64,000 bases of DNA, from assembly GCF_000151205.2 (NCBI RefSeq), contig NC_016051.1, forward strand, positions 1,302,001 through 1,366,000. The letters run 5' to 3'. Below are positions 1 to 64,000 of the stretch, one piece after another. Numbering within the stretch: the first letter of the stretch is position 1; every line of letters begins with the position of its first letter. The notes beneath the pieces were generated by a model, which worked only from the letters and a program-made list of their open reading frames with translations, did not search any database and was not told the origin of the DNA. Both the position numbers and the translations under genes were made by a program. The DNA comes from Thermococcus sp. AM4. GTDB lineage: Archaea; Methanobacteriota_B; Thermococci; Thermococcales; Thermococcaceae.

Positions 1-723
1 CACGCCCTCAAAATCCTTGACAGAGTCTACCTCTCCGAGCCGGTTGACCCCTACTACGCGAGGAGAAGGAAGAGCGCTTTCATCGTCGGCATAAGCTGTC
101 TCCCCGACGAGCTGTGCTTCTGCAAAAGCCTTGGAACGCACTTCGCGATGGACGGCTTTGACCTATTCCTACACGAGCTTCCCGATGGATGGCTCGTCAG
201 GATAGGGAGCGTGAGGGGACACGAGGTGGTCTGGGAGAACGCGAGGCTATTCGACGAGGTGAGCGATGAGGACATAGCCAACTTCAAGGCCTTCGAGGAG
301 AGGCGCGCTGAAGCCTTCAAGAGGGAGCTCCGCTCGGAGGGCCTCGCAGACACGCTCGATTTGGCCTACAACAGCCCGGTCTGGAAGGAGTACGCCGAGA
401 AGTGCCTCGCCTGCGGGAACTGCAACCTCGTCTGTCCGACGTGCCGTTGCTACGAGGTCTGCGACCGCTGGGTCGATGCCTACAGGGCCGTTCGCGAGAG
501 GCGCTACGATTCCTGCTTCATGGAAAGCCACGGCCTCGTCGCGGGCGGTCATAACTTCAGGCCCACACGCTTGGACCGCTTCAGGCACCGCTACTACTGC
601 AAGAGCTACTTCGACCCCTCAGCGGGCTTCAACTGCGTCGGCTGTGGCCGGTGCGACGAGTTCTGTCCAGCTGGTATAGAGCACGTTAAGGTTCTCGACG
701 AGATAAGGGGGTCGCTGGAATGA
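1..723 (+). CDS. shyB: Sulfhydrogenase II-type beta subunit (5' end outside window)
   Basis: C-terminal 240 codons of the iron-sulfur subunit that passes electrons between the NAD(P)-binding gamma subunit and the NiFe catalytic pair of a cytosolic group 3b hydrogenase. Two ferredoxin-like cysteine clusters are visible: CLACGNCNLVCP near codons 133-144, followed by CRCYEVC, and CVGCGRCDEFCP near codons 212-223. Both suggest [4Fe-4S] centres. The reading frame is open from base 1, so the start lies upstream. Its stop overlaps the next ATG as ATGA, which indicates translational coupling in a beta-gamma-delta-alpha operon. The family is known to use NAD(P)H or H2 and to reduce sulfur or polysulfide in vitro; the substrate here is inferred. 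Confidence 0.9.
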   Translation, partial: HALKILDRVYLSEPVDPYYARRRKSAFIVGISCLPDELCFCKSLGTHFAMDGFDLFLHELPDGWLVRIGSVRGHEVVWENARLFDEVSDEDIANFKAFEERRAEAFKRELRSEGLADTLDLAYNSPVWKEYAEKCLACGNCNLVCPTCRCYEVCDRWVDAYRAVRERRYDSCFMESHGLVAGGHNFRPTRLDRFRHRYYCKSYFDPSAGFNCVGCGRCDEFCPAGIEHVKVLDEIRGSLE

Positions 724-1586
724 ATCCCTACGAGAGCCATCCGGCGAGAATCCTTGAGGTTAAGGACCTGACCCCGAGGGAGAAGCTCTTTACACTCCGC
801 TTCCTCGACGAGAAGCTCAACGAGGAGTTTACCTTCCGGCCGGGACAGTTCGTCATAGTGGACGTTCCCGGCTTCGGCGAGTTCCCGATAAGCCTCTGCT
901 CGTCCCCGACGAGGAGTCCAATCCAGCTCTGCATAAGAAAGGCCGGCAGGATGACGAAGTTCATACACGGAATGAAGGAAGGCTCGGTCGTCGGAATCCG
1001 CGGGCCGTACGGCAACGGCTTCCCGATGGAGGACATGGAGGGCTCGAACCTAATCCTCGTGGCCGGCGGCCTTGGAATGGCGCCCCTGCGCTCGGTTCTC
1101 TGGTACGCCCTCGACACCGGCAAGTACGAGCACGTCTGGCTCTTCTACGGCACGAAAGCCTACGAGGAGGTACTCTTCCGCGACGAGGTTCTCCACCTCC
1201 TCAAGCACGGGAGTGCGATGAACTGCACCGTCAAGCTCGCCTACGAAATCGAGAGCCCCTCGTGCATCTACCTTGAGCAGGGCTTCTCCGACAGGGTCTG
1301 CAGGGGAGTGGTTACCGACCTCTTCAGGGGCGAGAACTTCGACGTCGAGAACTCCTACGCCCTAATCTGTGGCCCGCCAATCATGTACCGCTTCGTCATA
1401 AGGGAGCTCCTCAACAGGAAGCTCTCACCGGGGAGAATCTACATGACACTCGAGAGGCGCATGCGCTGTGGAGTCGGCAAGTGCGGCCACTGCGTCGTCG
1501 GAACGAGCGTCTCGATGAAGTACATCTGCAAAGATGGGCCGGTTTTCACCTACTGGGACGCCCTCTCGACGAGGGGGTTGATATGA
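720..1586 (+). CDS. shyG: Sulfhydrogenase II-type gamma subunit (FAD/NAD(P)-binding diaphorase)
   Basis: 288-residue ferredoxin-NADP reductase-like subunit. In order: an N-terminal FAD-binding barrel with RPGQFVIVDVPGF and PISLCSSPT (about residues 40-65), an NAD(P)-binding lobe with GGLGMAPLRS (about 117-126), and a C-terminal cysteine group RCGVGKCGHCVVG plus a later Cys, which is the usual Fe-S ligand set in this family. It should exchange electrons between NAD(P)H and the Fe-S chain. The start overlaps the beta stop, and the stop overlaps the delta start by four bases, so all four subunits are coupled. Length is normal. Confidence 0.92.
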   Translation: MNPYESHPARILEVKDLTPREKLFTLRFLDEKLNEEFTFRPGQFVIVDVPGFGEFPISLCSSPTRSPIQLCIRKAGRMTKFIHGMKEGSVVGIRGPYGNGFPMEDMEGSNLILVAGGLGMAPLRSVLWYALDTGKYEHVWLFYGTKAYEEVLFRDEVLHLLKHGSAMNCTVKLAYEIESPSCIYLEQGFSDRVCRGVVTDLFRGENFDVENSYALICGPPIMYRFVIRELLNRKLSPGRIYMTLERRMRCGVGKCGHCVVGTSVSMKYICKDGPVFTYWDALSTRGLI

Positions 1587-2311
1587 TGAAGCTCGGCGTG
1601 TTTGAGCTTACCGACTGCGGTGGTTGCGCCCTCAACTTCCTGTTCCTCTACGAGAGGCTCTTCGACGTTCTTGAGTTCTACGAGATAGAGGAGTTCCACA
1701 TGGCGACCAGGCTTGAAGGGAGGCACTTCGATGTCGGCCTCGTCACGGGAACAGTCTCAAGCCACCGCGACCTTGAAGTCCTCAGGGAAGCGAGGAACCG
1801 CTCCGACTACCTCATAGCCCTCGGAACCTGCGCCACCCACGGTTGCCTTCAGGCGAGCGTCGAGCTTCCGCTTAAGGAGAAGTTGAAGGCCGTTTACGGC
1901 GACGAGGGGAATCCGATGAGGGCGCTCGACCCCAAGCCCGTCGTCGAGTACGTTACCGTCGACCTCGCCATACCCGGCTGTCCCTACGACAAGAACGAGC
2001 TCTTCCAGGCTCTTATTGATATAGCGAAGGGCATCGAGCCTGTAAGACCTGATTATCCAGTCTGCCTCGAGTGCAAGCTGAACGAGTACGAGTGCGTTCT
2101 GGTCAAGAAGGGTCTCCCATGCCTCGGCCCGATAACGCTCGGTGGCTGTAACGCTGTCTGCCCGCGCTCCGGACTCGGCTGTATCGGCTGCCGCGGGCCC
2201 CTGCCAGGTGAGGTGAACCCGGCTGGAGAGTTCGAGGTTCTCAAGGGCCTCGGCTACGACGAGGAGTACATCATGAGGAAGTTCAAGACCTTCGCGAGGT
2301 GGGAGCCGTGA
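1583..2311 (+). CDS. shyD: Sulfhydrogenase II-type delta subunit (NiFe hydrogenase small subunit)
   Basis: 242-residue small subunit that carries the Fe-S relay to the NiFe site. The proximal cluster motif TDCGGCALN is near the N terminus, followed by GTCATHGC and PGCPYDKNE (about residues 75-135), then a Cys-rich tail with CLECK, LPCLGP, GGCNAVCP and GCIGCRGP. The start is the ATG at 1583 that overlaps the gamma stop as ATGA; the ATG at 1586 is an equally good alternative. Upstream in-frame sequence shadows gamma and was excluded. It overlaps the alpha subunit by four bases. Confidence 0.92.
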   Translation: MMKLGVFELTDCGGCALNFLFLYERLFDVLEFYEIEEFHMATRLEGRHFDVGLVTGTVSSHRDLEVLREARNRSDYLIALGTCATHGCLQASVELPLKEKLKAVYGDEGNPMRALDPKPVVEYVTVDLAIPGCPYDKNELFQALIDIAKGIEPVRPDYPVCLECKLNEYECVLVKKGLPCLGPITLGGCNAVCPRSGLGCIGCRGPLPGEVNPAGEFEVLKGLGYDEEYIMRKFKTFARWEP

Positions 2312-3552
2312 TAATCGAGACGAGGGAATTCACCCGCGTCGAGGGGAACGGGAAGGCCGAGATAGTCATCGAGGGGAACGAGGTCAAGGACGTCAGGGTC
2401 AAAATCGTCGAGGGGCCGAGGTTCTTTGAGCTTCTCACCCTCGGAAGGGACTTCTGGGATGTTCCCGACCTCGAGGCGAGGATATGCGCCATCTGCTACC
2501 TCTCCCACAGCGTTGCTTCCGTTCTGGCCATAGAGCGGGCCCTCGGCGTCGAGGTTCCGGAAGAGACGAGGCTCCTAAGGGAGCTCGGCCTCATAGGGGA
2601 ACTTATCGAGAGCCACTCCCTGCATCTGTATCTCCTCGTCGCGCCAGACCTCTTCGGCTATCCCGACGCGATAAGGCTCGCGACGAAGCACGGCGAGCTC
2701 GTCAAGGAGGGCATAGCTCTCAAGGCCTTCGGGAACAGGATTAGGGACCTCATCGGCGGGAGGGAAATCCACGGCATAAACGTTAAACCCGGTGGCTTCG
2801 GAAGGTGGCCGGGGCGGGAAGAGCTTGAGGCGATAGAGTGGGAGGCGAAGGCCCTCCTAACGGTGGCGAAGCGCGCGGTGAGGCTTTTCTCGGGAATCGG
2901 GGAGTACGGCGGAAGGGCCGAGCTGTTCGTCGCCACCGACGGCTACCTCACCGGCGACTCGCTCATCTCGAACGTCGAGCGGAACTTCCAGTACTTCGAG
3001 CGCATCGAAGAGCGCCCCCTCGTCTACAGCTTCGCGAAGCAGAGCCTCTACAGCGGAAAGCCCTTCCTCGTCGGCTCGCTGGCGAGGCTCCTGCTCAAGG
3101 CTGAATCGCTGACCCCCACGGCTAAGAGGCTCTTCGAGGAGAACCGGGAGAGGCTTGAAGCCGGATGGGTGAGCTACAACAACCTCGCCCAGGTGATAGA
3201 GCTGGTTTACGCCCTCGAGAGGGCGGGGGAGATAGCGAAAACCCTTCTCGACAAAGGCTTTGAGCCCGAGAACGTTCCGGTCGAGGCCGGGGACGGCGAG
3301 GGAATAGGCTATGTGGAAGCCCCGAGGGGAGTCCTCGTGCACCACTACAGAATAGCCGACGGAAAAATCGAGTACTCAAACATAATAACGCCCACAGCCT
3401 TCAACCACGCCATGATGGAGGGCGCCCTCCTGTGGGAAGCGAGAAACCTCTACGGGAACGCGCCGGAGGATGAGCTCCTCAGAAGGCTTGAGGAAACCGT
3501 CCGGGCCTTCGACCCCTGCATCTCCTGCTCGGTGCACTTCGTCAGGGGATAA
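2308..3552 (+). CDS. shyA: Sulfhydrogenase II-type alpha subunit (NiFe catalytic large subunit)
   Basis: 414-residue large subunit holding the NiFe centre. The N-terminal signature TRVEGNGKAEIV is followed by the first Ni-ligand motif RICAICYLSH, and the C terminus has the second, DPCISCSVH. Only four residues (FVRG) follow that His, so the peptide removed by a maturation protease would be very short. The N-terminal wording resembles Pyrococcus SHII more than SHI as I remember them, hence the II-type call. The start is GTG at 2308, overlapping the delta stop as GTGA, with GAGGTGGGA six bases upstream; an in-frame GTG at 2299 is less well placed. Confidence 0.9.
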   Translation: MIIETREFTRVEGNGKAEIVIEGNEVKDVRVKIVEGPRFFELLTLGRDFWDVPDLEARICAICYLSHSVASVLAIERALGVEVPEETRLLRELGLIGELIESHSLHLYLLVAPDLFGYPDAIRLATKHGELVKEGIALKAFGNRIRDLIGGREIHGINVKPGGFGRWPGREELEAIEWEAKALLTVAKRAVRLFSGIGEYGGRAELFVATDGYLTGDSLISNVERNFQYFERIEERPLVYSFAKQSLYSGKPFLVGSLARLLLKAESLTPTAKRLFEENRERLEAGWVSYNNLAQVIELVYALERAGEIAKTLLDKGFEPENVPVEAGDGEGIGYVEAPRGVLVHHYRIADGKIEYSNIITPTAFNHAMMEGALLWEARNLYGNAPEDELLRRLEETVRAFDPCISCSVHFVRG

Positions 3553-3590
3553 GCTTTTCTCCTTTCTTTCCCACTCTTCCCGGTGGGAGC

Positions 3591-3902
3591 ATGGGGCCCT
3601 TCGACTTTCTGAAAAGACGGAAGGGAGAAACCGGAGAGTTCATAGCGTCCAGGAAACCTGTCGCGAAGTTCAGGGTGGAACGGGTCCTTAACGTCCTCGG
3701 CAGGGAGACGCTGATTGGAACAGTTGAGGGGATAATCTACCCCGGCTACAAGGTCAAGGGAAGGAACATCGCCCTAATCCGGGAAATCCAGAGGGAGCGA
3801 AAGAGGGTTGACTTCGCGGTTGACGGCGACAGGGTCGCGCTCATCCTCGAGGGGAAGACAAACGCTAAAAAAGGCGACGTTCTCGAAATCTACCAGTCGT
3901 GA
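3591..3902 (+). CDS. Pbp11-like tRNA-binding beta-barrel protein
   Basis: 103-residue basic protein. The centre (about residues 30-103) reads as an EF-Tu domain II-like beta barrel: LIGTVEGIIYPGYKVKG, DRVALILEG, AKKGDVLEIY. That matches small Thermococcales proteins annotated as tRNA-binding protein Pbp11, and the lysine/arginine-rich N terminus fits RNA binding. The ribosome site GGTGGGAGC lies just before the ATG. The stop is nine bases before the next ATG, so the two genes are probably co-transcribed. The biochemical role is inferred from family resemblance only. Confidence 0.6.
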   Translation: MGPFDFLKRRKGETGEFIASRKPVAKFRVERVLNVLGRETLIGTVEGIIYPGYKVKGRNIALIREIQRERKRVDFAVDGDRVALILEGKTNAKKGDVLEIYQS

Positions 3903-3911
3903 GGTGGGAGC

Positions 3912-4757
3912 ATGATAATCCTCGATAATCATTTCCACGTTGACCCCTTCAAGGGCCTCTTCCTCGAGGCGGTGAAGCAGTTCCACAGAGCGGGCGGAAC
4001 GCACCTGATGGTGGTCTACAAGACAGCTCACGACTACGGCTTCCCGGGCCTGAAGGCTGAGGACTTCATGAAGGCCATGGACTTCCACATCGAGCTGGTC
4101 GAGAGGATAAACCGCGAGACGCCGGTTAAAGCCTTTGCAGTGGTCGGCGTCCACCCGGCGGAGTTCGTCTATCTGGCGGAGCAGAAGGGCATTGAATACG
4201 CGAGAAACGAGGTCATGAAGGCGTTAGAATACGCGCAAAAGCTGTGTCTTGAGGGCAAAGCCGTTGCGATAGGCGAGATAGGCAGGCCACACTACGAGGT
4301 GAGCGAGGAAGTCTGGAACGCCAGCATAGAGCTGATGAAGTACGGGATGAGCCTCGCCAAAGATGCCGACTGCGCCGTTCAGCTCCACACCGAGAGCTTT
4401 GACGAGGCCAAGTTCAGGGAGCTCGGCGAGTACGTGAAGGAAGTCGGCATAAAGCCCTACAAAGTAGTCAAGCACTTCTCGCCGCCGCTGGTGAAAGTTG
4501 CCGAGGAGGTCGGCGTCTTTCCGAGCATAATAGCGAGCAGGAAGAACATAGAGGAGGCAATAAAGCAGGGCAACCGCTTCATGATGGAGACCGACTACAT
4601 AGACGACAAAAGACGGCCGGGAGCTGTTCTCGGCCCGAAGACAGTTCCCAGGAGAACGAAGGCATTCCTCCAGAACGGCCTGTTCACGGAGGAGGACGTC
4701 TACAAAATCCACGTCGAGAACCCGGAGAAAGTCTACGGGGTGGAGATGGAGGAGTGA
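3912..4757 (+). CDS. TatD-family metal-dependent hydrolase
   Basis: 281-residue amidohydrolase-fold protein of the archaeal TatD-related group. Metal-site signatures are the N-terminal DNHFHVDP, VVGVHPAE (about residue 78), AIGEIGRPHYE (about 118), LHTESFD (about 160) and METDYIDD near the C terminus. The family includes deoxyribonucleases and other phosphodiesterases or amidohydrolases, and the substrate cannot be told from sequence. It starts at an ATG preceded by GAGGTGGGAGC, nine bases after Pbp11, and ends the operon before an AT-rich promoter. Confidence 0.8.
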   Translation: MIILDNHFHVDPFKGLFLEAVKQFHRAGGTHLMVVYKTAHDYGFPGLKAEDFMKAMDFHIELVERINRETPVKAFAVVGVHPAEFVYLAEQKGIEYARNEVMKALEYAQKLCLEGKAVAIGEIGRPHYEVSEEVWNASIELMKYGMSLAKDADCAVQLHTESFDEAKFRELGEYVKEVGIKPYKVVKHFSPPLVKVAEEVGVFPSIIASRKNIEEAIKQGNRFMMETDYIDDKRRPGAVLGPKTVPRRTKAFLQNGLFTEEDVYKIHVENPEKVYGVEMEE

Positions 4758-4760
4758 AAA

Positions 4761-4772
4761 GCGATTTATAGC
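4761..4772 (+). promoter_or_regulatory. TATA-like promoter of the orphan gene
   Basis: The stretch around gatttatagcc is the only AT-rich element in the 45-base gap before the ATG at 4803. It lies about 35 bases upstream of that ATG, leaving a short leader that includes the ribosome site GAGGGGA. Assignment rests on position and base content only. Confidence 0.45.
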
Positions 4773-4802
4773 CTTTTGCCTTAAGTCTTTGAGGGGAACT
4801 GC

Positions 4803-5903
4803 ATGGCAGGGATATACTCCGTAGATAAGCTAGGAAAGCGGCGCGTAGTGGTTAAAAAGGGCATGTTGAGGAAAGAAGTCATAGAAAGGGATTATCACAT
4901 CTTCGAAGAGGTTCCAGAAAGTGCAACTCTTCTGAACGAAGGTATATATAGAAAGCACCTCTATGAACGGCTGAAAGACCCTGATAAAGATGGGCTAAAA
5001 TTATACAACGCCACTGATAACACGCACACACCTTACATAGAAAATGGGAAAGAGCGGGAAGACCTCAAAAGCAAGCCAATAATGGCCAAGGATCTTCAAG
5101 ATGCAATGAAGTGGAACATTCTCCTCCAACTGCTCACACACATACCCGCGCTGTCAGGGCCCGATACCATTACCAGCTACGATCTTGCAGAGAGAAATGC
5201 AAAAGTACTGGAGAAGTTTGTCGAAAAAATCGTGTTTGCAAAGCATAGGAAACGCGCAACCACTGAACTTGATGAAAGTGACATTGGCGGGATCTTGGTA
5301 AGCTTCGACGAACTGAAGAGGAATCCAGAGCTCCGCAGGAAGCTGGCAAAAGAGTTCGTAAGGGTACACAGAGGCTCCTTAACCGTTGAGGCAAAGAGAA
5401 GGATGGAAGAAGCCGTCGACAAAGCGCTCGCAGCAGCCGAAAAAATAGCCGAGATGAAGACACCATATTTCGACGAATTCGGGAAAAGACAGTTCCGACG
5501 CGTTTTCGAGTCGCCTGAAGATATATACAAGATACCCGAGCTCATCGAGTTCCTAAAACTCGTTGAAGAGGTTGTCCCAAAGGATATACTAAAAGAGCCT
5601 CTGTCAAAACCGCCAGCGGAAGTGGAGAATAGAACGGAATCCTTGAGGTTGAAGGACAGTGAATGGGAATTTTCAGTGACCCTGAGAGCTAATGCGACAA
5701 GGCTTCTCGGAATCGTTCAGGGACTCAAACTTTTGAACCCCAGCTTGGAAGAGCTGGAAAAGGTTGAGGACGACCTATGGAAGAAGATAGCGGAAACGGA
5801 AGACCTTTCACTTGCTGGCCTCTACGCCAAGCTCATCGCCCACCTCCGCGAGAAAGACCTCGAAGGTGCCGAGAAGTTCCTGTCGGAAGTTGGGAAGGGT
5901 TAG
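4803..5903 (+). CDS. Unrecognised 366-residue protein (orphan)
   Basis: Soluble, charged, mostly helical-looking protein with no signal peptide or membrane segment and no motif I recognise. The N-terminal 90 residues are polar. Residues about 130-230 read as long amphipathic helices rich in Lys, Glu and Arg, and the C-terminal 80 residues are again helical and acidic. It has its own TATA-like promoter and a GAGGGG ribosome site. The DNA is visibly less GC-rich, with more AGA and ATA codons, than the hydrogenase genes before it. It sits next to a decaying nucleotidyltransferase gene and a toxin-antitoxin pair, so it may be an acquired accessory gene. No function is proposed. Confidence 0.75.
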   Translation: MAGIYSVDKLGKRRVVVKKGMLRKEVIERDYHIFEEVPESATLLNEGIYRKHLYERLKDPDKDGLKLYNATDNTHTPYIENGKEREDLKSKPIMAKDLQDAMKWNILLQLLTHIPALSGPDTITSYDLAERNAKVLEKFVEKIVFAKHRKRATTELDESDIGGILVSFDELKRNPELRRKLAKEFVRVHRGSLTVEAKRRMEEAVDKALAAAEKIAEMKTPYFDEFGKRQFRRVFESPEDIYKIPELIEFLKLVEEVVPKDILKEPLSKPPAEVENRTESLRLKDSEWEFSVTLRANATRLLGIVQGLKLLNPSLEELEKVEDDLWKKIAETEDLSLAGLYAKLIAHLREKDLEGAEKFLSEVGKG

Positions 5904-5934
5904 TTCAGAATAAAGCCCCATGATAACCACGGGT

Positions 5935-6366
5935 TCACACGAGAGAACCAGAGGAGTAGAGCACCTTTCCCTCGCTCAGGACGGTTCTTATGAAGCTGTC
6001 CCTCCTTTTTCTAAACTCTTCAGGCTTCAGAACTATCGGGCTTATCAGCTCCCCGTATTCGAGGAGGATATCGGTTACAACCTCCATCAGCCCGTCAAAA
6101 TCAACGTCCCCAACGATGAGAACGTCTATATCGCTCTCCTCGTCGTGGTCTCCCCTCGCGTAGGAGCCAAAGAGGATTACCTCTTCCACCGGGTCCCCGA
6201 ATCTTGCCTCAACCATTCTGAGGAACTAGCTAAGAGCTTGGGCTTTATTCTCCATTGATTCCAGGTGGTGGATTTGGGAGGACTCACGGAGTCGGCCTCC
6301 TCAAGACCCAGTAGCGCTCTTTCCGCAATTCCCTTCAAGCTCTTCCGGAATCACCACCCGTTTCAC
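5935..6366 (-). pseudogene. Decayed minimal nucleotidyltransferase (MNT) gene
   Basis: The intact piece is 5935-6216: VILFGSYARGDHDEESDIDVLIV is split by nothing and carries the GSYARGD and DIDVLI motifs of MNT/MntA-type nucleotidyltransferases. Upstream the frame continues as MENKAQALS, a TAG at 6228-6226, then FLRMVEARFGD, so the expected N terminus is cut by one nonsense codon. Further upstream, from a GTG at 6366 behind a GGAGG, VKRVVIPEELE and, one frame over, GIAERALLGLEEADSV and then ESSQIHHLES read as one protein with two compensating indels. It lies directly downstream of the toxin gene and overlaps its end by 32 bases. A short protein starting at the ATG at 6216 might still be made, but no ribosome site precedes it. 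Confidence 0.55.
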
Positions 6367-6841
6367 CTGCCTCCTCCAAAATCCTTCTGTAAAGCCCTTC
6401 GCTCAGCCAGAAGCCGGTTGCCTTCAGCTTCTCAAGCTCTTCTTTGACACTCGGGATTATCCCCTGGAACTTCGCCCTCAGCAGAACGCCAATCGTTCCA
6501 GTAACCTTCAGCCCCAGTGCCCTTGCGACTTCCCTGCCGTCGTAGTCATCAATGAGCAGAAGCTCGGCATTGGTTTCAAGCGCGAGGACAATAGCCTCGC
6601 TCTCCCCCTCGTCAAGCTCAAGCATAAGCGACTTCTTGAGGGTCTCGTCCTTTATTCCCACAACCTTTATCCAGTTGGCCTTTTCAATGAGCTTCGCGTC
6701 CTCTGAACCTCTCCCCTCAAGGACGCACTCCCTGTAAACAGCCTTTGGAATGATGACTTCACCAAAGAATTTCCTCAAAAGATCGAGCCTGCCGATTTTG
6801 GCGAGGTGAATGGGGGGAGTGGAGTTGCTAACCACGGGCAA
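6335..6841 (-). CDS. DUF3368-type PIN-like toxin
   Basis: 168-residue protein of the DUF3368 group, PIN-like putative ribonuclease toxins. The N terminus has the expected VVSNSTPPIHLAKIGRLDLL, with Ser/Asn where classical VapC has Asp. The middle has LDEGESEAIVLALE and LLIDDYDGREVARALGL, carrying the acidic residues that usually bind metal, and TGTIGVLLRAK follows. It overlaps the upstream antitoxin gene by 14 bases, the classic antitoxin-then-toxin arrangement. RNase activity is inferred from the family. The reading frame looks intact. Confidence 0.8.
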   Translation of the reverse strand: MPVVSNSTPPIHLAKIGRLDLLRKFFGEVIIPKAVYRECVLEGRGSEDAKLIEKANWIKVVGIKDETLKKSLMLELDEGESEAIVLALETNAELLLIDDYDGREVARALGLKVTGTIGVLLRAKFQGIIPSVKEELEKLKATGFWLSEGLYRRILEEAGETGGDSGRA

Positions 6842-7073
6842 AGTTCAAGTCCTCCTCAAGCTCTCTCTCGGTGTAGTGCCTCGGGATTCTCCGCCTCGCA
6901 AGCTCCTCCAGAAATTCTCTCTTCGTAAGTCCGGCGAGCTTGGCGGCTTTTCCTAAGGATAATGCACCTCGAGAGTAGAGAATAAGGGCTAACTCAAGCT
7001 TCAGCTCCCGCTCAACTTCTCCCTTGGGGAGCTTGAGAGATACGAGAACGTCATCGGGTATGACTATCTCCAT
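6828..7073 (-). CDS. UPF0175-family antitoxin
   Basis: 81-residue protein with an N-terminal strand (MEIVIPDDVL) and a C-terminal helix-turn-helix: ALSLGKAAKLAGLTKREFLE (about residues 40-60). This layout is typical of UPF0175 antitoxins paired with DUF3368 toxins. It would neutralise the toxin and probably repress its own promoter. It is transcribed away from the small membrane-protein gene at 7178, and the 104-base gap between them holds AT-rich promoter elements for both directions. Confidence 0.8.
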   Translation of the reverse strand: MEIVIPDDVLVSLKLPKGEVERELKLELALILYSRGALSLGKAAKLAGLTKREFLEELARRRIPRHYTERELEEDLNFARG

Positions 7074-7103
7074 CTTCTCACCGAAGTGTATTCGTGATGC
7101 CCG

Positions 7104-7131
7104 TATTTAACACCTTCGCCCTATATTATAC
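7104..7131. promoter_or_regulatory. Divergent promoter region, antitoxin versus membrane protein
   Basis: The gap contains ttaaatac on the minus strand near 7104-7111, suitably placed for the antitoxin start at 7073, and tatattata at 7122-7130 for the plus-strand gene. A second TATA-like stretch, tataaatac, lies at 7152-7160. Which is used cannot be decided by eye. Confidence 0.4.
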
Positions 7132-7136
7132 CCTCC

Positions 7137-7177
7137 GGGAGGAGGGAAATCTATAAATACCCGGAGGGAGGAGGGAA

Positions 7178-7179
<2 letters not shown>
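7137..7179 (+). repeat. Tandem duplication of a ribosome-binding segment
   Basis: The 14-base sequence gggaggagggaaat occurs at 7137-7150 and again at 7166-7179. The second copy ends in the ATG of the 129-residue gene and supplies its ribosome site. The first copy has no start codon after it. The intervening bases hold a TATA-like element. Confidence 0.8.
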
Positions 7180-9220
<2,041 letters not shown>

Positions 9221-9240
<20 letters not shown>

Positions 9241-10054
9241 GCCTCACGGCAACGCTCAGGGCTTCCTCCCTGCCAAGGCCTTTCTTCTCAACGAGGGCAT
9301 CAACGAGTTTCACGAGGGCCTCAACGTTGCGCAGGTTAAGCTTCTCCGGAGGGTATTCGTCAAAGAGCGCCGGATCAACGGAAAAGCCGAGCCTCTCCGA
9401 AAGCTCCGCCGCGAACTCCTCAACGGTAAGGGGCGGGAGCTTGAGCGTGATCGGGAACTCAAAGAAGGAATACCTGGCCAGGTTCTTGGTTTCCACCACC
9501 ACGGGAAAGTCCCTTTCCGGGTTCTCCATGATCGCCATGAGCTCCGAAACTTCAGGCTCCTTCAGGAGTTTTGCATCGGGAGGCAGGTAACCGGAGAGCT
9601 CGACACCCCTGAGGTTCTCAACGATGACATCGAGGCCGAGGGAGAAAACGTCCTCAAGCTCGAGCTTTAGCTCATCCCCCTCGTCCGTTTTCCCCAAGAT
9701 GCGCTCGTAGAGTTCCTCGCTGACGAGGGTAAGCTGATAGACCGTCTCTGCGCCCTCAAGGTGGAGGACGCCGTTGGAGAGGAGTTTGAGGCCGAGTCTG
9801 GCCAGAGCGGAGCTCAGAGAAGTCTCGGTTCGGGTCGTTATCGCCCCTTTACCCCTGACGTCCTCCGGGCCGCTGCTCACAAGCCGGTAGTCGGCCGGAA
9901 AGAGGCCCCTCGCGTTGAAGAACTTTTCGAGAGCTTCCCTCGCCTTCTCCTCGCTGACCGCGTACACCTTGACGAACTCAACGTTGTCGGCAGCGTCCAC
10001 GCCGATGAAAACGACGGCGTCGCGGCGCTCCCGGGGGAGTAGTACCTCGTCCAT
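9221..10054 (-). CDS. Unrecognised 277-residue protein
   Basis: A soluble protein with no membrane segment. The N-terminal half (DAVVFIGVDAADNVEFVKVYAV) reads as alternating strands and helices. The C-terminal half (LTVEEFAAELSERLGF, LVDALVEKKGLGREEALSVAVRL) is helical and looks like a small DNA- or protein-binding bundle. It is the second gene of a minus-strand pair, ten bases after the phosphodiesterase gene, so the two may be co-transcribed. I do not recognise the family. Confidence 0.65.
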
Positions 10055-10063
10055 CGCCCCACC

Positions 10064-10576
10064 TCAGAGGCTCATTGCCCCGAGGAGTTCACCCGTCTCT
10101 ATGTTGATTATCTGGACTTCCCTCTTCCGCGTGTCGAGTAAGGCGACGCTCTTGACGCCGGTCAGGTAGCCGCAGACTTCACCGGGGTTTATGAGTATTG
10201 TCCTTCCCTCCTCCCTGATCTCGTAGTGATGGGTGTGGCCAACGACAACCACGTCGTAGAGCCTGCTGCGCGCCAGGGCCCGAACGATCCTCTCGTCGGT
10301 CCCGTGAGTCACCGCGATCTTCATCCCATCGGCCTCGATCTCGATTATCTCATCGTATATGCCTAGGGCTTCGTAAAGGCCCTTCCTCTCACCGTCGTTG
10401 TTGCCGAAAACCCCCTTGAGCGGGGCCTTCAGCTCCTTCAGCTCCCTGGCGACGAACGGAGCGACGTAGTCACCGGCGTGGATCACGAGGTCAACGTTCC
10501 TCTCGTTGAAGAACTCGACGGCCTTCCTTATCGCCGGGAGGTTATCGTGGGTGTCGCTCATTATTCCAATCAGCAT
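10064..10576 (-). CDS. MJ0936/YfcE-type phosphodiesterase
   Basis: 170-residue calcineurin-like metallophosphoesterase. All metal-binding blocks are present: GIMSDTHDNLPA, HAGDYVAPF, GVFGNNDGE, TRGT-like AVTHGTDE, and VVGHTHHYEI, with NPGEVCGY after them. Relatives hydrolyse bis-pNPP or cyclic phosphodiesters with Ni or Mn; the in vivo substrate is unknown. It heads a minus-strand pair and is divergent from gins23, with a 126-base intergenic promoter region. Confidence 0.88.
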   Translation of the reverse strand: MLIGIMSDTHDNLPAIRKAVEFFNERNVDLVIHAGDYVAPFVARELKELKAPLKGVFGNNDGERKGLYEALGIYDEIIEIEADGMKIAVTHGTDERIVRALARSRLYDVVVVGHTHHYEIREEGRTILINPGEVCGYLTGVKSVALLDTRKREVQIINIETGELLGAMSL

Positions 10577-10605
10577 GATACCACCTTATGGGAAATCGTC
10601 GGGCC

Positions 10606-10672
10606 GGTTTATTAGGATTATCCCGGTGATGAGCAGATGGATACATCCGGCGCACTGCCAAGGTTTATTAGG
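10606..10672 (+). promoter_or_regulatory. Gins23-MCM promoter region with a repeated element
   Basis: The 11-base string ggtttattagg occurs at 10606-10616 and 10662-10672. The second copy sits about 31-41 bases upstream of the gins23 ATG and is suitably placed as its TATA box. The first may serve the divergent phosphodiesterase gene or be a protein-binding site. Confidence 0.4.
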
Positions 10673-10702
10673 CCATTGTTGTAGTTGGTGAAAGGTGGTG
10701 GG

Positions 10703-11197
10703 ATGTTCAGCGGAAGGGCCCTCATACCGGTCAAGATCATCAAGCCCTTTGAGGACTGGAAAACCGGCGACATAGCCCTGCTAGAGGACTGGAAGGCCAA
10801 GGTGCTCTGGGAGGCGGGGATCGGGGAGGTAGTGGACGAGACCGACAAGGTCATCGGCGAGATAGACAGGGTGATAGCCGAGGAGAGGGAAAGCCAGCCC
10901 CTCGTTCCGATCCCGGCGGGGCTCTATGAGAGGGCCGAGTTTTACATATACTACCTTGAGAACTACGTGAGGCGGAACCCGGGCGAGAGCATTGAAGTCC
11001 TGAGCGTGAAGATGACCAAGCTCGCCAACCTGAAGAAGAAGTACCGCTATCTGAAGGAAATGCGCTTTAAGAAGATACTTGAGGCGGTGAGGCTTAGACC
11101 CAACAGCCTTGAGGTTCTCGGCAGGCTCTCCCCGGAGGAGAGGAGAATCTATCTGGAGCTGTCTAAAATCAGAAACGAATGGCTGGGTGAGGGATGA
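10703..11197 (+). CDS. gins23: GINS complex subunit Gins23
   Basis: 164-residue subunit of the archaeal GINS complex, which joins MCM and the Cdc45/GAN-type nuclease in the replicative helicase assembly. A short N-terminal beta domain (ALIPVKIIKPFEDWKTGD) precedes a helical domain (LYERAEFYIYYLENYVRR). This B-then-A order fits Psf2/Psf3-type Gins23 rather than Gins51. It is translationally coupled to MCM through ATGA, the arrangement known in Pyrococcus and Thermococcus. The start is the ATG at 10703 behind GGTGGTG; upstream in-frame TTG/GTG codons lack a ribosome site. Confidence 0.85.
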   Translation: MFSGRALIPVKIIKPFEDWKTGDIALLEDWKAKVLWEAGIGEVVDETDKVIGEIDRVIAEERESQPLVPIPAGLYERAEFYIYYLENYVRRNPGESIEVLSVKMTKLANLKKKYRYLKEMRFKKILEAVRLRPNSLEVLGRLSPEERRIYLELSKIRNEWLGEG

Positions 11198-14100
11198 TGG
11201 ATAGAGAGGACATGATCTCCCGCTTTGCGACGTTTCTCCGCGAGTACAAGGACGACGACGGGAACCCGGTCTACCTGAACAGACTGAAGGACCTGCTCAC
11301 GGTCGTTCCGAAGAGATCCCTGACCGTAGACTGGGCGCACCTCAACTCCTTCGACCCCGAACTGGCGGAAGAGCTCCTGGAGAACCCCGAGGAGGTCCTG
11401 ATGGCAGGAGAAGACGCCATTCAGATAGTTCTCCGCGAGGATCTCATGTACTCCGAAGAGCTCAAGATACACGCGCGCTTTTACAACCTTCCGCATACGT
11501 TGCTCGTCAAGGAACTCGGGAGCGAGCACATAAACAGGCTTATTCAGGTTGAAGGAATAATCACGCGCGTCAGCGAGGTCAAGCCGTTTGTTCAAAAGGC
11601 CGTTTTCGTCTGCAAGGACTGCGGAAACGAGATGATTCGCCTCCAGAGGCCCTACGAGAACCTCGTCAAGCCAGCCAAGTGCGACGCCTGTGGTTCAAGA
11701 AACGTCGAGCTCGACGTGGAAAAAAGCAGGTTCATCAACTTCCAGAGCTTCCGCCTTCAGGACAGACCCGAGAGCCTTAAAGGCGGTCAGATGCCCCGCT
11801 TCGTCGATGCCATACTTCTCGACGACCTCGTCGATACCGCCCTGCCGGGCGACCGTGTTCTCGTGACCGGAATCCTGCGCGTTATCCTCGAGCAGAGGGA
11901 CAAGAGGCCGATTTTCAAGAAGGTTCTGGAGGTCAACCACATCGAACAGCTCAGCAAGGAGATTGAAGAGCTTGAGATTTCGCCGGAAGACGAGCAGAAG
12001 ATTCGCGAGCTGGCGAAGAGGAAGGATATCGTTGACGCAATAGTGGACTCGATAGCTCCGGCCATCTGGGGGCACAGGATAGTCAAGAAGGGAATCGCTT
12101 TAGCGCTCTTCGGCGGTGTGCAGAGGGTTCTCCCAGATGGAACGAAGCTGAGGGGAGAAAGCCACGTTCTGCTGGTTGGTGACCCCGGTGTTGCTAAGTG
12201 CGTTGATTACCACACGAAGGTTCTCTTAGCCGATGGAAGCCTGAAGGAAATTGGCGAAATAGTCGACGAGGCCATCGAGAAGGCAAAAGCCGAAGGGAAG
12301 CTCGGAAGGGTCGACGATGGCTTCTACGCGCCGATTGACCTCGAGCTATATGCTCTCGACGCGAAAACGCTGAAGGTCAGGAGAGTTAAAGCTAACATCG
12401 CCTGGAAGAGAACTGCCCCAGAAAAGATGTTCAGGATAAGGACCTCGAGCGGAAGGGAGATTCGCGTTACCCCAACCCACCCCTTCTTCACCTTCGAAAA
12501 CGGCCAGTTCAGGACGAGGAAGGCGGAAGAGCTGAGGGTTGGAGACTTTATAGCAACTCCAAGGCGCGACAACGAGCCAAAGATAGTTCCTGAAACGGAA
12601 GATGAAGGAATTAGGAAGCTCCTCGAAGAGTCTGACATCTTCTGGGACAGGGTTGTCGAAATTGAAGAGTACAAACCCGAGCACGAGTGGGTCTACGACC
12701 TCCAGATTCCGGAGCACCACAACTTCATAGCCAACGACATCTTCGTCCACAACAGCCAGCTCCTCCGCTACGTGGCAAATCTCGCTCCAAGGGCGATTTA
12801 TACGAGCGGTAAGAGTTCAAGCGCCGCCGGTTTGACCGCTGCAGCCGTGCGCGACGAGTTCACGGGCTCGTGGGTTCTGGAAGCTGGTGTTCTCGTCTTA
12901 GCGGATGGTGGCTTTGCCTGCCTGCATCCTGATTCAAGGGTTCTTGTCGATGGGAAATATCAGAGAATCGAAGACCTCTTCGAGCTTGAGAAGTCATACA
13001 AGGCGCTCTCCGATGGCCAAATCGTGGACATTCAGGAGAAGGAGATGGAAGTCACAGCCCTCAACCTCGGAAGCATGAGGACGAAAACTTCCAAGGCCAC
13101 GATAATCCGCAGGAAGCCCTGGAAGGGCGAGCTGTTAAAGCTCAAGTTCCGCTCAGGCAACGAGGTAACGCTAACTCCTGACCACCTCCTCATAGACGGC
13201 CAGACCCTTGAGTGGAAGGAGGCGGAGAAGTTTAAGGTTGGCGATATGGTGGTTGCCCCACTAAAGCTTCCATCAGTGGGGAGAAGGGTGCATCTGCTCG
13301 ATATTTTGCCCCCGGACTGGAAGGTTAAGCTAACGCCCGAAGAAAAGAACGAACTGAAGCGAGAAATCCTCAGGAGATTCAAGAGCCTCGCGGAGTTCAA
13401 CAAGGAGTATGGCATTTCAAAGGACTTCCTCTCTGGAAAGGGTTCTATCCGCGTCGGGAAGTTTAGGGAGATACTGCGTGAGCTGGGACTCTACGAGAAG
13501 TGGCGCGAGAGGCCTCTAACCTATGGGCCGAACTACCGCAGGGAGCGCCTTAAAGTGGCCTACATAACACCGGAGCTTGCGTACTTCCTCGGATTCCTCT
13601 ACGGCGATGGGTGGATAAAGAGGAACGGCTCTAAGGTTCACGTTCGCATTGTGCAGTCGAAGGTTCACAAAGACCAGATTAGGGCCATCAGGAGGGCATT
13701 TGAGAGCTTCTACGATGGACCGTTGAGAGAGTACGAGAGAACCACGAGGAGCGAGCTTGCTGGCAATGAAATAGAGAGCGACGCGATAACGTTCCATGTT
13801 AGCTCGCCACTGCTCGCGTACCTGTACGAGTATCTCACCGAAGACAACCTGAAAAACGCATTCTCTCTGGACGATGAGGCGCTGAGAGCGTTTATCGCGG
13901 GCGCTCTCGATTCGGACGGCTGTGTCTCGGTTAAGAAGAGCGAGAGGGGAAGCGTGGTTCACATAGAGTTCTTACTCTCAAACGATGTGGAAAGGGACAA
14001 AGCCTTTGCACTGCTCCTCAGGAGGTTTGACGTGTACGCCCGTGTGATTCCAGGGAAAGGCGTGAACAGGGTTAGGGTAACTGGAAGGGAGGACGTCATA

Positions 14101-16392
14101 AACCTCCTCAACGCGGTTAAGGATTACAGCGTTAAGGTTAAGGAGATACCTCTCAAAAAGCACCTCGTCTCGGCGAGGAGCGACAAAGTGCCGGCAGAGC
14201 CCGTTAGGAAAATTGCCAGGGCCATCATCGAGAGCGTTCCTGCCAAAGTACTGCAGGAGAGAGGGCTCTGGAGTACCGTCTACTCATACGCCAAGGGCAA
14301 GTATCAGCCCAGCAGGATTCAGCTCAGAAAACTCATTGAGAGGCTCGGCAATGTCCTGAGTCCAGAAATCAGGATTAAGCTCGAAGTTCTTGCCACAAGG
14401 GATTATCTCCTTGACGAAATCGTCTCCATCGAGCGCGTTCCCTACGAGGGCTACGTCTACGACCTCTACGTGCCGGGTGAGCACAACTTCTTAGCAGAGG
14501 GAATCATAGTTCACAACTGCATTGACGAGTTCGACAAAATGAGTGACCGTGACAGGAGCGCGATTCACGAAGCGCTGGAGCAGCAGAGCTACCACCACGA
14601 CTTCGAGCTTCTCCTCGCTGACGGCAGGAAGGTGAAGATAGGCGAGCTGGTGGATTCTCTTATCGAGGCCAACCGCGATAAGGTGATAATCGGTAATGAC
14701 ACTGAGATACTGCCCGTTGATGATATCGAGCTTTTGGCCTACGACCTCGAGCGGAGGGAAATCGTGAAGGTCAAAGCGGACCGCGTGAGCAGGCACAGAG
14801 CGCCTGACAGATTCATACGGCTGAGGTTCTCGAACGGCAGGGAAGTTACCGTGACCCCGGAGCACCCGATAATGGTGTGGGAGAACGGCGAAATAAGGGA
14901 GAAGCCGGCGGAGGAAGTGGCAATTGACGACGTCGTGCTCGGGGTTGCGAGGTACCCCGTTGAGATCGAGCAGCCTGACGAGCCGGCCAGGGACAAAAAA
15001 GCCGCCTGGGACAGGCAGGACTACCTCTACTCCCTTGGAATAGTGTCGAAGATAAAGAAGGCCCCGGGCCGCTATGAGGTGACGCCTGTCGAGAGAACAT
15101 TCCCGGGAGAGCTTCTGAAGAAACTCGAGGAGGCCGGTAAGAACGTTCGCTTCAAGCTCTCCAACAGGTACTACGCCAGAAAACCTCTCGTTTCGGAATC
15201 CCTCCTGAGGGAAGAGATACGGCGGCTTAGGGAGCACGTTGAGCTCGTTAGGGAGCTGGCTAACAGGGAGCCACTCAGAGCCCTCGACTACCTCAACAAG
15301 TCCAGAATAGCCTTCAAGTACGGCATCAGCTCACTGACGCTCAGGCACAGAATAGAGAGGAACGATCCGACCGCCCTGTCAATACTCAGAACCGAGGTTG
15401 AGAACGAGGCCGAGAGAATAGAGCGCGTAATAGAGGAAATTGAGGGGTTCCTGAACGGCAACGTCAACTTCCTGAGGGTTAAGGGCACCGAGGTGATCCC
15501 CAACGACAGCTGGGAATGGGTCTACGACGTGACCGTTGAGCCGTACCACCTCTTCGTCTCCCATGGCTTAGTTCTTCACAACACGATAAGCATCTCGAAG
15601 GCAGGAATTACGGCGACGCTCAACGCGCGAACGACGGTCATAGCAGCTGCAAACCCGAAGTTCGGCCGCTTCAACCGCATGAAGTCCCTGCCAGAGCAGC
15701 TCGACCTTCCACCGACCCTGCTGAGCCGTTTCGACCTCATATTCCTCCTGCTCGACGAGCCGGACGAGAAAATCGACGCGAGCATAGCGGAGCACATACT
15801 GCGCGTCAGGCGCGGCGAGGCGGAAGTCGTTACGCCGAAGATTCCCTACGACCTCCTCAAGAAGTACATAGCCTACGCGAGGAAGAACGTCCATCCCGTT
15901 CTGAGCAGGGAAGCTATGGAGGAAATAAAGCGCTACTACGTCAAGATGAGGAAGGGACTCAAGAGGGGCAATGAGGAAGGTGTTCAACCGATTCCGATAA
16001 CCGCGAGACAGCTTGAGGCCCTCATCCGTCTCAGCGAGGCCCACGCGAGAATGCGCCTGAGCGAGACGGTAACGCGCGAAGATGCGAGAGCTGCCATAGA
16101 GCTCATCGAGGCTATGATGAGGACAATCGCTGTGGACGAGGAGGGCAACATAGACGTCTCGATACTGGAGATAGGCAAGAGCTCTAAAAAGCTTAACAAG
16201 ATAGAGAAGCTGGTCGATATAATCAAGAACCTCGAGCCGGAGGGAGAATACGGAGCGCCGGCGGATAAGGTGATAGAGGCGGCGAAACAGGCAGGAGTTG
16301 GGGGTAAGCGCGAGGTCGAGAAAATAATTGAGGAGCTGAAAGCCGAGGGCAGGATATACGAGCCGAGGGCCGGCTTTTACAGGGTGCTCTGA
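11194..16392 (+). CDS. mcm: MCM replicative helicase precursor with three inteins
   Basis: 1732 residues, of which about 682 are MCM after removal of inteins at residues 336-520, 576-1108 and 1132-1463. The extein has the N-terminal domain with zinc cysteines (CKDCG and CDACG, about 140-165), Walker A GDPGVAKS (split by intein 1), the Walker B region LADGGFACIDEFDKM (split by intein 2), HEALEQQT (split by intein 3), the arginine-finger motif LLSRFDLIF and a C-terminal winged-helix-like end. It unwinds DNA at replication forks with GINS. It starts at the ATG at 11194, overlapping the Gins23 stop; the ATG at 11197 is an alternative. No frameshift is seen across 5.2 kb, so all inteins appear spliceable. 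Confidence 0.95.
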   Translation: MMDREDMISRFATFLREYKDDDGNPVYLNRLKDLLTVVPKRSLTVDWAHLNSFDPELAEELLENPEEVLMAGEDAIQIVLREDLMYSEELKIHARFYNLPHTLLVKELGSEHINRLIQVEGIITRVSEVKPFVQKAVFVCKDCGNEMIRLQRPYENLVKPAKCDACGSRNVELDVEKSRFINFQSFRLQDRPESLKGGQMPRFVDAILLDDLVDTALPGDRVLVTGILRVILEQRDKRPIFKKVLEVNHIEQLSKEIEELEISPEDEQKIRELAKRKDIVDAIVDSIAPAIWGHRIVKKGIALALFGGVQRVLPDGTKLRGESHVLLVGDPGVAKCVDYHTKVLLADGSLKEIGEIVDEAIEKAKAEGKLGRVDDGFYAPIDLELYALDAKTLKVRRVKANIAWKRTAPEKMFRIRTSSGREIRVTPTHPFFTFENGQFRTRKAEELRVGDFIATPRRDNEPKIVPETEDEGIRKLLEESDIFWDRVVEIEEYKPEHEWVYDLQIPEHHNFIANDIFVHNSQLLRYVANLAPRAIYTSGKSSSAAGLTAAAVRDEFTGSWVLEAGVLVLADGGFACLHPDSRVLVDGKYQRIEDLFELEKSYKALSDGQIVDIQEKEMEVTALNLGSMRTKTSKATIIRRKPWKGELLKLKFRSGNEVTLTPDHLLIDGQTLEWKEAEKFKVGDMVVAPLKLPSVGRRVHLLDILPPDWKVKLTPEEKNELKREILRRFKSLAEFNKEYGISKDFLSGKGSIRVGKFREILRELGLYEKWRERPLTYGPNYRRERLKVAYITPELAYFLGFLYGDGWIKRNGSKVHVRIVQSKVHKDQIRAIRRAFESFYDGPLREYERTTRSELAGNEIESDAITFHVSSPLLAYLYEYLTEDNLKNAFSLDDEALRAFIAGALDSDGCVSVKKSERGSVVHIEFLLSNDVERDKAFALLLRRFDVYARVIPGKGVNRVRVTGREDVINLLNAVKDYSVKVKEIPLKKHLVSARSDKVPAEPVRKIARAIIESVPAKVLQERGLWSTVYSYAKGKYQPSRIQLRKLIERLGNVLSPEIRIKLEVLATRDYLLDEIVSIERVPYEGYVYDLYVPGEHNFLAEGIIVHNCIDEFDKMSDRDRSAIHEALEQQSYHHDFELLLADGRKVKIGELVDSLIEANRDKVIIGNDTEILPVDDIELLAYDLERREIVKVKADRVSRHRAPDRFIRLRFSNGREVTVTPEHPIMVWENGEIREKPAEEVAIDDVVLGVARYPVEIEQPDEPARDKKAAWDRQDYLYSLGIVSKIKKAPGRYEVTPVERTFPGELLKKLEEAGKNVRFKLSNRYYARKPLVSESLLREEIRRLREHVELVRELANREPLRALDYLNKSRIAFKYGISSLTLRHRIERNDPTALSILRTEVENEAERIERVIEEIEGFLNGNVNFLRVKGTEVIPNDSWEWVYDVTVEPYHLFVSHGLVLHNTISISKAGITATLNARTTVIAAANPKFGRFNRMKSLPEQLDLPPTLLSRFDLIFLLLDEPDEKIDASIAEHILRVRRGEAEVVTPKIPYDLLKKYIAYARKNVHPVLSREAMEEIKRYYVKMRKGLKRGNEEGVQPIPITARQLEALIRLSEAHARMRLSETVTREDARAAIELIEAMMRTIAVDEEGNIDVSILEIGKSSKKLNKIEKLVDIIKNLEPEGEYGAPADKVIEAAKQAGVGGKREVEKIIEELKAEGRIYEPRAGFYRVL
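12199..12753 (+). other. Intein 1 in MCM (Walker A site, mini-intein)
   Basis: 185-residue intein between the Lys and Ser of GDPGVAK/S. It begins CVDYHTKVLLADG (Cys1), has the block B TPTHPFF and ends with HHNFIANDIFVHN before Ser+1. No LAGLIDADG-type motif and no room for one, so it is a splicing-only mini-intein. The insertion site is the one usually called MCM-a (CDC21-a). Confidence 0.93.
12919..14517 (+). other. Intein 2 in MCM (Walker B site, with LAGLIDADG endonuclease)
   Basis: 533-residue intein between Ala and Cys of LADGGFA/C. It begins CLHPDSRVLVDGKY, has block B TPDHLLI and ends EHNFLAEGIIVHN before Cys+1. Two homing-endonuclease motifs are seen, LGFLYGDGWIKR and FIAGALDSDGCV, both with the catalytic Asp, so the endonuclease may be active. 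Confidence 0.93.
14587..15582 (+). other. Intein 3 in MCM (after HEALEQQ, no recognisable endonuclease)
   Basis: 332-residue intein between Gln and Thr of ALEQQ/T. It starts with Ser1 (SYHHDFELLLADG), has block B TPEHPIM and ends YHLFVSHGLVLHN before Thr+1. The central region (about intein residues 130-290) is helical and charged, lacks LAGLIDADG motifs and contains a helix-turn-helix-like segment (IAFKYGISSLTLRHRI). Confidence 0.9.
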
Positions 16393-16402
16393 TAACGCCA
16401 AA

Positions 16403-16412
16403 GGTTATAAAG
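16403..16412 (+). promoter_or_regulatory. TATA box of the aIF2-beta gene
   Basis: ggttataaag lies 31-40 bases upstream of the ATG at 16443, with GGGGGTGAG as the ribosome site between them. Confidence 0.55.
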
Positions 16413-16442
16413 CGAAGGGGAAACCTATGAGGGGGTGAGAAG

Positions 16443-16871
16443 ATGAGCGAGAGCATTGACTTTTACGACTTCGAGAAGCTCCTCGATAAGGCTTACGAGG
16501 AGTTGCCCGAGAACGTGAAGCACCACAGGTCGCGTTTCGAGGTGCCGGCTGCACTCGTCACAATAGCCGGTAACAGGACGATCATCGAGAACTTCGTCGA
16601 CATAGCCGAGGCCATGAACAGAGACCCGAACCACCTGCTGAAGTTCATACTGCGCGAGGTGGCAACGGCCGGAACGCTCGAGGGCAGGCGCGTGATTTTG
16701 CAGGGACGGTTCACTCCGTACCTGATAGCCAACAAGCTGAAGAAGTACCTCAAGGAGTACGTCATCTGCCCGGTCTGTGGAAGCCCAGATACCAAGATCA
16801 TCAAGCGGGACAGGTTCTACTTCCTCAAGTGCGAGGCCTGCGGTGCCGAAACGCCGATCCAGCACCTCTGA
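16443..16871 (+). CDS. eif2b: Translation initiation factor aIF2 beta subunit
   Basis: 142 residues, normal for archaeal aIF2-beta, part of the GTP-dependent factor that carries initiator Met-tRNA to the small ribosomal subunit. After a short N-terminal helix (the gamma-subunit contact region), the core has [20 protein letters not shown], followed by a C-terminal zinc ribbon with CPVCGSPDT and [13 protein letters not shown] box and GGGGGTGAG ribosome site precede it. It is separated from mcm by 50 bases and is probably transcribed on its own. Confidence 0.95.
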
Positions 16872-16882
16872 GGCCTTCATTC

Positions 16883-16888
16883 TTTTTT
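16883..16888 (+). terminator. Oligo-T terminator after aIF2-beta
   Basis: A T6 run follows the aIF2-beta stop by 11 bases in a T-rich context, the usual form of an archaeal intrinsic terminator. Confidence 0.4.
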
Positions 16889-16964
16889 GCCCGCCTATGG
16901 ACAAATTATCCATTCTTGGATGAAATTCCGCTCCTCAAAAACCCTTTTAAACTTTACAAACTAC

Positions 16965-16988
16965 AACCCCCAAGAAACCGAGGGGGTT
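16965..16988 (+). promoter_or_regulatory. Hairpin covering the mmdA ribosome-binding region
   Basis: aaccccc at 16965-16971 and gggggtt at 16982-16988 form a perfect 7-bp stem with a 10-base loop. It ends six bases before the ATG at 16995. The 3' arm is the only G-rich sequence available as a ribosome site, so the stem would hide it. Confidence 0.5.
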
Positions 16989-16994
16989 ACTCTT

Positions 16995-18563
16995 ATGAGC
17001 ATGGAGGAGAAGCTCAACGAGCTTTACGAGAGGAGGGAAAAGATTCTCGCCATGGGCGGGGAGAAGGCGGTTGAAAAGCAGCACGCCAAAGGAAAGCTCA
17101 CCGCCCGCGAGAGGATTGAAAAGCTCCTCGATCCGGGAAGCTTCGTGGAAATCGGCATGTTCGTCAAGCACAGGGGCACTGAATTCGGCCTCGACAAGAA
17201 GGAACTGCCTGCTGACGGCGTCATCACCGGCTACGGAACCATCGATGGCAGGCTCGTTTTCGTCTACGCTCAGGACTTCACCGTCATGGGCGGTTCGCTC
17301 GGCGAGATGCACGCGATGAAGATAAAGCGCGTCATGGAGCTGGCCCTCGAAGCCGGCGCTCCTGTCATAGGCCTCAACGACTCAGGAGGAGCGAGGATTC
17401 AGGAGGGTGTAGATGCGCTCAAGGGCTACGGTGAGATTTTCAAGATGAACACGATTCTCAGCGGTGTGGTTCCCCAGATTACCGCGATAATGGGTCCCTG
17501 TGCCGGCGGAGCCGTTTACAGCCCCGCCATCGGAGACTTCATCCTCATGGTGGACAACCCCGCGAGCTTCATGTTCATCACCGGGCCTCAGGTCGTCAAA
17601 GCCGTTACCGGCGTTGAGGTTACACCGGTTCAGCTCGGCGGAGCGATGGTTCACGCGCAGAGGGCCGGTCAGGCTCACCTCATAGGCAAGAGCGACGAGG
17701 AGGTTCTGGCTTTAATAAGGCGTCTCGTGAGCTACCTGCCGTCCAACAACATGGAGAAGCCACCTCGCGTCAAGACGAACGATTTGCCCTTCAGGAAGAG
17801 CGAGAGGCTTTACGAAATCGTCCCGGACGACCCGAACAAGCCCTACGACGTCAGGGATGTCATCTACGAGATAGTGGACAGAGATGAGAACGGCAACCCG
17901 GACTTCCTTGAAATCCTCCCCTACTTCGCCCCGAACGCCGTGGTTGGCTTTGGAAGGATGAACGGCCAGACCGTTGGAATCATCGCCAACAACCCCAAGT
18001 ACTTCGCTGGAGTTCTCGACATAGACAGCTCGGACAAGATAGCGAGGTTTGTGAGAACCTGCGACGCCTTCAACATTCCGATAGTCACACTCGTGGACGT
18101 TCCCGGTTATTTACCCGGTGTTGACCAAGAAAGCCGGGGAATAATCAGGCACGGCGCGAAGGTCCTCTACGCCTACGCCGAGGCGACCGTTCCGATGGTA
18201 ACCGTCATCCTCAGAAAGGCCTACGGTGGAGCCTACCTCGCGATGGGAAGCAAGCACCTTGGAGCCGACTTCGTCTTTGCCTGGCCAACTGCCGAGATAG
18301 CGGTCATGGGTCCGGAGGGTGCGGCGAACATCATATTCAGGAAAGAAATCGCAGCGGCCGAGAACCCGGAGGAAGTTAGACAGCAGAAGATAGCCGAGTA
18401 CCGCGAGAAGTTCGCCAACCCGTACGTCGCGGCCGCGAGGGGTTACATCGACGACGTCATCGACCCGGCGGAGACGAGGGGCAAGGTGATTATGGCGCTT
18501 GAAGCTTTGGAGAGCAAGAGGGTTAAACTCCCGCCGAAGAAGCACGGCAACATACCGCTGTGA
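16995..18563 (+). CDS. mmdA: Methylmalonyl-CoA decarboxylase alpha subunit (carboxyltransferase)
   Basis: 522-residue carboxyltransferase that moves CO2 from an acyl-CoA (methylmalonyl- or malonyl-type) to the biotin of the carrier subunit. Two crotonase-like halves are evident: GLNDSGGARIQEGVDALKGYG with GPCAGGAVYSPAIGDF in the first, and VDVPGYLPGVDQE with RKAYGGAYLAMGSK in the second. It is the first gene of an alpha-delta-gamma-beta operon, which fits a membrane Na+-pumping decarboxylase; a related role in acyl-CoA carboxylation cannot be excluded. The start is the ATG at 16995, since upstream in-frame codons read as leader; the ATG at 17001 is an alternative. Confidence 0.9.
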   Translation: MSMEEKLNELYERREKILAMGGEKAVEKQHAKGKLTARERIEKLLDPGSFVEIGMFVKHRGTEFGLDKKELPADGVITGYGTIDGRLVFVYAQDFTVMGGSLGEMHAMKIKRVMELALEAGAPVIGLNDSGGARIQEGVDALKGYGEIFKMNTILSGVVPQITAIMGPCAGGAVYSPAIGDFILMVDNPASFMFITGPQVVKAVTGVEVTPVQLGGAMVHAQRAGQAHLIGKSDEEVLALIRRLVSYLPSNNMEKPPRVKTNDLPFRKSERLYEIVPDDPNKPYDVRDVIYEIVDRDENGNPDFLEILPYFAPNAVVGFGRMNGQTVGIIANNPKYFAGVLDIDSSDKIARFVRTCDAFNIPIVTLVDVPGYLPGVDQESRGIIRHGAKVLYAYAEATVPMVTVILRKAYGGAYLAMGSKHLGADFVFAWPTAEIAVMGPEGAANIIFRKEIAAAENPEEVRQQKIAEYREKFANPYVAAARGYIDDVIDPAETRGKVIMALEALESKRVKLPPKKHGNIPL

Positions 18564-18572
18564 GGTGGAAGC

Positions 18573-18941
18573 ATGAGCCAGCTCGTTGAAGGCGGATGGA
18601 TTACCGTCATAGGAATCACCGTCGTCTTCGCAATACTCACCATTTTGGCTATAGTGATGTACGCCATAGGCGCCTTCGAGCGCGGGATGACGAGGAAGGC
18701 CGAGAAGGCCGAGGAAAAGGCCATTGAGGAGACGAAGGAGGAGATTGAGGTTGTGGAGGAAATCCCTCCGAGGGATCTGGCAATCATAACCGCCTCAATT
18801 CTCGCCTATCTCGCGAAGAAGGCGGAAATTGCCCGCCCGTTGCCCTTTAGGAGGAAGGTTTCCGACGCCTGGCGCCTCTACGGTTTACAGAGCGGTATGG
18901 ATGAGGTTGAGAACTTCAACTACGAGATGAGGAAGTGGTGA
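18573..18941 (+). CDS. mmdD: OadG/MmdD-type delta subunit of the Na+-pumping decarboxylase
   Basis: 122 residues: one N-terminal membrane helix ([20 protein letters not shown]), an acidic Glu/Lys-rich coiled linker, and a C-terminal tail ([14 protein letters not shown]). This layout matches the small anchoring subunit that holds the alpha and biotin subunits on the membrane beta subunit. GAGGTGGAAGC precedes the ATG. It lies ten bases after mmdA and three bases before the biotin carrier start. Confidence 0.75.
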
Positions 18942-18943
18942 AG

Positions 18944-19396
18944 ATGAAGGTTAAGGTCATCATCGATGGAAGGGAGTACGAGGTTGAGGTTGAAGAGCTC
19001 TCGGGTGGAAAGTTCAGGGTCAGCTTCGAGGGCAAGAGCTACGAGGTCAAGGCCGAAGGGCTGGGAATAGCGCTCCCGAGCGTTCCCGAAACTGCCAGCG
19101 CTCCGGTTTCTGCTCCGGCTCCTGCGTCGGTTCCTGTCTCCGCTCCGGCGCCGGCTCCTTCGCCTGCCCCCGCGAGTGCCTCGCCCAACACAGTTACCGC
19201 CCCAATGCCGGGTAAGATTCTCAGGGTCCTCGTGAGCGAGGGGCAGGAAGTCAAGACTGGCCAGGGTTTGGTTGTGCTTGAGGCCATGAAGATGGAGAAC
19301 GAGATTCCGGCTCCGAAAGATGGCGTTGTGAAGAAAATCTACGTGAAGGAAGGGGACACCGTGAACACCGGCGACCCACTCGTAGAACTCGGGTGA
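18944..19396 (+). CDS. mmdC: Biotin carboxyl carrier subunit (gamma)
   Basis: 150 residues: an N-terminal strand-rich domain ([18 protein letters not shown]), an Ala/Pro-rich flexible linker (about residues 50-80), and a C-terminal biotinyl domain. The biotinylation site is EAMKMEN, with Lys near residue 117. It shuttles carboxyl groups between alpha and the membrane beta subunit. The start at ATG 18944 follows GGTGA; in-frame GTGs at 18935 and 18938 overlap the preceding stop and are weaker. Confidence 0.92.
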
Positions 19397-19401
19397 TTGC
19401 C

Positions 19402-20541
19402 ATGGCGACGTTCGTGGACTTCCTGAGCACGATGGGCCTGCTCCACCTCACGGTAGGGAACCTCATCATGATCGCAGTGGGCCTGACGCTGGTTTACCTG
19501 GCCATACGCTACGAGATGGAGCCGCTGCTTCTGCTCCCGATAGGAATAACAGCGGTGCTCGTTAACCTTCCGCTCAACGGCATAGCCAACTGTTCAACCG
19601 TTGGGCCGCTCTGCCACCACCCGGGCCTGCTCGACATAGTCTACCACTACCTCATCAAGACGGAGATAGTGCCGCTCCTCATATTCTTCGGCCTCGGGGC
19701 GATGACCGACTTCGGACCGCTAATCGCTGACCCCAAGACAGCGCTCCTCGGTGCTGCCGCCCAGATAGGCGTCTTCGTGGCGATGCTTACGGCCCTCGCG
19801 CTGGGCTTCAACATACACGAGGCCGCTTCAATAGGAATCATCGGCGGTGCAGACGGACCGACGACGATTTATCTGACCACCAAGCTCGCGCCCCAGATAC
19901 TCGCCGCGACAGCGGTAGCAGCCTACAGCTACATGAGCTTGGTTCCATTGATTCAGCCGCCCATCATAAAGGCCCTCACCAGCCCGGAGGAGAGACGCAT
20001 AAGGATGGAGCAGTTGAGGCCAGTTTCAAAGCGCGAGAAAATCCTCTTCCCGATAGTCACGATGATAGTCATAGGCCTGCTCGTCCCCAGCGCGGCACCG
20101 CTGATAGGAATGCTCATGATGGGCAACCTCTTCCGCGAGAGCGGCGTGGTTCCAAGGCTCACCAAGGCCGCTCAGGAGGAGCTCATGAACATCGTGACGA
20201 TATTCCTCGGCCTCGGCGTCGGCTCGACGATGAGAGCGGAGAGCTTCCTCACAGCCCAGACGCTCATGATCCTCGGCCTCGGTGTGGTCGCCTTTGCCAG
20301 CGCCACCGCCGGTGGAGTGCTCTTCGGAAAGCTCATGATGAAGCTCTCTGGAGGCAAAATAAACCCGATGATTGGAGCGGCCGGTGTTTCAGCGGTTCCG
20401 ATGAGCGCGCGCGTTGTCCAGAGGCTGGCCAGCGAAGAAGACCCAGGCAACTTCATCCTCATGCACGCCATGGGTCCGAACGTTGCCGGCGTCATTGGAA
20501 CGGCCGTCGTCGCCGGGGTCTTCCTCGCGCTCCTCGGCTGA
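19402..20541 (+). CDS. mmdB: Na+-pumping decarboxylase beta subunit
   Basis: 379-residue polytopic membrane protein of the OadB/MmdB family, which decarboxylates carboxybiotin and exports Na+. About nine hydrophobic segments are seen, with the signatures [28 protein letters not shown] (containing the Na+-site Asp) and [13 protein letters not shown] near the C terminus. ATG 19402 follows GGGTGATT with good spacing; a GTG at 19393 overlaps the gamma stop. It is the last gene of the operon, followed by a T-rich terminator. Confidence 0.92.
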
Positions 20542-20543
20542 CG

Positions 20544-20549
20544 TTTTTT
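20544..20549 (+). terminator. Oligo-T terminator after the decarboxylase operon
   Basis: T6 immediately after the mmdB stop, followed by further T-rich sequence to 20563. Confidence 0.45.
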
Positions 20550-20568
20550 CCGTTTCCTTTTCTAAAAC

Positions 20569-20577
20569 CTTAAATAG
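20569..20577 (+). promoter_or_regulatory. TATA box of the CBS gene
   Basis: cttaaatag lies 34-42 bases upstream of the ATG at 20611, leaving a short leader with GGTGGTGAGG. Confidence 0.5.
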
Positions 20578-20610
20578 GGGGACACCGTCTTAGGTTAAGC
20601 GGTGGTGAGG

Positions 20611-21456
20611 ATGAGGGTCAAGACAATAATGACCAAGGACCCTGTGGTTATCGAGCTTCCCGCAACGAGGGGTTATGCGCTCGAACTGTTTAAAAAGTAC
20701 AAGGTCAGGTCTTTTCCCGTTGTGAGCAAGAAAACCGGCCAGCTGGCCGGAATAATAAGCATCAAACGCGTTCTTCTCCATCCGGATGAGGACCAGCTCG
20801 CCATGCTCATAAGAAGGGAGGTGCCCGTCGTCAAACCCAACGACGACCTGAAGAAGGCCGTCAGGAAGATGCTGGAAATGGACTACCGCCGCGTCGTCGT
20901 TGTGGACGATGACGGTAAGGTCGTCGGCATACTCACCGTTGGGGACATCGTGAGGAGGTACCTGGCCAAAAACGAGAAGCTCAAGGACATAACGATCGAG
21001 CCCTATTACCAGAGGAACGTCAGCGTCGTGTGGCAGGGAACGCCGCTAAAGGCCGCGCTCAAGGCCCTTCTCCTGTGCAACGCCATGGCCATCCCGGTCA
21101 TAGACGACGAGGGCAACCTGGTGGGGATGGTGGACGAGACCGACATCCTCAAGGACAGCGAGGTCATCCGCGTCATGAAGCAGACGTCCCTCTCCGCGTC
21201 GAGCGAAGAAGACTGGATCCTCGAAAGCAATCCAACGCTCCTCTTCGAGAAAGCAGAGCTCCAGCTCCCGAAGAAGCCCGTGAAAGACATCATGAACCCC
21301 AACCTCATCGTCGCAACGCCCCACATGAGCGTCTACGACGTCGCTCAGAAGATGGTTCAGTACCACATCGAGCAGCTGCCGGTCATCAAAGGGGAAGGCG
21401 AGCTCGTCGGCATAGTCAGGGACATGGACATCATCAAGGTAATCCTCAACAAGTGA
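20611..21456 (+). CDS. Protein with four CBS domains
   Basis: 281 residues made of four CBS motifs in two Bateman pairs: VKTIMTKDPVVIELP, VPVVKPNDDLKKA, NVSVVWQGTPLKA and VKDIMNPNLIVATP, each followed by the sensor end (for example VVGILTVGDIVRRY). CBS pairs bind AMP, ATP or SAM and regulate a partner; no catalytic domain is fused here and the partner is unknown. ATG 20611 has GGTGGTGAGG directly upstream; the in-frame GTG at 20602 lies inside that ribosome site. Confidence 0.9.
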   Translation: MRVKTIMTKDPVVIELPATRGYALELFKKYKVRSFPVVSKKTGQLAGIISIKRVLLHPDEDQLAMLIRREVPVVKPNDDLKKAVRKMLEMDYRRVVVVDDDGKVVGILTVGDIVRRYLAKNEKLKDITIEPYYQRNVSVVWQGTPLKAALKALLLCNAMAIPVIDDEGNLVGMVDETDILKDSEVIRVMKQTSLSASSEEDWILESNPTLLFEKAELQLPKKPVKDIMNPNLIVATPHMSVYDVAQKMVQYHIEQLPVIKGEGELVGIVRDMDIIKVILNK

Positions 21457-21492
21457 TTTAAGCTTCCCCTCCTTTTCTATTCCGGTGGTTGG

Positions 21493-22491
21493 ATGGAGGT
21501 AAGGGTCAGTCTCTTCGGCTTCGGCAACGTTGGCAGAGCCGTTGCTCGCGTTTTGATTGAAAAGGAGCGCTTTTTCCGGGAGAAATACGGTTTGTCCTTC
21601 AGGGTCGTCAGCGTCTCCGACACGAGCGGAACCGTGTGGCTTCCCGAGGGCATCGATTTGAGCGAGGCCCTCCTCGTCAAGGAGAACTTTGGAAAGCTCA
21701 GTAAATGGACCAACGACTACGAGGTCTACAACTTCTCGCCGGCCGAGGCGGTTAAAGAGATTGAGGCCGATGTGATTATTGACGTGACCAACGATAGAAA
21801 CGCCCACTTCTGGCATTTGGAGGCGCTGAGGGACGGGAAGGCCGTCGTTACGAGCAACAAGCCCCCGCTGGCGTTCCACTACGCGGAGCTAATCGGAGAA
21901 GCCGAGCGGAGAGGTCTGCCCTACCTTTTCGAGGCAACTGTTATGGCCGGGACGCCAATCATCGGGCTCCTCCGCGAGAACCTGCTCGGCGACACGGTAA
22001 GGAGAATAAAGGCCGTCCTGAACGCGACGACGACGTTCATACTCTCCAGGATGGAACAGGGGATTGACTTCGAGAGGGCAGTGAAGCAGGCGCAGGAGCT
22101 TGGCATAGCGGAGCGCGACCCGAGCAACGACGTCCTCGGAATTGACGTCGGCTATAAAGCCACAATTCTCCACTGCGTTGCCTTCGGGCCGATTACCTTC
22201 GACGAGATTACCGTCAAGGGCATCGCGGAGGTTACGGTTGACGAGGTTAAGAGGGCCCTCGCAAAGGGAAAGAGGAGTAGGCTCGTCGCGACAATCGAGG
22301 AAAATAACGTTAAGGTCGTCCCGGAAGAGGTTTCAGGCCCTCTCGCCGTTTCGAGCAACGAGAACGTGGCGTTAATAGAAACCGACCTTCTGGGAGAGCT
22401 TCTGGTTAAGGGGGCCGGCGCCGGGCTCAAAGAGACGGCGAGCGGGGTCGTGAGCGACCTCGTGAAGGCATCGCTGGGGCTTAGGAAATAG
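21493..22491 (+). CDS. hom: Homoserine dehydrogenase
   Basis: 332 residues. It reduces aspartate semialdehyde to homoserine for threonine and methionine synthesis. The Rossmann motif is LFGFGNVGRAVA at the N terminus, with the family signatures VTSNKPPLAFHY (about 115-127) and ATVMAGTPIIGLLR. The C-terminal catalytic part has DVLGIDVGYKATIL and GAGAGLKETASGV. No ACT domain is fused, so this is the short archaeal form. GGTGG precedes the ATG. It lies 36 bases after the CBS gene. Confidence 0.92.
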   Translation: MEVRVSLFGFGNVGRAVARVLIEKERFFREKYGLSFRVVSVSDTSGTVWLPEGIDLSEALLVKENFGKLSKWTNDYEVYNFSPAEAVKEIEADVIIDVTNDRNAHFWHLEALRDGKAVVTSNKPPLAFHYAELIGEAERRGLPYLFEATVMAGTPIIGLLRENLLGDTVRRIKAVLNATTTFILSRMEQGIDFERAVKQAQELGIAERDPSNDVLGIDVGYKATILHCVAFGPITFDEITVKGIAEVTVDEVKRALAKGKRSRLVATIEENNVKVVPEEVSGPLAVSSNENVALIETDLLGELLVKGAGAGLKETASGVVSDLVKASLGLRK

Positions 22492-22537
22492 GCCAAACCT
22501 TTTTATTCCATTCTTCGAGGGTTCGCCAGGTGAAAGC

Positions 22538-23062
22538 ATGGAGCACGTCATAGCGCTCCACCAGGTTTACGCCGAGCTGATATTCAGGGGCCTCAAAACG
22601 GTCGAGGTCAGGAAGAGGAAGGCCTTCGACGAGGGTGACCTGGTGTTCCTCTACATAGCGCGGGGAAACCCCTACGAGTTGAGGGACACGCTGAGGAGGC
22701 TCAACCTTCACGAGGAGCAGACGCTAACCCAGAGGGGGACAATCGCTGGAGGCTTTGAGGTCGGCGAGGTGATAAAGGCCGACCTCGAGACCCTCTGGGA
22801 GATGGCGAAGGAGACGAGCGGTTTAACCCTTGTCCACGGTGAGAATGGGAAGAACTGGCTGGCCAACTACATCAAGGACTACGGCTACGTTTTCACAATC
22901 GAAAGGCCGTTCCTCTTCAAGGAACCGATGAGCAGGGAGGAGATGAAGGAGCGCTACGGAATCCACGTCGAGGGCATAATCCACCTCTCAAGGAAGACGA
23001 GAAAGCCGTGGGTTAGGGCTCTAATCGAGGATTTGCTCACGAGGGACTACTTCTACCCCTGA
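22538..23062 (+). CDS. PUA/ASCH-like protein (DUF365 type)
   Basis: 174 residues. The N-terminal ALHQVYAELIFRGLKTVEVRKR is the ASCH/PUA-like signature (ligand loop with conserved Lys and Arg), followed by DLVFLYIARGNPYEL and GGFEVGEVIKADLE. The fold is expected to bind RNA or a nucleotide-like ligand. I believe it belongs to the archaeal DUF365 group; no activity is known to me. The upstream gap has an AT-rich element (cctttttattcc) and GGTGAAAGC. It converges with the ZPR1-like gene and overlaps it by ten bases. Confidence 0.65.
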   Translation: MEHVIALHQVYAELIFRGLKTVEVRKRKAFDEGDLVFLYIARGNPYELRDTLRRLNLHEEQTLTQRGTIAGGFEVGEVIKADLETLWEMAKETSGLTLVHGENGKNWLANYIKDYGYVFTIERPFLFKEPMSREEMKERYGIHVEGIIHLSRKTRKPWVRALIEDLLTRDYFYP

Positions 23063-23763
23063 GCTTTTCCTTCATTGTCGCTTTCTTCCGTGTTGCTGTT
23101 CGGTTTTCCGTTCTCTGCCCCCTCAAGCTCCTCCGGGTTAACTATCTGGTAAGGCCCGAGGCTCAGCTTCTGGATTTCCTCCTCGGTTAGGAGCCTGCTC
23201 TTGACCTTCTCGCCTATGAGCGCACTGTTGCCGAGGGGGTCGGCTATCTTCACCGTCAGCGGTTTCTTCCCTTCCTTGACGTCCTCGATGTACTGGAGTA
23301 TCTCGTCGGCCTTCTTCACGGCCTCTTCGTCGCCCTCCTGCTTCCTGAACTCCCTCGCCATCAGGAGCGTTTCGCGAACACGCTCAAGTACTCCCTCAAC
23401 GTTGGTGACGAAGCCCTCAGCGGCCGGTCCGGGTTCAATCTTGACGCCTATCTCCTCCAGCTCTATGGTTCCGCTCTTGCTCCTGACGACGCGGGTGAAG
23501 AGGTCCTTCTCGTTTTCGACCTTAACCGTGTAGAGCTTTGGCGGCCTGTCCTCGAGTATCATGACGTCCGCGTTTCTATAGCCGCACTTCTCGCAGATTA
23601 TCGTGCTCTCCATGACCTTGCCGAAGTAGGGAATCTCGTGGATGTGCTGAATGGCCTTGAGCGTGTTCTTTCCACCGCAGATGGGACAATCACCGAGACT
23701 TATGACATGAACCTCGCCGAGTTCGGGCTTAACCTCAACCTTCTCTCCTTTCTTCTCTCCCAT
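23053..23763 (-). CDS. ZPR1-related zinc finger protein
   Basis: 236 residues. The N-terminal C4 zinc finger (CPICGGKNTLKAI ... CEKCGYRN) is followed by the ZPR1 alpha/beta domain with DLFTRVVRSKSGTIELEEIG and GFVTNVEGVL. ZPR1 proteins in eukaryotes bind eEF1A; archaeal members usually have one finger and an unknown partner. The C-terminal 30 residues are acidic and Asn/Glu-rich. The start at 23763 is six bases after GGTG; the ATG at 23769 is too close to it. Confidence 0.82.
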   Translation of the reverse strand: MGEKKGEKVEVKPELGEVHVISLGDCPICGGKNTLKAIQHIHEIPYFGKVMESTIICEKCGYRNADVMILEDRPPKLYTVKVENEKDLFTRVVRSKSGTIELEEIGVKIEPGPAAEGFVTNVEGVLERVRETLLMAREFRKQEGDEEAVKKADEILQYIEDVKEGKKPLTVKIADPLGNSALIGEKVKSRLLTEEEIQKLSLGPYQIVNPEELEGAENGKPNSNTEESDNEGKAQG

Positions 23764-23841
23764 CAGCATCACCGAAAAAAGTACCAAAACCGGTTTATAA
23801 AGATAAGGTAGCAGAAAAATCGGAGAAATCCGGGACGAGGA

Positions 23842-24255
23842 TCATTTGGCAATCTTAACGTCCTCAGGGGTGAGGAGAAGCCTTATCTCCGCCTTACAGA
23901 CCTTGACGACCTGTCCGCCCAGGGCAGCGGTCATGCCCTTGATCTGCTCAACGACCTTCTCCAGGATCTCCGGTTTTATCTCGAGGGGGCTCAGATCGAC
24001 GAGAACGAGGTTGCCCTCCTGGAGTTCCTCGGAGATCCTCTCGAGATCGGAGTAGCTCGTGACCACGATCTTCTTCACGTATTTGAAGTGGGGTTTTACT
24101 ATCTCCCTGGCGAGAACGTCCTCCTCAAGGGGGATGACCTCAACGTCCCTCGGCAGGGGCTTCTCCTCCTTCTTCGCCACGGCCTCTTTGACGGCCTCGG
24201 GCTTCTTCTTGGGTTTTTTCTCCTCCTTTTTGAGAATGCTATCGAACAGGCCCAT
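23842..24255 (-). CDS. sepF: SepF-like cell division protein
   Basis: 137 residues. The short N-terminal membrane-binding helix MGLFDSILKK is followed by a Lys/Glu-rich linker and then the SepF core (VIPLEEDVLAREIV, LVDLSPLEIKPEILEKVVEQIKG, ALGGQVVKVC). Archaeal SepF anchors FtsZ to the membrane. The start is the ATG at 24255 with GGGGTGA upstream. TATA-like elements lie near 24295-24302 and 24312-24319. Confidence 0.85.
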   Translation of the reverse strand: MGLFDSILKKEEKKPKKKPEAVKEAVAKKEEKPLPRDVEVIPLEEDVLAREIVKPHFKYVKKIVVTSYSDLERISEELQEGNLVLVDLSPLEIKPEILEKVVEQIKGMTAALGGQVVKVCKAEIRLLLTPEDVKIAK

Positions 24256-24345
24256 ATTTTTCACCCCGGGGTTTGATCGTAACGAAGGCTGAACTTTTAT
24301 GCACCTCAATGTTTATATCTCTTTCCCAAAGGAAAAAGTTGGGAA

Positions 24346-25167
24346 TCAGGAAGCCGAACCAACGGCCTCGAGCAGGATCTTCCTCAGTTCATCGGCCTTC
24401 TTGAGGGCCGTGTCAATGGCGTACATAACCTCCTCGAGCTTGAAGCTCCCGCCTTCGCCCTTCTGAACCGCCGAGATGTGGCCGGTTTCGTCGGTCGTTA
24501 TCGTTATCCTGCTGTCCATCACGGTTTCCTCGTCGAGGTTCGGATCGACGATAATACTCGAACCGATCTTGGCGAATGTTACGGGGAGGGGAATGCGCCT
24601 CACCGGCAGGGGCTCGTACTCGTCGAGCTTGACTATCTCGCCAGTTTCCTCGTTGTACTCGACCTTGGGAACCCGGGTCGTCAGCAGGGCCGCCATCGCG
24701 GCCAGACCTGTGGCGTCGAAGAGGTTTCCATCGTGGTCCAAAACGTGAACGTCTATGAACACAACCCTGACGAGCTTACCGGGCACGATAACGAGCTTCT
24801 CAAGCTCAACGGCCTGGCTCTCCCTGATACCCCTGTCAATGACGCGGGCGAGCTCTATCGCCCTTTCATCCGGCGGGCCAGGTTCAAACGTTGGCGAGGC
24901 AAGGGGAACCAGCTCCACGTTGGTCGTCATGACACCCCTGTCCGGGAGATCCGGGAAGGGTTCCCCAACGTCGACCTTTATTCCAACGAGAACTCTCGTA
25001 CCACCGAGTCTGACCCACGCCGAGCCCTCGGCCTTCTCGATGAAGCCCGTCTTTATCTCGATGTCCCTGTACTCCTCGAAGGAGCGGCCGTCGATTCTCT
25101 TCCCCTCCTTGAGGAGGTTGAGTATCCTGTCCCTCATTATGCCGGCCATGACCTCAACGTCACTCAT
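24346..25167 (-). CDS. rrp42: Exosome subunit Rrp42
   Basis: 273-residue RNase PH-fold subunit. It lacks the catalytic residues of Rrp41 but forms the hexameric ring with it. Signatures: [51 protein letters not shown] and [23 protein letters not shown]. It is the last gene of the exosome operon and overlaps rrp41 by eight bases. Confidence 0.96.
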
Positions 25168-25909
25168 CTCCCGCCACCTCCTGGGCGATCTTGAGGTACT
25201 TCTCCTTCAGAGCCTCCCTCTGCTTCTGGTAGACCGCCTTCGCGCCCTTTATCGCGAGCTTAACGGCCTCGATGAACTCCTCTTTGGTAAGGTAGCCGTC
25301 CATCTGAAGGAGCGTTATGTCGTTCTTGAGGGGCATTATGGCGACCGGAACGTCGGCCTCGCCGTAGTTGTCCTCGTCCTTGTTGAGGTCGAGGACTATC
25401 TCGCCGTCGATCTTTCCGGCGGCGCAAGCGGCAACGAGGTCCCTCATGGGGACGCCCGCATCCGCCAGGGCGAGGGACGCGGCCGTTATTCCGGCAACCC
25501 TAGTTCCCGCATCGGCCTGCAGAACCTCGATAAAAACATCGACGACAGTTCTCGGGAACATCTCGAGGATTAAGGCGGGCTCAAGCGCTCCCCTGATAAC
25601 CTTGCTTATTTCAACGCTCCTCCTGTCCGGGCCCGGCTTCTTCCTCTCCTCAACGCTGAAGGGAGCCATGTTGTAGCGGACGCGCAGAACGGCGGTATCT
25701 GGCCTTTGAAGGTGTTTCGGGTGGATTTCCCTTGGCCCGTAAACTGCCGCGAGTATCTTGTTCTTACCCCATTCGATGTAGGCGGAGCCGTCGGCGTTCT
25801 TCAGAACACCGACCTCCATGTGGATTTTCCTCAGCTCGTACTTCTTCCTTCCGTCTATTCTCCTGCCGTTCTCATCGATGAGCTTCAAACCCTCTGGCCT
25901 ACCCATCAT
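25160..25909 (-). CDS. rrp41: Exosome catalytic subunit Rrp41
   Basis: 249-residue phosphorolytic 3'-5' exoribonuclease subunit. It has [34 protein letters not shown], the Arg-rich RNA-binding segment [18 protein letters not shown], and [22 protein letters not shown] with the catalytic Asp region [21 protein letters not shown]. It overlaps rrp4 by four bases and rrp42 by eight, which fits a coupled operon. Confidence 0.97.
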
Positions 25910-26670
25910 TTTCCTTCACCCTCGTCGTTCTCATCAAGCTGGGGTATCTCCTCGATCACTCCCCTCTCCTTGAGGTCCCTGAGCCGGGAGAGGAGGAACT
26001 CCTTAACCCTGTCGGTGAGTCCCTGGGTGTGGCTCTCGCGGTCAACCTTGAGGATAGCCTCCACGGCCAGCTTTTCGAGCTCGTCGTTCTTGCCGCTCAC
26101 CCAGACCCAGCCGTTCTGGCCCACTATGATCCTCGTTCCGGTCAGCTTCTTGATCATGTTGATCATCGAGCCTCCCTTTCCGATGACCCTCGGAACCTTG
26201 GACGGGGTTATCGTGACGAGCTGACCTCCCCTCAGCGGGCCGCCCTTGAAGGGCATGCCCTTGGTCGTCAGGTCGATCTGGTTGACCTCGTTGTAGGCCT
26301 TGATCTTCGCGTAGATTATGTCACCGATGTCGTAGATCTTCCTCAGATCGGTTTTGAGCAGGTCTATGCGCTCCTCAACTGCATCTTGAACGCGAAGGTT
26401 GGCCTGGTACGGCGCTCCGATGTCAACGGTCCAGTTGGAGAACCTGACGTCCACGATCTTTCCGAGGACGTTGTCACCGACCTCGGGTATGTATGGTCCC
26501 TCAAGGGGTATAACCCGTATAAGGTCTCCCCTGACCTCAACAAGTCCTACCACAGTCGAGTATATCCTGTTCCCTTCTCTGAAGGTTCCTCTTCCGTTCT
26601 TAAAGGGTCCCTGGGCCAACAGCGTCCCGGGAACCACTAACTCCCTTGGTTTTACAAAAATCCTCCTCAT
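25906..26670 (-). CDS. rrp4: Exosome RNA-binding cap subunit Rrp4
   Basis: 254 residues in three parts: an N-terminal domain ([17 protein letters not shown]), an S1 domain ([22 protein letters not shown]) and a KH domain ([21 protein letters not shown]). It caps the Rrp41/Rrp42 ring and feeds RNA into it. The start overlaps the SBDS stop by four bases. Confidence 0.96.
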
Positions 26671-27377
26671 AGGCCCTTCCTCTCTATCAGTTTGGTAATC
26701 GCGGTGCCCTTGGTAAGGGCGTTGAGTTTCTCATAAAACTCCTCCTCTATTCCCCCGGGAATCTCGATCAGGAACATCCACGAGCCGTCGCTGGCCCACT
26801 CCTCCCTCTTTATGTTGCCGAACTTCCGCACTTCCCCGTAGGCCCTGCCGACGTAGTCGCTCGGTATCTTGACGGCTATGACCTTGACCTCAAGCTTTAT
26901 CGGGAGGAGAGGCCTTATCGCCTTTATCACCTTGGGAACCTGTGCCTCTGCATCCTTGAAGAGATCCACGTGAACTCCAGCCTCTTCCATTGCCCTGAGG
27001 ATCCTGTCGACTGGATGGGGATAGCCCGTCCTCGGATCAACTGCATGGCGGTGGATTATCGTCGCTATGTACTTCTTCTTGTCCTCGAGCATCTGCCTCC
27101 TCTGCTCAGCCGTCAGCTGAACCTCTCCCTTTCTCAGGATTATCTTGGCGACCTCGTATGGATCGCTCGTTCCAAATATCTTCTCCATCTCGTGCTCGCT
27201 GGCCTTGTCGCCCTTGTGGGCATCTTTGAAAACGTAAGGAGTGGCGAGGATCTCCTCTATGGGAACCTCCTTGCCCTCCTTGAAGTCCCTCGCGAGGTAG
27301 GGATCAACGAGTATCTCGAAGGTCTCGCCGTGGGTTTTGAGACGGGCGATGACGGCTTTATCCACGCTGATAGGCAT
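26667..27377 (-). CDS. SBDS ribosome maturation protein
   Basis: 236-residue orthologue of Shwachman-Bodian-Diamond protein, which works in late large-subunit maturation. The FYSH domain ([18 protein letters not shown]) is followed by the helical middle ([31 protein letters not shown]) and a ferredoxin-like C-terminal domain. Co-location with the exosome and proteasome genes is the conserved archaeal superoperon. It lies 11 bases downstream of psmA. Confidence 0.96.
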
Positions 27378-27388
27378 CGCCCGTCACC

Positions 27389-28171
27389 TCAGTAGTTCTG
27401 ATCGAGCTCGGAGTAGTCTTCCCCGGTTTCCTCAACTTCCTCTTCCTTGATCTCCTCGAGGATCTCATTGAGGTACTTTGCAACCTCATCCTTATCAAGC
27501 TTTTTCCAGCGCTTCTCGTCGAGGGTTATGTAGGCGACCTCGATGCTCTCGGGACTGGGCTCCTCGAGGGTCTTTGCCAAAGCGAGTATGGCGAGCTTTA
27601 TGGCACCTTCCATGTCGATGTCGTCGCGGTAGTGCTCCTCGAAGATCGCCATCGCGGTGTTCCTGCCGCTTCCTATAGCGACAGCCTTCCATTCGAAATA
27701 GGCACCGCTCGGGTCGGTCTCGTAGAGCTCGGGCTTCTCGTTAACGCCCGCCATGAGCAAAGCGGCACCGAATGGCCTCACACCACCGTACTGGGTGTGG
27801 GCCTGCTTGAGGTCGCAGATTTTCTTCACCAGAACGGTGAGCGGAACGGGTTCGCCGTAGGTGAGGCGGTATATTTGAGCCTCCAGCCTGGCCCTGTCAA
27901 CGAGAACCCTCGCATCTGCTATTATGCCGCTCGGGGCGGCGGCGATGTGGTCGTCGATCTGGAAGATCTTCTCGTAACTGCTGGGTTCTATCAATCGGCT
28001 GGTTATCCTCTTCTCAACTGCCAAGACCACTCCGCCGTTCCACTTAACCCCGACCGCAGTCGCCCCGCGCTTCACTGCCTCCCTCGCGTAGTTTACCTGA
28101 AAGAGCCTTCCATCGGGGCTGAAAACGGTTATAGCCCTGTCGTAACCTGCCTGCGGCGGTACAAATGCCAC
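27389..28171 (-). CDS. psmA: 20S proteasome alpha subunit
   Basis: 260-residue alpha-type subunit that forms the outer rings and gate. It has the N-terminal gate motif [30 protein letters not shown], and the central [14 protein letters not shown]. The start is GTG at 28171, six bases after GGAGGTG, giving the usual [12 protein letters not shown] terminus. The ATG at 28177 abuts the ribosome site and is unlikely. It is the first gene of the SBDS-exosome operon. Confidence 0.96.
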
Positions 28172-28208
28172 ATCCATCACCTCCAACACTCATTTTTCGG
28201 CCCAATAA

Positions 28209-28448
28209 TTAAGCTTTTCTATCGGCGCCACCGAGGGCAATGAGGGCCATTCTCTGGGCCGTTCGCCTAGCCAGTTCGAGGGGGATCATAGCCAGGGGGA
28301 ACAGGATCGCCCCCAGAACGAGCGACGCCGAGCCAAAGGGCTTAAGGATGAGCAGTGCAAAGGCGGCGAGAAGCGTTAAGAGCCCGGCCATCATAAGCTT
28401 CCGGTACACCCTCTGGAGTTCGAGTATGTTTTCATCAACATCGCTCAC
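28209..28448 (-). CDS. Small two-helix membrane protein
   Basis: 79 residues with an N-terminal helix (ENILELQRVYRKL), two membrane segments (MAGLLTLLAAFALLIL and SASLVLGAILFPLAMIP), and a basic C-terminal tail. No family recognised. GTG 28448 is placed after GGTGGTGAAC. It sits between hit and psmA and may be transcribed with psmA, 37 bases away. Confidence 0.6.
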   Translation of the reverse strand: MSDVDENILELQRVYRKLMMAGLLTLLAAFALLILKPFGSASLVLGAILFPLAMIPLELARRTAQRMALIALGGADRKA

Positions 28449-28506
28449 GTTCACCACCGAAGACAAGGGTTAAATACACCGGTTTTAAGCCTTTGGGGGA
28501 TGCGCC

Positions 28507-28983
28507 ATGAAGTGCCCGTTCTGCGAGCCGAAGGAGGAGAACGTTCTCTACGAGGACGGACTCATCAGAATCCTCATAGACTCGTATCCAGCGAGCAGAG
28601 GCCATCTCCTCGTCGTTCCGAGGAGGCACGTTGAGAGGTGGGAGGATCTAATGGAGGAGGAGAAAACCGCCCTCCTGAAGGGAATGGAGCTGGCCATGAA
28701 GGTCCTCCGCGAGGCGCTCAAGCCGGACGCCTTTAACGTCGGCATGAACCTTGGAAAGGAAGCTGGCCAAACTGTTCCGCACCTGCACCTTCACGTTATC
28801 CCGCGCTGGAAGGGCGACAGCAAAAATCCGAGGGGCGGGGTTAGAAAGGCCGTTCTCGATCTGGAGGACGAGAACCTGAACCTCAAGGAGAGATGGATGA
28901 GGAACAGAATGAGCGAGGAGGAGCTTAAAAGGCTGAGGGAAGTGTTAAACTCGCTGATCGGGAACTTCTCAGATGAAAAGTGA
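28507..28983 (+). CDS. HIT-family nucleotide hydrolase
   Basis: 158 residues with the histidine triad QTVPHLHLHVIPR (about residues 88-100) and the N-terminal zinc-like CPFCEPKEENVLY. RGHLLVVPRRHVERWEDL fits nucleotide-binding HIT proteins. Family members hydrolyse AMP-lysine-type phosphoramidates or dinucleoside polyphosphates; the substrate here is not known. The gene is divergent from the small membrane protein, with a shared 58-base promoter region. Confidence 0.92.
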   Translation: MKCPFCEPKEENVLYEDGLIRILIDSYPASRGHLLVVPRRHVERWEDLMEEEKTALLKGMELAMKVLREALKPDAFNVGMNLGKEAGQTVPHLHLHVIPRWKGDSKNPRGGVRKAVLDLEDENLNLKERWMRNRMSEEELKRLREVLNSLIGNFSDEK

Positions 28984-29045
28984 ACACATTCATCAAAGTT
29001 TTTCATCTTAACCTTGCTCTAAGTTCTTTGGAACCATTACAGGAT

Positions 29046-29062
29046 CAAAAAACTTTTATGAA
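29046..29062 (+). promoter_or_regulatory. Promoter of the secreted metalloprotease cassette
   Basis: aaaaaacttttatgaaa contains an A-rich BRE-like stretch and a TATA-like element. A start of transcription about 25 bases downstream would leave a short leader with GGGGGTGA at 29089-29096. Confidence 0.5.
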
Positions 29063-29101
29063 AAAACGCCTAAGTAAATGAGAACAACGGGGGTGAAAGA
29101 A

Positions 29102-29132
29102 GTGCCTCTTCAAAAAAAAAGCCGTCGGAATT
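29102..29132 (+). other. Out-of-frame start and nine-A run before the metalloprotease gene
   Basis: GTG 29102 lies five bases after the ribosome site GGGGGTGA and begins MPLQKK. It is followed by nine A residues (29112-29120). In the written sequence this frame ends after 29 codons. With eight A residues it would join the downstream frame as MPLQKKAVGIVVGF, a textbook signal peptide. As written, the long frame has no ATG, GTG or TTG between its preceding stop (TGA 29094) and GTG 29133. Confidence 0.7.
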
Positions 29133-31820
29133 GTGGTGGGTTTCGTTTTGATTGTCTCAGTTTTGGGATTCCCAATGGCAACAGGCCTTAGCTTTGGAGT
29201 CGATCTTCCGTCCTCGAAGGTTATTATCTTAGACATCATACAGCAGAGAACAACGTGTGATGGCTGGGCAACCTTTGGGGTCAAACTCTACAACGCAGGC
29301 GGTTTTACTGGAATCGGCAAAGTGAGCCTTTACATAGATTCTGAGGAAGTTGGGAGCGAGTTCATAGACATACAGCCCAACGAAGTGTTCGTTTTAAACT
29401 TCAAAGCCCAGATACCAATGGGAAGCGGGCACATCGTAAAAGCCGTTTACACAGAAAAGTTCGGAGAAACCGTTCAGAGATCCGAGTCCCTAATAACCCA
29501 GAGGGATTCCGACTGCGATGGGTGGGCTGATGAAACAGAATTCAGATACGGAACAAACCCCTACAACGCGGATACTGACGGCGATGGAGTTATTGACCCA
29601 AAGGACGTTGACCCGCTGAGGGATGCCGTTGTTGAGCTATATGTGTTTAGACTAAGAAATTTAGATGCCTTTGATAGTACATGGAGTATTGGCTTCAGTA
29701 TTGAGGCCACTTTCAAGGCAGGTTCAAGAGTCAGGACACTAAAAGAAGACGTTCTGTCCAATGTTCAGGATGTTGAGAAGATGGCAATGTTAGGAAATGA
29801 TGTTTTGAAGAACATTCAAAATGAGGCTGTGGCTGTTCTAAAGTTCAACCCACCCGATGACGTTGATACTGTTGAAGTTGACCTTAAGCTTGTTGGGAAG
29901 TACTTACTGACGGATATGGATAGAGTTTTGGACATCTCCCCCAGACCCGGAAACAACGAGGAAGGAAAGGTAGCCAAGCTTTTCTTCAGTCTCAAGAACG
30001 GCACGTGGTGGGGCGATGACTACATCAACGACCATAAGGTTTACTTCGGCTACGGCCACCTGAGCGGAGCCGACGATTCGACGGAGGACTACACGAACGG
30101 CGGAGAATACGATGCCGAACCCTTCTCCAAGTACTACGATGAGCTTGAGGCCCTCGGCTACGATTTAAGCGTTGTAAACATCACCGACGTTAAAGGCTGG
30201 GACGGAATAAAGACTTTAGAACTGAGGGATCACAAGAGTGGAATCCTCTACAGATACTCAAATCCCGAAGAGGCAGTACTCTTCACCCTTGAACTACCGG
30301 ACGGGAGCAAGAAGAGAGTACTCATCATCAACAAGAGGAATGCAGAGGTTTCAAAGATAAAACTGAAAAATGAACCAATCAAAGTGCCGTTCTATGACAA
30401 CAAGACGATCAAGGGAGACAACCTCACTATTACAACAGAGAAAGACGTAGGCTATGAGGCCGTTGTAACGTTTGGAAATATGACAACCGAGGAGAACATA
30501 ACTGGCACCTCAAAGACGACGGTGGACACTTTAAACATAACAAAGCAGACGGAAACGCTACTCGTGGACGCGGTAACCACCTCAACAGACATTGACGAGG
30601 ACGACGCTGAAATATGGTTCCTCATCAAAACGAACGACGAGGATGGAATTCCTTTCTACAGGGAGCTTGAGCTGAACAGAGAGCTTGAAAAGGAGGGCTC
30701 TGTTTACTGGTTCGATCCCTCCGATGGGTTTGGCATAGACGATCCAGACTTGCATCAAAGCTTAATTGAAGCCGACGCCTACGGTGACTACGATGGCGAC
30801 GGCGTTCCAAACGCGGTGGAGCTGTTCATCGGGAAGAACCCGGTGAAGAGGGATGTTCTGGGTATCAAACTTACCGTTGCTGTTGGTTGGAACGCCAACC
30901 AGACTTATCTCACCCAGCTCGTCAAGGGCTTCCAGAGGGCGAGCCAGGTCATCTACGACTACACCGACGGCTACGCGATGATAACAGAGATTAGCATAAA
31001 GAACAACGTTACACCTAATAGTGAAAACTGGAGTAAGTATATGATAAGAATAAGGCCGGAATCAAGGGGTACATTGATAACACACTACGGTTTCTGGTAC
31101 TGGAAGTGGGTGAAGAATATCAGTGGAAAAGAGGATGGTTACATCGAGCTTTTCAAAAAGTTTGGAGATGAAACTCCCGACCAGTATTACAGAGGAATAG
31201 CTCATGAGCTTGGACACTTCGTGTTCGGCATAGGCGACGAGTATAGTGCACCGTTTTCATGGGATCATGATAAGAACGGAACACTTGAAGGCTTCTGCTA
31301 TTGGGATTTTGCTTCAGTTCTTCAGAATGAGTACCATGTTTCAGGCTTCGACTGGCTCCATACGGTTATGGGCAGGAACTGGAAAGGAGAGGAACTGAGT
31401 ACGAAGGGGCATCCCACACTGAAAAGCGACTATGACTGGTTCTACAACGAACTGGTTGAGTACGATAAAAAACTGAAGGAAAAGGTTGAATACGGACTTC
31501 CAAAGGTAATAAATGACCATAATCCCTCGAAGAACATAACTAATCTACACCAGATCATGCCCACTCACTGGCAGACAACGTACCTTATTGACTGGATTTC
31601 CCGCAACATGACATCTGGATGGGAAGTTGTGTTTGCTTTGCTTTCAGCAGGGCACACTCTCGGCCACAATGAGGTTTATAACATCGACGCTGGGCTTTAT
31701 CTTGACCTGAATTTTGATGGCGTGGCTGACTATGAGCTCCCAGAGGGCTACGTGCCAAGAGTTGGCCCCTATACTGGCGTTGGTTATTACCTGAGAGTCA
31801 ACTGGGGGGTGATTCCATGA
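29133..31820 (+). CDS. Secreted metalloprotease-like protein with calcium-binding repeats
   Basis: 895 residues from GTG 29133, or 905 if the nine-A run is read as eight. In order: a hydrophobic signal segment, a CARDB/beta-sandwich-like region (about 25-120), thrombospondin-type-3-like Asp repeats (DSDCDGWADETEFRYGTNP and ADTDGDGVIDPKDVDP, about 125-165), a long beta-rich region with Asn-X-Ser/Thr sites, a second Asp repeat (DYDGDGVPNAVELFIGKNP, about 552-570), and a zinc site HELGHFVFGIGDEY (first His at 691). The HExxHxxxGxxDEY pattern resembles CLCA and M64 peptidases. No membrane anchor is seen at the C terminus. The stop overlaps the next gene as ATGA. The DNA is less GC-rich than the core genes. 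Confidence 0.85.
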   Translation: MVGFVLIVSVLGFPMATGLSFGVDLPSSKVIILDIIQQRTTCDGWATFGVKLYNAGGFTGIGKVSLYIDSEEVGSEFIDIQPNEVFVLNFKAQIPMGSGHIVKAVYTEKFGETVQRSESLITQRDSDCDGWADETEFRYGTNPYNADTDGDGVIDPKDVDPLRDAVVELYVFRLRNLDAFDSTWSIGFSIEATFKAGSRVRTLKEDVLSNVQDVEKMAMLGNDVLKNIQNEAVAVLKFNPPDDVDTVEVDLKLVGKYLLTDMDRVLDISPRPGNNEEGKVAKLFFSLKNGTWWGDDYINDHKVYFGYGHLSGADDSTEDYTNGGEYDAEPFSKYYDELEALGYDLSVVNITDVKGWDGIKTLELRDHKSGILYRYSNPEEAVLFTLELPDGSKKRVLIINKRNAEVSKIKLKNEPIKVPFYDNKTIKGDNLTITTEKDVGYEAVVTFGNMTTEENITGTSKTTVDTLNITKQTETLLVDAVTTSTDIDEDDAEIWFLIKTNDEDGIPFYRELELNRELEKEGSVYWFDPSDGFGIDDPDLHQSLIEADAYGDYDGDGVPNAVELFIGKNPVKRDVLGIKLTVAVGWNANQTYLTQLVKGFQRASQVIYDYTDGYAMITEISIKNNVTPNSENWSKYMIRIRPESRGTLITHYGFWYWKWVKNISGKEDGYIELFKKFGDETPDQYYRGIAHELGHFVFGIGDEYSAPFSWDHDKNGTLEGFCYWDFASVLQNEYHVSGFDWLHTVMGRNWKGEELSTKGHPTLKSDYDWFYNELVEYDKKLKEKVEYGLPKVINDHNPSKNITNLHQIMPTHWQTTYLIDWISRNMTSGWEVVFALLSAGHTLGHNEVYNIDAGLYLDLNFDGVADYELPEGYVPRVGPYTGVGYYLRVNWGVIP

Positions 31821-32533
31821 GGGCTCGCTTTTCGATTTTTATTTTTGCTTTTGCCTTATTACTCCCAGTCCCATTAACCCAAGGTGTAAGCATTTGGGAG
31901 GGTTTGATGGATAGGCCTATTTATTACATCAACGTCGAGGGGTACAGTTTTACTAGGGTTCCACCATGGAATCCCTTCAACGATTCCTCAATAACATGGA
32001 TTAACATAGGCTACGAGTACAACGAGACTCACACTTTGAACTGGTACTATGAGGGAGGAAAATGGAAGGAAGGGTTTTTCCGAAAATCCGGGAATCCAAA
32101 GCCTTTCAGACTCTCGGATTGGAACCTGTCAAAAGTTCTCGGGGAATACCAATGGGGTATTCAAAATTACCTGCCAAATCTTACTGTGAAATCCTCTGGT
32201 GTAACATGGAATAGAGGCTACTGGAACAGCTCAATAGGCAGGTGGGATGCAGTAATCACGGCGAACCACATCAAAATAACATTAAACACATTTGCCTGTG
32301 AGGGTTCTGGAGAGTGCGATGAGTACATTACCTTCGAATGCTGGAGAAATGAGACTAATGTAACTTGCAAGTGGGGAAAACCAGTCTTCAAGATGTATCC
32401 CAACAGACCACCAATAGGAAAGGAAACAACTGAAAGCAAAAGCACAGCAAAAGAAGAAAACAAAATCTGCGGACCAGCTTTGTTAGTTGGATTAGTATTG
32501 GTTCCCCTCCTGATAAAGCGGGTGAAGAGGTGA
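31817..32533 (+). CDS. CGP-CTERM surface protein
   Basis: 238 residues: a signal peptide (MRARFSIFIFAFALLLPVPL), an aromatic-rich extracellular part with many Asn-X-Ser/Thr sites and cysteines (CEGSGECDEY, CWRNETNVTCKW), a Ser/Thr/Lys linker, and a C terminus KICGPALLVGLVLVPLLI followed by KRVKR. That is the CGP-CTERM sorting signal known in Thermococcaceae, where the Cys is thought to be lipid-modified or processed. It is coupled to the metalloprotease gene by ATGA, so it is a likely partner or substrate holder at the surface. Confidence 0.85.
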   Translation: MRARFSIFIFAFALLLPVPLTQGVSIWEGLMDRPIYYINVEGYSFTRVPPWNPFNDSSITWINIGYEYNETHTLNWYYEGGKWKEGFFRKSGNPKPFRLSDWNLSKVLGEYQWGIQNYLPNLTVKSSGVTWNRGYWNSSIGRWDAVITANHIKITLNTFACEGSGECDEYITFECWRNETNVTCKWGKPVFKMYPNRPPIGKETTESKSTAKEENKICGPALLVGLVLVPLLIKRVKR

Positions 32534-32537
32534 ACCC

Positions 32538-33485
32538 ATGAATCGAGTTACCTTTGTTTTGCTATTTCTCATTTTCTCGGCAATCATCGGTGGGTACTAC
32601 ATAACCCAGAGCTCAGAAAAAACGGGAATCACGCCCCGTCCAGCATACCCCACTGAAATTTACGCATCAAAGGTTAAACCTCTGGTGCAGAGCTGGGCGG
32701 GTGATGCCGAGCTTATCCTTGTCTACGGCTCCGAATACTGCCAGCAAATCCTATGCGATGTTCATCCAATGTCGTCACCATGTATTTGCAATGATTCAAC
32801 GTTTGGCGATGGAAGGACACCACAATGGACGTTCGTCTTTTATTCAGGGCAAAAGGGAGAGCTCATGAAAGTGGATGCATACATTGTACAGGAAGACGGG
32901 CAGAAAAAATGGCAGGTTGTTTCCAAAACATACAGGACTCCTCTCGACTACTCCAGTCTCAGCACGAGTCTTTCAAATCCTCCGCAAAATCAAACCCTCA
33001 AACCAGAAGTTTACATACTCTTCAGAAACCAATGGAAGTCCGGATTTAGACCCCTTAACTTTACCGGGACTAACCTCAAAGAATTCAAACGGCTGATTCT
33101 GGGGGAATCCAAGAGCCCTGCGGTATACAGGGGAGTTTTAATACTCCCCGACGAGCAAATCGGAGACCTTAGCTCTCCAACCATAATCGTCAGAACTCAA
33201 CTCAACAAATCAAACGACATGATTACCGTAGTTTACCCAGGAGTAGTGCTAAGAGGGTACGTACCATCACTCCCACTCAAACCCACCTCGCTGGAAAACT
33301 ACTCCCGGAGTATTTCAACTGCAATCGAAAGACTGGCATCTCCAGAGTTTTCGGGACTTAAATTAATTCTCGGACAGCCTTACGTGTATTATGAACTGGC
33401 AAACGGCACGATAAAGATAGAGACTTTGGACTGCGACTTCGAAGTTAGGAGTGAAAACATAACGGGAACATGCAGAACAAGATAG
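32538..33485 (+). CDS. Membrane-anchored extracellular protein, unrecognised
   Basis: 315 residues with one N-terminal hydrophobic segment (VTFVLLFLIFSAIIGGYYI) and no processing box, so probably an N-terminally anchored outside protein. A Cys-rich patch (CQQILCDVHPMSSPCIC) and further Cys residues near the C terminus suggest disulfides. Asn-X-Ser/Thr sites are frequent. It follows the CGP-CTERM gene by four bases, the third gene of the cassette. No family recognised. Confidence 0.75.
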   Translation: MNRVTFVLLFLIFSAIIGGYYITQSSEKTGITPRPAYPTEIYASKVKPLVQSWAGDAELILVYGSEYCQQILCDVHPMSSPCICNDSTFGDGRTPQWTFVFYSGQKGELMKVDAYIVQEDGQKKWQVVSKTYRTPLDYSSLSTSLSNPPQNQTLKPEVYILFRNQWKSGFRPLNFTGTNLKEFKRLILGESKSPAVYRGVLILPDEQIGDLSSPTIIVRTQLNKSNDMITVVYPGVVLRGYVPSLPLKPTSLENYSRSISTAIERLASPEFSGLKLILGQPYVYYELANGTIKIETLDCDFEVRSENITGTCRTR

Positions 33486-33531
33486 TTTAGTCCCCTTCTT
33501 AATATTTTTATGATCAAGTCCTTTCGACAAA

Positions 33532-33540
33532 CTTATAAAC
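33532..33540 (+). promoter_or_regulatory. TATA box of the MFS gene (leaderless)
   Basis: cttataaac lies 21-29 bases before the ATG at 33561, so transcription should start at or next to that ATG. This is why that start was chosen over ATG 33510. Confidence 0.55.
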
Positions 33541-33560
33541 GCTATGAGATACATCGCAAC

Positions 33561-34730
33561 ATGCTCTCGGGATACGGCAGGGACGCGAAGATACTCATAG
33601 GCGCCAACGCACTGGGCCAGACGTTCCTCTGGTTCTCTTTCTTTATAATGCCCTTCTACCTCAAGGCCCTCGGCTACGACATGAAGGCGATGGGAGCCTT
33701 CTTCTCCGTTCAAACGATAGTCGGCGGTCTCTTCTTCCTTCTCGCCGGGCACGTTTCTCTCCACCTCGGCTATCGAAAGACCCTGCTCCTGAGCGCGCTC
33801 ATCGGGCTCATCGGAAGGCTCCTCCAGGTGCTCGCGTTGAACACAACGGTCCTCTTCCTCGGCTTCGTCTTGGTGGGAGTCAACATGGGGCTGAGACAGC
33901 CGAACTACAACGCCTACCTGAGCGAGCTGGTGCCCGATGAAAGGAGGCACGAGGCGTTTTCCAAGAGCTTCGGGCTGGGAACGCTCTTCAACTCCCTTGG
34001 CGTCCTCTTGGCGGGTTTCCTGCCGGGCTACCTCATGGGGCTATCCCTCGCTGAGGAGACCGCCTACAGGATAACCTTCTCGCTCTCGATACTCCAGTTC
34101 GTCTTCGTCGTTCCGGCTCTGCTCCTCGTGAGGGACGTTGAGGTCAGGGAGAAGAGGATAAAGTGGGAGAGAAGCTTGGTCCTCAAAATCCTCAAGTTCT
34201 CGCTCCCAAGCGCGCTCATAGGTCTCGGCGCGGGGATAACGATACCCTTCATGAGCATCTACTTCAAACTCAAGTTCGGGGAAACGCTCCAGGCGATAAG
34301 CTGGATTTTCTTCTTCCAGCAACTGGCGATGGGCCTCGGCTCCTTCGGCTTGCCTGAACTCGTGAGGAGATGGGGGCCGGTAAAGGTCATAACGTCCTTC
34401 CAGGGGACGGCGACGTTCCTTTTCGCGATATTCCCCTCGATAGAGACGTTTGCACTCGCGGGGGCGGTCTACGTCCTCAGGGCGATACTCATGAACATCA
34501 TCTGGCCGATATACAGCTCCTTCATGATGGGCTTCTTCAAAACCGAGGAGAAGGCAACGGCCAACGGGATACAGCAGGCATTCTCGACCTTCATGCGCGG
34601 AGTGGGCAACTCAATCGGCGGGACCCTCTTCGCGGTTTCGTTGGCCTATCCTTTCTACGCCACCGCGCTCCTCTACGCCACTGCAACCGCGATGTTCTAC
34701 GCCTTCTTCATAAAGCACAACGAAGAATGA
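33561..34730 (+). CDS. Major facilitator superfamily transporter
   Basis: 389 residues with about twelve hydrophobic segments. The first pair begins ILIGANALGQTFLWFSFF, and the loop between helices 2 and 3 carries GHVSLHLGYRKTLLLSAL, the degenerate MFS motif A. A charged central loop (REKRIKWERSLV) separates the halves. The substrate cannot be predicted. The likely message is leaderless. It converges with iorB. Confidence 0.85.
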   Translation: MLSGYGRDAKILIGANALGQTFLWFSFFIMPFYLKALGYDMKAMGAFFSVQTIVGGLFFLLAGHVSLHLGYRKTLLLSALIGLIGRLLQVLALNTTVLFLGFVLVGVNMGLRQPNYNAYLSELVPDERRHEAFSKSFGLGTLFNSLGVLLAGFLPGYLMGLSLAEETAYRITFSLSILQFVFVVPALLLVRDVEVREKRIKWERSLVLKILKFSLPSALIGLGAGITIPFMSIYFKLKFGETLQAISWIFFFQQLAMGLGSFGLPELVRRWGPVKVITSFQGTATFLFAIFPSIETFALAGAVYVLRAILMNIIWPIYSSFMMGFFKTEEKATANGIQQAFSTFMRGVGNSIGGTLFAVSLAYPFYATALLYATATAMFYAFFIKHNEE

Positions 34731-34755
34731 GAAAACCGGGCGGAAAAACCAGAAA

Positions 34756-35340
34756 TCAAGCTTTGGCCAGCTCCTCACCACGCTCAAAAGCTTTAAAGTT
34801 CATCTCCCAGAGCTTCTCGCGGAGAGTCAGCCTTATTCCCTCAAGAAGGCTCTCACGCTTGAGGGGTATCAGGCCCTTCCCGTAGGCGTAGCCGAGCATC
34901 AGAACGCCCAAAGTTCTCGGGTTTATCCTGTCTGCCTCGCGCTGGAAGTTCATCATGTGGACCGGGCAGATTCTCCCGAGGGCTTTTTCGATTTCATCGA
35001 GCTCCGGATAGCGCTCCTTCCCGACGAGGGTCGTCGCCGTGTGAATGGGGTAGGCGTTCACTATGGCAACACTGTCCTTTCCGAGAAAACGCGCGTTCCT
35101 TAAAGCCTCGGCAGGCTCAAGGGCGAGCATGAGGTTGGCTTTGCCCTCCTCGATGAGGGGCGAATAAACTTCCTCTCCAAAGCGGAGGTAGCTGAGCACG
35201 CTACCGTAGCGCTGGCTCATTCCGAGGGTCTCGCCGATGCGAACGTTGTAGCCCTCGACCATGGCAGAGTTTCCAACGATTCTCGAGAGGGTAAGGCCTC
35301 CCTGACCGCCGACTCCGGTAATGATGAGGTTGAATTCCAT
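34756..35340 (-). CDS. iorB: Indolepyruvate ferredoxin oxidoreductase beta subunit
   Basis: 194 residues, normal for IorB, which works with IorA in oxidative decarboxylation of aryl-pyruvates from aromatic amino acids. Signatures: IITGVGGQGGLTLSRIVG, GMSQRYGSVLSYLRFG and LEPAEALRN. ATG 35340 follows GGTGGTGCTC. The iorA gene, which is often adjacent, is not in this window: the upstream neighbour is a DUF1464 gene 60 bases away. The partner must therefore lie elsewhere. Confidence 0.88.
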   Translation of the reverse strand: MEFNLIITGVGGQGGLTLSRIVGNSAMVEGYNVRIGETLGMSQRYGSVLSYLRFGEEVYSPLIEEGKANLMLALEPAEALRNARFLGKDSVAIVNAYPIHTATTLVGKERYPELDEIEKALGRICPVHMMNFQREADRINPRTLGVLMLGYAYGKGLIPLKRESLLEGIRLTLREKLWEMNFKAFERGEELAKA

Positions 35341-35399
35341 GAGCACCACCTTGGGGAGTTGGAGGGAGAGAATAAAAAGCTAAGCTCAAAAAAATTCGC

Positions 35400-36551
35400 T
35401 CAGAGGATTAGCTCCTCGAAAATTCTGAGCTTTTCACGGCCCTTCAGGTTTACCCAGTCAAAGATTGAGCCACCGCTCTCCCTCAGCCTTAGGCTCTCAA
35501 CGAGTTCTTTGTAGATTCCACCGGCTATGCCGTTGGCTATTATCGCGCTTCCCTCGGCCGCTTCCTTGGCCTTCGCCCTGCTCTGGAGCTTGAGAACCTC
35601 GACCGAGAAGCCGTAGCGCCCGAAAGCATCCTCAAGGGCTTCCTTGACGTCGCTGAAGAACTCCGGAATCCGCGAGAAGCGACCGCTGATGTAGATGCTC
35701 TCGGGTTTAACAGAGGGAAGCAGTGAGAAGACGTCCTTGACGATGGCCTCTATCATGGCGCTGTAGCCCTTCGCGACCCTCTCGTCCTCCTTCGCGAGCT
35801 TTACGAAATCCTCTGGCGAAACCGAGAACGGGTCTATCCCGGCAACGTAGGACGCGCCACCCTGGAAGAGGACGAGCTTTCCGAAGTCGTCGAGGGCGTT
35901 AGCCAATGCATACGCTAATTCGCCGTCCATAAAGCCCATCCCGAGGTAGCCGGGGAAGCCTGCCGTTCCGGCCATCGCGTCAACGATTTGGCCGTTCTTG
36001 ACGGCCATCGCGGAGGTGTAGGCGAAGCCGACCTCAACCGCTATGAGGTTCGTCTCAGAGTAGGGGATTCCCTTTCTCTCAGCCTCCCTCACCATCGCGA
36101 GGGCAACGGTGAAAACCTTGTCGGCCGTTCCGAGGTCTATCCTGTTGGCCTTCCGCCACTCCGGGACGGTCGGGAGGTGTATGACGCCGGGGGTGAAGTA
36201 GACGTTCAAATCCTTGGCTTTCCTGAGGAGAAGCATGAGCTCCCTCAAACCGACTATCTTGAGCCTCCTCTTAACGTCGGCCTCGGTTATGAACGTAGCT
36301 AAAGCTATCTCGGCATCGGTGGCTTCCCTTGCGGGTTTGAGCGGTATCCCGTAGCCACAGGGACCGACGATGGCGTCAATCTTCCCGTGCTCCTTCTGAA
36401 CCTCGCGGAGGAGTTCAACGATTATAGCCGGGTTTTCGGTTACCCTGTTCCTGTCCACGGAGACGTCGACGATTACATCCCCGGTCTCGTCGTCGAAGCC
36501 GAACAAATCCATGCTCTTCGTCCCGGAGTCTATACCTATCGCCTTAACCAC
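35400..36551 (-). CDS. DUF1464 family protein (ASKHA-like)
   Basis: 383 residues of an archaeal group related to butyrate/acetate kinases. The N-terminal phosphate loop is AIGIDSGTKSMDLFG, with a second ATP-site element GLPGYLG-like at AGFPGYLGMGF, and a C-terminal YISGRFSRIPEFF. The function is unknown; kinase activity is an inference. The start is GTG 36551 behind GGTGGAGC, which overlaps the end of the upstream beta-RFAP synthase-like gene by eight bases. Confidence 0.75.
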   Translation of the reverse strand: MVKAIGIDSGTKSMDLFGFDDETGDVIVDVSVDRNRVTENPAIIVELLREVQKEHGKIDAIVGPCGYGIPLKPAREATDAEIALATFITEADVKRRLKIVGLRELMLLLRKAKDLNVYFTPGVIHLPTVPEWRKANRIDLGTADKVFTVALAMVREAERKGIPYSETNLIAVEVGFAYTSAMAVKNGQIVDAMAGTAGFPGYLGMGFMDGELAYALANALDDFGKLVLFQGGASYVAGIDPFSVSPEDFVKLAKEDERVAKGYSAMIEAIVKDVFSLLPSVKPESIYISGRFSRIPEFFSDVKEALEDAFGRYGFSVEVLKLQSRAKAKEAAEGSAIIANGIAGGIYKELVESLRLRESGGSIFDWVNLKGREKLRIFEELIL

Positions 36552-37497
36552 GCTCCACCACCATCCCCGTGTTGTCAACGCCCGTAACGAAGACCTCCCC
36601 TCCGTCGCCGTTCTCGCGGAGGAAATCCTCCACGATGGATTTTAGCCTTTCCGCCTGAGCTTGACCCTTGACGAGACCGTAGAAGGTCGGCCCCCAGCTC
36701 GTCTGGCAGGCGCAGTAGGCTTCGTTCAGCATTAGCTTGATGCCCTCGTTCACAAGGTCACAACAGTAAACGTTCTCCTGGTAGTCACTCCAGAACTCCC
36801 CGAGAAGGTGGTTGAACTGGTAGAGGCCCTCCCCGAAGGTTTTGATGTCCTTCTCAACGAACGCGGGCAGGATTTTCATGAGCACTATCCTCGACAGCCT
36901 GTCGGCCAGCTCCGATGGCATCTTCTTGAGGTTTCCGAGTATCTCGTCCTCGCGCTTCCTGATTTCAGCTAAAACTTTTCTCGGGGTCTCTGGAATGGCC
37001 ACGACGAAGAGCCAATCGCTTGGAAAGTCGCCCCTGAAAATCAGCGGGGGAACGACCTTCTCGCGCTTGTTCACAGGGAAGCCACCCTCGTAGATGAAAC
37101 CGCCGACCTTGAGGGCGTAGAAGCCAAGGGCAGTTATTAGACCGCGCCTTACAGCCAACGCCACCTCCTCAAGCGAGAGGTTCAGGTCATATAGTTCGCT
37201 CACGGCCCTTCCTATGCTCAGGGCGAGGGTTGTGTGGAAGCCGATTCCAACCCACTTCGGGATGTAGCTCCTCACCGTAACCTCGACGGGCGGGAAGTCG
37301 TAGCGCTCGCGGAGCCTTGCAAGAAACTTCAACGCGTCTTCGTCGTTGGAGCGGTCCTTTTCAGCTTCTCTGACCTCTATTTCGAGGCGTGGCTTTTCTA
37401 TGGCGAAGCCAACCGTTCCGTAGAGCCGTCCCATGTCCCCGCTCAGGTCGGGGTTTCCAGTGTGCAGGTGTGCGGGAGCGCCTATTCTGATCACCAT
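36544..37497 (-). CDS. Beta-RFAP synthase / GHMP-family protein
   Basis: 317 residues. The N terminus IRIGAPAHLHTGNPDLSGD and VRSYIPKWVGIGFHTTLALSIG (GHMP-type phosphate loop) match beta-ribofuranosylaminobenzene 5'-phosphate synthase, which makes the first committed intermediate of methanopterin-type folates. C-terminal TSWGPTFYGL also fits. Thermococcales use modified folates, so that role is plausible, but GHMP kinases of other kinds cannot be excluded. ATG 37497 follows GGTGGTGGA. Confidence 0.75.
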   Translation of the reverse strand: MVIRIGAPAHLHTGNPDLSGDMGRLYGTVGFAIEKPRLEIEVREAEKDRSNDEDALKFLARLRERYDFPPVEVTVRSYIPKWVGIGFHTTLALSIGRAVSELYDLNLSLEEVALAVRRGLITALGFYALKVGGFIYEGGFPVNKREKVVPPLIFRGDFPSDWLFVVAIPETPRKVLAEIRKREDEILGNLKKMPSELADRLSRIVLMKILPAFVEKDIKTFGEGLYQFNHLLGEFWSDYQENVYCCDLVNEGIKLMLNEAYCACQTSWGPTFYGLVKGQAQAERLKSIVEDFLRENGDGGEVFVTGVDNTGMVVERG

Positions 37498-37555
37498 TCC
37501 ACCACCTGCTAAAGCTGGAGGATAGGTATTTAAGGATCGCGGAGGACCATTGAAC

Positions 37556-38245
37556 ATGAGCTTTGAGAAGTACTACTCGACCTTCAAAGCCTACAGCGAC
37601 CTTTACTCCGAAGAATACAGGAGGAGAATAGAAACGCTGGAACCCCTCCTTCTGAAGTTCATGCCCAAGAGGGGTAGAGTCCTGGACCTCGCCTGCGGAG
37701 TGGGAGGTTTTTCCTTTCTTTTAGAGGATCACGGTTTTGAGGTTGTAGGGGTTGATTCAAGCGAACTCATGCTTGAAAGGGCAAGGGAATACGCAAAAGA
37801 GAAGAGATCCCGTGTTCAGTTCGTCAAGGCGGACGCCCAGGAGCTCCCCTTTGAAAACGATTCCTTTGACTACGTCCTGTTCATCGGCGATAGTGTAGTC
37901 CACTTTTCACCCACCGAGCTCAACAGGGTCTTCAAAGAGATCCGAAGGGTTCTGAGACCCGGGGGAAGGCTCATAATGCACTTCCTCGATCTCAGGGAGT
38001 TCCTCCCCAAGCTCATGGACGGTCAAGTCATAGGAGAGGAGTACTGGATCAGCAAGGTTTTGCCAGACAAGGATGGAAAAACCGTCGTGATCGAGTTCCA
38101 GAGCGAGAAAGACTACTTCAGGGTCCGCTTTAACGTGTGGGGAAAAACAGGGGTTGAGCTGCTCGCGAAGCTCTACTTCCGACCCATCCACAGTGAAAGA
38201 ATTGGAGAACACTCGTATTTCCAGGTGTACGAGCCAAGAAAATAG
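37556..38245 (+). CDS. SAM-dependent methyltransferase
   Basis: 229 residues, class I methyltransferase. Motif I is VLDLACGVGGFSFLL (about 44-58), followed by VVGVDSSELMLERA, VKADAQELPFENDSFDYVLF and LRPGGRLIMHF. The substrate is unknown. The ATG at 37556 lies 21-29 bases after a tatttaagg element, so the message is probably leaderless. It is divergent from the beta-RFAP synthase-like gene. Confidence 0.87.
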   Translation: MSFEKYYSTFKAYSDLYSEEYRRRIETLEPLLLKFMPKRGRVLDLACGVGGFSFLLEDHGFEVVGVDSSELMLERAREYAKEKRSRVQFVKADAQELPFENDSFDYVLFIGDSVVHFSPTELNRVFKEIRRVLRPGGRLIMHFLDLREFLPKLMDGQVIGEEYWISKVLPDKDGKTVVIEFQSEKDYFRVRFNVWGKTGVELLAKLYFRPIHSERIGEHSYFQVYEPRK

Positions 38246-38251
38246 AGAACA

Positions 38252-39829
38252 TCACGCCTCCAGGCGGAGGCGCCTGACCACGAACTCCTTGTCGAGCGAG
38301 GCCAAGAACGGGGCCAGCCTCGGCCCGCGGTCCTTCCCGATGAAGAGGTTGTAGAGTGCTTTGAACCACTCCCTGCTCGGGATTCCGCGCTTCTTGGCAA
38401 CGTCGAAGATTGCGTTGTTGAGCTCATCTACGGTGAAGGTATTGGTCTCAATCCAGTCCGCTAATTCTCTCATTGCCTCTACTATTTCGGGCTTGAGTTC
38501 AAGCTTCGGCGGCTCATCAAGCAGGCTGAACTTGACGTTCTCAGGGGCGTACTTCTCGACCCAGTTCCTGGCGAGCCTAATGCGGAGCCTTATCCTCTCG
38601 AGGTCTTCTTCATCGAGCTTTTCCGGAACGTGGCCCTGCTCCTGGAGAACCCGGATTATTCCCTCCTCGTCGAGGTGGGGCATCTGAACGAGCGTGACCA
38701 AAAACCTGAAGGGCGCCTGAGCGATAAGCCTCTCCGGAACCTTCGGCATCGAGAGCTCGTAGGTCCTCTTGAGTTCCTCTTCCTCCTCGGGGTTCTTAGC
38801 GTGCTCGAGGCCGAAATAAATCCTCTCGACCTTGTCGAACTCGTCGTAGAGGTTGAGCAGGCCGAGGCCGAGGTCTATCCTGAGTTCCTTGTTGGGCCTC
38901 GCCTTGGCGTAGATGAAGCGGATTATTCCCGGCTCGAGCACCTCGTAGAGGTCTGAAAGCAGGATAACGTTGCCCTTTGAGCCACTCATCTTGCCCTTCT
39001 GCCCCTTGATTCCGACGAACTCGTACATGAGCGTCATCGGGGCCTTCCAGCCGAAGACCTTCTCGGAAATCTCCCTTCCGGTGTCGTAGGAGCTTCCGGC
39101 GGCGAGGTGGTCCTTTCCAGCGGGCTCGAAGTCCACCCTGAAGTGTGCCCAGCGCATCGGCCAGTCGACGCGCCAGCGGAGCTTAACGTTGCCCTCCCTT
39201 ATGTCGGTCTCCCCCTCGCTTCCGCAGTGCTCACAGCGGTATTTGACCTTCCACCCGCCGTCCCACGAGACGAACTTCGCCTCTCGCCTGCACTTCGGGC
39301 AGTAGACCATAACAGGTTGCCAGTCGTCTTCGAGGGGCGGCTGTTTAGCCCTCTCACGGTACTTGTCGAGAACGGCCTTAATCTCATCGCGCTTTTCGAG
39401 GGCGAGTCTTATCTCGTCGGCGTACTCGCCGGACTTGTACAGCTCGCTCGCGTAGAGGAAATCAACCTCAATGCCGAGTTTCTTTATCTCTTCCTCGAAC
39501 TTCTCCATGAAGTGCTCCGCGTAGCTGTCGTGACAGCCCCACGGGTCGGGAACTTCCCTGACCGGCTTCGTGAGGTGCTCCTCCCACTCCTGCGGGACGT
39601 TCTTGGGGACCTTCCTAAAACGGTCGTAGTCGTCCCACATGTGGATGTGCCTGACCTTCTTTCCCCTGTCCCTCAGGGCGTGGCCCACTATGTAGGCCGT
39701 GAAGAACTCTCTAAAATTGCCTATGTGAACGTAACCGCTCGGCGTGATTCCGCTCTCGACCACGTACTCCTCCTTGTCGCCCCTTTCGCGGATTATCTTT
39801 TCTGCCATGTAGTCAGCCCAGTGAACCAT
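38252..39829 (-). CDS. lysS: Lysyl-tRNA synthetase, class I
   Basis: 525 residues. Class I LysRS occurs mainly in archaea. The ATP site motifs are [15 protein letters not shown] (HIGH-like) and [11 protein letters not shown] (KMSKS-like), with a zinc ribbon YCPKCRREA and CEHCGSEG between them. The start is ATG 39829 with GGTGGTGAG upstream; in-frame sequence upstream of that is leader. The enzyme charges tRNA-Lys. It ends seven bases from the convergent methyltransferase gene. Confidence 0.96.
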
Positions 39830-39901
39830 TCTCACCACCGCGCTTAGCTCCTCGAAAGGGCTTTTAAGGTTAGCCTCCATTTGAACAACTTCCCAAGAGA
39901 A

Positions 39902-39912
39902 ACATTTATAAG
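39902..39912 (+). promoter_or_regulatory. TATA-like promoter of the 289-residue gene
   Basis: acatttataag lies 44-54 bases before ATG 39956, with GGTGG between, consistent with a short leader. Confidence 0.5.
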
Positions 39913-39955
39913 TGCAGAAAGTAAAAACTACCGAACAATGTAACAGGTGGACGCC

Positions 39956-40825
39956 ATGGAGTTCGAACTAATGAGAATGAACGTCTTCTTCCCAGCGTCG
40001 CTGGAGCTTCAGGAGGAGCTGCTCAAGGCCGGCTTTAAAGTGCCGTACGACAAGGAAACCGGGAGAAAAACTCCCGTTCCAGTGGTCTCGAGCTCAAGGG
40101 AAGGACGAAAGCTGAGACGGGGGAGACTGCTGAAGGCCAAAGACGTTGAAATGAAAGATAAGTTCGCGGTGATTCCCGAGGAGAGGGCTCTCATCGAGTT
40201 CGAAGTTACAGAGAAGGGCTTTCTCTTGATAAGGCCTAAGCCACTGGAGTACCACCTCGAGGAACTTGGCTTTCTCTCGGTTCCGCCGAGGCTATGGGGG
40301 ACGTGGGCGAGCTTCTCACTGCCCTTCTCAACTTACGATGCGCTTCTCTCAGAGCTGGAAGAGTTTAAAGGGGAGGGAAAGGGCTTTTACACCGCATCAA
40401 AGGGTTCGAGGGGAAGGATTGAGGTCTACGCATACAGGGGGAGGACGAGGAAGGATCTCGGAATTCCGGTTTTCGGATACTCCCTCGGACTCCACGGCTT
40501 AACCTTGGCGGAGGAGTACTTAAGGGAAAAGGCAGGGGAGAACGGCGTCCCTGAGGAAAGGCTCCGCTACCTCAAGCTCGGCCTGAGGAAGAGGAAGGAA
40601 ACCAAGGCGGGGTTAAAGGTCGGAATCGTCTGGGAGAACGGAAGGCCTGTTGAGGTTGCGCTCAAGCTCTCGACGACAGAGCCGAGGGTCAGAATTCAAG
40701 GCCTCTACGGCGAGCTGGTTGGGAAGTCGAGGGGAGAACTGACGAGAACGGACGACTGGTACATCGTGGTTCACGCTTCCGACTTCGTCACGGCACTTGA
40801 AACCGTTGGAGGAACGTTCGGATAA
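39956..40825 (+). CDS. Unrecognised 289-residue protein
   Basis: Soluble protein with a basic central part. It starts [19 protein letters not shown] behind GGTGG. It contains a strand-rich C-terminal half ([36 protein letters not shown]). No motif or membrane segment is evident. GC content and codon use match the core genes, and it has its own TATA-like promoter, so it looks resident. No function is proposed. Confidence 0.65.
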
Positions 40826-40865
40826 AGTTATTAGGTTCAGCCCCTTTCATTTTTTGGTGGAATCA

Positions 40866-41474
40866 ATGTTCGAGTGGTTGCCCTACGCGGGTTTAGCGGC
40901 CCTGCTCATACTGCTTGCAATCGGCTTCACGAGGAAGCTGGGCGAGGAATGGGCGTGGATAAACAGGAAGATAATTCACTTCAGCATCGTTCCGGCCGTT
41001 CTGATGTTCTACTACGGAAAAATTCCTGCGGAGGTTTTCAGCGCGGCAGCTTTCGCCTTTGCCCTGTTCCAGCTGTGGCCCCACATCAAAAAGCGGGAGT
41101 TCTCCTGGTACCAGATAGAGCACAACTACGGGGAGGTCTTCTTCGCGTTTTCGGCATCGATAATACCCCTTGTTTTGCCGAGGGAGTACGCGACTGCCCT
41201 TTTGCTCGCGATGGCAATCAGTGATGGCGTTACAGGAGTCGTGAGACACTACTACTTTAGAAGGCACGGCTTCAACGTGAAGCTCAAGAAGCACTGGACT
41301 GGAAGCCTGGCATACTTGGCAACGGCCGTTGTAATAGCACTCATTTACCTCGACGTGGATACAATAAGAAAAGTGATGTGGGCAGTGATACTGGCCTTAG
41401 CGGAGTACCAGCCCTGGCTCGACGACAACTTGGCCGTTCCGCTGGTGGGAAGCCTGCTGTTCCTTCTCTACTGA
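40866..41474 (+). CDS. CTP-dependent lipid kinase / phosphatidate cytidylyltransferase-like membrane protein
   Basis: 202 residues with about six membrane segments. INRKIIHFSIVPAVLMF resembles the conserved RKxxHF motif of the SEC59/dolichol kinase/VTE5 group, and AMAISDGVTGVVRHYYF fits the second signature of that group. An isoprenoid-lipid phosphorylation role is likely, but the exact substrate is not. ATG 40866 follows GGTGGAATC. It converges with the DUF366 gene and overlaps it by seven bases. Confidence 0.75.
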   Translation: MFEWLPYAGLAALLILLAIGFTRKLGEEWAWINRKIIHFSIVPAVLMFYYGKIPAEVFSAAAFAFALFQLWPHIKKREFSWYQIEHNYGEVFFAFSASIIPLVLPREYATALLLAMAISDGVTGVVRHYYFRRHGFNVKLKKHWTGSLAYLATAVVIALIYLDVDTIRKVMWAVILALAEYQPWLDDNLAVPLVGSLLFLLY

Positions 41475-42034
41475 GCCCACCTGACCTTCAGGCTGTCCTT
41501 CTTCACCTTTTTGAACTCCTCAACGAGTGCCCTTCCGGTTCTCTCCATGAACTCCTCAACATTAGTGATGCCAACTTCCTTGAGGCCTATTGCCTCCACC
41601 CCCTCAGGAATCCCTTTCGCCTCGACGTTTATCCCGATGTGGATTTTGACGCTCACTGGGGAAACGGTTGCTATCGAGATGCTGAGCTTTCTCCCGTTAA
41701 CGTAGATATCGTCGCCCTTTCTCTCGGTCTTCACCCCGTAGTCGTTGAGAACCTCGCAGAGCTTGGCTATGAAGAGCTTCTGGAGAGTCGAGGCAAAGAG
41801 CGTGTTGACCAAATCAAAGACCTCGATGATGTAGTGCACCATGTCGTCGCTCTTGATTTCCTTGCTCGCGCGGAGGTCCTCTATGTCAATCATCTCCTCG
41901 ACTTTGACGTCGCACTTTCCGCGAAAGACGACGAGCGAGTTTCCGAGGATTCCGAAGTTCCTGTAGGCCCAGTGGCTTCCTATCGCGGAGCCGTTGTAGT
42001 CTATGCGTTTGTCTTTAACGACTAGCAACTCCAT
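41468..42034 (-). CDS. DUF366 family protein
   Basis: 188 residues. It begins MELLVVKDKRIDYNGSAIGSH behind GGTGAT, followed by SLVVFRGKCDVKVEEMIDIED and DDMVHYIIEVFD, a pattern I recognise as the archaeal DUF366 family. Function unknown; a mixed alpha/beta enzyme-like fold is likely. It starts four bases after the stop of the MDP-1-like phosphatase gene, so the two are co-transcribed. Confidence 0.75.
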   Translation of the reverse strand: MELLVVKDKRIDYNGSAIGSHWAYRNFGILGNSLVVFRGKCDVKVEEMIDIEDLRASKEIKSDDMVHYIIEVFDLVNTLFASTLQKLFIAKLCEVLNDYGVKTERKGDDIYVNGRKLSISIATVSPVSVKIHIGINVEAKGIPEGVEAIGLKEVGITNVEEFMERTGRALVEEFKKVKKDSLKVRWAQ

Positions 42035-42038
42035 GCTA

Positions 42039-42515
42039 TCACCCCAGCTTTTGGAGTAGTTGTTTAAGCTCCTCAAAACTCTTTACATCCACCCACATGT
42101 GAATGAAATCAACGCCGGGAACGGCCATTTTGACACCATCGATGTGAATCACTCGGTCGTCAATGTAGATAACGTCGTCGATGTCGTAGCCGATAGAACG
42201 AAGCTCCTCGATGGTTCTTCGAATCATATCGCCCTTGTCAGGATGGCCCTCGATTTTTGGGAAGATAAAGTAGTCCCATAGACCAAAGCCCTCAAGAATC
42301 GGCCTTACCCTCTCCTCGATGTTCCAGCTCGCGATGCTTAGAATGAACCTTTCGCTCGCCCATTCGATGAACTCGCGAACACCAGGAAAGAGGCAGAGTT
42401 TTTGGCCGAGGGAATCTGTTAAACACTCACCGCTGAACTCATAAGGCGGAACCAAAGCAGAAGCGTCCTCGTGGTCCCAGAGGGTGCCGTCCAAATCGAG
42501 AACGAGCAGTCTCAT
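42039..42515 (-). CDS. HAD phosphatase, MDP-1-like
   Basis: 158 residues with HAD motif I LLVLDLDGTLWDHED (nucleophile Asp near residue 7), motif II FILSIASWN and motif III/IV with KIEGHPDKGDM and VIYIDDRVIHID. This resembles magnesium-dependent phosphatase-1, which acts on phosphotyrosine or sugar phosphates; the substrate here is unknown. The first gene of the minus-strand pair. Confidence 0.85.
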   Translation of the reverse strand: MRLLVLDLDGTLWDHEDASALVPPYEFSGECLTDSLGQKLCLFPGVREFIEWASERFILSIASWNIEERVRPILEGFGLWDYFIFPKIEGHPDKGDMIRRTIEELRSIGYDIDDVIYIDDRVIHIDGVKMAVPGVDFIHMWVDVKSFEELKQLLQKLG

Positions 42516-42600
42516 CGGAATCACCGGAAGAAGATATCACGGAGAATTTTAATTTTTGCGGATTGAATCTTGAAGAAGAGTCGAGTTGGGTTAAGTCATG

Positions 42601-45711
<3,111 letters not shown>

Positions 45712-45777
45712 CGTGACCCCTGTTCGGGGTCTCAGGCCCTTCCACCCCGAGCCGAGCTCGGGATGTGCACCTCTTCG

Positions 45778-45854
45778 TGGTGGACCGGCCGGGATTCGAA
45801 CCCGGGGCCTCCGGCTTGCAAAGCCGGCGCTCTCCCAAGCTGAGCTACCGGCCC
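45778..45854 (-). tRNA. tRNA-Ala (anticodon TGC), CCA encoded
   Basis: Minus strand, 77 bases with the 3' CCA (45778-45780). The acceptor GGGCCGG pairs with CCGGTCC (one G-T pair), the D arm is GCTC...GAGC, the anticodon arm CCGGC-TTTGCAA-GCCGG shows the TGC anticodon, and the T arm is CCGGG-TTCGAAT-CCCGG. It sits in the 16S-23S spacer, the usual place in Thermococcales. Confidence 0.97.
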
Positions 45855-45861
45855 ACTGAAG

Positions 45862-47480
<1,619 letters not shown>

Positions 47481-47659
47481 CTTACCCCCGAGGGGTCCGC
47501 CTTTCGGCGTTTCCTCGGGAGCGCACCTTTTTGTGACCCGGGCTGGAGGGCGGGGTTCATCGTTGGGTGCTTTGCACCCTTTCCCCCCGACGCCGCCGTC
47601 TTGGCGCCCGGGTGTTTTGCCCCCTCTTCGGGGGCTCCACCCAATAGGGCGGAACTCCA

Positions 47660-47706
47660 CCGATACAAAATTTTTGCAAAGCAACTGAGAGGGGATATTT
47701 TTGAAA
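47660..47706 (-). promoter_or_regulatory. Probable rRNA operon promoter region
   Basis: This is the AT-rich patch closest upstream of the GC-rich leader. It contains TTCAAAAATATCC (47705-47693) and GCAAAAATTTTGTATC (47677-47662) on the minus strand, either of which could be BRE/TATA. The exact element cannot be chosen by eye. Confidence 0.4.
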
Positions 47707-47717
47707 AAGAAGCCGTC

Positions 47718-47723
47718 AAAAAA
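47718..47723 (-). terminator. Oligo-T terminator after prs
   Basis: A T6 run on the minus strand, 54 bases after the prs stop, within an AT-rich stretch. It would separate prs from the rRNA operon. Confidence 0.4.
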
Positions 47724-47776
47724 GAGAACCAAAATGACCATATTTAGACATAAAAATGTTAAAATCCTTGCCAACA

Positions 47777-48616
47777 TCAGAGGCGAAGTATCTCGGGGAC
47801 GATGCTTATCTTCGAGACGGGAGTTGGTATCGTATTCGTAACCGCAAGCTCGTCAACGGCATCGCTTACCCTCTCAACGGCCCCCTGAGCAAAGACCCCA
47901 TGGGTAACCCCGACGAAGATCTTCTCCGCGCCGAGCTTCCTGAGTATACGGGCCGCTTTAATCATCGTTCCACCGGTACTTATTATGTCATCCACTATGA
48001 GCACGTTCTTGCCCTTAACGTCCACCTCCACCGGCCTCATCTCAACTTCCGTCGGGGAGATGCGTCTCTTCTCAAAGTGGCTGTACTCCAGACCGAGCTC
48101 CATCGCAACGGCCTTAGCCCGCCCGAGGGCACCCCTGTCCGGGGCAAGGACTATTCCCTCGCCAAGCTTCTCGCGGAAGTAGTCCGCTATGATCCCCGCC
48201 GGGGAGACGTTTACCCCCTTGCCCGGGAAGTACCTAAGGGTCTCGGGATTGTGAAGGTCGAAGACGTAGAGTTCATCGTAGTAGAGGCCGAGGGCTTTCA
48301 TCACAGCCCTCACGCTTATCGGCTCGCCCTCCTTCGTAACCCTGTCCTGCCTGCTGTAGGCGAAGTAGGGAACAACCGCGCGGAGCCTCTCGAATCCTCT
48401 CTCCCGGAGGGCATCCCCTATGAGGATCAGCTCGACGATTTTCTCGTCCTGAGGCGCGAACGTTGAGCTGACAACGGTGGCCTCTTTCCCAGAGCCGAGA
48501 ACCCGGACGTACTTCTCCCCGTCTGGGAATTTCCTGAGTTCGACTTCGAGAACGTCTCCACCGAGTTTCCTGAGCTCCCCCTCGAGGTGTCTCCCACCGC
48601 TCCCGATAACGAACAT
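47777..48616 (-). CDS. prs: Ribose-phosphate pyrophosphokinase
   Basis: 279 residues, the short archaeal form. It makes PRPP from ribose-5-phosphate and ATP for nucleotide, His and Trp synthesis. It has the N-terminal [35 protein letters not shown] and the PRPP-binding loop [17 protein letters not shown] 48616 follows GGAGGTGGCGCTC. It is the last gene of a minus-strand run psmB-ASCH-DUF1614-prs, 55 bases after the previous stop. Confidence 0.95.
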
Positions 48617-48671
48617 GAGCGCCACCTCCTTTGACGGCTTCCTGTTGAAGCACGGCCTTATAAATCCACCG

Positions 48672-49376
48672 TTATACCAGAAGAACGGCAATTATTCCCG
48701 CGAGGAAGATCCCGTCGAAGGTTCCGGCACCGCCTATGCTGACCATCGGAGCACCCAGATGCTTAAGCTTGCCCCAGTTCATCAGGTCTGCACCTATAAG
48801 AACACCCAATGTACCGCTGGCGTAGGCTATTAGGGGCTTGTAGTCCCCCCCGAACAGGAAGGCAAGGACAACGGCTATGATCGGAGGTATAAAGCTCGGT
48901 ATGGCAATGCCAACACCGTGAACGGGCTTTGAAACAGCGTGGCTGAAGAGCGACGCTATGCCCACCGCGATCCCCATGTTGAGGAGCACGTCCCCCCTTC
49001 CAAGGGATACCAGCCTCAAAACTTCGTAGAGAACTATGCTGAGTGGAACCAGGGCACCCCCGACGTTAATGGCGATTATCATCTTCTGCTCTTCGAGATC
49101 GAAGTAGGGAACGGGATATGGAATGCCGAAGAACCGGACTTCCTTCACCTTGACGACGGGGACGTAGGTTCTCTCCTCAGCCACGGGAATGTTGAGGAAA
49201 CTTCCAAAGAGGGACGCAAGGAATAGCGTGTAAGCAACGGCAGGAGGAATGCCGAGCCTTTGAAACGCCGCCGTGACCATGCCGGAGAATATCGTGAAGA
49301 AGACGATGAACAGGAGAAAGAGCACCAGAAAGAAGGGAAGCCCCACGGGGGGTATGAGGTACCTATACCTCATCAT
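48672..49376 (-). CDS. DUF1614-like membrane protein
   Basis: 234 residues with about seven hydrophobic segments ([18 protein letters not shown] near the N terminus, [18 protein letters not shown] and [18 protein letters not shown] further on). [19 protein letters not shown] at the end with the Asp in a Gly-rich loop matches the archaeal DUF1614 family as I remember it. Function unknown. GGGGGAGG abuts the tandem ATGs at 49376 and 49373, and the start is ambiguous between them. It overlaps the ASCH gene by 14 bases. Confidence 0.7.
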
Positions 49377-49734
49377 CCTCCCCCAGCTCAACGTTGGCCC
49401 AGACCTGAACGCCCTTCTTGAGCCTTACTCTTACAGGCCTCTCGAACTTCCTCGCGTTCTTGAAGACCCACGCGTAGAGGGGCTTTCCGTTGGAGTAGTC
49501 CCTGAGGAAGGGATAATCAACGAGATGCTTGTCCCCGTGTTCAGCCAGCTCCTCAGGCGTAAAGGGCCCGAGGACGTCCACGAGTTCCGCTTTCCCTATA
49601 GCCTTTCCGTTGCTTATTATGAGCACCTCTCCCCTGATGCGGGTTCGGGACTTCCGTATCTCCCAGATCTTTTTGCCCTCCACTATCCACCCGGCGTAGG
49701 GCTGCCTTATTATAAGGCCCCTCAAGGTCATCAC
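49363..49734 (-). CDS. ASCH-domain protein
   Basis: 123 residues, nearly all ASCH domain: [32 protein letters not shown] has the typical QPyxxwIxxGxKxxExR pattern, and [19 protein letters not shown] completes the barrel. ASCH proteins bind RNA or modified nucleosides, and some are nucleoside amidohydrolases; the role here is not known. The start overlaps the psmB stop by four bases; a second ATG at 49731 is possible. Confidence 0.85.
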
Positions 49735-50336
49735 TCCTTGAACTCGACGAACTCCTCTTTCATGCCGTCCTTGGTGATAACGACAACCTGAACCTTCCTC
49801 TCACCGGTGTAAACGTCCCTTTTGCCCGCGGTCCTGACGGCCCTAACGGCCAGCTCCTTGGCCTCCTCGATGCTCATGTCTTCTCTATAGCCGTCCTCTA
49901 TTATCGCGATGGCAAAGGGACTGCCCGAGCCTGTTGCAGTGTACTTCTCAAAGACCAGCCCGCCGAGGGCATCGACGCTCGCCAGTTCAGGTTTGTCCAC
50001 GTAGCCGCCTATGAGTATCTGCACCATGTAGGGGAACCACTTGTTCTCGTTGAGTATGTTGCTCAGCAGGTTTGCCATAGCCCTCGTCGTCATGGGCCTT
50101 CCCCACGTGAACTGGTAGTACCTCGCCTGGGCCTCGAGCATCCTCGCCAAAGCCTGAACGTCTCCCACGCTCCCGGCGGTTGTTATCGCTATCCTGTCCG
50201 TGATGGGGAGTATCTTCCTTATGTTGAGCGTCTCAACCATGTTGCCGAGTGAAGCCTGCGTATCAGCGGCAAGCACGACGCCATCCTTAACCTTTATACC
50301 AACGGTGGTTGTCCCGGTTTTCTTTTCCTCCACCAT
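49731..50336 (-). CDS. psmB: 20S proteasome beta subunit
   Basis: 201 residues. A short propeptide MVEEKKTG precedes the mature Thr of [20 protein letters not shown], with the catalytic Thr, Asp and Lys (about residues 9, 25 and 41 in this chain) present. [19 protein letters not shown] gives the usual C-terminal part. This is a catalytic peptidase subunit. The alpha subunit is at 27389. The start is ATG 50336 behind GGGGGTGAT. Confidence 0.95.
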
Positions 50337-50385
50337 AATCACCCCCAGAACTAACTTCTCGCCATGAATTTAAAGGTTTGGTAGC

Positions 50386-51105
50386 TCACAGAGAGGACAG
50401 CACGGCCGTTCCGAAGCGGCCCCGAACGAATTCGACCTTAACCCCGTAAACTTTTTCAAGAACCTCCGGCGAAAGGCCTTTGGCGCTGCCCTCCCAGAAC
50501 TTCTCACCGTCCTTGAGGACAAGGAGCTCGTTGGCGTACCTGAGTGCGAGGTTGAGGTCGTGGAGAACCGCGATCACAATTTTCTCCTCCCGAAGTTCCT
50601 TCAACAGCTCCATTATCCTGAGGGCATGATTTACGTCGAGGTGGCTGGTCGGCTCATCGAGGAGAATAACCTTCCCTCCCTGTGCCAGCGCCCGGGCAAG
50701 GAGAACCAACTGGTACTCACCGCCCGAAAGCGAGAGCACTGACTCATCTTTCCTATCCCAGAGACCCACCTTTTTGAGGGCGCTTTTCACGCTGCCTCCA
50801 GTGAAGTACGTGCCCATCTCCACGAACTCCGCGATGGTGAAGTTGAACTCGGGAACCGAGGCCTGGGGCACGTAGGAGACGAACCTCGCCCGCTCCCTCG
50901 GGCTCATGTGGATTAAATCAACGCCATCGAGTTCCACCTCTCCCTCAGGCCTGAGGATCCCCGCAATGCACTTCAGGAGCGTGCTCTTACCGGCCCCGTT
51001 GGGCCCGATCACCGCGAGCAGACTACCCCTGCGGGCCTCGAAGGAAACTCCCCGGAGGACCTTTCTCCTTCCGTACGAAAAGGAAACGTTCACCCTGAGG
51101 ATCAT
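50386..51105 (-). CDS. ABC transporter ATPase (FecE/BtuD type)
   Basis: 239 residues. Walker A is IGPNGAGKSTLL, the Q-loop is FVSYVPQASVPEF, the signature is LSGGEYQLVLLARALAQ and Walker B is VILLDEPTSHLDV, with H in VIAVLHDLNLALRYA. This family powers uptake of iron-siderophores, haem or cobalamin. It overlaps the permease gene by four bases. No substrate-binding protein gene lies in the window. Confidence 0.93.
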   Translation of the reverse strand: MILRVNVSFSYGRRKVLRGVSFEARRGSLLAVIGPNGAGKSTLLKCIAGILRPEGEVELDGVDLIHMSPRERARFVSYVPQASVPEFNFTIAEFVEMGTYFTGGSVKSALKKVGLWDRKDESVLSLSGGEYQLVLLARALAQGGKVILLDEPTSHLDVNHALRIMELLKELREEKIVIAVLHDLNLALRYANELLVLKDGEKFWEGSAKGLSPEVLEKVYGVKVEFVRGRFGTAVLSSL

Positions 51106-52106
51106 GTGAGAGACTCACCCCTCTTGTGCTTCCTGAGGAGGTAAAGGAAGAAAGGCCCCCCCATCATCGCGGTAACGATGCCGACTGGAATCTCAGTTGG
51201 CCTGGCTATCGTCCTGGCGAGTAAATCCGCCAGAACCATCAGGATCCCTCCAAGAAGGGCCGCGTTCAAGGTTAACCTCTTGTGGTTGGGTCCGACGAGG
51301 GTTCTTGCAATGTGGGGACCGATGAGACCCACGAAGCCTATGATCCCGGCCGACGCAACGGAAACGGCACTCATCACGGCAATAACGATCACAACGAATT
51401 TGCGGAAGGTATCAACGTCCAGCCCGAGGGCAAGGCCCTCCTCACCGAGGAGGAGAAGGTTCAGTTCCTTCCATTTCCATAGGAGGAAACTGATGCCGAA
51501 GAGAGAGGCAAGAAAAACGTTTCTAACGTCGCTCCACTCGGCACCGTTGAAGCTTCCCATGAGCCACATATACGTGATGTGGGCCTTCGGTCCGAGTGTC
51601 AGAACGAGATATGAGGTTATGGCCCCCGCCATAAAGCTGAAAGCCACCCCCGAGAGGAGGAGCGTATCAACGGGTATCCTGCCATCCACCTTGGCGACGG
51701 TGTAAACTATGTAAACCGAGAGGAGGGCGAAGGCAAAGGACAGCAACGAAACGTGATCCGGAAAGTAGATGAGACCTAAAGCGGCACCGATGCTCGCACC
51801 CCCACTTATCCCGATTATGTACGGGTCGGCCATGGGGTTCTTAAAGAGGGCCTGACTCGCCACGCCGGCGCTCGCCAAGGAGAGTCCAACGAGGTAGGCG
51901 AGAAGAACCCTCGGCAGGCGGAGCTCCCAGACTATGATAAAATACCTCGGCCTTTTTGCCGAGTGCTCCTTTAAAAGAGTCGTTTTCAGCCCGTAAACTA
52001 TCGAGCTGGTAACATCGGACGGGCTAAGCCTAACTGAGCCCACGTAAACGCCAAGGAACATGACGGCGATTGATAGGAGGAGCAAAGCCGGGAGCCACTT
52101 CCGCAT
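51102..52106 (-). CDS. FecCD-family ABC transporter permease
   Basis: 334 residues with about nine to ten hydrophobic segments. Family signatures: GLSLASAGVASQALFKNPMADPYIIGISGGASIGAA, in two parts, and AGIIGFVGLIGPHIARTLVGPNHK near the C terminus. It partners the ATPase downstream. Its start at 52106 lies just after a TATA-like element and an inverted repeat, so uptake is probably regulated by metal or cofactor level. Confidence 0.92.
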   Translation of the reverse strand: MRKWLPALLLLSIAVMFLGVYVGSVRLSPSDVTSSIVYGLKTTLLKEHSAKRPRYFIIVWELRLPRVLLAYLVGLSLASAGVASQALFKNPMADPYIIGISGGASIGAALGLIYFPDHVSLLSFAFALLSVYIVYTVAKVDGRIPVDTLLLSGVAFSFMAGAITSYLVLTLGPKAHITYMWLMGSFNGAEWSDVRNVFLASLFGISFLLWKWKELNLLLLGEEGLALGLDVDTFRKFVVIVIAVMSAVSVASAGIIGFVGLIGPHIARTLVGPNHKRLTLNAALLGGILMVLADLLARTIARPTEIPVGIVTAMMGGPFFLYLLRKHKRGESLT

Positions 52107-52108
52107 GT

Positions 52109-52136
52109 GCTGGAGTTTTTGTCCAGCCTTTTAAAG
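52109..52136 (-). promoter_or_regulatory. Promoter and operator-like dyad of the ABC transporter
   Basis: On the minus strand CTTTAAAA (52136-52129) is a TATA element. It is followed by GCTGGA (52127-52122), a 7-base spacer and TCCAGC (52114-52109). The dyad ends three bases before the permease ATG and covers the expected transcription start, which suggests a repressor site. Confidence 0.5.
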
Positions 52137-52183
52137 TTGATGATTCCATATATCTTTGTCTTATGAGAGCATTTGCTGCACCA

Positions 52184-52888
52184 TTATTGAAGGTACCCTT
52201 TCTTCTGAAGCCAACTATAAACATCTTTTGCCAACCACCTTTTTGGAACGAGGCTACCACTGTCATAATCTCTTTTTATATCAGAGTTCCCATACTCATT
52301 AACAAGACGTTTTAAGTATTCAGGGAAGTTCTTTCTTAGATAGTTCTCACATACTACTACAATCATAAGATAGAAACGTCTCATAAACCAAGGCTTGTCC
52401 TCAGGCTCACTTTTGTTTCGTATATACTCAAGGTATGGTCTAATTGCTATAAACGAACGAACGACAAGACCTCCAAATTCTTCTTGGATAAAAGTTTCAT
52501 CAATAAATCCTTTATAGACATAATAACCAACCTTATTAAACGCAACGCTAACAAAACGAACAATTTGCCAGTTTTTATCATGATCTTTTCCAGAGAATAT
52601 TTCATCCGGGCTCCTCTTTTCTTTCGCCCATTGAGAAATTATGTTCAGATCTTGTTTAATATCATTGCTAAGGAATTCATATGTTTTATTAAGAGCGTCG
52701 AATCTCAACTGCTGGAGTGTCAAATCCAATTGATATATTGTCACTGCCATAATAACTGTTGCTATTGTTGTTATTGCAGTCAGAACAACATTGGTCGCAT
52801 CAAAATTTTTCGTCAAAGACCATGCAATAGTCGATATTATTAATATCATAACACTAGAAATTAGCGCAATAAGTTTAACATGGCGCAT
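52184..52888 (-). CDS. AT-rich membrane protein, DUF4760-like
   Basis: 234 residues with two N-terminal membrane segments (LIALISSVMILIISTIAW and VVLTAITTIATVIMAVTIY) and a cytoplasmic helical part (LRFDALNKTYEFLSND, YYVYKGFIDETFIQEEFGGLV, AIRPYLEYIRNK). This two-helix plus soluble layout resembles DUF4760-type proteins. The DNA is strikingly A+T-rich compared with its neighbours, with many ATA, AAT and TTT codons, so it is likely transferred. No GGAGG-type ribosome site stands out. Function unknown. Confidence 0.7.
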   Translation of the reverse strand: MRHVKLIALISSVMILIISTIAWSLTKNFDATNVVLTAITTIATVIMAVTIYQLDLTLQQLRFDALNKTYEFLSNDIKQDLNIISQWAKEKRSPDEIFSGKDHDKNWQIVRFVSVAFNKVGYYVYKGFIDETFIQEEFGGLVVRSFIAIRPYLEYIRNKSEPEDKPWFMRRFYLMIVVVCENYLRKNFPEYLKRLVNEYGNSDIKRDYDSGSLVPKRWLAKDVYSWLQKKGYLQ

Positions 52889-52915
52889 TTACACTCCCCC
52901 CTCCTATAACACATG

Positions 52916-52979
52916 ATATATCAGCCAGGAATCCGGTCATCATCCCGAGGTCAGGTTCGAGAGTGCTCATCACGTTGGG
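52916..52979 (-). ncRNA. C/D box sRNA (2'-O-methylation guide)
   Basis: On the minus strand: box C GTGATGA (52973-52967), a 12-base guide (52966-52955), box D' CTGA (52954-52951), a 7-base spacer, box C' ATGATGA (52943-52937), a second 12-base guide (52936-52925) and box D CTGA (52924-52921). The two 12-base spacings are exactly those of archaeal C/D sRNAs. Ten bases of the D guide, CGGATTCCTG, are complementary to 23S rRNA (plus-strand 43261-43270). The fifth base above box D would direct methylation to the G at plus position 43267. The ends of the transcript are estimated. Confidence 0.82.
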
Positions 52980-52990
52980 GTGGCCACCCC
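52977..52990. repeat. 14-bp perfect palindrome beside the sRNA
   Basis: ggggtggccacccc reads the same on both strands and lies just upstream of box C. It could be an operator, a terminator-like hairpin or a precursor stem. Confidence 0.5.
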
Positions 52991-53038
52991 ATAGGAAGTC
53001 TCCTCAAGCCTTAAAAACTTTCACGCTTAGTAATAAAC

Positions 53039-53539
53039 ATGAGCGTTTCAGTGAAACAGCTGAGCGGCAAGATTCCTTTGGCACTCGTCACAATAAGGCC
53101 CGCGAGGCTCTTCGACATTGGTGAGATAATGCGGATCGAGAGGGAATCCTTCCGCGAGGCCTATCCAAGGGGGCTCTTTCTCGTCTTCCTGGAGAACAAC
53201 CCCGAGACGTTTCTCGTCGCCGAGTACAATGGAAAGGTCATAGGATACGTCATGGCCTACCTCCGCCCGGACCTTGAAGGACACATAATGAGCATAGCCG
53301 TTGACAAACGCTACCGTGGGAACGGCATAGGCTCGGCCCTGCTCACCGAGGCGATAGACAGGCTCATCGCGCGGGGGGCCCGCTACATCGGCCTCGAAGT
53401 TCGTGTGAGCAACGAAAAGGCCATAAAGCTCTACGAGCGCTTTGGCTTCCGGAAGGTGAAGCGGATTATCGGCTACTACTCTGACGGCGAAGATGCATAC
53501 TACATGCTCCTGCCTGCTGAGGAATGGAGGGGAAGCTGA
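53039..53539 (+). CDS. N-terminal acetyltransferase (Ard1/RimI-like GNAT)
   Basis: 166 residues. The acetyl-CoA loop is IAVDKRYRGNGIGSALLTEA (about 93-112), with the N-terminal PARLFDIGEIMRIERESF and C-terminal LYERFGFRKVKRIIGYY typical of archaeal Ard1. It acetylates protein N termini. ATG 53039 lies about 22-30 bases after a cttaaaaac TATA element, so the message is probably leaderless. The stop overlaps the endA start by one base. Confidence 0.9.
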   Translation: MSVSVKQLSGKIPLALVTIRPARLFDIGEIMRIERESFREAYPRGLFLVFLENNPETFLVAEYNGKVIGYVMAYLRPDLEGHIMSIAVDKRYRGNGIGSALLTEAIDRLIARGARYIGLEVRVSNEKAIKLYERFGFRKVKRIIGYYSDGEDAYYMLLPAEEWRGS

Positions 53540-54045
53540 TGATAGTCTTTTACCTGAGCGGGGACAGGGTCTTCTCGACCGACCAGAACGCGATAAACGG
53601 CCTCTACAACAAGCGCCACTTCGGGAAGCTGGTGGAGGGCAAGCTCTTCCTCTCGTTGCTCGAGGCAACTTATCTCGTCGAGAGGGGCAAGATAGAGGTC
53701 AGGGACGGGAAGAGAAAACTAACCGTCGAGGAGCTCATGAACCTCGGAAGGAAGAGGGACGAGCTGTTCGACGCCAAGTATCTCGTTTACAAGGACCTGC
53801 GCGACAGGGGCTACACCGTCAAGTCCGGCCTTAAGTTCGGCTCGCACTTCCGCGTTTACCGCAGGGGCATGGACGAGCACTCCCAGTGGCTCGTGTGGGT
53901 CCTACCTGAGAACTCCCGCCTGAGCCCGAACGACATAACCGCTCGCGTTAGAGTAGCTCACGGTGTCAGGAAAAACATGGTGATGGCGATAGTTGACGAA
54001 GATGCGGACGTTACCTACTACAAGGTAGAGTGGACTAAGTTTTAG
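53539..54045 (+). CDS. endA: tRNA-splicing endonuclease
   Basis: 168 residues, the short homotetramer-type archaeal EndA. It cuts bulge-helix-bulge motifs in pre-tRNA introns and pre-rRNA. The catalytic triad is visible as the Tyr of FRVYRRG, the His of RVAHGVRK and the Lys of that segment, with LPENSRLSPNDITARVRVAHG. ATG 53539 is six bases after GGAGGGG; the ATG at 53524 lies before the ribosome site and was rejected. Confidence 0.95.
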   Translation: MIVFYLSGDRVFSTDQNAINGLYNKRHFGKLVEGKLFLSLLEATYLVERGKIEVRDGKRKLTVEELMNLGRKRDELFDAKYLVYKDLRDRGYTVKSGLKFGSHFRVYRRGMDEHSQWLVWVLPENSRLSPNDITARVRVAHGVRKNMVMAIVDEDADVTYYKVEWTKF

Positions 54046-54056
54046 GGGGACTTAGC

Positions 54057-54509
54057 ATGGAGAGTGTATTCCCGCTCATTCTGTTGTATCTAGTCTCAGG
54101 ATTTCCCTAGCTAACCCTTAGACTTATGTACCACAGCAGAATTCAATATCCCCCTAAGAAAATGGACAATATGGACAATTCTGAGTCTTATAGGGCTCTC
54201 AGCATTGATATCAATTGTGGACTATTTTTCAATAATGACTATTTTGTTCCTCAGAGAAAACAAGTACTGGCTATTGATGATTGCAATGGCTTTAATTCTT
54301 CCCTCCGTTCTTAAGAATAGTAGTTCTTCCACGCATAGACTTTGCTTTGATGACTAGATATCTCAATCCTTCATGAAAAATCATTAAGCAAAAAAGATTT
54401 AATCAGTATCGGGAAAATAGGGTATATCATAACCATTATCCTGCCGCTGTACTCAGCAATCATTGCACTCTTCGCCATGATATTTATGTACAGGATGAGG
54501 GGGATTTAA
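54057..54509 (+). pseudogene. Broken membrane-protein gene
   Basis: ATG 54057 with AGGGGGA upstream opens MESVFPLILLYLVSGFP, then meets TAG at 54108. From 54115, in the next frame, a hydrophobic stretch continues (FNIPLRKWTIWTILSLIG, WLLMIAMALILPSVL) to TAG 54355. From 54354 the original frame resumes (KKDLISIGKIGYIITIILP) and ends with TAA 54507. Three overlapping pieces of one membrane protein imply at least two frameshifts. The end abuts the intact gene at 54511. Confidence 0.7.
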
Positions 54510-54510
54510 A

Positions 54511-55263
54511 ATGAACCTGTGGGAGTTTACGCTGTACATCATCGTGATTTGGGCAATTCCTTCGGGCTTTGTCTCGGGGGTTCTAAAGAAAGCCACTCTC
54601 AAGGTGCCCATCAGCAGATCTTTTCCATTAGAAGCGACAGTTTTCACTGGATTTGTGATCTTTGTAATAGGTCTCTTAAAACTATCACCCCCCGACAAAC
54701 TCGTTCTACCTGCTTTCATTGGCTACTTCCTTACTTCTGGTCTAATATCAGCAAAGTTCCACGGGCAGTTCAGCCCAGTAAAAATTCTCGCCCACCCTCC
54801 ACTCTCCATTGCAGGTGGTATCTTAATGGGACTGTTCTGGGCCATTATATTTTACTTCTATTTAATGGCCATACTGATAGTACCCCTGATATCAAACATA
54901 GGCATTCTCTGGCTTCTTAGTAGGATGACCGTTAAGAAAGTTCTCGGGTTTGAAATTGGGGACGGTATCGAGAGGGAGTTGGCCATTTTCTTCTTAATTC
55001 TTTTCATCTCCAGTGGAATTAGGTGGTACCTCTTCAAGGTTGCGATAAACTCTATTGTAAACACCTCTAGGTTCTGGCTCCTCAGCCTTCCCACAGTGGT
55101 CCTCATTGGAGCAGTTGAAATTATGGGCGCAAGGGCATTTGGGTGGTACAGGAATATTGAAAGCACGAAAAAAATTGCCCTAATTGTCGCTCCCCTTTAC
55201 ATCTCCATAGCCCTTTCAATTGGAGTTTCACTAGTGTGGGGAATGATGGCGGATGGGGTTTAA
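54511..55263 (+). CDS. Polytopic membrane protein, unrecognised
   Basis: 250 residues with about seven hydrophobic segments (LYIIVIWAIPSGFVSGVL, EATVFTGFVIFVIGLL, LMGLFWAIIFYFYLMAILIV and others), with short charged loops. No family recognised. It starts one base after the broken gene's stop, behind AGGGGG, so the two were one operon and the remaining protein may have lost its partner. AT-richer than the core genes. It converges with the DUF835 gene with three bases between the stops. Confidence 0.7.
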   Translation: MNLWEFTLYIIVIWAIPSGFVSGVLKKATLKVPISRSFPLEATVFTGFVIFVIGLLKLSPPDKLVLPAFIGYFLTSGLISAKFHGQFSPVKILAHPPLSIAGGILMGLFWAIIFYFYLMAILIVPLISNIGILWLLSRMTVKKVLGFEIGDGIERELAIFFLILFISSGIRWYLFKVAINSIVNTSRFWLLSLPTVVLIGAVEIMGARAFGWYRNIESTKKIALIVAPLYISIALSIGVSLVWGMMADGV

Positions 55264-55266
55264 CCC

Positions 55267-56064
55267 TCAGTCGTCCCCTATAGTCTCAAACTCCCTGCTC
55301 AAAAGCCTGAACTCCCTCTCCCCGATGGACTTCGGATCTATTGGAACAAGGATGATGGTGTTGTTCATCACCGCGTGATCTTTCAGGTATGCGAGGAACT
55401 TAAAGACGGGAATAAACCCGTTTTCGGTCATCAGGTACTCAACTCCATCGAGGTATATCACCTTCTCGGCCTCGCTCTTTCTCATAAACTGGACCAAAAG
55501 GTGTGTAAGGTACTCGAGCCTGCGGGGATGAACCGTATCCTTGCCTCCAACACTGGTGAGCCAGATAACGGGGGTTTTCTCAATCCCAAGGGTTGTTCTA
55601 AAGAACTCGGGAGGGGTTCTGGATATTATGGCAACCGCCCTGCCTGCGAGGAACCTCTTGAGAAGTGGCACTGCGTTTTTAACAGTGACGATGTAAAGAC
55701 CAGGGGTTATCCTCTCGTTCCCTCCATCCCCTCTAAGCTCGACTACGGGAACAAGCTCGTAATGCACGAGAATTTCCCTCAACAGATGAGACCATCCGTA
55801 CATCAAAATTATCAGGGCGATACCACAGAGGATATTACAGAGGGTTTCGAATAGGGTAACGGTGTTACTGGAAATGCTCACCAAACCGGCCCTCCACAAC
55901 TCGACTGGAAGAACACTGAGTTTGGCAAGGGAAAAGCCCAGCCAGGCAATTATCATCCAATCGTACGCCCGGGCCAATCTGGGATAATGCTCCCTGAACC
56001 GGTGCCTGTGTTTAACGCTCAGAAACAGAAGCGCAAACATAACCACAAGAACTATTATAGCCAT
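55267..56064 (-). CDS. DUF835 family membrane protein
   Basis: 265 residues from ATG 56064. The N-terminal segments (AIIVLVVMFALLFLSV, WMIIAWLGFSLAKLSV, LFETLCNILCGIALIILMYG) are membrane helices. The C-terminal half is DUF835: PVIWLTSVGGKDTVHPRRLEYL, VIYLDGVEYLMTENGF and ILVPIDPKSIGEREFRLL. Function unknown. A TTG at 56097 and an out-of-frame ATG at 56104 lie upstream of a nine-G run; with eight G residues ATG 56104 would be in frame. The start is therefore uncertain. Confidence 0.8.
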   Translation of the reverse strand: MAIIVLVVMFALLFLSVKHRHRFREHYPRLARAYDWMIIAWLGFSLAKLSVLPVELWRAGLVSISSNTVTLFETLCNILCGIALIILMYGWSHLLREILVHYELVPVVELRGDGGNERITPGLYIVTVKNAVPLLKRFLAGRAVAIISRTPPEFFRTTLGIEKTPVIWLTSVGGKDTVHPRRLEYLTHLLVQFMRKSEAEKVIYLDGVEYLMTENGFIPVFKFLAYLKDHAVMNNTIILVPIDPKSIGEREFRLLSREFETIGDD

Positions 56065-56104
56065 GGTTAGATTAAAGTATGCAACGCCCCCCCCCAACGG
56101 CCAT

Positions 56105-56280
56105 CACCCGGTTATATATTTCTGTATGAGGACGTATTTAAACCTTTTGAGGGAACAAGAGCAGAAACACTCCCAGTAGAAAATCAGAAGAAATATATTC
56201 CAGTTTAGCATCTTTTGAATGACGATAGAACTCCAGAAATTTGAAAAGAAGCATAGAAGGGTTTCAATCGTGCACTCACT
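56105..56280. other. AT-rich gap with promoters
   Basis: 176 bases without a supported gene. The minus strand has aatatataac near 56122-56112, well placed for the DUF835 gene. A single GTTTCAAT (56261-56268) resembles the start of Thermococcales CRISPR repeats but is not repeated here. Confidence 0.5.
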
Positions 56281-56694
56281 TCAGGAGGTTCTCTTTGCCC
56301 TCTCCGGAGCCGCTTCCCATGAAAATGTCCAGATGACGAGATAGTACCACAGTATGAAAAACAGCGTCACTACCAGCTGGCTCCTCGTCAGGGAAACGAA
56401 TGGAAACAGGAACATGCCTATCGCGGTCAAAATCCACCCGTAGCGGTACGGGGAAGGCTTATAACCGCTGAGCTTTCTCATCAAAACCGCAACAATCACG
56501 GCCAGAAAGCCCCTAAAAAATGCCTTGGGGAGTACTTCCATACTGTAAACCTCCCTTGGATCCGCGACCATTCCCTTTGAGAGGGCCCCCATCACCGCTA
56601 TGTACGGCCAAAAAAGAAGAACAAAGCAAACAAGGGCCTCCTTCCCTATCTTCCCAATCCCCTCCTCATTAGGCAGAAGCTTAATCCAGTTCAT
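56281..56694 (-). CDS. Small membrane protein, unrecognised
   Basis: 137 residues from ATG 56694, which lies eight bases after GGAGG. Hydrophobic segments are EALVCFVLLFWPYIAVMG, AFFRGFLAVIVAVLM, GWILTAIGMFLFPFVSL and QLVVTLFFILWYYLVIW. A GTG at 56775 overlaps the kbl stop and would add a polar N-terminal part without a ribosome site. No family recognised. Confidence 0.6.
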   Translation of the reverse strand: MNWIKLLPNEEGIGKIGKEALVCFVLLFWPYIAVMGALSKGMVADPREVYSMEVLPKAFFRGFLAVIVAVLMRKLSGYKPSPYRYGWILTAIGMFLFPFVSLTRSQLVVTLFFILWYYLVIWTFSWEAAPERAKRTS

Positions 56695-56771
56695 GGGGTT
56701 ATCCTCCAATGCATGTGAAGCATATAGTCCATCAGAAAAGAAAAAGCACGAAAAGGAGTTTAACTGCACAC

Positions 56772-57959
56772 TCACTTCAAGAACCCGGTCTTCTTCCCGA
56801 GGTCCTCGAAGGCGTCTATGACGTACTGGAGGTCCTCCTTGCTGTGGGCAGCGGAAGGCTCGAGCCTTATCCTGGCAGTTCCGAGCGGGACGGTCGGGTA
56901 AACTATCGCCTGAGCGAAGATGTTGTACTCGTCGTATAAGCGTCTGCTGAACTCCTGGGCGAGCTTCTCGTCGTAGAGCATAACTGGAGTAATCGGATGC
57001 TTGGTGTTTCCGAGGTCGTAGCCCAACTCGCGGAGCCCGTTCTGGAGGAAGTGGGTGTTGTCCCAGAGCTTCTTGACGAGCTCGTCGCTCCTCTGGAGAA
57101 TCTCAACTGCCGCTATGGCAGCCGCGACGTCCGGTGGGTTGGGCGCGCTCGAGAAGAGGAACGGCCTTCCGCGCTGGCGGAGGTACTCGATGGCCTCCTC
57201 AGGGCCGGCGACGTAGCCGCCGATTACTCCGAAGGCCTTGCTGAGCGTTCCCATCTCGAAGTCAACCTTGTCGTGGAGCTTGAAGTGGTCGACGATACCC
57301 CTTCCGCTGTCTCCCAAAACTCCTTCACCGTGCGCGTCGTCTATGTAGAGTATCGCGTCGTACTGCTCCGCCAGCTCGGCCATCTCCGGGAGCGGGGCGA
57401 GGTCGCCGTCCATCGAGAAGACACCGTCGCTGACGATGATTTTCTTCTTCTTGTCCTTGTTCTCCTTTAGCTTTCTCTCGAGGTCCTCCATGTCGAGGTG
57501 CTTGTAGATTACCTTCGGCGCACCGCTGAGGCGCATTCCGTCTATGATGCTCGCGTGGTTGAGCTCCTCACTGATGAAAACCCCGTTGTCCTTCTTGGTA
57601 AGGAGGGCGCTTAGGGCTCCCAGGTTCGCGTTGTAGCCGCTCTGGAAGAGTATGGCCGCTTCACGCTTCTTGAACTTCGCCAGCTTCTCCTCGAGCTCTA
57701 CGTGGAGCTCCATCGTTCCCGCTATCGTCCTCACGGCGCCGGCACCAACGCCGTAGTCAAGGATGGCCCTTATGGCCGCGTACCTGATCTCCGGGTGCGC
57801 GGCGAGGCCGAGGTAGTTGTTGGAGCACATGTTGAGAACCCTCTTGCCGTCAACGACGACCCACGGGCCCTGGGCGCTCTCGAGCTTCCTTATGGTCACG
57901 TAGAGGCCCTTATCCTTGAGCTCCTGAAGTTCCTCCCTAATCCAGTCAAGCTTCCCCAT
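56772..57959 (-). CDS. kbl: Glycine C-acetyltransferase (2-amino-3-ketobutyrate CoA ligase)
   Basis: 395-residue PLP enzyme of the alpha-oxoamine synthase family. It cleaves 2-amino-3-ketobutyrate, made from threonine, into glycine and acetyl-CoA. Seen: NMCSNNYLGLAAHPE, GAGAVRTIAGTMELH, YIDDAHGEGVLGDSGRG and the PLP-Lys region MGTLSKAFGVIGGYVAG. KBL fits better than 8-amino-7-oxononanoate synthase because no biotin genes are near. ATG 57959 follows GGTGGTTCTC. Confidence 0.9.
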   Translation of the reverse strand: MGKLDWIREELQELKDKGLYVTIRKLESAQGPWVVVDGKRVLNMCSNNYLGLAAHPEIRYAAIRAILDYGVGAGAVRTIAGTMELHVELEEKLAKFKKREAAILFQSGYNANLGALSALLTKKDNGVFISEELNHASIIDGMRLSGAPKVIYKHLDMEDLERKLKENKDKKKKIIVSDGVFSMDGDLAPLPEMAELAEQYDAILYIDDAHGEGVLGDSGRGIVDHFKLHDKVDFEMGTLSKAFGVIGGYVAGPEEAIEYLRQRGRPFLFSSAPNPPDVAAAIAAVEILQRSDELVKKLWDNTHFLQNGLRELGYDLGNTKHPITPVMLYDEKLAQEFSRRLYDEYNIFAQAIVYPTVPLGTARIRLEPSAAHSKEDLQYVIDAFEDLGKKTGFLK

Positions 57960-58014
57960 GAGAACCACCGTTTACATATGGGCACCGCGGTATAAAAGTT
58001 TTGCACTGAACCGG

Positions 58015-58473
58015 TTAGTGCAGTCTAATTATTGCCGTGAGGATCGCCAAAAGGGCGAGCGCGAAGCTCCCGCCGATTTCAAGCCTGTAATCGTGCCTCT
58101 CGTCCGGATACCTTTCGATTATCTCGGCCCTGATTCTAAAATTCCCCGGCCCGGTGACGGTGATTGACAACCCCCAGCCCCTTCTCGACAGCGGGTAAGC
58201 AACGGGCACGACGCCTGTGAAGAAGTCGAGGAACAGATGGCTTCCCCAGCCGAGGGCAAAGAGCAGGAAGGGACTGCCGAGGTGCAGACCGAGGAGAAGG
58301 ATCGGGAGAAAGGGCAGGAGGGAGTGAAGGTACGAGCGATGCTCCTCAGCCAAAGCATCGAGGTCCGGAAAGACAGCCCCGAGGGCGAGGGCGGTGAGTC
58401 CCGCTAGCGTCGGCTCGCCGGAGAGTGCGAGGTAGACGAGGCTCGGAATCGAGGCGTGCTCAAGCGGGTCCAT
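58015..58473 (-). CDS. YdjM-type (DUF457) membrane metal-dependent hydrolase
   Basis: 152 residues with the family's conserved pieces DPLEHASIPSLVYL, LGAVFPDLDALAEEHRSYLHS and GWGSHLFLDFFTGVV, whose His and Asp residues likely bind metal, and several membrane segments. The activity is unproven. The start is ATG 58473; a TTG at 58488 is a weaker choice. A catttttatgt TATA-like element lies just upstream, suggesting a short or absent leader. Confidence 0.8.
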   Translation of the reverse strand: MDPLEHASIPSLVYLALSGEPTLAGLTALALGAVFPDLDALAEEHRSYLHSLLPFLPILLLGLHLGSPFLLFALGWGSHLFLDFFTGVVPVAYPLSRRGWGLSITVTGPGNFRIRAEIIERYPDERHDYRLEIGGSFALALLAILTAIIRLH

Positions 58474-58506
58474 ACATAAAAATGTCAAAAGAAAAGGGCC
58501 TTAAAG

Positions 58507-60114
58507 TTATCCCTCCCAAGCAGTTTCGGTTAGTGGGTATATGATACGGTGAGGAGGCAAAAGAGGCGTTGGTGGGTACTCTGGAACCTCGTAGATGTCA
58601 ACGTACATCACGGGGATGACGTAGCTCTTCTTGTCCTTCAGGTAGAGAAACACGTCTTTTAGCTTGTAGGTGGTCACCTCGAACCTTTGATCTTCATTCC
58701 AGGAAGTATAACTAACGTCCATCTTAAGAAATGAATCATCTTCCGATGACATGCCTATCGAAAATCCTGCAACCGGGATCACCCCCGGATTGCCCACGGA
58801 AATGCCCATCGAGAACAGGGGAGTATAATGGGACTCGCTCTTAAGTTGCCAAGTATCCACGTCAACGCTTTTGGTAAAAGTGTAGTTTCTGTATCCGTCA
58901 AAGGTGTTCACGATGCCCTTCACTTTTTCCACGAGTTTTGATCCATCATCAGCACTGAAGATCCCGTCCCAGGTTTTTATCTTAACTCCCTCCGGAGTTC
59001 CCTCAAGGACAGGAACCACTATCGTAAAGAAGGCTCTGCTGTTATACGGCACGGTAAACTCCTTCCCATCGGGATACCCCACCGCATAAAGTCTGTAGCG
59101 CATGACAACGTAGTGCCCAACGATTCCCGACATCACGTAGCTCTCTCCCCCGGGAAGGTCTTTACCATAGAAATGGGTATCGCGTTCCATCCACTCTCCA
59201 TCTTCCTTCAGGGTAAAAACCGGACCGGCGGATATCTGGGTTATAGAGCCTCCATCGTTTTCCACTCCAAGGGCCGAGAACGATATGGAGATACCCGATG
59301 AACTTTTAGTGGCCATAAACGTCTCAATGTGACCGGCATCCCTATCATCCCTGTTTCCCCAAATGTGGGCTATAACAAGTGGAATGCTGGAGTTGATGCC
59401 GCAGGAGAGTATCCTGTAGTCAGGTGCCCAGTACAAACAGACCCCTGAGGAGAGGCACTTGTTATCAATTCGGTCCGGAGCCAATTTCATGAGAAGACTT
59501 TGGGCATCCCTATCCCCCAGCGAGGGCGGATAATCATCCCAGACGGATTCCACTCCCCCATTTCTACTCTTGTCCGCCGTTTTTTCGGTCAGGTTTTCCT
59601 TTATTGGCTTTAACTGAGACAGTTTAATCATCGGCGCGGATACATGGACTTTTACCGCGTACCCATCCAATATCTTGTCAACGCGTATGGGCACCGAGAA
59701 AGCTGTAGAGTAGAAGCCGTTATCCCTTTTTACCACTCCAAGAAACAGCATTCCTGGATTCACGCTCTCAGGGTCGAGTCCGAGGTGGCTTAAGTATCGC
59801 TCCCAAATTCTTGCATAGACAAGGGCGGCCTTCATGCTCACGTGAAAACTTCCATCCCCGTAGTAGTATCCAAGGAAGACGGGCGTTCCATTGGGCAGCA
59901 TTCCGATTGCAGTAAAGGTTCCACTGCCGGATCCAAAGTAGATAGCAAAGCGATCCTCCTTGCTAACCAAGACCCTTGAAAACAATGACTTGCTGTACTT
60001 AACCTGAACTTCTTGAAAGTCATCCGCCGCCATTTTTAGTGAAAACTGGTTCACTGCCATCACAGATAAAAACAAAACCAAAGTTACCACCAAGATTTTT
60101 TTACGTATATTCAT
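58507..60114 (-). CDS. Secreted or anchored protein, unrecognised
   Basis: 535 residues with an N-terminal signal or anchor ([20 protein letters not shown]), then a long beta-rich extracellular part with a Gly/Ser patch ([13 protein letters not shown]), two Cys pairs near the middle, and several Asn-X-Ser/Thr sites. There is no C-terminal anchor. No family recognised. The DNA is less GC-rich than kbl and rfcS on either side, so the gene may be a recent accessory gain. Its promoter lies in the 109-base gap shared with rfcS. Confidence 0.7.
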
Positions 60115-60223
60115 TGATTATCACCACCATTATAGAAGAAAAAGAATATTAAAAATATTGCGTTGCAAACAGAACACAAAAAGATTAAGAGGATCTGAGT
60201 TAAAAACCCAGCAGGTGGAACGC

Positions 60224-62836
60224 ATGGGGGAGGAAATTAGAGAGGTTAAGGTTCTCGAGAAGCCCTGGGTTGAAAAGTACCGCCCTCAGAGGCTCGATGA
60301 CATCGTTGGTCAGGAGCACATAGTCAAGAGGCTCAAACACTACGCTAAAACCGGTTCGATGCCCCACCTGCTCTTCGCTGGACCGCCCGGCGTTGGAAAG
60401 TGCCTTACGGGAGACGCCAAGGTCGTAATCAACGGTGAGCTGACCACCATAGGTGAACTCGTCGAGAGGCTGAGCAACGGTAGATTTGGTCCAACCCCCG
60501 TCAAGGGCCTAACGGTTCTCGGCGTTGACGAGGACGGAAAACTCAGGGAGTTGCCAGTCGAGTACGTTTACAAGGACAGAACCGATGAGCTTGTCAGGAT
60601 AAAAACAAGACTCGGCAGGGAGCTCAAGGTAACCTCGTACCACCCGCTCCTCGTGAACAGGAAGGACGGGAGAATAGAGTGGGTCAAGGCCGAGGAGCTC
60701 AGGCCCGGGGACAGGTTGGCAGTTCCGCGCTTCCTCCCGGCGATTCTCGATGAGGACCCCCTGGCTGAGTGGCTCGGCTACTTCATCGGTGATGGCCATG
60801 CTGACGCCCAAACAAACGCCATAACCTTCACTAACACGGACGAGAAGCTCAGAAAGCGCTTCATGGAGCTCACCGAAAGGCTCTTCCCGGACGCGAGAAT
60901 TAAGGAGAGAATCCATAAGGACCGTGCCCCTGACGTTTACGTGAACTCAAAGATGACAAAGGAACTCGTTGAGAGCCTCGGCCTCGCCGGCAGGAAGGCG
61001 GATAGGGTTTACATACCCGGGCAGGGCTGGAAGGGCCTGCGCTCCTTCCTCAGGGCCTACTTCGACTGCGACGCGGGCGTTGAGAAGAACGGGATAGTTC
61101 TCTCGACCGCAAGCAGGGAGATGGCGGAGCAGGTCTCTTACGCGTTGGCGGGGCTTGGAGTGGTCGCCAAAGTGAGGAGCAAGGCCGTCAAAGGATGCAC
61201 CTACTACTACGTCGTCATCTCGGGCTCCGAGAACATATCGCGCTTCCTCAGGGAGGCCGGCTTCTCGGTCGAGGAGAAGAGGAGGAAGGCTGAGGCGTTG
61301 GTGAAGAAGCCGAACCCCAACATCGGCTCGCTCTACGCTGACAGGGAACTGATTTCCTACGTCAGGGACAGGCTCAAGCTGAACTTCTACGATGACAAGG
61401 CCCGGTGGAGCCCGGAGAAGGCCAAGAGGATAGCCTGGGAGCTGATGAAGGAAATCTACTACCGCCTTGACGAGCTCGAAAAGCTTGAAAAGGCCCTGTC
61501 GAGGAGCATCCTCGTAGACTGGAACGAGGTCGCGAGGAGAAGAAAGGAGATAGCTGAGAAGACCGGTATAAGGCATGACAGACTTCTTGAATACATTAAG
61601 GGCAAGCGGAAGCCGAGCCTGAGGAACTACCTTAAGATTGCTGGTGCCCTTGGAATTCAGCTGGAAGAAACGATAGAAGCCATGCGCACCTTTGCGAGGA
61701 AGTACTCAAGCTATGCCGAGATTGGAAGGCTCGTCGGAACTTGGAACTCAAGCGTGAGGATTGTCCTTGAGAGCAACACCGAGAAGATAGAGGCCCTTGA
61801 GGAGATTAGAAAGGCCGAGCTGAAGCTTTTAAGGGAGATACTCAACGACGAAAAGCTCAAAAGGGGTGTCGCTTACCTGATATTCCTCGCCCAGAACGAG
61901 CTCCTCTGGGATGAGATAGTTGAGGTCGAGAAGCTTAAGGGTGACTTCGTAATCTATGACCTCCATGTGCCCGGTTACCACAACTTCATAGGCGGCAACC
62001 TTCCGACGGTTCTCCACAACACAACGGCCGCTCTAGCCCTTGCTAGGGAGTTATTCGGCGAAAACTGGCGCCACAACTTCCTAGAGCTCAACGCGAGCGA
62101 TGAGAGAGGCATAAACGTGATTAGGGAGAAGGTCAAGGAGTTCGCCCGCACCAAACCCGTCGCGGGAGCGAGCTTCAAGATAATCTTCCTCGACGAGGCC
62201 GACGCCCTGACCCAGGACGCCCAGCAGGCCTTGAGGAGAACGATGGAGATGTTCTCCAACAACGTTCGCTTTATCCTCAGCTGTAACTACTCCTCAAAGA
62301 TAATCGAACCTATACAATCAAGATGTGCCATCTTCCGCTTCAGGCCCCTCAACGACGAGGACATAGCGAAGCGCATAAAATACATCGCCGAGCAGGAGGG
62401 GCTTGAGCTCACCGAAGAAGGCTTACAGGCGATTCTCTACGTAGCGGAAGGCGATTTGAGGAGGGCAATCAACGTCCTCCAGGCTGCTGCCGCTCTGGAC
62501 AAGAAGATAACCGATGAGAACGTCTTCCTAGTTGCCAGCAGGGCCCGCCCCGAGGACGTTCGCGAGATGATGACCTTAGCGTTGGAGGGCAACTTCCTGA
62601 AGGCGAGGGAGAAGCTGAGGGAGGTCCTCCTCAAGCAGGGCCTCAGCGGTGAGGACGTGCTGATTCAGATGCACAAGGAGGTCTTCAACCTGCCGATTCC
62701 CGAAGACAAGAAGGTCGCTCTGGCGGACAAGATAGGCGAGTACAATTTCAGGCTCGTTGAAGGGGCCAACGAGATGATACAGCTCGAGGCGTTGCTCGCT
62801 CAGTTCACGATTATGGGCGACAAGAAGGGCAAGTGA
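60224..62836 (+). CDS. rfcS: Replication factor C small subunit precursor, with intein
   Basis: 870 residues, about 330 after removal of the intein at residues 60-599. RFC loads PCNA onto primed DNA. The extein has [18 protein letters not shown], Walker A GPPGVGKT (split by the intein), Walker [11 protein letters not shown], the SRC motif [11 protein letters not shown] and a helical C terminus. The start is ATG 60224 behind GGTGG. It is followed by rfcL after five bases. Confidence 0.95.
60401..62020 (+). other. Intein in RFC-S (Walker A site, with LAGLIDADG endonuclease)
   Basis: 540 residues between Lys and Thr of GPPGVGK/T. It begins [14 protein letters not shown], has block B TSYHPLL and ends [15 protein letters not shown] before Thr+1. 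The endonuclease motifs are [14 protein letters not shown] and [14 protein letters not shown], each with an acidic residue in place. Confidence 0.93.
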
Positions 62837-62841
62837 TTGCT

Positions 62842-64000
62842 ATGACCGTGCCGTGGGTTGAGAAATACCGGCCGAGGAAGCTGAGCGAGATAGTGAACCA
62901 AGAGAAGGCCATAGAGCAGGTTAGGGCCTGGATAGAGGCCTGGCTCCACGGCAACCCTCCGAAGAAGAAGGCGCTAATCCTCGCCGGGCCTCCGGGCGTC
63001 GGAAAGACGACCACCGTCTACGCTTTGGCGAACGAGTACGGCTTCGAGGTCATCGAGCTGAACGCGAGCGACGAGAGAACCTACGAGAAGATAGAGCGCT
63101 ACGTTCAGGCCGCTTATACGATGGACATTTTGGGAAAGAGGCGGAAGCTAATCTTCCTCGACGAGGCGGACAACATAGAGCCGAGCGGTGCCCGCGAGAT
63201 AGCGAAGCTCATCGATAGGGCCAAGAACCCGATAATCATGAGCGCCAACCACTACTGGGAGGTTCCCAGGGAGATTCGCAACAGGGCCCTCATCGTTCAG
63301 TACAAGCGGTTAACGCAGAGGGACATCATAAAGGCCCTCGTGAGGATTCTCAAGCGTGAAGGAAAGACCGTTCCGAAGGAGATACTCTACGAGATAGCCA
63401 GGCGCGCGAACGGCGATTTGAGAGCGGCGATAAACGACCTCCAGACTGTGGTTACGGGTGGCGTCGAGGACGCGAGGGAGGTTCTTGCTTACCGTGACGT
63501 CGAGAAGAGCGTCTTCCAGGCTTTAGCTCAGGTGTTCGCGACCGACAACGCCAAGAAGGCCAAGCTGGCGACGCTCGGCGTGGACATGTTCCCGGACGAG
63601 CTCCTCCTCTGGATTGACGAGAACGTGCCCTACGTCTACTACAGGCCCGAGGACATAGCGAGGGCATACGAGGCCCTCAGCAGGGCCGACATATACCTCG
63701 GCAGGGCAAAGAGGACGGGCAACTACTCGCTCTGGAAGTACGCCACCGACATGATGACGGCTGGAGTTGCCGTTGCCGGCGTCAAGAAGAAGGGCTTCGT
63801 GAGGATTTACCCGCCGAAGACCATCAAGCTCCTCACCGAGAGCAAGACCGAGAGAACGCTAAGGGACTCGATAGTCAAGAAGGTCATGAAGGAGATGCAC
63901 ATGGCCAGGCTTGAGGCCCTGGAGACCCTCCACTACCTCCGCGTTATCTTCGAGAGCAACCCAGATTTAGCGGCACACTTCACGGTCTTTCTCGACCTGA
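62842..64000 (+). CDS. rfcL: Replication factor C large subunit (3' end outside window)
   Basis: The first 386 codons, open to the end of the window. It has [18 protein letters not shown], an intact Walker [11 protein letters not shown] with no intein, Walker [11 protein letters not shown] and [12 protein letters not shown]. It forms the clamp loader with RfcS. The start is five bases after the rfcS stop, so the two are co-transcribed. Confidence 0.94.

What the first reader, a model, noticed from the sequence alone, without database searches (positions are those of the whole stretch)
52916..52979. C/D box sRNA with two guides matching adjacent 23S rRNA segments
All four boxes and both 12-base spacings are present. 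The D guide has 10 bases (CGGATTCCTG) complementary to 23S at plus 43261-43270, predicting 2'-O-methyl G at plus 43267. The D' guide's GCACTCT (7 bases) matches plus 43250-43256, just four bases away and in the same order, though its register is not canonical for the D' site. Two independent complementarities in one short rRNA stretch are unlikely by chance.
Basis: partly seen in the sequence, partly recalled or inferred. Interest (0 to 1): 0.7.

Follow-up and report, generated by a model that had tools for sequence, protein, structure and literature searches.

The report
sR5 C/D-box guide RNA, Thermococcus

Summary
Window 52976-52920 (minus strand) is a complete archaeal C/D box sRNA and matches Rfam family sR5 (RF01304) at 49.4 bits, above its cut-off of 40. 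All four boxes and both 12-nt guides are present. The D' guide has a canonical, in-register target at plus 43293-43302 (9 Watson-Crick pairs and one G-U pair; Gm predicted at plus 43300), 33 nt from the D site. This is the best rRNA site by pairing and by duplex energy. So this is a standard double-guide sRNA in an established family. Expression and methylation were not tested. Side observations: sR5 is absent from about a quarter of good Thermococcaceae genomes although rRNA targets stay intact; a palindrome unique in this genome lies just upstream of the sRNA.

The parts
52920..52976 (-). sR5 C/D box sRNA (Rfam RF01304 match, model 1-53 of 53)
   Evidence: cmscan 49.4 bits, gathering 40, E 2.5e-8 in the whole window
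52967..52973 (-). C box GTGATGA (RUGAUGA)
   Evidence: sequence
52955..52966 (-). D' guide GCACTCTCGAAC (12 nt)
   Evidence: sequence; GCACTCTCGAA core nearly invariant in genus g1
52951..52954 (-). D' box CTGA
   Evidence: sequence
52944..52950 (-). D'-C' spacer CCTCGGG (7 nt; only 3 nt in several Pyrococcus homologues)
52937..52943 (-). C' box ATGATGA
   Evidence: sequence
52925..52936 (-). D guide CCGGATTCCTGG (12 nt)
   Evidence: sequence; conserved in 62 of 94 Thermococcaceae genomes at up to 2 mismatches
52921..52924 (-). D box CTGA
   Evidence: sequence
43260..43271 (-). D-guide target in 23S rRNA (10 WC pairs 43261-43270 plus G-U at 43271); predicted 2'-O-methyl G at plus 43267 (aligned to E. 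coli A2309)
43293..43302 (-). Canonical D'-guide target in 23S rRNA (9 WC pairs and 1 G-U), 3' strand of the hairpin aligned to E. coli H81; predicted 2'-O-methyl G at plus 43300 (E. coli G2276)
   Evidence: best D' site by register and by energy; co-variation
43250..43256 (-).
   Evidence: out of register; not conserved between guide and rRNA
52977..52990 (.). Perfect 14-bp palindrome GGGGTGGCCACCCC, 3 nt upstream of the C box
   Evidence: only copy in this genome; recurs upstream of sR5 in 20 of 31 distinct g1 loci

Best explanation
The locus is the Thermococcus orthologue of sR5, an archaeal double-guide C/D box sRNA. Shown here: the box anatomy, the family match, and conserved guide/target complementarity at two 23S sites 33 nt apart. 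Inferred from the family: the RNA is transcribed, its C/D and C'/D' motifs form a K-turn and a K-loop (or short K-turn) that bind L7Ae and Nop5, and fibrillarin methylates the rRNA nucleotide paired to the fifth guide base upstream of each D box. That is G at plus 43267 (D guide; hairpin loop aligned near E. coli 2309, H84 by my recollection) and G at plus 43300 (D' guide; 3' strand of H81, E. coli 2276). Because both guides must open these rRNA hairpins to pair, a transient folding-chaperone effect is possible but was not tested.
For: Rfam sR5 above gathering. Same architecture in 6 of 6 Thermococcaceae genera and 62 of 94 genomes, including genomes whose contig lengths I recognise as T. kodakarensis (2,088,737), P. 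abyssi (1,765,118) and P. horikoshii (1,738,505). The D guide pairs with its own 23S in all 29 genomes where both were read. D' guides of three genera, with different letters (g1 GCACTCTCGAAC, g13 GCGCTTCCGATC, g14 GTGCCCTTGATC), each have their single best 23S site at the same offset (+32) with 9-11 contiguous pairs including N+5, following rRNA changes at that hairpin. The canonical D' site is the lowest-energy rRNA site for the guide. Two targets within 100 nt is the usual design: 262 of 489 archaeal C/D sRNAs in Dennis et al. 2015 (PMC4644070).
Against: No transcript or methylation data were available. The D' duplex has only 9 WC pairs plus one G-U with nothing paired next to the D' box. 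In Pyrococcus the D' duplex contains an internal mismatch or a bulge, and in two g14 genomes the N+5 pair is G-U. The one genome read from g11 (G062) has a D' guide that no longer fits the site. Complete g1 genomes without sR5 keep identical targets, so the modification is dispensable or made otherwise there.
Confidence: 0.93

Rival explanations
1. One reading: the D' guide really contacts plus 43250-43256 (rRNA AGAGUGC), giving two contacts four bases apart.
For: 7 contiguous WC pairs exist; the rRNA stretch is conserved.
Against: It does not include N+5. Homologous D' guides in g13, g14 and Pyrococcus lose the match while this rRNA stretch is unchanged. GCACTCT also occurs at 44455, and 3.8% of random 12-mers match as well nearby. 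Duplex energy -12.7 against -16.8 kcal/mol at the canonical site.
Confidence: 0.03
2. Single-guide sRNA: only the D guide is productive (Gm at plus 43267) and the D' guide merely anchors the RNP in H81 without efficient methylation.
For: D' pairing is weaker, has a mismatch or bulge in Pyrococcus and G-U at N+5 in two g14 genomes. Dennis et al. describe 16 double guides with a non-productive partner.
Against: In g1, including this window, N+5 is a WC C-G pair within a 10-nt duplex, and the D' guide core is strongly conserved.
Confidence: 0.2
3. A decayed or unexpressed sRNA gene that only retains the sequence.
For: The family is lost cleanly in many relatives; no expression data for this species.
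Against: All boxes perfect, both guides conserved while the spacer and flanks vary.
Confidence: 0.03

Closest known systems
sR5 (Rfam RF01304), C/D box sRNA, Pyrococcus/Thermococcus
   Same: Whole-model match above gathering; identical D guide CCGGATTCCTGG in genomes identified by length as P. abyssi and P. horikoshii; same two 23S target regions.
   Different: D'-C' spacer is 7 nt here against 3 nt in those Pyrococcus copies; D' guide letters differ, partly tracking rRNA changes in H81.
[quoted passage not shown] 2015, PMC4644070)
   Same: Two guides, N+5 rule, both targets within 100 nt of one rRNA.
   Different: Nothing of substance; the site lies outside the hotspot helices named in the paper's text.
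sR7 (RF01310) and snoPyro_CD (RF00095)
   Same: Weak sub-threshold matches to the boxes only (22.7 and 19.6 bits).
   Different: Below their cut-offs of 37 and 45; guides differ.

Membership tests
Archaeal C/D box sRNA | C (RUGAUGA), D', C', D (CUGA) boxes in order, about 60 nt | tested here: met
   Exact boxes at 52973-52921 (-)
Archaeal C/D box sRNA | Two 10-13 nt guides, each ending at a D or D' box | tested here: met
   Both 12 nt
Archaeal C/D box sRNA | Guide-target duplex covering the N+5 position | tested here: met
   D: 10 WC pairs; D': 9 WC pairs and 1 G-U; both include N+5 as a WC pair
Archaeal C/D box sRNA | Expressed, bound by L7Ae, Nop5 and fibrillarin | not testable with these tools
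   No RNA or protein-binding data for this organism
Archaeal C/D box sRNA | 2'-O-methylation at the predicted nucleotides | not testable with these tools
   P. furiosus RiboMeth-seq data exist (PMC7758197), but site tables are not in the text held
sR5 (RF01304) | Covariance-model score above gathering (40 bits) | tested here: met
   49.4 bits, full length
sR5 (RF01304) | Same guides and targets as the Pyrococcus members | tested here: met
   D guide identical; D' target at the same offset, with mismatch or bulge in Pyrococcus

The most novel reading that the evidence does not exclude
The palindrome GGGGTGGCCACCCC just upstream of sR5, the only copy in this genome and kept as a palindrome with changing outer arms in most sR5-bearing Thermococcus, is a dedicated control element of this one sRNA gene (a regulator site or a 5' hairpin of the precursor), so that methylation of this part of the 50S subunit would be regulated.
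Probability: 0.15. Interest if true: 0.4.

Novelty: already known. Interest (0 to 1): 0.12.

Why it matters
As a finding it is routine annotation: sR5 is in Rfam and double-guide sRNAs are the common archaeal design. Its modest value is a corrected, testable prediction (Gm at two named 23S nucleotides, not one plus an off-register contact). It is also a natural experiment: closely related Thermococcus species with identical rRNA targets either carry sR5 or have a clean empty site.

Tried and rejected
tRNA target for D' (GTTCGA resembles the T-loop complement): rejected because an in-register match would need G at position 61, which is C in tRNAs (own knowledge), and the GAAC end is not kept in other genera. 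mRNA targets of D': 11-mer matches in the genome are about as frequent as for the reversed control pattern. 16S targets: none better. Replacement sRNA in sR5-less genomes: no C/D-like context with the D guide core. Rfam sR7 and snoPyro_CD: below cut-off. Supplementary tables of T. kodakarensis sRNAs could not be opened; a search of the main text of PMC9014305 found no entry at the orthologue's coordinates.

Full report
What is there. The minus strand of window 52976-52920 contains GTGATGA-GCACTCTCGAAC-CTGA-CCTCGGG-ATGATGA-CCGGATTCCTGG-CTGA, a textbook archaeal C/D box sRNA. Rfam calls it sR5 (RF01304) at 49.4 bits over a gathering score of 40, full length. The window carries a 16S-tRNA-Ala-23S operon of archaeal type on the same strand.

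D guide. It pairs by 10 Watson-Crick pairs with 23S at plus 43261-43270, plus a G-U at 43271. A 10-pair match including N+5 somewhere in 16S or 23S happens for 1.9% of random 12-mers, so one sequence alone is suggestive rather than proof. The guide is present with its boxes in 62 of 94 Thermococcaceae genomes and all six genera there. A scan of 84,980 species genomes with the exact pattern returned only contigs titled Thermococcus, Thermococcaceae or Thermococci.

D' guide. I searched the rRNAs for the best in-register site and found plus 43293-43302: ten contiguous pairs (9 WC, 1 G-U) including N+5 at plus 43300. A random guide does this within about 100 nt of the D site 0.8% of the time.

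Comparative test. I read sR5 homologues and the matching 23S from the same genomes and scored each guide against its own rRNA. The plus 43250 stretch is GCACTCTACGG in nearly all, but D' guides of other genera (GCGCTTCCGATC, GTGCCCTTGATC, GCGCCATCGATG) no longer match it. At the canonical site the rRNA itself changes between genera (GCACCCTCGATA, GCGCCCCCGATA, GCGCCCCTGATA and others). In genera g1, g13 and g14 the guide remains paired, and its best site in about 3.27 kb of DNA centred on this part of 23S is always at +32 from the D site. Pyrococcus copies keep most pairs but with a mismatch or a bulged A, and the one g11 genome read has diverged.

rRNA context. Aligned to E. coli 23S, the predicted methylated nucleotides fall at A2309 (D) and G2276 (D'); counted from the Rfam start they are 2404 and 2371. 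The D' target is the 3' strand of the hairpin matching H81, and the D target is the loop and 3' side of the hairpin GGCGGGUCAGGAAUCCGCC. Helix names are from my own knowledge. Both guides must compete with local hairpins.

Mechanism. The rule of methylation at the fifth nucleotide upstream of D or D', and the L7Ae-Nop5-fibrillarin RNP, are established (PMC4644070; PMC7089733). Double guides with targets within 100 nt are about half of known archaeal C/D sRNAs. Nothing here calls for a different mechanism. Transcription and methylation in this organism are inferred, not shown. RNA-seq supports many T. kodakarensis C/D sRNAs (54 in PMC4247193; 61 in PMC9014305), but I could not see whether the sR5 orthologue (2002457-2002514 minus) is one of them, because the supplementary tables were closed.

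Neighbourhood and loss. The sRNA lies divergently from a GNAT acetyltransferase gene (53039-53539 +) followed by a tRNA-intron endonuclease gene (53524-54045 +). In genomes without sR5 the same acetyltransferase is present and its upstream region, with the same CTTTTAAG promoter-like motif in most g1 loci, holds no C/D RNA. No other C/D-like context with the D guide core is found in them. Of 74 good-quality genomes, 19 lack the D-guide pattern, yet seven g1 genomes without it that were read (G001, G004, G006, G007, G012, G018, G021) have identical 23S targets. So the modification is dispensable or otherwise supplied there.

Palindrome. GGGGTGGCCACCCC at 52977-52990 ends 3 nt before the C box. 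Its core occurs once in this genome, and GTGGCCAC is present upstream of sR5 in 20 of 31 distinct g1 loci, with outer arms changing together in several. Its role is unknown; it could be a regulator site or a 5' hairpin of the precursor.

Verdict. The sRNA and the D target are confirmed; the D' target is corrected; the element belongs to a known family. Low interest.

Noticed in passing
window 52977-52990: Perfect palindrome GGGGTGGCCACCCC directly upstream of the sR5 C box; only copy of its core in this genome; recurs upstream of sR5 in 20 of 31 distinct Thermococcus (g1) loci, sometimes with changed but still complementary arms.
   Followed up: partly
L175-L190 (acetyltransferase loci of sR5-less genomes): sR5 is cleanly absent opposite the same acetyltransferase gene in many complete Thermococcus genomes, while the 23S target sequences read in seven of them are identical to those of sR5-bearing species.
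   Followed up: partly
window 52184-52888 (-): A/T-rich ORF (35% GC against 55% for the window; weak DUF4760 match) lies between sR5 and the FecCD transporter gene; in several relatives the transporter start appears to follow sR5 almost directly, suggesting an insertion here.
   Followed up: no
window 47532-47635 (-): H/ACA RNA Pab19 homologue immediately upstream of the 16S rRNA gene, as described for T. kodakarensis.
   Followed up: no
G000:C1:2080831-2080883 (+): Second, sub-threshold sR5-model match (31.5 bits) elsewhere in the genome, probably another C/D box sRNA with different guides.
   Followed up: no
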